From Beijerinckiaceae bacterium (GTDB lineage: Bacteria; Pseudomonadota; Alphaproteobacteria; Rhizobiales; Beijerinckiaceae), in contig CANBVC010000004.1 of the NCBI GenBank assembly GCA_947372795.1, positions 1-35,189 on the forward strand: a stretch of 35,189 nt of DNA, given 5' to 3'. The notes beneath the pieces are model-generated. The model had not been told where the DNA came from. It saw only the letters and a list, made by a program, of their open reading frames with translations, and did not search any database. Numbering within the stretch: the first letter of the stretch is position 1; every line of letters begins with the position of its first letter. The translations under genes and the position numbers were made by a program. Below, in pieces: positions 1 to 35,189 of this stretch.

Positions 1-282
1 CCGATCTTTATGTTCCTGCTGTCAGGGGCATCGGGATCCTATTTCGTGTGGCATGCGCTGAATGGCGAGCGCGGGCTGAATGCTAAGGTCGCTTATAGGG
101 CGAAAATCGCCGATCTTTCGCAGGAACATGCACGCCTCCTAACTGTCCGTGAGCAGATGGAGCGACGGATCGTGATGCTGCAGACCGATCAAGTTGATCG
201 CGACATTCTCGAAGAAGAGTCGAAGCTCGTTCTGGGGCGCATCGGGAAGTCAGATCTCCTGATTTTGACAGCCCCAGAATGA
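1..282 (+). CDS. FtsB/DivIC-like septum formation initiator family protein (5' end probably cut by the window edge)
   Basis: ORF 10..282: short N-terminal hydrophobic stretch, then a coiled-coil region (AKIADLSQEHARLLTVREQMERRIVMLQTDQVDRDILEEESKLVLGRI); located immediately upstream of pdhA as in many Rhizobiales. Confidence 0.7.
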   Translation, partial: PIFMFLLSGASGSYFVWHALNGERGLNAKVAYRAKIADLSQEHARLLTVREQMERRIVMLQTDQVDRDILEEESKLVLGRIGKSDLLILTAPE

Positions 283-467
283 GTTAACCTAAATTCGGTT
301 CATTTTTGTGCATAACCGCGATTCGGTTAATTTGTTTAGTATCGTTATTTTACAATCGGTTAGGCATTGGATTATTGCCCAAAAACCCATCTCGCCATGT
401 GGCTCATGTTAGGCTAAGGTCTAACTCTCTTCTGCGCCCCGCCGGGGCGGCTCCTCAGAGGTTCAAA

Positions 468-1511
468 ATGGCATCTGCCGCATCCGCCCGCACCAAATCG
501 GCGCCCGCACGGGCCGCCGCGAAATCATCAGGCTCCGCTGCGGCAGCGCCGCAATTCTCCAAAGAGCAAGAACTCTCGGCCTATCGGGAAATGCTCCTGA
601 TCCGCCGATTCGAAGAGAAGGCCGGTCAGCTTTATGGCATGGGCCTCATCGGCGGGTTCTGCCATCTCTACATCGGCCAGGAGGCCGTTGTGACTGGCAT
701 GCAAATGGCTCTCAATGAGGGCGACCAGATCATCACGGGCTACCGCGATCACGGACATATGCTCGCCTGCGGCATGGATCCCAAGGGCGTCATGGCCGAA
801 CTGACTGGTCGTCGCGGCGGCCTGTCGCGTGGCAAGGGCGGCTCCATGCATATGTTCTCGAAAGAGAAACATTTCTACGGCGGCCATGGCATCGTGGGCG
901 GTCAGGTGTCTTTGGGCACTGGCCTCGCTTTCGCCAACCATTATCGCAACAATGGTTCGGCCTCGATGATCTATTTCGGCGACGGCGCCGCCAATCAGGG
1001 TCAGGTCTACGAGAGCTTCAATATGGCGGAGCTTTGGAAGCTTCCCGCCATCTTCATCATCGAGAACAATCGCTATGCGATGGGCACCGCGGTTTCGCGT
1101 TCCTCCGCCCAGCAGGATTTCTCCAGGCGTGGCCTGTCGTTCAACATCCCAGGCGAGCAGGTGGACGGCATGGATGTGCGCGCGGTGATGGCGGCTGGCG
1201 CCAAGGCGCTCGATTGGGCGCGCTCCGGCAAGGGCCCCTATATTCTTGAGATGCAGACCTATCGCTATCGCGGCCATTCCATGTCCGATCCGGCGAAATA
1301 TCGCTCCAAGGAAGAAGTGCAGAAGATGCGCGAGGAGCATGATCCGATCGAGCAGGTTCGGGCGCGCATTCTGCGGGCTAAGTTCGCAACCGAAGACGAT
1401 TTGAAGGCGATCGACGCCAAGGTTCGCGCCATTGTCGCCGAGGCCGCCGAATTCGCCTCGAACGACCCTGAGCCCGATGTGTCCGAGCTCTGGACCGATA
1501 TTACGCTTTGA
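468..1511 (+). CDS. pdhA: Pyruvate dehydrogenase E1 component, alpha subunit
   Basis: E1-alpha ThDP-binding motif GDGAANQGQVYESFNMAELWKLPAIFIIENN; YRYRGHSMSDPAKYRSKEEV; ATG at 468 (MASAASARTK) preferred to the longer ORF start at 306. Confidence 0.96.
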   Translation: MASAASARTKSAPARAAAKSSGSAAAAPQFSKEQELSAYREMLLIRRFEEKAGQLYGMGLIGGFCHLYIGQEAVVTGMQMALNEGDQIITGYRDHGHMLACGMDPKGVMAELTGRRGGLSRGKGGSMHMFSKEKHFYGGHGIVGGQVSLGTGLAFANHYRNNGSASMIYFGDGAANQGQVYESFNMAELWKLPAIFIIENNRYAMGTAVSRSSAQQDFSRRGLSFNIPGEQVDGMDVRAVMAAGAKALDWARSGKGPYILEMQTYRYRGHSMSDPAKYRSKEEVQKMREEHDPIEQVRARILRAKFATEDDLKAIDAKVRAIVAEAAEFASNDPEPDVSELWTDITL

Positions 1512-1517
1512 ACCCAA

Positions 1518-1540
1518 GCCCGCCTTGGGGCGGGCCTTTC
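1518..1540 (+). terminator. Intergenic GC hairpin with short T-run between pdhA and pdhB (attenuator or processing element candidate)
   Basis: GCCCGCC-TTGG-GGCGGGC (1518-1535) followed by CTTTC; 7-bp perfect stem just after the pdhA stop. Confidence 0.45.
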
Positions 1541-1586
1541 GCTGGAATGAATCAGGGGCCATTGCGCCCCATCGGTGAGGACCATC

Positions 1587-2945
1587 ATGGCCACCAATAT
1601 CCTCATGCCCGCACTGTCTCCCACAATGGAGCAGGGCAAGCTTTCGAAATGGGTCAAGAAAGAAGGCGACAGCATCAAGTCTGGCGATGTCATCGCTGAG
1701 ATTGAGACTGACAAGGCGACTATGGAAGTCGAGGCGGTCGATGAAGGCGTCCTTGGCAAAATCCTCGTCGCCGAAGGTACCGAGAATGTCGCGGTCAACA
1801 CGCCCATCGGCGTGATTGTTCAGGATGGCGAATCCGCTGATGCTGCGCCGGCTCCGGCTCCCGTGGCCGCGTCTGCGCCTATCTCGGCAGCCCCCGCCGC
1901 CGCTCCAATAAGTGCGTCATTCGCCAGCGTTCCTGCTGCGGCCGAAGTTCCCGCTGGCACACAGATGGTTATGACCACCGTCCGCGAGGCTCTGCGCGAC
2001 GCCATGGCCGAAGAAATGCGCCGCGATGGCGATGTCTTCGTCATGGGCGAAGAAGTCGCGGAATATCAGGGCGCTTACAAGATAACGCAGGGCCTTCTGC
2101 AGGAATTTGGCGCGCGACGCGTCGTCGACACGCCGATCACCGAACATGGTTTCGCTGGCCTTGGCGTCGGCGCCGCCATGACGGGTCTACGTCCGATCAT
2201 CGAGTTCATGACCTTCAATTTCGCCATGCAGGCGATTGACCACATCATCAACTCGGCCGCCAAAACGCTCTACATGTCGGGCGGACAGATGGGTTGTCCC
2301 ATCGTGTTCCGTGGACCCAACGGCGCTGCGGCGCGTGTGGGCGCCCAGCACAGTCAGGATTTCGCAGCCTGGTATTCGCAGATCCCCGGCCTCAAGGTGG
2401 TGATGCCCTATACCGCCGCCGATGCGAAGGGTCTGCTGAAGAGCGCCATCCGTGATCCTAATCCGATCATCTTCCTTGAGAATGAGATCCTTTATGGTCA
2501 GAGCTTCGAAGTTCCGAAGCTCGACGACTATCTCGTGCCGATCGGCAAGGCGCGGGTGCATCGCGTGGGCCACCACATCACGCTGGTCTCCTTCGGCATC
2601 GGCATGACCTATTGCGTCAAGGCCGCTGAAGAGCTCGCCAAGGAAGGAATCGAGGCGGAGATCATCGATCTGCGCACGATCCGTCCCATGGATACGGAAA
2701 CAGTCGTGCGCTCCATCATGAAGACCGGGCGCTGCGTGGCGGTGGAAGAGGGTTGGCCACAGAGCGGCGTCACCGCCGAAATCGGCATGCGCATCATGGA
2801 AGCCGCGTTCGATTATCTCGACGCGCCCGTGGCGCGCGTGACGGGCAAGGACGTGCCGATGCCTTACGCCGCCAATCTCGAAAAGCTGGCGTTGCCGACT
2901 GTCGCTGACGTGATTCAGGCCGCCAAGGCTGTTCTCTATCGGTGA
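1587..2945 (+). CDS. pdhB: Pyruvate dehydrogenase E1 component, beta subunit with N-terminal lipoyl domain
   Basis: N-terminal lipoyl domain ([16 protein letters not shown]), Ala/Pro-rich linker, E1-beta core ([34 protein letters not shown]); ORF-track start 1575 is GTG, ATG at 1587 preferred. Confidence 0.96.
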
Positions 2946-2948
2946 TTC

Positions 2949-3245
2949 ATGGCCGAACAGATCGTGCATGAACTTCCTGCGCCGCCCGAGGCTGTCCGTC
3001 ACGGCGGACAGGAAGTGCTTCGAGCCTTCATCGTCGAAGGCGATCTGCACGTGAGTTTGACCAACGCATTCGAGCGTCCCGCCTTGTGGGGCGTCCTTCT
3101 TGTCGACATCGCGCGTCATGTGGCGCGCATGTATTCGCAGGAAGGGACCGCGTTGCGCGATCAGGCGCTCGACGAAATCTATCGGACCCTTCAGACCGAG
3201 TGGTCGATCCCCGACGACGATGGTCAAACAGACGTGATCAACTGA
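2949..3245 (+). CDS. DUF5076-like small conserved protein embedded in the pdh operon
   Basis: 98-aa ORF exactly filling the pdhB-pdhC gap; start 3 nt after the pdhB stop, end 8 nt before pdh[38 protein letters not shown]. Confidence 0.75.
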
Positions 3246-3253
3246 GGCGAGCC

Positions 3254-4582
3254 ATGCCCATCAACATCCTCATGCCCGCGCTGTCCCCGACGATGGAAAA
3301 GGGCAATATTGCCCGCTGGTTGAAAAAAGAAGGCGACTCGATCAAGTCCGGCGACGTCATCGCCGAGATCGAGACCGACAAGGCGACCATGGAAATCGAG
3401 GCGGTCGATGAAGGCGTGCTCGCCAAGATCCTTGTTCCCGACGGAACGGCCGACGTGCCCGTCAATCAGCTGATCGGCCTCATCGCCGCTGATGGCGAAG
3501 ACGTCAGCGCAGTCGCAGCGGCTGGCGGCGCCCCCGTCGCGGCTCCTGCACCGGCTGCCGCCGCAGCTCCTGCGTCCGCTCCCATCGCCGCACAGGCCGC
3601 GCCGGTTGCGGCTCCCGCAGCTGCGGCGCCTGCCACTGGCTCGCGCGTTTTCGCCTCGCCGCTCGCGCGTCGTATCGCCAAGGACGCCGGGCTCGACCTT
3701 TCCGTCGTGAGCGGCACTGGCCCGCATGGTCGTATCGTCGAGCGCGACGTGAAGGCCGCCATCGCTGGCGGCGTCAAGACTGCGCCTGCCGCTACCGCTG
3801 CCGCCGCTGCCGCTCCACAGGCCGCGCGCGCTCCCGTTGCCGCCATGGGCGATGAGCAGATCAAGAAATTCTACGAGCCAGGCAGCTACGAAGAAATTCC
3901 GCACGATTCTATGCGCAAGACCATCGCCCGCCGTCTGGTCGAAGCCAAGCAGACGATCCCGCATTTCTACCTCACGGTGGATTGCGATCTCGACAAGCTG
4001 CTGGCCCTGCGCGAGGAGATCAACAAGGCTGCCCCCATGGTCGATGGCAAGCCCGCCTATAAGGTCTCGGTCAATGACTTCGTGATCAAGGGCATGGCCC
4101 TGTCGCTGATGCGCGTGCCCGACGCCAATGTCACCTGGACCGAAGGCGCCATGCTGAAGCATCGCACCGCCGATGTCGGCGTCGCGGTGTCGATCCCCGG
4201 CGGTCTCATCACGCCCGTGGTGCGTAGCGCCGAGAAGAAGTCGCTGTCCGCCATCTCCAATGAGATGAAGGACTATGCGGCCCGCGCCCGCGCCCGTAAG
4301 CTCAAGCCCGAGGAATATCAGGGTGGCACATCGGCGGTGTCCAACCTCGGCATGTTCGGCATCAAGCACTTCTCGGCGGTCATCAACCCGCCCCACGCCA
4401 CCATTCTTGCGGTCGGCGCGGGCGAGCAGCGCGTGGTGGTGAAGAACGGCCAGCCTGCGGTCGCGACCGTGATGAGCGTGACGCTCTCCACGGATCACCG
4501 CGCGGTCGACGGCGCGCTTGGCGCGGAGCTGATCTCCGCCTTCAAGCAGCTGATCGAAAACCCGATGTCCATGCTGGTGTAA
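3254..4582 (+). CDS. pdhC: Dihydrolipoamide acetyltransferase, E2 component of pyruvate dehydrogenase
   Basis: Lipoyl domain, Ala/Pro linker, E3/E1-binding domain ([32 protein letters not shown]), catalytic domain ending [26 protein letters not shown]. Confidence 0.96.
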
Positions 4583-4590
4583 GGCTCTCT

Positions 4591-4610
4591 TGCTCGGCGC
4601 ATGCCGAGCA
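4591..4610. terminator. Perfect hairpin between the convergent pdhC and small minus-strand ORF
   Basis: TGCTCGGC-GCAT-GCCGAGCA, 8-bp perfect stem with a 4-nt loop; no convincing U-tract on either strand. Confidence 0.4.
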
Positions 4611-4621
4611 GGAAGTGGCGA

Positions 4622-4861
4622 TCAGACATCTTTATTCAACAGTTTGAATAATCTGGTCTGATCGTCCAGAGCGCGTTCATCGCCTGTGAATGTGCTGTAT
4701 TCGACATGATTGTCGAAGAAATCCACCTCAATTCGAATGCCGACAAGGGTCAGGGTAACCATCACGGAATCTGCCCGCATGTGCTCGATGCGATAGCTGA
4801 TCGAGCGGTCTTTCAAGAAGTTCAGAAAGAGCAGGAGGTCACGGATGCCATTGAGTTTCAT
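4622..4861 (-). CDS. Small conserved-looking hypothetical protein (about 79 aa) antisense within the pdh-lpd cluster
   Basis: ATG at 4861 with upstream GAAGGG; protein MKLNGIRDLLLFLNFLKDRSISYRIEHMRADSVMVTLTLVGIRIEVDFFDNHVEYSTF has ordinary composition, unlike the spurious antisense ORFs in this window. Confidence 0.65.
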   Translation of the reverse strand: MKLNGIRDLLLFLNFLKDRSISYRIEHMRADSVMVTLTLVGIRIEVDFFDNHVEYSTFTGDERALDDQTRLFKLLNKDV

Positions 4862-5045
4862 GTCAGTCACCCTTCCGGTATTCGCTACGGCTCAGGAGTT
4901 TCTTTATGTCCGTGCGGCGGCGTCTCCTGATTTTAACTAATGACAAATACAAACGCTCAAGGCGAGATATCGCTCGCGTAAGTTTGCGACCTGCGTCCTG
5001 AGCTGCAATACGGCTTCGTTCTCTCTCCGTCCGCGAGATCCACCC

Positions 5046-6488
5046 ATGAGCAATCCCTACGACATTCTCATCATCGGCGGCGGGCCTGGCGGCTATGTCA
5101 CCGCCATTCGCGCGGCGCAGCTCGGGTTCAAGACCGCGCTTGTCGAGCGCGAGCATCTGGGCGGGATCTGCCTCAATTGGGGCTGCATCCCAACCAAGGC
5201 GCTGCTACGTTCGGCTGAGATCTATCATTACGCCCAGCATCCCGAAGCCTATGGCCTGAAGATCGAGGGCAAGGTGACGTTTGATCCGGCTGCGGTTGTG
5301 AAGCGCTCGCGCGGCGTGTCCGCCCAGCTCAACGGCGGCGTCGGCTTCTTGCTCAAGAAGAACAAGGTCGACGTCATCTGGGGTGAGGCGACCATCACCA
5401 AGGTCGGCGAAGTCACTGTCGGCCCCTCAACGAAGCCTGCCGTGCAGCCGCAGAACGCCATTCCCAAGGGCGTGCTGGGGGCAGGGACCTATCAGGCCAA
5501 GCACATCATCGTGGCCACCGGCGCGCGCCCGCGCGTGCTGCCGGGCATTGAGCCCGACGGCAAGCTGATCTGGACCTATTTCGAAGCCATGGTTCCCGCA
5601 GCTTTCCCCAAGTCCCTCATCGTCATGGGCTCGGGCGCTATCGGCATCGAATTCGCCAGCTTCTACGCCACCATGGGCGCTGAAGTGACCGTCGTTGAAG
5701 TGCTGCCGCAAATCATGCCTGTCGAGGACGCGGAGATCGCGGCCGTTGCGCGCAAGCGGTTTGAAAAGGCGGGCATCAAGATCATGACCTCCACCAAGGT
5801 GGTGAAGGTTGAGAAGGGCGCCGATGACGTCACCTGCACGGTGGAGGACGCCAAGGGCGTAAAGCAGACCCTCAAGGCGGAGCGTATGATTTCCGCCGTG
5901 GGCGTCGTCTGCAACACCGAGAACCTCGGGCTTGAAAAGCTCGGCGTGAAGATGGATCGCGGCGCGATCGTGACGGACGGGCTCGGCCGCACCAATGTGC
6001 CCGGCGTCTACGCCATCGGTGACGTAGCTGGTCCGCCCATGCTCGCCCACAAGGCGGAGCACGAGGGCGTGATCTGCATCGAGACCATCAAGGGCCTGCA
6101 CACCCACGCCATGGACAAGGCCATGATTCCCGGCTGCACCTATTGCCATCCGCAGGTCGCGAGCGTCGGCCTCACCGAGGCCAAGGCCAAGGAAGCTGGC
6201 CATGATGTGAAGGTCGGCCGCTTCTCCTTCACCGGCAATGGCAAGGCGATCGCCCTTGGCGAGCCTGACGGCCTCGTGAAGACCATTTTCGACGCCAAGA
6301 CGGGCAAGCTGCTGGGCGCGCATATGGTCGGTGCGGAAGTGACCGAGCTCATTCAGGGCTATGTCATCGCCATGAATTGCGAGACGACCGAAGAAGAGCT
6401 GATGCACACGGTCTTCCCGCATCCGACTCTCTCGGAGATGATGCACGAAGCTGTTCTTGACGCCTACGGTCGTGTGATCCACAGCTGA
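5046..6488 (+). CDS. lpdA: Dihydrolipoyl dehydrogenase (E3)
   Basis: FAD motif IIGGGPGGYVTAIRAAQLG; redox-active GGICLNWGCIPTKALL; NAD motif VMGSGAIGIEFASFYATMG; C-terminal HPHPTLSEMMHEAVLDAYGR-type motif. Confidence 0.97.
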   Translation: MSNPYDILIIGGGPGGYVTAIRAAQLGFKTALVEREHLGGICLNWGCIPTKALLRSAEIYHYAQHPEAYGLKIEGKVTFDPAAVVKRSRGVSAQLNGGVGFLLKKNKVDVIWGEATITKVGEVTVGPSTKPAVQPQNAIPKGVLGAGTYQAKHIIVATGARPRVLPGIEPDGKLIWTYFEAMVPAAFPKSLIVMGSGAIGIEFASFYATMGAEVTVVEVLPQIMPVEDAEIAAVARKRFEKAGIKIMTSTKVVKVEKGADDVTCTVEDAKGVKQTLKAERMISAVGVVCNTENLGLEKLGVKMDRGAIVTDGLGRTNVPGVYAIGDVAGPPMLAHKAEHEGVICIETIKGLHTHAMDKAMIPGCTYCHPQVASVGLTEAKAKEAGHDVKVGRFSFTGNGKAIALGEPDGLVKTIFDAKTGKLLGAHMVGAEVTELIQGYVIAMNCETTEEELMHTVFPHPTLSEMMHEAVLDAYGRVIHS

Positions 6489-6492
6489 CCCC

Positions 6493-7191
6493 ATGCAGCC
6501 TTGGATCCATCTGGATAAAACAAACATTCCTGGCGGCGGAGAGCTTAAGCTGTCGCAACGCGGCGACGAGTTCTCCATTCGCCTCGCCGGCAATGAGTTG
6601 ATGAACAGCCGCCTCAGCGGCTCGGAAGAGGCGCTGGCGACGCTCGCCTGCGCAAAGATCGCCAACCGAAAGCAGCCGCGCATCCTCATCGGCGGCCTCG
6701 GCATGGGCTTCACGCTGCGCGCTGCTTTGGCGGTGCTGGGGCCGGAGGCGAAGGTTGTGGTGGCCGAGCTGCTGCCCGCCGTGATCGCTTGGGCGCGCGG
6801 CCCCATGGCCGCCCTTTTCAACGGCTGCCTTGATGATCCGCGCGTCACCATTGAACAGGTCGATGTGGCGAGGCTGATCAATCCGGGGGCAGGGGGCTGG
6901 GACGCGATCCTGCTTGACGTCGATAATGGGCCGGAGGCCATGACCCAATCGGCGAACGACGGCCTTTATGGCATGTCGGGCCTCAGCATCGCTCGCCATG
7001 CTCTTAAGCCGGGCGGCGTGCTGGCGGTCTGGTCGCAGGGGCCTGATCGCGATTTCAAAAGTCGCTTCGGCAGGAGCGGCTTTCAGGTCGAGGAAGTCAT
7101 GGTGCGCGCCCATCGCGGCAAGAGCGGCGCCCGCCATGTGATCTGGCTGGGAACCGCAGGCGGGCCGCCGCGCGCGGGGCGTGATCGGTAG
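6493..7191 (+). CDS. Spermidine/spermine synthase-like SAM-dependent methyltransferase-fold protein
   Basis: ILIGGLGMGFTLRAALAVLGPEAKVVVAELLPAVIAWARG (motif I/II) and WDAILLDVDNGPEAMT; 4 nt after lpdA. Confidence 0.75.
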   Translation: MQPWIHLDKTNIPGGGELKLSQRGDEFSIRLAGNELMNSRLSGSEEALATLACAKIANRKQPRILIGGLGMGFTLRAALAVLGPEAKVVVAELLPAVIAWARGPMAALFNGCLDDPRVTIEQVDVARLINPGAGGWDAILLDVDNGPEAMTQSANDGLYGMSGLSIARHALKPGGVLAVWSQGPDRDFKSRFGRSGFQVEEVMVRAHRGKSGARHVIWLGTAGGPPRAGRDR

Positions 7192-7277
7192 TCTATCCCA
7201 AGGCCGCGATTGCGTGGTCCAGCGCCACGGCATAGATACGAATGCAAGCGGCCTCGCCGCATCTTCAGGATCAGACC

Positions 7278-8264
7278 ATGGCTGTCGTTTTTGACATCGA
7301 CAAGGATCCCCGCCGTCAGTCGGGTGAGGCGAGCGCGCAGGCCAAGCCCCGCCATCCCGAAAAGGCCCATCGGCCCGATCAGCCCCTGCTGCGCAAGCCT
7401 GACTGGATCCGGGTCAAGGCGCCGGGCTCACCGCAATGGGCCGAGACCAACCGCATCGTGAAAGAGAACAATCTCGTCACGGTCTGCGAGGAGGCGGGCT
7501 GCCCGAACATTGGCGAGTGCTGGGAGAAGAAGCACGCCACTTTCATGATCATGGGCGACACCTGCACGAGAGCCTGCGCTTTCTGCAATGTGCGCACGGG
7601 CATGCCTGCGCCGCTGGATGTCTCCGAGCCCCAAAAGGTGGCCGAAGCGGTCGCCAAGCTCGGGCTCAGCCATGTCGTCATCACTTCGGTCGACCGCGAC
7701 GATCTTGCCGACGGCGGGGCCGAACATTTTGCGCAGACGATCCACGCCATTCGCGCCCTTTCGCCTGACACGACCATCGAGATCTTGACGCCCGATTTCC
7801 TGCGTAAGGAGGGGGCGCTTGAGGTCGTGGTCGCGGCGCGGCCGGACGTTTTCAATCATAATCTGGAGACGGTGCCCTCGCGATACCTCAAAGTGCGGCC
7901 GGGCGCCCGTTACTTCCACTCCATCCGCCTGCTGCAGCGGGTGAAGGAGCTCGATCCGACCATTTTCACCAAGTCGGGGATCATGGTGGGGCTTGGCGAG
8001 GAGCGGAACGAAGTGCTTCAGCTCATGGACGACCTGCGTTCGGCCGATGTGGATTTCCTGACGATCGGCCAATATCTCCAGCCTACCCGAAAGCATCACC
8101 CGGTGTTGAGCTTCGTTACGCCGGAAGAATTCAAGTCCTATGAAACCGTAGCGGGTGCGAAGGGGTTCCTGTTGGTATCGGCTTCTCCGCTGACGCGGTC
8201 CTCCCATCATGCGGGGGAGGATTTCGCCAGGCTCAAGGCGGCGAGGCTCGCGCGAAACCAGTAA
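7278..8264 (+). CDS. lipA: Lipoyl synthase (radical SAM)
   Basis: [39 protein letters not shown] with CxxxCxxC radical SAM motif and the auxiliary cluster cysteines. Confidence 0.97.
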
Positions 8265-8279
8265 CGCCTGAGGGGTCAT

Positions 8280-8864
8280 ATGGAGCTTCCGCGCCGGTTT
8301 CAGGTCGAGCCGCCGCGGCGCGTGCTCGTGGTCGGCAATCGCGGCTCTGGACGGGGCCGTATCGCAAAGCTCATATCGCAGCGATTCTCGCTCCCCCTGA
8401 TCGATATCGAACAGGAGCGGAGCGCTTTTGAGGGCGCGGCTGATCTTTCAGTCTGGCGCAACCGAATGCGCAGCATAGCCGAAGGCCCGGATTGGGTGAT
8501 GACCGGCAACGACGTCTCCACCTTCGATCTGCGCGTTTCCCGGGCCGACTGGTTCATCTGGGTCGATCTGCCCGTCACGGCCTGCGCCCTGGCGGTCGTT
8601 CGCCGGGCCATAAGGTCGCCGGTCAATGGCAAGTCTAACCTGAGCCTCGTGCAACGCCTGAGCCTGCCGCGCTTTCGGGATATCCTCAATTTTTCAAGTG
8701 AGGTGGCGCCGCGCATCATGGGCACGATCGAGCGGGAGCGGCGCAACCGCACGATTTTCATCCTGCGCACCCGCTATGAAATCGCGCAGTTTCTCGCCCG
8801 ATTGCCTGATGCGGGCGGCTTTGGCGATCATCTTGCCAAGGGGGGCGACAAACCGTCCTCCTGA
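8280..8864 (+). CDS. P-loop NTPase-like protein (FlaR/adenylate-kinase-like), degenerate Walker A
   Basis: VLVVGNRGSGRGRIAKLISQRFSLPLIDIE and WVMTGNDVSTFDLRVSRADWFIWVDLPVTACALAVVRRAI, resembling the FlaR/topology-modulation adenylate-kinase-like architecture. Confidence 0.6.
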   Translation: MELPRRFQVEPPRRVLVVGNRGSGRGRIAKLISQRFSLPLIDIEQERSAFEGAADLSVWRNRMRSIAEGPDWVMTGNDVSTFDLRVSRADWFIWVDLPVTACALAVVRRAIRSPVNGKSNLSLVQRLSLPRFRDILNFSSEVAPRIMGTIERERRNRTIFILRTRYEIAQFLARLPDAGGFGDHLAKGGDKPSS

Positions 8865-8940
8865 ATTTTTGCGGGCAGGGGCGCATAGTGTATGGGCGCT
8901 TGCCCGTGCTATGAGGGCGCAGCTCAGGTTCAGGAACCCC

Positions 8941-9447
8941 ATGCCGTCCTTTCGCACGACCCGCCGTGTGCGCCATTCCGCCACTGATATGTTCGACCTC
9001 GTCGCCGACGTGGACGCCTATCCGAAGTTTTTGCCGCTTTGCCAGGGCATGCGGGTGCGTCGCCGCATTACGAATGACCAGGGTCTGGAAGTGATCCTTG
9101 CGGAAATGGAAGTGGGCTATCGCGCCATCCGCGAAACCTTCACAAGTCGCGTGACGCTTGATCGCGCCAACCTCTCGATTCTCGTCGAATATGTCGAGGG
9201 ACCGTTCCAGCAGCTCGAAAATCGTTGGACATTCCGCGATGACGCCAAGGGCGCGCCCGCCTGCAATGTCGAGTTCTTCATCGATTACGCCTTCCGCAGC
9301 CGCACCCTTGGCCTGCTGATGGGATCGATGTTCGACACCGCCTTCCGCAAGTTTTCGGAGGCGTTCGAGAAGCGCGCCGATTATGTCTATGGCCGAGCCA
9401 GGATAGCCGCGGCGCCACCCGATCCTGCGCCCGCCAACGAGCCCTGA
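8941..9447 (+). CDS. RatA/COQ10-family START-domain protein
   Basis: MPSFRTTRRVRHSATDMFDLVADVDAYPKFLPLCQGMRVRRR...FFIDYAFRSRTLGLLMGSMFDTAFRKFSEAFEKRA; ATG at 8941 chosen over the longer ORF at 8698. Confidence 0.88.
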   Translation: MPSFRTTRRVRHSATDMFDLVADVDAYPKFLPLCQGMRVRRRITNDQGLEVILAEMEVGYRAIRETFTSRVTLDRANLSILVEYVEGPFQQLENRWTFRDDAKGAPACNVEFFIDYAFRSRTLGLLMGSMFDTAFRKFSEAFEKRADYVYGRARIAAAPPDPAPANEP

Positions 9448-9489
9448 GCAGAAGTCTGGGCAGAGGTCTGGACTTGACGGTAAAGCGCC

Positions 9490-9507
9490 TTGGAAGCAGC
9501 CTTCCAA
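9490..9507. promoter_or_regulatory. Inverted repeat upstream of gentisate dioxygenase (operator candidate)
   Basis: TTGGAAG-CAGC-CTTCCAA, 7-bp perfect arms, 33 bp before the ATG at 9541. Confidence 0.35.
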
Positions 9508-9540
9508 ACGAATGATTTAATGATCGAGGAGACCATCTGA

Positions 9541-10569
9541 ATGTCGAACGCCGCCACCCAGACGCCCGAACTTGCGGACTTCTCGAAGGACATTCGCTCG
9601 CTCGGCCTCAATCCCCTCTGGGAGCGCACGGTTTCTCAGAACCCAGGTTCGCCCTGTCTTCCAACCCATTGGAAATGGGACGATTTGAAGCCACAGCTCC
9701 TGCGGGCTTGCGAGCTGATCGGCACCAAGGATGCCGAGCGTCGCGTGTTGATGCTCGAAAATCCGCAAATGCCGGGATCAAGCTTCATCGCCAACACATT
9801 GTTCACCGGCCTGCAGATCATCCAGCCCGGCGAAGTCGCTTCCGCCCATCGCCACACCCCGAACGCCCTGCGCTTCGTTGTCGAAGGCAAGGGGGCCTAT
9901 ACGGCTGTGAATGGCGAGCGCGTCATGATCAACCCCGGCGATTTCATCGTGACGCCCAATTGGGCCTGGCACGATCACGGAAACATCGGCGAGGAGGCCG
10001 TCGTGTGGATGGACGGTCTTGATTCCGCCTTCACTAAATTCTTCGGGGCCACCTTCCGCGAGGAATATCCGACGGAAACCCAGCCGCTCTATCACACCGA
10101 GGGCGATTCCGCCGCCGCATTCGGGTCCGCCCTTCTGCCGGTCGATTACAAGGACGACGCCTCCGGCTCGCCGCTCCTGAAATATCCCTATGCCCGTACG
10201 CTCGAGGCTTTGCATCATCTGCAAAAGACGCAGCCGCTGCATGCCTGCCATGGCGTGAAGTTGCGCTACGCCAATCCTGGCAACGGCAAATATCCTTTCC
10301 CGACCATGGCGGCCTTCATGCAGTTCCTGCCAAAGGGCTTTGCGGGCAAGACTTGGCGCACGACCGAGAACATCGTCTTCAACGTGTCCGAAGGATCGGG
10401 CGTAGCGATGATCGCCGGTCAGCGTTTCGCCTTCTCCCCGCACGACATTTTCGTCGCCCCGTCATGGTGCGACTTCGCTTTCGAGGCGAAAGAGGATTGT
10501 GTGATCTTCAGTTACTCCGACCGCGCCGCGCAGGAGTCTCTTGGCTTCTATCGCGAAGAGGCGCTGTAA
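9541..10569 (+). CDS. gtdA: Gentisate 1,2-dioxygenase (bicupin)
   Basis: IQPGEVASAHRHTPNALRFVVEGKGAYTAVNGERVMINPGDFIVTPNWAWHDHGN cupin metal site; second C-terminal cupin. Confidence 0.9.
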   Translation: MSNAATQTPELADFSKDIRSLGLNPLWERTVSQNPGSPCLPTHWKWDDLKPQLLRACELIGTKDAERRVLMLENPQMPGSSFIANTLFTGLQIIQPGEVASAHRHTPNALRFVVEGKGAYTAVNGERVMINPGDFIVTPNWAWHDHGNIGEEAVVWMDGLDSAFTKFFGATFREEYPTETQPLYHTEGDSAAAFGSALLPVDYKDDASGSPLLKYPYARTLEALHHLQKTQPLHACHGVKLRYANPGNGKYPFPTMAAFMQFLPKGFAGKTWRTTENIVFNVSEGSGVAMIAGQRFAFSPHDIFVAPSWCDFAFEAKEDCVIFSYSDRAAQESLGFYREEAL

Positions 10570-10570
10570 G

Positions 10571-11071
10571 TCAGGACAGCCGCGCCTCGAATAGATCGAG
10601 CGCGCAGAGTAGGGCGGCGCGGCGGACTTCGGTCCGCCCCAGATCGCCGAAGCGCCGCTCCAGCGCGAGGGTCTCGCCCCCGCGTCTGGCGCAGGCGAAA
10701 TGAACAAGCCCCACGGGCTTTTCCTCACTACCCCCGCCGGGCCCCGCTATGCCCGTGATGGCGACCGCCACATGGGCGCGCGAATGCGCCAGCGCGCCTT
10801 CCGCCATGGCCCGAGCGACAGGCTCGCTCACCGCGCCATAGGCCGCCAGAACCTCGTCCGGCACGCCCAGCATGTCTTGCTTAGCCGCGTTGGAATAGGT
10901 GACGAAGCCCCGGTCGACCACAGCCGAAGAGCCAGCGATTTCCGTCAGCAAAGCTGCGACCAGCCCGCCCGTGCAGGATTCCGCCGTGGCGATCATCTCG
11001 CCTCGCGCGGCATAGGCCTTGATAAGCGCGGCGGCGCGGTCAAGGAGGGCGGCTTCGAAGGGTGAGGGCAT
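10571..11071 (-). CDS. cinA: CinA C-terminal domain (PncC-type nicotinamide-nucleotide amidase)
   Basis: IATAESCTGGLVAALLTEIAGSSAVVDRGFVTYSNAAKQDMLGV and ITGIAGPGGGSEEKPVGLVHFA; ORF-track start 11089 is TTG, ATG at 11071. Confidence 0.92.
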   Translation of the reverse strand: MPSPFEAALLDRAAALIKAYAARGEMIATAESCTGGLVAALLTEIAGSSAVVDRGFVTYSNAAKQDMLGVPDEVLAAYGAVSEPVARAMAEGALAHSRAHVAVAITGIAGPGGGSEEKPVGLVHFACARRGGETLALERRFGDLGRTEVRRAALLCALDLFEARLS

Positions 11072-11085
11072 GGTGTGTTCCAAGG

Positions 11086-12291
11086 TCAAGCAGGCAGCCG
11101 GACGGTCGCCAGCGCCATGGCGGCGACGCCTTCGCGGCGGCCGGTGAAGCCGAGTTGTTCTGATGTGGTGGCCTTCACCGCCACGCGGGAGACATCCACG
11201 CCCATGATCTGCGCCAGTTTCGCGCGGATGGCGTCGCGATGGGGCCCGACCTTCGGGGCCTCGCAGATCACGGTCCCGTCCACATGGGCGATCATGCCGC
11301 CGCGCTCACGGACCCTTTGCGCGGCATGGCGCAGGAAGATGTCGGATGGCGCGCCCTTCCACTGGGGGTCGGAGGGCGGGAAATGGGAGCCGATGTCGCC
11401 GTCCGCCAACGCGCCATAGATGGCGTCGGTGATGGCGTGCATGAGCACGTCCGCATCGGAATGACCCAGCAAGCCCTTGGTATGGGGAATAGAGACGCCG
11501 CCGAGCCAGATCTGGTCGCCCTCGGTGAAGGCGTGCACGTCGAAGCCCTGGCCGGTGCGGATATCCAGCAACTGGCCGAGCATCCGCGCCTCCGCCGCGG
11601 CGAAATCTTGCGGGTTCGTCACTTTCATATTCTCGGGATCTCCCTCGAAGACATGGACCGCGTGGCCCGCCCACTCGGCGACCGCGCCATCATCGGTCAA
11701 TTCGGCCTGTCCAGTGGAGGCCGCGAGCCGATGGGCGGTCGCGATGAGGTCGTAACTGAACGCCTGCGGCGTCTGCACAGCCCGCAGAAGCGCGCGCGGG
11801 GGCGTCGATTCGATGCGCCCTTCTTCGTTCACCTGCTTGATCGTGTCGGTGACGGCGAGGCCGGGTATGGCTGCGCCGCTCGCTTGCGCTGCCGTGATCG
11901 CCCGCGCCATCAACTGGGGGCTGACGAAGGGGCGTGCGCAATCATGAATCAGCACAATGTCAGGGGCCTCGCTCGCAAGCGCCTCAAGGCCTGCTCGCAC
12001 GCTCGCCTGACGCGTAGCGCCGCCCGCGACGGGCTCCCGAAGCGCCTGCCGGGCCGCAGGCTCCAGCAGGGCCACGGCGGCGTCATACAGCGCCTTGTCA
12101 TCGGGGTGGATCGTTACGAGAATGGGCGCCTGCGGGGCTCCTTTATGGAGCGCGCGCAAGGTGCGGGTAATGATCGGCTCGCCCGCAACGGCTCGATATT
12201 GCTTTGGAATACCCTCGCCCGCGCGCGAGCCCCGGCCGGCGGCGACCACAACTATGGCGAGGGAGGGCGTTAGCGTTGTGGCAGGGTTCAT
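11086..12291 (-). CDS. ispDF: Bifunctional IspD/IspF (MEP cytidylyltransferase / MEcPP synthase)
   Basis: Isp[39 protein letters not shown]; Isp[56 protein letters not shown]. Confidence 0.96.
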
Positions 12292-12386
12292 GCAGGCGGA
12301 ACTTTCAGCTTCGCTTCACCAACTCGGCAATGCCTGATTGTGTCGCCGGTTTCGCGCCCTTCGTCAAACTTGGCGCCCATAGCTTA

Positions 12387-12414
12387 TTGCGCAGTGCACA
12401 AAATTGACTATAGT
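12387..12414 (+). promoter_or_regulatory. Candidate sigma70-type promoter for the dusB-ntr operon
   Basis: TTGCGC - 16 nt - TATAGT, with the -10 hexamer ending only 6 nt before the dusB ATG at 12421. Confidence 0.3.
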
Positions 12415-12420
12415 GTAGGC

Positions 12421-13443
12421 ATGTTGCTCGATGCTGAAGATTTAGGCAAATCGCTGCGCATCGGGACTATTGAATTGCCCGGATGCGCGGTCCTCGCACC
12501 TATGTCGGGCGTTACAGATGTCGCCATGCGCCGCATCAGCGCGCAATTTGGCGCCTCTCTTGTTGTGACCGAAATGGTGGCCTGCGACGATTATGTGCGC
12601 GGTGAAGAGGAGAGCCGCGTTCGCGCCGAGGGCGCCGGGCTCGACCTCCATGTGGTGCAGATCGCCGGTTGCGATCCCTATTGGATGGGCGAGGCCGCGC
12701 GGCTGGCGGAGGCCTCGGGCGCAGCGATCATCGATATCAACATGGGCTGCCCCGCCAAACGTGTGACAGGCGGCTACGCGGGCTCGGCCCTTATGCGCGA
12801 CCCCGATCTCGCCCTGCGGCTGATCGATGCGACGGTCAATGCTGTGTCGATTCCCGTCACCCTCAAGACAAGGCTCGGCTGGGACGAGCATAGCTTCAAC
12901 GCTCCCGATTTGGCGCGCCGCGCGGAACAGGCGGGCGTGCAGCTCGTGACCATCCATGGCCGCACCCGCTGCCAATTTTACAAGGGCGTCGCCGATTGGG
13001 TCGCTATCCGGGCCGTTGTGGACGCGGTATCGGTTCCGGTGCTGGCCAACGGCGATTGCGGCTCTCTCGCCGACGCAAAGGCCATGATGGCTGCCTCTGG
13101 CGCGCAGGGGGTCATGATCGGCCGTGCCGCGCTCGGCAGGCCCTGGCTCGTGGGCGAGATCGCTGCGGGCCTTGCGGGGGCTTCGTTCGAGGCGCCCTCA
13201 AAGGATGCGCGCGCCGAGGCGGCCCTTGAACATTACGACGGCCTCCTGCGCCTCTTCGGCGAGCGGGCGGGGTTGCGCCATGCGCGCAAGCATCTCGCCG
13301 CCTATGCGGACCATGCGCGCCCTAAAGGTGGACCCGGCGCAGCGGGCGACCGTTTGCGCCTTGTTACGAGTGAAGACGTTCATGAGGTGCGCCGCCTGAT
13401 CGCGCAGCTCTTTGGAGATCTCCCAGACGCGGAGGCTGCCTGA
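12421..13443 (+). CDS. dusB: tRNA-dihydrouridine synthase (NifR3/DusB)
   Basis: [55 protein letters not shown]; located directly upstream of ntrB. Confidence 0.95.
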
Positions 13444-13444
13444 C

Positions 13445-14572
13445 ATGGTGATGCTGACTTCAAAATCAAAATTCGGGGTTGATCCGGGGGAACTGCTCAA
13501 CGCGCTTCCTTACCCCATCCTCACCATCAGCCCCGAGGGCAGGGTGGCGGACGCCAATAGCGCCTCCGAGGGCTTTTTTGAAATGAGCCGCGCGATGTTG
13601 AAGCGCCGCCGGCTCAACGAGATCCTGCCCTTCGGGTCGCCACTGATGGGGCTCGTTGACTACGTTCGCACACGCGGCGTCACTGTGAACGAGTACAGGG
13701 TCGATCTTGGCACGCCAAAGATCGGGCTGGAGCGTGTGGTCGACATTCACGCATGCCCGACCCCGGGCGATGCCGAAGGTGTCATCATAATGCTTCAAGA
13801 ACGTACAATTGCCGATAAAATGGACAGGCAATTGACGCATCGAGGGGCAGCCCGTTCGGTCTCGGCCATGGCCTCGATGCTCGCCCATGAGATCAAGAAC
13901 CCCCTTTCGGGCATTCGCGGCGCCGCGCAATTGCTGGAGATGTCGGTGCCCGACGAGGACCGCTCGCTGACGCGCCTCATTTGCGACGAAACGGACCGGA
14001 TCGTGAAGCTGGTCGACCGTATGGAGGTCTTCTCAGACGAGCGGCCTGTGGAGCGCGAACAGGTCAATATCCACGCGGTTCTGGACCATGTGAAGCGGGT
14101 CGCTCAGGCAGGTTTCGCCCGCCATCTGCGTTTCCTGGAAATCTATGATCCCTCTTTGCCGCCGGTCTGGGCCAATCGCGATCAGCTCATTCAGGTGTTT
14201 CTGAACCTTGTGAAAAATGCCGCCGAAGCCATCGGTGAGGACGCCATTGAGGGCGAAATCGAACTGACGACCGCCTTCAAGCCCGGCGTGCGGCTAAAAA
14301 CCACGGCTTCCGCCTCGCCTGTCAGCCTGCCGCTCGAATTTTGCGTGCGTGACAACGGGCCGGGCGTGTCTCCGAACATCGCCGAAAACCTCTTTGACCC
14401 CTTCGTGACGAACAAGGCGTCGGGAACTGGCCTTGGTCTTGCACTTGTAGCCAAGATTATAGGCGACCATGGCGGCATCATCGAATGCGAGTCTCATCCA
14501 CGGCGGACGACCTTCCGGGTCTTGATGCCGATGTATTCGCAGATGGATGGCCGGGCGGGCGCCGCCGAGTGA
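13445..14572 (+). CDS. ntrB: Nitrogen regulation sensor histidine kinase NtrB
   Basis: PAS region, H-box [23 protein letters not shown] box [15 protein letters not shown] box [33 protein letters not shown]. Confidence 0.95.
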
Positions 14573-14620
14573 GTTTACGTGCGTGATCTTGCTCCCAGCT
14601 GAATTCAGGAGATGAGCCGA

Positions 14621-16108
14621 ATGGCGACTGGAAACATCCTCGTTGCCGATGACGATGCAGCTATCCGCACGGTCATTAGTCAGGCTCTGGCGCGGGCCGG
14701 CTATGATGTGCGCGTCACTGGCGCGGCTGGAACTCTGTGGCGTTGGGTTCAAGCGGGGGAGGGCGATCTCGTCATTACCGACGTCGTGATGCCCGATGAG
14801 AACGCCTTCGAGCTGCTGCCCCGCATCAAGAAGATCCGCCCAGATCTTCCTATCATCGTCATGAGCGCGCAAAACACCTTCATGACCGCCATCAAGGCGT
14901 CGGAAGGCGGCGCCTATGATTATCTGCCAAAGCCCTTTGACCTGAAGGAGCTGCTCGCCATAGTCGGGCGCGCGCTTGCCGAGCCGCGCAGTCGTCCCAC
15001 GCGGGAGGTTGTGGAGGAGCTTGAGGGGATGCCGCTGGTGGGGCGCTCGCCCGCCATGCAGGAAATTTACCGCACGCTCGCGCGCCTCATGCAGACCGAC
15101 CTCACCGTGATGATCACGGGCGAATCCGGCACAGGCAAGGAGTTAGTGGCGCGCGCGCTGCATGACTATGGCAAGCGGGCCAAGGGTCCCTTCGTCGCGA
15201 TCAACATGGCCGCTATCCCCCGCGACCTCATCGAAAGCGAGCTCTTCGGCCATGAGAAGGGCGCCTTCACCGGCGCCAACGCCCGCTCGGCGGGTCGCTT
15301 CGAACAGGCTGAAGGCGGCACTCTGTTTCTCGATGAAATCGGCGATATGCCCATGGAGGCGCAGACGCGCCTTCTGCGCGTCCTTCAGCAGGGCGAATAC
15401 ACGACCGTTGGCGGGCGTAGCCATATCAAGACCAATGTTCGGATCGTGGCGGCGACCAACAAGGATCTGCGCATCCTTATTCAGCAAGGTCTGTTCCGCG
15501 AGGATCTGTTCTTTCGTCTGAACGTGGTGCCGCTGCGCCTCCCGCCTTTGCGTGAACGCTCGGAAGATGTGCCTGATCTGGTTCGTCATTTCTTCAAGGT
15601 AGCGGCTGCGGAAGGCTTGCCCCTGAAGCATATGGAAGGCGCGGCCCTTGATCGCATGAAGCGCTATCGGTGGCCGGGCAACATTCGCGAGCTGGAAAAC
15701 CTGATCCGCCGCCTCGCTGCGCTCTATCCGCAGGAAACGATTTCCGATCAGCTGATCGAGTTGGAGCTGGGCGCCGACGCGCCGCTACTCTCTGGCGTGC
15801 GCGCGCCCACCAATGGCGCGACGCCGGCCGCTCCCCCGGTCGCAGAAACAAGCTCGGAAGATTCCAGCCTGTCGCTGTCAGTCGAGCATCACCTCAACTC
15901 TCTTTTCAAGGAGTTCGGCGATCAGCTGCCGCCTCCCGGGCTCTACCACCGTGTCCTAAGAGAGATCGAATATCCTTTGATTTCAGCTGCTTTAGCTGCA
16001 ACGCGGGGAAATCAGATCAAGGCGGCGGAGTTGCTTGGGCTCAATCGAAACACGTTGCGCAAGAAGGTGCGCGACCTTGATGTCCGGTTGATGCGCACGC
16101 CCCGGTAA
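14621..16108 (+). CDS. ntrC: Nitrogen regulation response regulator NtrC (sigma54 activator)
   Basis: Receiver domain ([11 protein letters not shown]), AAA+ with GESGTGKE and intact GAFTGA, C-terminal Fis-type HTH ([22 protein letters not shown]); AGGAG spaced for ATG 14621. Confidence 0.96.
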
Positions 16109-16120
16109 TGGATCCCGGTT

Positions 16121-16138
16121 GAAAAGGGCGCCTTTTTC
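16121..16138 (+). terminator. Weak intrinsic-terminator-like hairpin after ntrC
   Basis: GAAAAGG-GCG-CCTTTTTC; short stem, T-run is part of the stem. Confidence 0.35.
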
Positions 16139-16280
16139 CAATTTATGGGCGCGCCTTCTCAAAAATGTCGTAATCTGGCAACACCGTTGTATCTTGGTCA
16201 CGCTTAACGCGACCAGATATGAAGGTCGCCTCCCACGGGCATCGTTCCGTGGAGCGTGCACCTCCGTGTAGCCAGGACCT

Positions 16281-18596
16281 ATGAACGACAATATCGCCAC
16301 TCAACCGCCGCCCTCGGCTACAGGGGCCGACAGACAGAATCCTTCCCGGTTTGGCCCGGTGGTGGTGACTCTCGCCGTTCTGCTGTCGATCGGCACTCTG
16401 CTGGTCTTCGCCGATTACACGCCCATCGCGCCGACCAACGACGTCGTCATTGGGCTGTTCGTCGGCAATCTCGCGATCATCCTGATCTTGCTCGGCCTGA
16501 TCCTTTCTGAGGTCGTTAGGCTCGTAGCCGCTCGCCGCAAGCAAACGGCTGGCGCGCGGCTTCACATCCGCATCGTCACCCTGTTCTCCATGATCGCGGC
16601 GACGCCCGCCATCCTGATCGCCATCGTTGGCTCGATCACCCTTGAACGAAGCCTGAACCCCGCCTTTATGCAGGATGTGCGCGGCTTCGTTTACAACACG
16701 GCCGAGGCCGCGCGCCTGTTCCGCGAGTCCCAATGCCGGTCTTTGTTGCAGGAGACGCGTCTCGCAGCCTTCGACGTCTCACGCGCCCTGCCGATCTACA
16801 CGACAAACAAGCAGATCTTCGAAGAATTCTTCAATTCTCGGGCGCGATATCTGAACTTCTCGGTGGCGGCGCTGATGAAGCCGGATGGGACGGTCACGGA
16901 TCGCTTCGATCTTCCGGCGGAAAAGCCTACAGTACAGACAGCGGAAGGCGAGGGAGCGGCGGCGGCGCCAACCGCCCCGTCAGCGCTCGCGCCGCCTGAC
17001 GCAAGCGATTTTGAAGATGCGCGAAAGAATGAGCCGCTCTGTCTGATCCTGGGAGAGGGACGAACCTTTGTCGCCCTGCGGCAGGTGCCGATGACGCAGG
17101 ATACGTTCCTTTATGCGGCAAGGCCGATCGACCCATTCGCTCTGGAGTTTCCCGCACAGGCTGCGGGCCTGATCGGGCTCTACGAAACTTATGAGCAGCA
17201 TCGCCGCAACATTCAGGTCGCCTTCGCCGCCATGTATGTGATGATTGCGCTCATCATGGTGCTGTCGGCCACTTGGCTCGGGCTTTCCTTCGCCACTCGG
17301 CTGGTGACGCCCATCCGGCGCCTGATTTCCGCCACCGATCAAGTCTCGACCGGAAATCTTTATGTGCAGGTGCCCGTCAACAAAGACGAGGGCGACCTCG
17401 CCCATCTCGGCGAGACATTCAACAAGATGACCTCCGAGCTGCGCTTGCAGCAAAACCGCCTGATCGCCGCCAGCGCCCTCATCGATGAGCGGCGCGTTTT
17501 CACGGAAGCGGTGTTGTCGGGCGTGCCTGCCGGCGTGATCGGCATCGATTCAAAGGGGTGCATCACCGTCGTCAACGCTTCAGCGTCTAAGCTGCTCGAT
17601 GGTTCAGGCGAACAGGCGGCCGAACAGCGCATCGGGGAGCCCTTCGAGGATGTCATTCCAGAATTGGCGCCCGTCATTGCTGACGCCCGCGAAGGGCGCT
17701 CGCGCATGACGCAAAGTCAGATCACGCTCAACCGCCATGGACGCGAACGCATTTACAATATCCGCGTAACCAGCGAGGCCCTGACGGCGGGCGCGCAGAA
17801 TTTCGTGGTGACGCTTGACGACATCACCGAACTCGTTAGCGCCCAGCGCACATCGGCTTGGGCTGATGTGGCGCGGCGCATCGCCCATGAGATCAAGAAC
17901 CCCCTCACCCCGATCCAGCTCTCGGCTGAGCGGCTGAAGCGCAAATATGGGCGCGTGATAACGCAGGACCGCGACATTTTCGACCAGTGTACGGATACGA
18001 TCGTGCGGCAGGTCGAGGATATCAAGCGCATGGTGGATGAGTTCTCTTCTTTCGCGCGCATGCCTAAGGCGCGCCTTCAGGAGGACGACCTGTCCGCCTG
18101 CATCCGTCAGGTGCTTTTCTTGATGCGCGTCGGCCACCCCGATATCGCGATTGAAGAGCATATGCCGCCGCAGACGGTCGTCGCCAGGTTCGACCGGCGG
18201 CTGCTATCGCAAGCGCTCACCAATATCGTGAAGAACGCCACCGAGGGGATCGCTGCCGCGCAGGAGCGGGGCGAGGCGCCTCGGATTGACGTTTCACTGA
18301 ATATCGACGCCACCGAAATTGTGTCCATCGATGTGCTGGACAATGGCAAGGGCTTCCCGACTGAGAGCCGTCAGAAGCTTCTTGAACCCTATGTGACGAC
18401 CCGGACCGAAGGAACGGGGCTTGGACTGCCTATTGTCGCCAAGATTCTGGAGGATCATGGCGGCGGCATCGAACTTCTCGATGCTCCGGAGGGGCAGGGC
18501 GCGCGTGTGCGCCTCTGGTTCCCCTTCCACAACATCGACAGCTCGCCGAACGCCGACGGGCCATATGGCGCACAACAGTTCCAACAGAAGGCGTAA
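16281..18596 (+). CDS. ntrY: Nitrogen regulation membrane sensor histidine kinase NtrY
   Basis: Multiple N-terminal TM segments, HAMP (RLVTPIRRLISATDQVSTGNLYVQVPV), PAS, H-box [27 protein letters not shown], HATPase. Confidence 0.95.
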   Translation: MNDNIATQPPPSATGADRQNPSRFGPVVVTLAVLLSIGTLLVFADYTPIAPTNDVVIGLFVGNLAIILILLGLILSEVVRLVAARRKQTAGARLHIRIVTLFSMIAATPAILIAIVGSITLERSLNPAFMQDVRGFVYNTAEAARLFRESQCRSLLQETRLAAFDVSRALPIYTTNKQIFEEFFNSRARYLNFSVAALMKPDGTVTDRFDLPAEKPTVQTAEGEGAAAAPTAPSALAPPDASDFEDARKNEPLCLILGEGRTFVALRQVPMTQDTFLYAARPIDPFALEFPAQAAGLIGLYETYEQHRRNIQVAFAAMYVMIALIMVLSATWLGLSFATRLVTPIRRLISATDQVSTGNLYVQVPVNKDEGDLAHLGETFNKMTSELRLQQNRLIAASALIDERRVFTEAVLSGVPAGVIGIDSKGCITVVNASASKLLDGSGEQAAEQRIGEPFEDVIPELAPVIADAREGRSRMTQSQITLNRHGRERIYNIRVTSEALTAGAQNFVVTLDDITELVSAQRTSAWADVARRIAHEIKNPLTPIQLSAERLKRKYGRVITQDRDIFDQCTDTIVRQVEDIKRMVDEFSSFARMPKARLQEDDLSACIRQVLFLMRVGHPDIAIEEHMPPQTVVARFDRRLLSQALTNIVKNATEGIAAAQERGEAPRIDVSLNIDATEIVSIDVLDNGKGFPTESRQKLLEPYVTTRTEGTGLGLPIVAKILEDHGGGIELLDAPEGQGARVRLWFPFHNIDSSPNADGPYGAQQFQQKA

Positions 18597-18602
18597 GCAT
18601 CC

Positions 18603-19970
18603 ATGGCGACCGACATATTGATCGTCGATGACGAGGCGGACATTCGTGAAGGCGTGTCTGGAATCCTCTCCGATGAGGGGCATAGCACCCGCACGGCGAA
18701 GAATTCCGACGAGGCGCTTGCGGCGATCGAAGCGCGGCGCCCCCAGTTGATCTTCCTCGACATCTGGATGCAGGGGTCGCGGCTCGACGGAATGCAGTTG
18801 CTGGAAATCATCAAGAAGCAACACCCAAGTCTGCCGGTGGTGATGATCTCTGGCCACGGAAATATCGAAACCGCCGTTCAGGCGATCCACCTCGGCGCCT
18901 ATGACTTCATCGAAAAACCCTTCAAGGCCGATCGCCTGGTGCTGGTCGCTGACCGCGCGCTGGAAACCTCGCGCCTAAAACGTGAAGTCACCGAGCTGCG
19001 CGCCCGCGCTGGCGCCACCAACCGGATCGTTGGCCGCTCCACCATCATGAACCAGTTGCGACAGGTCATCGAAAGGGTGGCGCCCGCCAACTCCCGCATC
19101 ATGGTCTCTGGCGCTTCAGGAGCGGGCAAGGAGCTCGTAGTCCGCGTCATCCACGAAACCTCCCAACGCGCCAACGGGCCCTTTGTGGTTTTGAACGCAG
19201 CCACCATCACGCCGGAGTCGATGGAAGAGGAGTTGTTTGGCACAGAGGGTGGCGAGGGCCGTATGCGCAAGGTGGGCGCCCTTGAGGAGGCTCACGGCGG
19301 CACGCTCTATCTCGATGAAGTTGCCGACATGCCCAAGGAGACGCAGGGCAAAATTCTGCGCGTTTTGGTTGACCAGAATTTCCAGCGTGTCGGCGGCTCC
19401 GCGCGTGTTCATGTGGATGTGCGCATCATCTCTTCGACCAGCCGCGATCTGGCGCTGGCGATCGAGGAGGGGCTTTTCCGAGAGGATCTGTTCCATCGCC
19501 TCTCGGTCGTGCCGATCCGCGTGCCCGCCCTGTCCGAGCGGCGCGACGATATTCCCGAGCTCGTCGACTATTTTATGGAGCAGCTTTCCCAGACCACCGG
19601 CCTGCCACGCCGCAAGGTCGGGCAGGACGCCATGGCGGTTCTGCAATCCCATGATTGGCCAGGAAATGTGCGCCAGCTCCGCAATAACATTGAGCGTCTG
19701 CTGATTTTGGCGGTAGGCGATCCCGATGCGGAGATCGACTCCTCGATGCTGCCCTCGGAGATCGGCGCCCTTGTGCCTGCGACACCCAATGGCGCAGGCG
19801 GCGAAAAACTGATGAGCCTACCGCTGCGCGAAGCGCGTGAGGTGTTTGAGCGCGAATATCTGGTGGCGCAGATCAGTCGGTTCGGGGGCAACATATCCCG
19901 CACCGCTGAATTCATCGGCATGGAGCGCTCAGCCCTGCATCGCAAGTTGAAGTCGCTCGCCATCGATTGA
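18603..19970 (+). CDS. ntrX: Response regulator NtrX (AAA+ domain lacking canonical GAFTGA)
   Basis: DILIVDDEADIREGVSGILSDEG receiver; GASGAGKE Walker A; L1 region reads FGTEGGEGRMRKVGALEEAHGG; Fis-type C-terminus ISRTAEFIGMERSALHRKLKSL. Confidence 0.95.
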   Translation: MATDILIVDDEADIREGVSGILSDEGHSTRTAKNSDEALAAIEARRPQLIFLDIWMQGSRLDGMQLLEIIKKQHPSLPVVMISGHGNIETAVQAIHLGAYDFIEKPFKADRLVLVADRALETSRLKREVTELRARAGATNRIVGRSTIMNQLRQVIERVAPANSRIMVSGASGAGKELVVRVIHETSQRANGPFVVLNAATITPESMEEELFGTEGGEGRMRKVGALEEAHGGTLYLDEVADMPKETQGKILRVLVDQNFQRVGGSARVHVDVRIISSTSRDLALAIEEGLFREDLFHRLSVVPIRVPALSERRDDIPELVDYFMEQLSQTTGLPRRKVGQDAMAVLQSHDWPGNVRQLRNNIERLLILAVGDPDAEIDSSMLPSEIGALVPATPNGAGGEKLMSLPLREAREVFEREYLVAQISRFGGNISRTAEFIGMERSALHRKLKSLAID

Positions 19971-20214
19971 GGTCGCTCGCCTGTGCAGTTAATGATGGCG
20001 CGCTGAGGCGGAATTGGCTAACAATGAGCGCAGGCGTGGCCCGCGTCTGTGTGGCGGCGCCGGACTGATCAGACCAACTGCCCTCGCGCACTTCAGCGAG
20101 GTGTGTTGGCTCCAACTTTGCATGACGGCTCGTAGAAGCCGTGGCGTGGTGGCGGGCCTTGCCCGTCGCCCAACTTCGCCGTTCAGTTGAACGGGTATAA
20201 AAAGGAAACAGAAA

Positions 20215-20466
20215 ATGGCGGCCGAACGCACGCAGAACCTTCAGGACACATTCCTCAACTATGTCCGCAAGAACAAGATCCCCCTCACGATCTTTCTCGT
20301 GAACGGTGTGAAGCTCCAGGGCGTTGTCAGCTGGTTCGACAATTTCTGCGTTCTGCTGCGTCGGGACGGCCATTCGCAGCTGGTCTACAAGCATGCCATC
20401 TCGACCATCATGCCCGGCGCACCGATCCAGATGTTTGAGTCTGAAGAGGCTGGCGACAAGCCCTGA
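20215..20466 (+). CDS. hfq: RNA chaperone Hfq
   Basis: [73 protein letters not shown] upstream. Confidence 0.98.
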
Positions 20467-20486
20467 GCGAGGCTGATCGGAGTCGG

Positions 20487-21884
20487 ATGAGCAATACAGA
20501 CAGTAATTCCCCCGGTTTCGATCTCGAACGTCGTCGCGCTGAACATACCCATGTTCTCGTGGTTGGCCCATACCTCACTGAGCGGGCGCAGGCTCATGTG
20601 GGGGAGGGCGCCAGCGCGGGCTCTGCCTTGCGCTCCCCGCAAGCACGTCTCGATGAGGCCGCGGGCCTCACCTGCGCTATCGATCTGAATGTGAAGGGCG
20701 CGATTCACGCGCCCCTCAGCCAGATCCGACCCGCGACTTATCTTGGCAAAGGCAAGGTCGAGGAAGTCGCCGAAGTGGTGAAGGCGGAAGAGTGCGATCT
20801 CGTCATGATGGATTGCGCGCTATCTCCAGTGCAGCAACGAAATCTCGAAAAAGCTTTCGGCGCCAAGGTCATTGACCGCACCGGCCTCATTCTTGAAATT
20901 TTTGGACGCCGTGCGCGCACCCGCGAAGGTTCGCTGCAGGTCGAACTCGCCCATCTCGACTATCAAAAGTCGCGCCTCGTGCGGTCCTGGACCCATCTTG
21001 AACGCCAACGCGGCGGCTTCGGCTTTCTTGGCGGCCCCGGCGAAACCCAGATCGAAACCGACCGGCGCCTTATTCAGGAGCGCATGTCTCGTATCGAGCG
21101 CGACTTGGAGGCGGTCAAAAAGACGCGCGGCCTGCACAGGCGCAGCCGACAGGATGTGCCTTTTCCGGTCGTGGCGCTGGTTGGTTACACCAATGCTGGC
21201 AAGTCGACCCTCTTCAATCGCCTGACGCGAGCGGATGTGCTGGCGCAGGACATGCTCTTCGCGACGCTTGACCCGACCCTGCGCGCCCTTCGTCTGCCGC
21301 ATGGGGCGAAGGTGATGCTGTCAGATACGGTGGGCTTCATCTCGGACCTGCCGACCATGCTGGTAAGCGCCTTTCGCGCCACGCTGGAAGAGGTGATCGA
21401 GGCCGATGTGATTTTGCATGTGCGCGACATCTCCCATGAGGATACGGAGGCGCAAAGCGCTGACGTGTCGGCCATTCTCAATGACTTGGGCATAGGCGCA
21501 GCTGAGCAAAGGCGCATCATCGAGGTCTGGAACAAATCGGATCTGCTTGATCCGTCCCAGCAGGAACGTATCATCAACGCCGCCCGCAGGCCGGGGCCGG
21601 ACGCGCGCCAGCACATGGTCGTCTCAGCCGTAACCGGGCAGGGGATCGATGCGCTACTTCTGGCCATCGAAGAGCGTCTGGCGGAGGGGCGTCGCCTTTA
21701 CAGCCTGCGCCTTGAGCCAAGCGATGGCGAAGGGCTCGCCTGGATCTACGAAAATACGGAAGTGATGAGCCGCGTTTCCGATCATAAGGGGCGCCAGAGA
21801 TTGGTTGTGCGCGTATCGCCTGATCGCGCAGAGCGATTCACGCGTCGTTTCCCGGCCGCCAGCTTGAGTGACAAGACGTCTTGA
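20487..21884 (+). CDS. hflX: GTPase HflX
   Basis: GGFGFLGGPGETQIETDRRLI; G1 GYTNAGKSTLFNRLT; DTVGFISDLPTMLVSAFRATLEEV; follows hfq. Confidence 0.96.
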   Translation: MSNTDSNSPGFDLERRRAEHTHVLVVGPYLTERAQAHVGEGASAGSALRSPQARLDEAAGLTCAIDLNVKGAIHAPLSQIRPATYLGKGKVEEVAEVVKAEECDLVMMDCALSPVQQRNLEKAFGAKVIDRTGLILEIFGRRARTREGSLQVELAHLDYQKSRLVRSWTHLERQRGGFGFLGGPGETQIETDRRLIQERMSRIERDLEAVKKTRGLHRRSRQDVPFPVVALVGYTNAGKSTLFNRLTRADVLAQDMLFATLDPTLRALRLPHGAKVMLSDTVGFISDLPTMLVSAFRATLEEVIEADVILHVRDISHEDTEAQSADVSAILNDLGIGAAEQRRIIEVWNKSDLLDPSQQERIINAARRPGPDARQHMVVSAVTGQGIDALLLAIEERLAEGRRLYSLRLEPSDGEGLAWIYENTEVMSRVSDHKGRQRLVVRVSPDRAERFTRRFPAASLSDKTS

Positions 21885-21949
21885 ACAATTGGACCACCTG
21901 TAAAACAAATGGCCCCGCGCTGCCTTAACATCAGGCGATCCGATGCTTT

Positions 21950-22963
21950 TCAGGTCTCAGTGTCGATCTTCTCGCCATAGCGACGGCTTGGGCGCGCAAA
22001 GCCGCAGGACGCGCCATCGGTTTCCTTCACCTCGTCTTCCCAGGGCAATCGATAGCGGCCAACGACGAGGTCTTGCATATAGGTATAGGGGCAGTCCTGC
22101 GCCCCGCCTTCGACTGCGGTAAATCCCCGATGTCCGAACTGATAGATATTGTTCTCGACGCCCCAGTTAATGCGGGCCTCGCGCACAAGGTCGGGGCGCA
22201 CTTCCGCAGTGATGATCTCATCGACACGGCCTGTCGTCCCATGCGCGATAATAGAGCCGTCGAAATTGACGATCATGCCTTCGCCCATGGAATCGAAAGA
22301 TCCATCTGATCCGCACATGCAGACATTGGCGGTGACCATGAGGTTGCAGAAGGCGTTCGACTGGTTCGTGAAGCGCCATGCTTCGCGCACTGGCGCAGTA
22401 TAGCCGGCCGTACGGATCATGATTTCCGCGCCACGATAGGCGCATTCGCGCGCCATCTCGGGGAACATGCCATCATGGCAGATAATAAGCGCGATCTTCG
22501 CGCCTTTCGGCCCCTCGATGACGGGAATGCCTAGATCGCCGGGCTCCCAGGGCTCCACGGGCGTCCAGGGGTGCATCTTGCGATAATAGAGTTTCAATTC
22601 CCCCTTATCATCGATGATGATGCCGGAATTGTAGGGGTTGCCGTGGGGATTGAACTCCATGATGGAGAAACAGCCCCAGATCTTGTTGTCGATGCAGGCC
22701 TGCTTGAACGCCTGAACTTCGGGCCCATCGAGGCTGCACATAATCTGTGGGTTCATGTCCATTGACAGGCCATGCAGAGCATATTCGGGGAAAACGACCA
22801 GATCCATGGTCGCGAGATTGCGCCGCGCCTTGGCGACCATGTCGACAATGCGCTGGGTCTGACGCGCAAGATCATCGCTCGTGACAACCGTCGGGAGCTG
22901 AAGTTGTACGAGGCCGATCACGACCCCGTTCGGTGACTTGTTCAATCCGCCCAGTCCATTCAT
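21950..22963 (-). CDS. amiF: Formamidase / aliphatic amidase (nitrilase superfamily)
   Basis: Glu-Lys-Cys triad contexts VVFPEYALHG, YYRKMHPW, ALIICHDGMFPE; ATG at 22963 (MNGLGGLNKSPNGVVIGLVQLQLP) with AGGGG upstream, not the longer ORF start 23215. Confidence 0.9.
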   Translation of the reverse strand: MNGLGGLNKSPNGVVIGLVQLQLPTVVTSDDLARQTQRIVDMVAKARRNLATMDLVVFPEYALHGLSMDMNPQIMCSLDGPEVQAFKQACIDNKIWGCFSIMEFNPHGNPYNSGIIIDDKGELKLYYRKMHPWTPVEPWEPGDLGIPVIEGPKGAKIALIICHDGMFPEMARECAYRGAEIMIRTAGYTAPVREAWRFTNQSNAFCNLMVTANVCMCGSDGSFDSMGEGMIVNFDGSIIAHGTTGRVDEIITAEVRPDLVREARINWGVENNIYQFGHRGFTAVEGGAQDCPYTYMQDLVVGRYRLPWEDEVKETDGASCGFARPSRRYGEKIDTET

Positions 22964-23048
22964 GCTGCAACCCCTGGTTCTTATGGGGAAGACGAAGCAA
23001 AGACCGCGCCAGAAAATAGGCGGGGCGGCATGGAGGTGGGTTGAGTGA

Positions 23049-23879
23049 TCAGCCTTCTGTGGATTTCGCCTCGTTCCACAGCGCGTCCATTTCTTCCAGC
23101 GACGCCTCTCCCATGGCCCGGCCCGCAGTCTCCAGGCTCGCTTCAATATAAGCAAAGCGGCGTTCGAATTTTGCGTTGGTGCTGCGCAGCGCGGCCTCGG
23201 GGTCGGCGTCCACATGGCGAGCGAGATTGGCGACAGCGAAAAGCAAATCGCCGACTTCGCCAGCGACCTCGGCTTTGGATGCGCCAGCGTCCATGGCGGC
23301 CCTGATTTCCTGCGCCTCCTCTTCGATCTTGGCGAGGACTAGACGGGCGTCGTTCCAGTCGAAGCCGACGGTCGATGCCTTGGCCTGAAGTTTCACCGCG
23401 CGTGTCAGGCCGGGCAGGGTGGTGGGTATACCACCCAGAAGGCCCTTCGCCTCGAGTTCTGGCGCCAGACCCGCTGCCGCGCGCGTGGCCGCCCGCAGCG
23501 CTTTTTCCTCGACCTTGATGGAGCCCCAGAGCGCCTTCACCTGCGCCGGCTCAAGATCCTGTGCGTCGCCAAAGACATGGGGGTGCCGGCGTATCATCTT
23601 TGAGACGATGGCCTCGACGACATCCGTAAATGAAAAATGGCCTGCCTCCTCGGCGATCCTTGCGTGGAACACCACCTGAAGCAGCAAGTCGCCAAGCTCA
23701 TCCCTAAGATCCGCCAGATCGCCCCGCTCAATGGCGTCAACGACCTCATAGGCTTCTTCGATCGTATAGGGCGCGATGGTCTCAAACGTCTGCTCAAGAT
23801 CCCAGGGGCAACCTGTTCCGGGCGTGCGCAGCTCGCGCATGATCGTGAGGAGCGTGGCGAGATCTCGGGGGGAGGTCAT
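23049..23879 (-). CDS. mazG: Nucleoside triphosphate pyrophosphohydrolase MazG
   Basis: LRTPGTGCPWDLEQTFETIAPYTIEEAYEVVDAIERGDLADLRDELGDLLLQVVFHA; second MazG half AEVAGEVGDLLFAVANLARH. Confidence 0.95.
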   Translation of the reverse strand: MTSPRDLATLLTIMRELRTPGTGCPWDLEQTFETIAPYTIEEAYEVVDAIERGDLADLRDELGDLLLQVVFHARIAEEAGHFSFTDVVEAIVSKMIRRHPHVFGDAQDLEPAQVKALWGSIKVEEKALRAATRAAAGLAPELEAKGLLGGIPTTLPGLTRAVKLQAKASTVGFDWNDARLVLAKIEEEAQEIRAAMDAGASKAEVAGEVGDLLFAVANLARHVDADPEAALRSTNAKFERRFAYIEASLETAGRAMGEASLEEMDALWNEAKSTEG

Positions 23880-23897
23880 AACGGAGGCGCCTTTGGC

Positions 23898-23932
23898 TTA
23901 GGGCAGGGCTTTGAGGGTTAGGGCAGGGCTTT
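23898..23932. repeat. Short direct repeat between the csp terminator and mazG
   Basis: TTAGGGCAGGGCTTT at 23898-23912 and 23918-23932 (period 20). Confidence 0.8.
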
Positions 23933-23937
23933 AAGCA

Positions 23938-23969
23938 CAAAAAAAGGCGGCGAAAAAATCGCCGCCTTT
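23938..23969 (-). terminator. Rho-independent terminator of the double cold-shock gene
   Basis: Minus strand: AAAGGCGGCGA-TTTTT-TCGCCGCCTTT followed by TTTT; 11-bp perfect stem 23943-23969. Confidence 0.88.
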
Positions 23970-23990
23970 AAAACTATATGCAGCTCTGGA

Positions 23991-24743
23991 TCATCCCAGC
24001 GATATCGAAACCGCTTCACGACCCTTGGGGGTGTCGACAACGCGCATGAGAACGGCCTGGCTCTCGACCAGAGACGCAATGCCGGCCGGACGCAGGACGG
24101 ATATATGTACGAACACATCCTTGCCGCCGTCATCGCTCGCCACGAAGCCAAAGCCCTTAGTCTCGTCGAACCACTTGACCTTGCCGCTGACCTCAATGGC
24201 AGTCGAGGGGTCGGGCGCACGACGGGGTGCACGCGAACCGCCGCCAAAGCCGCCGCCGCTTCCACCACCACCAAAGCCACCACCGCCGCCGCCGAAGCCG
24301 CCGCCAGCGCCACCGAATCCACCGCCGCCGCCGCCTTCAAAGCGGGGACGGGGCTCCTGCGCCGTCGAGGTATCGACCTCAAGCACGCGAGACACCTGAG
24401 CGCCCTTCATGCCTTGGGTGACGAGCACCTTCATCTTTGAGCCGGGGGGAACGGATTCATAACCAGCGGACTGAAGAGCGCCGATATGAAGGAACGCGTC
24501 GCCAGTGCCATTGCCCAGTTCGACAAAGCCGAAGCCCTTGTCGCCCTTGAACCATTTCACGGTGGCGTCGATCGAGCCGGGAGTTGGGCCTGCCATGGGA
24601 GGCGGCGCCATGCCACCAGCGGGGCTATCAAAGCCGCCACCGAAGGGCTGACGTACGACGCGATTGCGGGGCTCATAACCTGACGGCCCGTCATCATCAT
24701 CAAAGCCCCGCTTGCGGGGCCGAAAATCCTTGCCTTTGCTCAT
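23991..24743 (-). CDS. Two-domain cold-shock (CSD) protein with Gly-rich linker
   Basis: CSD1 [34 protein letters not shown]2 [31 protein letters not shown], separated by [36 protein letters not shown] at 24743 ([13 protein letters not shown]). Confidence 0.93.
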
Positions 24744-25311
24744 GCCACCTAGTCTCCGCCGACCATTCTTCGCTCCGCCCAACGCTTGCGTTTTCTTCTG
24801 CAAACGCTAATGGCCGGAGCAGCACCCCCGTCCGTAGCCCAGTCCTGATATCGTGCCAGCGAAGGCCGCAATTAGGTTCTGCCGTCAGTTTGTGTCCGCT
24901 CCTGCCATCAATGTAGCAGCAAAGCAACGCTCTTGGCTACTTCAATCCTTCATTTGGACGATAAAAACATTCACATCCAACTGGCGGCCATCACCAAAGG
25001 CCCTTGTAGGCGATCGAAGGCGGGAACTAGACGATAAAATCCAACCTTGTCAGTGCGTCCGCTGCAGCTCAGGCGGGCAGCCAAGCGTCGCGCGTCGTGC
25101 TGGCTGAACATGCGAAGTACGCCGCAGCGCGATCGCAAGGATGTGCTTGAGTTGCCACAGCCGAGGCCGCTTACGATTCCGGGGCGATTTCGAATCTGAC
25201 TGCGCCCGGCGCGGCTTCGGGTGGCGGGGAGGCTGGACTAGGTTGGCGGGATCCTTGATTCGCATAATCAATATTATGGAACCTAAATCCATATCCAGAT
25301 ATGGTGGGGCG

Positions 25312-26106
25312 TCAGCACTCTATCCGCATCATGTCGTAAGCCGGCGCTACATGCGGCGGCAATTCGGATGCGAGCATGGCGTAATCAACCTCTGTTGAGA
25401 GATTGGTCAGGATGGCGCGCTTTGGACGCAGCATCTTGATCATCTCAAGCGCTTCGCTCAGGCAGAAATGCGTGGGATGGCTCGTGTAGCGCAGCGCGTC
25501 GATGATCCAGAGGTCGAGACCTTCCAGATGCTGGAATGTCTCAGGGAAAATCGTTTTTACATCAGGCGTATATGCGACGTTTCCGAACCTGAATCCCAAG
25601 GATTCTATCTCGCCGTGGTCAAGCCTCAATGGCATGGCCTCCAGCACGCCGCCAGCGCCTTCAATATGGCATTCTTTGCCCGCGCGCAGCCTGTGCTCGC
25701 GCAGCAGCGGCGGATATTGGCTGCCCTCCGGCGTCTGGAAAATATAGCCAAACGAGCGCCGCAGCGACTGGGACGTCTGCTCATCCATGTGAATGTCGAG
25801 CATCCGGCGCTGGTGCAGAACCAGCGGCCGCACGTCGTCGATGCCATTTGTATGGTCGGCGTGCGGATGGGTCATCAGGATTGCGTCGAGATGTTCGACG
25901 CGCGCCTCGATTAATTGTTCGCGCAAGTCCGGCGACGTGTCGACAAGGACCCGCGTCACGCCATCCGGCCCAGTCTGTTCGACCAGAATCGAGCAGCGTC
26001 GGCGTCGGTTGCGCGGATTAGCGGGATCGCACACGCCCCAGCCCTGGGCCACGCGCGGCACGCCGCCCGATGAGCCGCAGCCGAGGATGACAATCGACAG
26101 GCTCAT
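25312..26106 (-). CDS. MBL-fold metallo-hydrolase (PhnP-like)
   Basis: ILGCGSSGGVPR, LMTHPHADHTNGIDDVRPL, C-terminal AILTNLSTEVDYAML. Confidence 0.9.
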   Translation of the reverse strand: MSLSIVILGCGSSGGVPRVAQGWGVCDPANPRNRRRRCSILVEQTGPDGVTRVLVDTSPDLREQLIEARVEHLDAILMTHPHADHTNGIDDVRPLVLHQRRMLDIHMDEQTSQSLRRSFGYIFQTPEGSQYPPLLREHRLRAGKECHIEGAGGVLEAMPLRLDHGEIESLGFRFGNVAYTPDVKTIFPETFQHLEGLDLWIIDALRYTSHPTHFCLSEALEMIKMLRPKRAILTNLSTEVDYAMLASELPPHVAPAYDMMRIEC

Positions 26107-26888
26107 GTGAGGACCATCGGCATTTTATTAAAAATTCTCAGAACGTTGGCGGTTGTTTTTTCGACGATTTCTGAGAATTGAACGCCTTTCGCCTCCGCAA
26201 GAACCCGAGCCGTTTCGGCTACGAATGAGGGTTCATTCCGCTTGCCGCGATGTGGAACCGGCGCAAGAAATGGCGCATCGGTCTCCACCAGCAAACGATC
26301 GAGCGGTATATCGCGAACGAGATCGCGAAGCTCCTGCGAGTTCTTGAAGGTCAGGACGCCTGAAAAGGACACGTAGAGTCCGAGCTCCAGCCCCGTCATG
26401 GCGAGGTCGCGGCTGGATGTGAAGCAATGGAGCAGGGCGGTGAAAGCCCCCTTCCCCATCTCTTCTCTCAGAATGCGCGCCATGTCTTCGTCCGCGTCGC
26501 GCGAATGGATCACCAGCGGCATGCCGGTGCGGCGCGCCGCCTCAATATGACGGCGGAACACCGTCTCGGCTACATCGCGCGGGCTTTTGTCGTAGTGATA
26601 ATCAAGCCCGGCTTCGCCAATCGCCACACAGCGCGGGTGGCTCGCCAGCGTCACCAGTTCCTCGACCGAAACATCGGGCTCCTCATGGGCCTGATGCGGA
26701 TGTGTCCCGACCGAAAACCAGACTTCTTGATGAGCCTCGGCGATGGCGCGGTAGGTGTCGTATTTCGCCACGCGGGTGGAGATCGTGATCATTCGCCCAA
26801 CGCCAGCCGCCTTGGCGCGCGCGATTACGGCCGGAAGTTCGACTGCGAATTCAGGAAAGTCGAGATGGCAATGCGAGTCGATCAGCAT
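26103..26888 (-). CDS. tatD: TatD-family metal-dependent hydrolase
   Basis: [70 protein letters not shown]. Confidence 0.95.
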   Translation of the reverse strand: MLIDSHCHLDFPEFAVELPAVIARAKAAGVGRMITISTRVAKYDTYRAIAEAHQEVWFSVGTHPHQAHEEPDVSVEELVTLASHPRCVAIGEAGLDYHYDKSPRDVAETVFRRHIEAARRTGMPLVIHSRDADEDMARILREEMGKGAFTALLHCFTSSRDLAMTGLELGLYVSFSGVLTFKNSQELRDLVRDIPLDRLLVETDAPFLAPVPHRGKRNEPSFVAETARVLAEAKGVQFSEIVEKTTANVLRIFNKMPMVLT

Positions 26889-28456
26889 CAGGGCTTGGCG
26901 GGGGCGGAGCCCCCCTCCTCTGCTTCGACATAGCGCGGGAAGATGGGACCCGGCGCTGGCAAGGCTGCGCCTGCGACGAGCCGACCAGCTGCGCCCACAT
27001 GGGCGAAGGCGCGCGCTTCTGCGGAGACGCCAAGAAGGTCAAGCAGTTTCGCAGCCGCTGTCGGCACGACAGGCTGGGCAAGGATCGCGACGTTACGCAA
27101 GGTTTCGGCGGTCACATAGAGCACGGTGTCACGACGCGCGGGATCGGTCTTGGTGAGGCGCCAAGGCTCCTCGGAGGCGAAATAGCGGTTGGCTTCGGCC
27201 ACCACGCGCCAGATATCGGCGAGCATCGTGTGCAGCGCGAAGTCGTGCATCGCCGCGCGCGCCTTGTGCGCGAGCGCATCGGCCTCAGCCAGCATGGCCT
27301 TGTCGGCGTCAGTGAAGGCGCCAGCCGTCGGAACGATGCCGCCACAGTTCTTGGCGATCATGGAGAGCGAGCGCTGGGCCAGATTGCCAAGGTCGTTGGC
27401 GAGGTCGGCGTTGATGCGCATGACGATGGCTTCATGCGAATAGTTGCCGTCCTGACCGAAGGGCACCTCGCGCAAGAAGAAATAGCGCATCTGGTCGACG
27501 CCATAATGCTCAGCCATGGTGAAGGGGTCGATGACATTGCCGACCGACTTCGACATTTTCTCCCCGCGATTGAACAGGAAGCCATGCACCACGATCTGCT
27601 TGGGCACAGGCAGGCCAGCCGACATGAGGAATGCGGGCCAGAAGATCGCATGGAAGCGCGTGATGTCTTTGCCGATCACATGGACGTCGGCGGGCCAGTA
27701 TTCGGCGCGCGGCGCATCGGCGTCGGGGAAGCCGGTCGCAGTGATGTAATTCGTCAGGGCGTCGACCCAGACATACATGACATGGCGATCGTCGCCCGGC
27801 ACGGGCACGCCCCAGTTGAAGGTCGAACGACTGATCGACAGGTCGGTCAGGCCGCGCTCCACGAAGGCGACGATCTCGTTGCGGTATTTGTCGGGAACGA
27901 TGAAATCCGCATGGTCGCGGTAATAGGCCAGCAGCTTATCCTGATAGGCGGAGAGGCGGAAATAATAGCTTTCCTCCTCCACCCATTCGACCGGCGCGCC
28001 GGTGGGGGCGTAGTTCTTGCCGTCCTGCCCCTTGGTCAGCTCGGCCTCGTCGAAGAAGGCTTCGTCGCGCACCGAGTACCAGCCGGGATATTTGGACAGG
28101 TAGATGTCGCCATTGGCGGCCATGCGGCGCCACATTTCCTGACTGGCGGCGTAGTGACGCTCCTGCGTTGTGCGCACGATGTCGTCGGCGCGCGCGTTCA
28201 GCACGTCGCCCATGCGCTCGAACTGGGCGGCGGTGCGGTCCGCGAGCTGGCGTGGCGTAATCCCGTCGCGGGCCGCAGTCTGCTGCATCTTCTGCCCATG
28301 CTCGTCCATGCCGGTGACGAAGAGCACGTCGCGCCCGTCGAGCCGCATGAAGCGCTGAATGGCGTCGGTGGCGATGCGCTCATAGGCGTGGCCGATATGG
28401 GGCGCGCCATTGGCGTAGGGGATGGCTGTGGTGATGTAAAAACGGCTGCTGGCCAT
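26888..28456 (-). CDS. metG: Methionyl-tRNA synthetase
   Basis: [43 protein letters not shown] (KMSKS); ATG at 28456. Confidence 0.97.
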
Positions 28457-28502
28457 GGAACTTCCAGATTGCGGAGCCCAGCGTCCTGCCGCTTGGCTCT
28501 GT

Positions 28503-29588
28503 TCAGGATCTGGCGGCGCGCACCGCGCTCGCAAGATCGGCGAAAATCGATAGGACGAGCGGGCGTTTGTCGAGGTTCAGGGCCTCGGCTTCGCGAACCG
28601 CATCTGCGACTTTCTCCCATACCTCGGCATAGGGCGCAAGGCGACCTGCCCTTTCGCCAGCCGCCGCGCCCGCGCGGACCTGCGCATTCAGCCAATCAAA
28701 CAGGGCGGTGATGACCGACTCGAAATCATCGACGGCTGCGGAGCCCGCGATACGGTCGCCGAGACGATGCACACCCTGCCAGTCCACTTGCGGAAGACGC
28801 GCCAGAAGCCCTTCGACGGATTCCCCAAGCTCCATCCGATCCCGGTCAAGAAAGCGCAGGGCCTGCCGAACCGAGCCCCCTGCCCGCCTCGCAGCCGCTT
28901 CGACCTCCGGTCCAAGGCTCGACCATGGCTCGCCGAGCGCCATAACGGCCTGCGAGACCTCGTTCTCGCTCAGCGGATTGAGTTGCAGCATCCGCGCCCG
29001 CGAACGGATCGTGGGCAGGATTCGGGCGGGCCTGTGAGACACGATCAGGAACAGCGAGCGCGGCGGCGGCTCTTCCATCACCTTCAGCAGGGCGTTGGCG
29101 CCTGAGCGGTTAAGGTCCTCGGCGCAATCTACGATACAGATGCGCCAGCCACCTTCCCCGGCAGCGTGGTGAAACATCTCCAGCGCATGACGCACATCGT
29201 CCATGCGGATTTCTGTGAAGTGCTTTTTGGTCTTCTCGTTCCACTCGCGCCGCAGAAGGGCGAGGTCGCCGAGCGACATGGAATCAATGCGATGGGCGGC
29301 GGGATGGTCGGGCGAGACCGAAAGATCGCGCGCTTGCGCCACCGCCGGGCTGTCATGCCGAGGATTGGCGAAAATGAACCGCGCGAAACGCCAGGCGAGC
29401 GTCGCCTTGCCGACCCCCTCCTCGCCGCCGATAATCCAGGCCTGTTGCAGCCGGCCGGCGCGATAGGCCCCCAGCAATTCCTGTTCGGCGGCGCCATGGC
29501 CGAAAAGCAGATGGTTGTGACGGGGATGGGGCGCATCCTCGACGCAATCGCTTTCGGGCACGCCCTCGTCGGCGCTGCGTTTTTTCAT
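28503..29588 (-). CDS. holB: DNA polymerase III subunit delta'
   Basis: [79 protein letters not shown]. Confidence 0.95.
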
Positions 29589-30262
29589 GAAGTGGCTGCC
29601 TTTTGGGCGATTGGCCCGAGCCGGTCCTCGACGGCGGCCCAGATCGAAGCCGCGACCTCTTCAGGTCCCTGCGCAGCATCTACGACACGGCAGCGCCCGG
29701 GCTCAGCGCGGGCGATGGCGAGGAAGGCTGAGCGCAGGCCCTCGTGATAAGCGAGCCCCTCCGCCTCGAAGCGATCCACGGCGCCATCCGCGCGCCGGGC
29801 TGCGGCGCGGGCGAGGCCTGTCTTGGCCGGAAGATCGAGCATCAGCGTCAGGTCTGGTCCACGATCGCGGACCGCGATCTCCTCCATGGCCTCAATCAAT
29901 TTCGGGTCCACCTTGCCAAGCGCGCCCTGATAGACGCGGGTCGAATCAGTGAAGCGATCGCAGACGACGAAAGCGCCGCGCGCCAGGGCGGGCATGATGG
30001 TCTGGGCCATATGAACAATGCGGGCGGCGGTGAAGAGCACCGTTTCGGCGGAAGGACCCAGAGGCGCAGCGACGCCGGAGAGAATCACTTCGCGCAAAGC
30101 CTCAGCCACAGGCGATCCGCCGGGCTCGCGCGTCACGACGCATTCATGGCCAAGGCTGCGCAGGCGTTCGGCCAGCAGCCGCGCTTGCGTTGATTTGCCC
30201 GCGCCCTCCCCGCCCTCCAGCGTGATGAACCGGCCGGGCCTTGGTGTGGTGTCGGCGCTCAT
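29585..30262 (-). CDS. tmk: Thymidylate kinase
   Basis: FITLEGGEGAGKSTQARLLAERL; VVCDRFTDSTRVYQG. Confidence 0.97.
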   Translation of the reverse strand: MSADTTPRPGRFITLEGGEGAGKSTQARLLAERLRSLGHECVVTREPGGSPVAEALREVILSGVAAPLGPSAETVLFTAARIVHMAQTIMPALARGAFVVCDRFTDSTRVYQGALGKVDPKLIEAMEEIAVRDRGPDLTLMLDLPAKTGLARAAARRADGAVDRFEAEGLAYHEGLRSAFLAIARAEPGRCRVVDAAQGPEEVAASIWAAVEDRLGPIAQKAATS

Positions 30263-31440
30263 TGTTTCAGTACATAGGTCCGAAACAGCGATTGGCCAAG
30301 CTCGAGAGTTGCGTCGAAGGCGCGGCGGTGGATTGCGCCGAGCGCGACGGCCTCTCCTGCGACCAGCGGCGTATCGAGCGCCAGCACGCTGCCGCGATAG
30401 ACTTTGAGGCGGGCGAGCTCGGTCCCTTCGCTGACGGGGGCTGCGACGGGCCCCTGATAGACGACCTTGGCGTTGAGCCGCTCCGTCGAGCCGCGCGGCA
30501 CTAACACTCTCACCGCGCCATTCGTCACAAGGGAGACGTTCATCTGCTCGCCGCCATAAAGCCGCGCAGAGCCTACGTTCTCCCTTGCTCCGTAAAGGTT
30601 CTTGACCTCAAAGGCGCGAAATCCCCATTGCAGGATCTTGCGTGCTTCTTCCGAACGGTCCTTGGCGTTGCGCAAGCCGTAGATTGCGAGGATCAGACGC
30701 TGGTCGTTCTGAATGGCGGAGCCAACCAGACCATAGCCGCTGGCGTCGTCGATATTGCCGGTCTTCAGGCCATCCGCGCCCAAACCCATTCCAAGCAAGG
30801 GATTGCGGTTCTGCTGCTTGATCTTGCTCCAGACGAATTCGCGCTCACCGAAATAGCTGTAATATTCGGGGTAAGTCTTGATGAGATGAGCCGCCAGAAG
30901 CGACATCTGTCGCGCCGTGACCTTCTGGCCGGGATCATCCTTGCCCCATGCATTGCGGAACGTGAGCTGAGAGAGGCCCAACTCGGCGGCGCGCTTCGTC
31001 ATGCGGTCGGCGAAAGCCTGTTCCGTCCCCGCAATCCCCTCCGCCAGAACGATCGCGGCGTCATTGCCGGAGACCACCACGAGGCCCCGGATGAGATCTT
31101 CGACGCGCACCCGGCTGTTGAGCGCAGCGAACATGCTCGATCCGCGCGCCATGGCGCCGCCGGTCCGCCAGGCGTTTTCACTCACCGTAAATTCATCGTC
31201 TAGCCGCAGGCGGCCCTCCTTTAGCTCGCGAAACACCAGCTCTGCAGTCATGATCTTGGCGGTCGAAGCGGGTGTAACCGGCGTATCGGGGCTTTTTTCG
31301 AAAAGAATCGAACCAGTGTCTGCGTCCATGAGCAGTGCGTATGGCGCGGACGTTTGAAACGGCGCTTGCGCAAGGCAAAGCGCGAAAGCCAGAGGGGCCA
31401 GAAGGGCCTGAATCACAAGAACACGCAAGAATGACCGCAC
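30259..31440 (-). CDS. dacA: D-alanyl-D-alanine carboxypeptidase (PBP5/DacA-type, S11)
   Basis: Motifs PASTAKIM (SxxK), SGN, KTG; PBP5 C-terminal domain. Start placed at GTG 31440 (signal peptide MRSFLRVLVIQALLAPLAFALCLAQA) with GGAGG upstream; ORF-track start 31491 is TTG. Confidence 0.93.
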   Translation of the reverse strand: MRSFLRVLVIQALLAPLAFALCLAQAPFQTSAPYALLMDADTGSILFEKSPDTPVTPASTAKIMTAELVFRELKEGRLRLDDEFTVSENAWRTGGAMARGSSMFAALNSRVRVEDLIRGLVVVSGNDAAIVLAEGIAGTEQAFADRMTKRAAELGLSQLTFRNAWGKDDPGQKVTARQMSLLAAHLIKTYPEYYSYFGEREFVWSKIKQQNRNPLLGMGLGADGLKTGNIDDASGYGLVGSAIQNDQRLILAIYGLRNAKDRSEEARKILQWGFRAFEVKNLYGARENVGSARLYGGEQMNVSLVTNGAVRVLVPRGSTERLNAKVVYQGPVAAPVSEGTELARLKVYRGSVLALDTPLVAGEAVALGAIHRRAFDATLELGQSLFRTYVLKQ

Positions 31441-31534
31441 GCAGCACCTCCGGCGCGCCGCCTCGGAAATACATGTGGGCGACCGTTGCAATGTGCCCGG
31501 TCGGCAGCCTCAAATCAACGACGCAATGGAAGTA

Positions 31535-32614
31535 TCACTTAGGTCGACGTGGGGGGAGCATCAGCACTTCGGTGATGGGGTCCTTGCGCAGCGCGAGCAG
31601 TGGAGATTGCTGCTGAGGGGCTAGAGGCGAAGGCTGAGATGTCGAACGAGGTGAATTGTCGAACAAGGAGGCTTGCCGGGGAAGCAATGAGGAGCCGGAG
31701 GGAGGAAGCCCCAGATCGAAGGGCCTGCTGGGGGGCAGCGGAACATTCGAAGGCATGGCGGCGATGCGCGGTGCGGTCGCTGCGACGGGTTGCTGCGACG
31801 GTGGCGTTTCAGGCGACGACTGCTCGCGCGTTTCGTCAAGCAAAGCCAACTTCTGCGGCGCAGGCTGAGCGGGCGCTGGCGTATTCTGGGCGATCAGGGT
31901 GGCGGGCAAGGACGGCGAACCATCAAGCTGTGCGGGGCGTCCGTCAGTACGCAACGACGCCATCAGCTTATTGTCGTCGGAGCCCTGAAGCCCGGCCTTT
32001 CCGACATATTCAACCTTGATCTGCGCGGTACCGATCGACTTGAACGAGAGAGCTTCGGCGACGCGTGACGACACGTCCATGACGCGGCCAGAGTGATAGG
32101 GGCCGCGATCATTGACGCGCACGATGATGGAGCGACCGTTGCGGGTATTGGTCACGCGCGCATAGCTCGGCAGCGGCATTGTCGGATGGGCAGCCGAAAC
32201 AGAGTTCATGTCGTAGACTTCGCCATTGGCGGTCCGTCGACCATGGAAGGCGCCGCCGTAATAGGAAGCCATGCCGACCTGAGCCTCCCTGGGTAGGGTC
32301 TGCGGAACATAACGCTTGCCCGCGATCGTATAGGGACGGCCGACAAGGTACTGCCCGCCGCCGCGCGGCACAGCCTCGCCCTCCCCCACGACCCGCTCAC
32401 TGGCGCGACCATAGATAGACGAGGGGAAATATTCTTTCGAACGGACCCCAGATTTCGGATCTTGGGCGCACCCGGCAAGCAACCCGGCCCCGACGATGCA
32501 AAGAATCACACGCGCGGCGAATCGCGCCGCCGGATTCACGGAGCTGAACATCTCTGAAGACACTGATTCAGCCATAACGCGATACGCTTCACTCGAAAGC
32601 CTGCAACTGCGCAT
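31535..32614 (-). CDS. rlpA: RlpA-like septal ring lytic transglycosylase lipoprotein
   Basis: Lipobox-like AGLLAGC; QVGMASYYGGAFHGRRTANGEVYDMNSVSAAHPTMPLPSYARVTNTRNGRSIIVRVNDRGPY. Confidence 0.9.
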   Translation of the reverse strand: MRSCRLSSEAYRVMAESVSSEMFSSVNPAARFAARVILCIVGAGLLAGCAQDPKSGVRSKEYFPSSIYGRASERVVGEGEAVPRGGGQYLVGRPYTIAGKRYVPQTLPREAQVGMASYYGGAFHGRRTANGEVYDMNSVSAAHPTMPLPSYARVTNTRNGRSIIVRVNDRGPYHSGRVMDVSSRVAEALSFKSIGTAQIKVEYVGKAGLQGSDDNKLMASLRTDGRPAQLDGSPSLPATLIAQNTPAPAQPAPQKLALLDETREQSSPETPPSQQPVAATAPRIAAMPSNVPLPPSRPFDLGLPPSGSSLLPRQASLFDNSPRSTSQPSPLAPQQQSPLLALRKDPITEVLMLPPRRPK

Positions 32615-32878
32615 CGGTGCTACCCCTCGCTACACTGGGCTTTTGAGGGCCAGAGCGCGCTAGCGGAACACCGCGAACACGCTCACTCTGCAGCTTTTTG
32701 GTTTCAAAAGCCTTAACCCAAATCGTCGGCCAAGCTTCCGTAGTTATCCCTTTTGGCCCTCTGACTGTGACCAAATTGCGGCGAAGGCTCAGCTCTACCG
32801 CTCTCGCGTCTGCAGTGCAACCGCAAGGGGTACCGGCTCGTTGGCGACGCAGAAGAGCGTTTCTGAAGGGAGTGAAAC

Positions 32879-33274
32879 ATGGAAGTAGCGATCGACAAGG
32901 CGATCACGGTGGGTAGTTCAAACGTTGAAATTGGGGAGGCCCTAGCCGAGCGTGCACGTAGCGCGCTCTCCGATTTGGCGTCCCGTTATTTCGGGCGCAT
33001 CACGACCGGCTCAGTTCATTTCGGCCGGGAGGGCGTTGATTATCGCTGCTCGGTCAATATGCAATGCGGCGGCGTGCCTATGATGAGCGCCGAGGCCAGC
33101 AACAAGGACCCCTACGTCGCCCTTACCGTCGCGATCGACAAACTCGGCAAGCAATTGCGCCGGGCCAAACGGAGCCTCAGGGACGCAAAGACGGTGCACG
33201 GGACAAAGGGCATTCCCGAGGTTTCAGGCGAGGTACTAAGGCTTGACGGCCGCGGCGTTCAATCCAAGGTCTGA
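32879..33274 (+). CDS. Short HPF/RaiA-like ribosome-associated protein
   Basis: Pattern matches the HPF N-domain: VEIGEALAERARSALSDLASRYFGRITTGSVHFGREGVDYRCSVNM...AEASNKDPYVALTVAIDKLGKQLRRAKRSLRD; lacks the C-terminal domain of long HPF; RBS GAAGGGAG. Confidence 0.78.
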   Translation: MEVAIDKAITVGSSNVEIGEALAERARSALSDLASRYFGRITTGSVHFGREGVDYRCSVNMQCGGVPMMSAEASNKDPYVALTVAIDKLGKQLRRAKRSLRDAKTVHGTKGIPEVSGEVLRLDGRGVQSKV

Positions 33275-34969
33275 ATGAAGCGGTATGGTCGCCTCAAACC
33301 GCAGCCCCGGCGACGCCGTCTCAAAATGGCAGACGCCGCCAAGCTGCCTTTCGACGCAGATGCGGACGATCGTCGTTCCTAGGCCTTTCAAGGCCTCGAT
33401 CGTCGGGGGCTCGCTGGACGTCTCGATCCATACAAAGTGGATCTTGCCCTCCTCCAGTCGCCAGGTCAGCGTCACACGTCCGTCGGGGCGTGACAGGCTG
33501 CCGTGCTTCTCTGCATTCACCAACAATTCATGAAAAATCTGGGCGAATGCGACGACAACGCGCGGCTCAAGACTGACTCTGTCTCCTTCGAAATAGATTC
33601 GTTCGCTCTCCCGGGCGAGGACTGCAGCCGCAACGCTCGCGAGTTCCGGGTCTTTCCAGTTCGCGGCGCTCAGCACTTCATGGGAACGCGCAAGCGCCAT
33701 GACGCGCCCGATGATGGCGTCCCGGAAATGGGCGGGCGTGACCGAGCCGCGAAAACTCTGGGTCACGAGCGATTGTATGATCGCTAGCGTATTTTTCACG
33801 CGATGGTCGAGTTCGTGCAGCAGAGTGCGCTGGTGGACGTCCTTGCGTTTCAGGTCGGCGTCAGCGAGGCTAAGAAGCTTACTCACCTCATCAATTTCGA
33901 CGACGGCGGTTGGACCAGCCGGAACGAAATCTTCTCGCCCGACGCAGCGGGCCGACTGGGCGAGCATGCTGAGACCCCGGCGAAGAATGCGCCCGGAGAG
34001 ATAAGCGCCCAGCAGTGATACGGCGATGGCGAGCAGGCCCATCATCACCAGCGTCCGCCACAGATCCCTGAGCGGCGCATTGAGTATATCTTCGGGTATT
34101 GCGAAGGACACGACCCAGCGGGACAGCGCCGAGCGTTGAAATGCGCTGAAGACCGGGGCCCCCTCAAGGGATCTTCCACCATGGAAGTTGCCGCTTTCCC
34201 CTTCAAACATGAAGCGCGCCGGTTGGTTCGGGAACTGGCCGACGAACCGCTCCTGATCGCGCGATCGTGCGATGATGCGTAAATTGCGGTCGAAAATGCC
34301 GCCTATCCAGCCCTCGGGTACATTCGCCAGAAGCTGCTGGCTGAGGGCCGCCGGGGCGAGTGCGATGGCCAGTACAAAACGCACTTCATTATCGCGGATC
34401 ACCGGTACGCCCACATTCACGAACAGTAACTTGGTGGCGGCGCCTACATATATATTGGATACAGCAGGCGCTTTCGTACGGAAGATCTCCGCATCATTCG
34501 CCAACAGTTCAGGATCCGTGCTGACAAGGGCCTCAGCTCCTGCGGGCTGAAGCGTATTTATGACGTGGTGGCCGTTTCGGTCGCGCATGACCACCGCAGT
34601 TCCGCGGAAATTCAGGAGCTCGAAAGCCTGACCGCGAAGGTGTTCATAATCCTTAACGTCGATCAGCGGCGAGGTCGCCAGCGCCTGCAGAGCGCCTATG
34701 ACGCCCTCAAGCTCACGGTCGAGGGAAGCCGTGCGCTCACGCACCATGACCGTGGCTGCCTGTTCTAGCGAAACCTTCTGCCCATTGGTGTAGCGCCAGT
34801 CGATAACTGCCGAGAGAAACACCTGCGGCAAGAGCACATGCAGGCTCAAGATAAGCAGATGCTGGACGAGCGTGAACTGGGGGAACCGAAAGGCGGACCC
34901 TGGCTTCATGGTTTTGAAATCCATCCTGCGATCACGTCCCTGCCCGATTGTAACAGCACCGCGTTCCAT
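33236..34969 (-). CDS. Membrane sensor histidine kinase, HWE/HisKA_2 family, with extracytoplasmic sensing domain
   Basis: TM1 near N-terminus, extracytoplasmic region, TM2 LVMMGLLAIAVSLLGAYLSGRIL, H-box LLHELDHRVKNTLAIIQSLVTQSFRG, HATPase FHELLVNAEKHGSLS; no receiver gene next to it in the window. Confidence 0.85.
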   Translation of the reverse strand: MERGAVTIGQGRDRRMDFKTMKPGSAFRFPQFTLVQHLLILSLHVLLPQVFLSAVIDWRYTNGQKVSLEQAATVMVRERTASLDRELEGVIGALQALATSPLIDVKDYEHLRGQAFELLNFRGTAVVMRDRNGHHVINTLQPAGAEALVSTDPELLANDAEIFRTKAPAVSNIYVGAATKLLFVNVGVPVIRDNEVRFVLAIALAPAALSQQLLANVPEGWIGGIFDRNLRIIARSRDQERFVGQFPNQPARFMFEGESGNFHGGRSLEGAPVFSAFQRSALSRWVVSFAIPEDILNAPLRDLWRTLVMMGLLAIAVSLLGAYLSGRILRRGLSMLAQSARCVGREDFVPAGPTAVVEIDEVSKLLSLADADLKRKDVHQRTLLHELDHRVKNTLAIIQSLVTQSFRGSVTPAHFRDAIIGRVMALARSHEVLSAANWKDPELASVAAAVLARESERIYFEGDRVSLEPRVVVAFAQIFHELLVNAEKHGSLSRPDGRVTLTWRLEEGKIHFVWIETSSEPPTIEALKGLGTTIVRICVERQLGGVCHFETASPGLRFEATIPLHSDLGLNAAAVKP

Positions 34970-34983
34970 CGGTTCCGGCCCTG

Positions 34984-35012
34984 TTGACAGGAGCCCTACG
35001 CGACGAGAACAT
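34984..35012 (+). promoter_or_regulatory. Candidate promoter for the TauD-like gene
   Basis: Consensus -35 TTGACA at 34984-34989; 17-nt spacer; weak -10 GAACAT. Confidence 0.2.
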
Positions 35013-35046
35013 CGGGACTGACAAAGGAAAAACGGGGGAAACGCGC

Positions 35047-35189
35047 ATGGCGATCTCGGTGACGCCCATAAATGACGCTTTTGTGGCGCGGATGGATGGA
35101 ATTGACCTGCGCGCCGATCACAGCGCCGCCGTGCTAGACGCTATCGAGGGAGCGCTCGACCAATTCGCCGTCGTGATCCTGCCAGCGCA
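35047..35189 (+). CDS. TauD/TfdA-family dioxygenase, N-terminal fragment cut by the window edge
   Basis: MAISVTPINDAFVARMDGIDLRADHSAAVLDAIEGALDQFAVVILPA; RBS-like AAAGGAAAAACGGGGG upstream; open to the window end. Confidence 0.7.
   Translation, partial: MAISVTPINDAFVARMDGIDLRADHSAAVLDAIEGALDQFAVVILPA

Follow-up and report, generated by a model that had tools for sequence, protein, structure and literature searches.

A short HPF/RaiA-family gene, here designated hpfS, and a gene for an HWE sensor histidine kinase face each other toward the right end of the window, the whole stretch of 35,189 nucleotides of Beijerinckiaceae DNA that was analyzed, and each gene shows a sigma-EcfG-type promoter element at its outer end. 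These shared stress-type promoters are a likelier account of the gene pairing than the 39-bp overlap of the two 3' ends. The favored reading, with a probability of about two in three, is that two genes of the general stress response (GSR) face each other: sigma-EcfG would transcribe both, HpfS would silence 70S monomers, the kinase would re-tune the stress switch, and the overlap would have no function. Here, stress would activate PhyR and thereby release sigma-EcfG from NepR, followed by transcription of hpfS and the kinase gene from their outward-lying promoters. HpfS, which would act without a dimerization domain, is proposed to bind the decoding region of the 70S ribosome and to silence ribosomes as monomers, either together with the housekeeping long HPF or competing with it. 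The kinase, an HWE enzyme of the PhyR-controlling family, would adjust the stress switch, and the tail-to-tail layout would amount to compact packing. A dedicated GSR module, with facing sigma-EcfG promoters, feedback of the kinase on PhyR, and 70S monomers formed by HpfS as opposed to the dimers of the long HPF, is a tentative proposal and on balance a doubtful one.

Hibernation factors under general-stress control are known from other bacteria, such as Escherichia coli and Bacillus; a literature search found no report linking the EcfG response to a ribosome-hibernation factor. If the favored reading is true, a hibernation factor under sigma-EcfG would be a missing link from the alphaproteobacterial GSR to the shutdown of translation. 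The promoters described here are concrete and testable, and they suggest a reason for the second, short HPF of some of these bacteria. The 39-bp overlap is not to be taken for a regulatory device.

HpfS as a short HPF/RaiA paralogue

The original prediction placed an HPF-like reading frame at positions 32879 to 33274 of the plus strand, the end of a kinase frame at 33236 of the minus strand, and a 39-bp tail-to-tail overlap between them; all of this is exact, and inspection of the sequence locates the overlap of the two opposite strands at 33236 to 33274. The hpfS gene (32879 to 33274, plus strand) encodes 131 amino acids and is preceded by the Shine-Dalgarno-like sequence GAAGGGAG at 32865 to 32872 of the same strand, recognized by inspection. 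The proposed HPF-like identity is borne out by the HMM search, in which HpfS matches Pfam Ribosomal_S30AE (PF02482; E value of 1.4e-13, residues 9 to 100, 51.8 bits against a curated cut-off of 23.7) and NCBIfam yfiA (TIGR00741; 46.0 against a cut-off of 40.9). The phmmer comparison with E. coli HPF gives 9e-6. An AF2 model built with 15 homologues (mean pLDDT of 74) shows the beta-alpha-beta3-alpha fold of HPF, and Foldseek aligns it to E. coli HPF with an E value of 1.5e-7 and a TM-score of 0.89 by target length, the top matches all being HPF, YfiA, or protein Y. The S30AE domain extends over approximately residues 9 to 102, and the tail of residues 106 to 131 is predicted to be disordered.

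A C-terminal dimerization domain is absent from HpfS, in which PF02482 is the only domain found and which ends soon after it, in agreement with the claim of an N-terminal domain alone. The expected second, long HPF was located at another site of the genome as a protein of 191 amino acids encoded between rpoN-like and ptsN-like genes (neighbors named from sequence), and hpfS is thus an additional paralogue. The idea that HpfS is a truncated long HPF was discarded on the basis of a maximum-likelihood tree, in which a 100/100 branch sets a clade of 15 short proteins, drawn from this genus and a few others in the order, apart from 34 long-HPF N-terminal domains. The ribosome modulation factor RMF (PF04957) was not found in three genomes searched (the genome analyzed here, G000, and its relatives G033 and G005; other G numbers likewise denote relatives compared), and the E. 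coli positive control was detected. E. coli-style dimerization by HPF and RMF is therefore unavailable in these three genomes. HpfS probably binds to ribosomes, and a RaiA-like role on 70S monomers would be the simplest one.

Sigma-EcfG-type promoter elements of both genes

The genome encodes ecfG, nepR, and phyR (locus L062), confirmed by Pfam and equipped with GGAAC-N16-CGTT elements, as well as further ECF-type sigma factors. Upstream of hpfS lies the element GCAACCGCAAGGGGTACCGGCTCGTT (GCAAC-N17-CGTT; 32817 to 32842, plus strand), which ends 36 bp before the ATG. GCAAC-N16/17-CGTT is conserved upstream of hpfS in all six species of the genus that keep the pair and ends 30 to 36 bp from the ATG; the strict pattern, defined as G[G/C]AAC-N16/17-CGTT, occurs at 0 of 1,481 background starts. 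A relaxed form is present at the same distance in 11 of the 14 copies of the genus, compared to 3 of the 1,481 background starts, and none of 33 long hpf genes shows an element of the hpfS type. Outside the genus, GCAAC-N16-CGTT lies 32 bp from the short hpf start in G416, from another genus of the family, and GAAAC-N16-CGTT lies 29 bp from that in G234, from another family. No element was found upstream of the short hpf genes of G017, G015 (a pseudogene), G270, G230, and G313 or of the second copy of G026, nor before the plasmid-borne short hpf copies of Methylorubrum and Microvirga. An EcfG promoter common to all short HPF paralogues was rejected on account of the copies of G270, G230, G313, Methylorubrum, and Microvirga.

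The kinase element GGAACCGATGGAACGCGGTGCTGTT (GGAAC-N16-TGTT; 34952 to 34976, minus strand) ends 27 bp upstream of an ATG, that at 34924, which is codon 16 of the originally listed frame. It takes the form GGAACC-N15-[T/G]GTTACAA, in which GGAACC and GTTACAA are invariant in the six species and in the contig of a second strain, with variable bases around the element. The sigma-EcfG consensus described for Methylobacterium is GAAC-N16,17-C/GGTT (PMC4814048). The kinase promoter matches it completely in G016, G036, and G005 and has TGTT for GGTT in G000, G028, and G033. The hpfS promoter agrees with it in the -10 region and the spacing and has CAAC instead of GAAC in the -35 region, so that its GCAAC is one base off the canonical GGAAC used by the genome's own GSR core. 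EcfG-dependent genes of Sphingomonas melonis include GCAACC...CGTT forms located 25 to 34 bp before the coding sequence (PMC6599016).

A scan of 2,094 ORF starts with a single pattern gave 30 matches, 26 of them at hpfS, this kinase, or phyR. These comprise 12 at hpfS, 9 at the kinase, and 5 at 272-amino-acid frames of GSR loci (the frame in L062 being phyR according to Pfam), besides 2 more in GSR loci and 2 elsewhere; matches were attributed by position, and several genes were counted at two adjacent start codons. GCAACC-N15/16-CGTT is not enriched genome-wide over the control, and the promoter claim therefore depends on where the elements lie and on their conservation; the sites of the six species are not independent, given the common ancestry of these bacteria. 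This dependence, the changed base in the hpfS -35 region, the TGTT of the window kinase, and the short hpf copies that lack the element count against the favored reading, under which both promoters are likely to be recognized by sigma-EcfG.

The HWE kinase

The kinase gene (33236 to 34924, minus strand) encodes 562 amino acids with the start corrected by upstream alignment. Its predicted HWE identity proved right: the protein matches HWE_HK (PF07536) with an E value of 6e-21 and 75.4 bits and shows an H box (HRVKN), the WxE motif, and N and G boxes, the H-, N-, and G-box residues being invariant in five orthologues. The start first given for the gene, 34969, is very probably wrong, since it lies inside the conserved promoter element and is not kept in three of the six species; judged from the alignment, 34924 or 34909 (557 amino acids) is the probable start. 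The sensor region is probably membrane bound and Cache-like at best, with a weak dCache_1 match confined to the kinase homologue of G029. An AF2 model from five sequences reached a pLDDT of 41 and was set aside.

HWE kinases serve other pathways besides the GSR, which counts against a GSR role of this enzyme. HWE/HisKA2 kinases are described as coordinating GSR activation (PMC12148442). The window kinase may have PhyR as its target and exert feedback on it.

Gene order in relatives

The pair is flanked by two synteny markers. The divergent left neighbor is a gene for an RlpA-like lytic transglycosylase (31535 to 32614, minus strand; PF03330), the position of which is kept in relatives, and the right neighbor is a TauD/TfdA-family dioxygenase gene (35047 to 35189, plus strand) truncated at the contig end. 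A full-length copy of the latter on contig C32 matches PF02668 with 9e-61. The order rlpA (minus), hpfS (plus), HWE kinase (minus) is kept in six species of the genus, spread over two contigs in G005, and a tauD-like gene comes next wherever the contig reaches. The pair is thus linked among close relatives, and the picture of a stress-related ribosome factor adjoining a signaling kinase is supported by these six species and by the additional nature of hpfS beside the long HPF.

Other relatives separate the two genes. G029 has rlpA, the kinase, and tauD without hpfS. In G017, hpfS stands at the locus, followed by NMT1-like and tauD-like genes in place of the kinase, a distant homologue of which lies on a different contig. 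In G015, hpfS immediately precedes the tauD-like gene (locus L040) and contains two in-frame stops, as in a decaying copy or pseudogene. The hpfS genes of other members of the genus are found at unrelated loci. Overall, gain or loss at this one site has affected each gene independently of the other.

Origin of the overlap and alternative explanations

The junction differs among the six species, with an overlap of 39 bp in the window only, 4 bp in G028, G033, and G016, and gaps of 66 bp in G036 (derived from ORF lengths) and 96 bp in G005; of the conservation at issue, the pairing is retained and the 39-bp overlap belongs to a single species. The 4-bp overlaps consist of the stop-stop tetramers TTAA or CTAG, and the window contains a tetramer of the same kind, CTAA at 33236 to 33239, which combines the kinase stop (TAG on the minus strand) with an out-of-frame TAA on the plus strand. 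Near the junction the hpfS frame is shifted by one or more indels, which put this TAA out of frame; hpfS therefore reads on for 14 codons to a new stop, TGA at 33272. The resulting extension EVLRLDGRGVQSKV (33230 to 33271, plus strand) is particular to the window, mostly antisense to the kinase C terminus, and missing in all orthologues, which mostly end after ...PEVS(R/G) and after ...PEAAG in G033. Some 27 unrelated C-terminal residues had been proposed: the last 14 are indeed new, and the first 14 or so, up to ...PEVS, are common to the orthologues. From these alignments, the overlap is best interpreted as a recent, lineage-specific loss of the stop codon with no function of its own.

Such an overlap would belong to an ordinary class. 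Four bases are the modal overlap length in prokaryotes, with CTAA, TTAA, CTAG, and TTAG as convergent tetramers (PMC2174442), a state identical to that of three relatives here. Longer overlaps are known to originate, or to appear as artifacts, when a lost stop codon or a frameshift extends a 3' end (PMC2478687), and the HpfS extension in the window follows the same mechanism.

Coupling of hpfS to the kinase by antisense RNA or polymerase collision at the overlapping 3' ends, as originally suggested, is unsupported and highly improbable. The overlap is real, six species keep the two genes convergent, and the search for an intrinsic terminator at the hpfS-kinase junction was negative, so that read-through from both sides is possible, the more so if both genes are co-induced. 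However, the overlap shrinks to 4 bp or gives way to a gap in the relatives, the genes occur apart in G029, G017, and G015, and the extra coding overlap alters just an unconserved tail. It is the unconserved overlap and the separability of the genes that led to rejection of this coupling as the main explanation. An error of assembly or consensus, in which one or two miscalled bases push the HPF frame past a real stop in CTAA at 33236 to 33239, is a little less improbable but still quite unlikely. The plus-strand TAA completes the relatives' kind of 4-bp stop pair, albeit out of frame, and the draft genome, in 330 contigs, shows strain variation. Against this, the assembly contains the junction once and no contig contradicts it, although no second contig spans it, and many bases of the segment are unlike those of the sister species, so that divergence is to be expected.

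The two genes could also be plain neighbors, placed together by chance and kept so by the rlpA-tauD synteny, with the elements arising by chance or serving another ECF sigma factor. The independent gains and losses at this site fit such a history, as do the variant -35 region of hpfS and the other ECF-type sigma factors of the genome. The strict element at a fixed distance in 6 of 6 hpfS orthologues against 0 of 1,481 background starts speaks against it, as does the kinase element, invariant amid varying bases and conforming to a pattern that also recovers phyR; a plain-neighbor arrangement is hence unlikely. Two GSR genes facing each other under sigma-EcfG remain the preferred interpretation.

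Comparison with known systems

HpfS resembles E. coli HPF/YhbH and RaiA/YfiA (protein Y) in the S30AE domain, the fold, the size of approximately 95 to 130 amino acids, and a basic C-terminal helix, and these are its best matches among solved structures. It differs in an identity of only ∼30%, the absence of RMF from the three genomes searched, the presence of a long HPF as well, and a clade of its own among the alphaproteobacterial sequences compared. The N-terminal domain of the long HPF of the rpoN-hpf-ptsN locus is homologous to HpfS with 29% identity; HpfS differs from it in locus, in having no dimerization domain, and in the stress-type promoter, absent from the 33 long hpf genes. The closest three short HPF/RaiA proteins from plasmids of Methylorubrum extorquens CM4 and Microvirga are 39 to 49% identical to HpfS over the domain, but their genes show no EcfG-type element, have other neighbors, and, where annotated, have no kinase annotated nearby. 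On the conjugative plasmid pCMU01 of strain CM4 (L137), the paralogue, annotated as HPF/RaiA, stands beside genes for a universal stress protein and a PAS protein, and one plasmid copy in Microvirga has rnk and PTS IIA genes in its vicinity. A plasmid origin of the window locus was rejected, as it shows no match to plasmid DNA.

The window kinase shares the HWE_HK domain and HWE motifs with the GSR kinases PhyK, LovhK, and the Paks, and it has a GSR-type promoter. In contrast to these kinases, it is not adjacent to phyR and has the probably membrane-bound sensor region described above.

Further observations

At L062 (positions 3563 to 4389), genes for KGG-repeat stress-type proteins lie beside phyR and have GGAAC-N16-CGTT elements that face each other; they are likely to be additional EcfG targets. 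The end of the window, 34517 to 35189, overlaps contig C32 of the same genome (L136) with 94.5% identity across 675 bp, which indicates either two strains mixed in the draft or a binning artifact. Two further conserved blocks lie between rlpA and hpfS. TGTGACCAAATTGCGG (TGTGAC..ATTGGGGC in relatives), strongly conserved at 32766 to 32781 and ∼100 bp 5' of hpfS, may be a regulator site or part of the rlpA promoter. The other block (TTGGTTTC.AAAGCCTTAAC), at 32695 to 32718, is nearer rlpA and is possibly the promoter of that gene.
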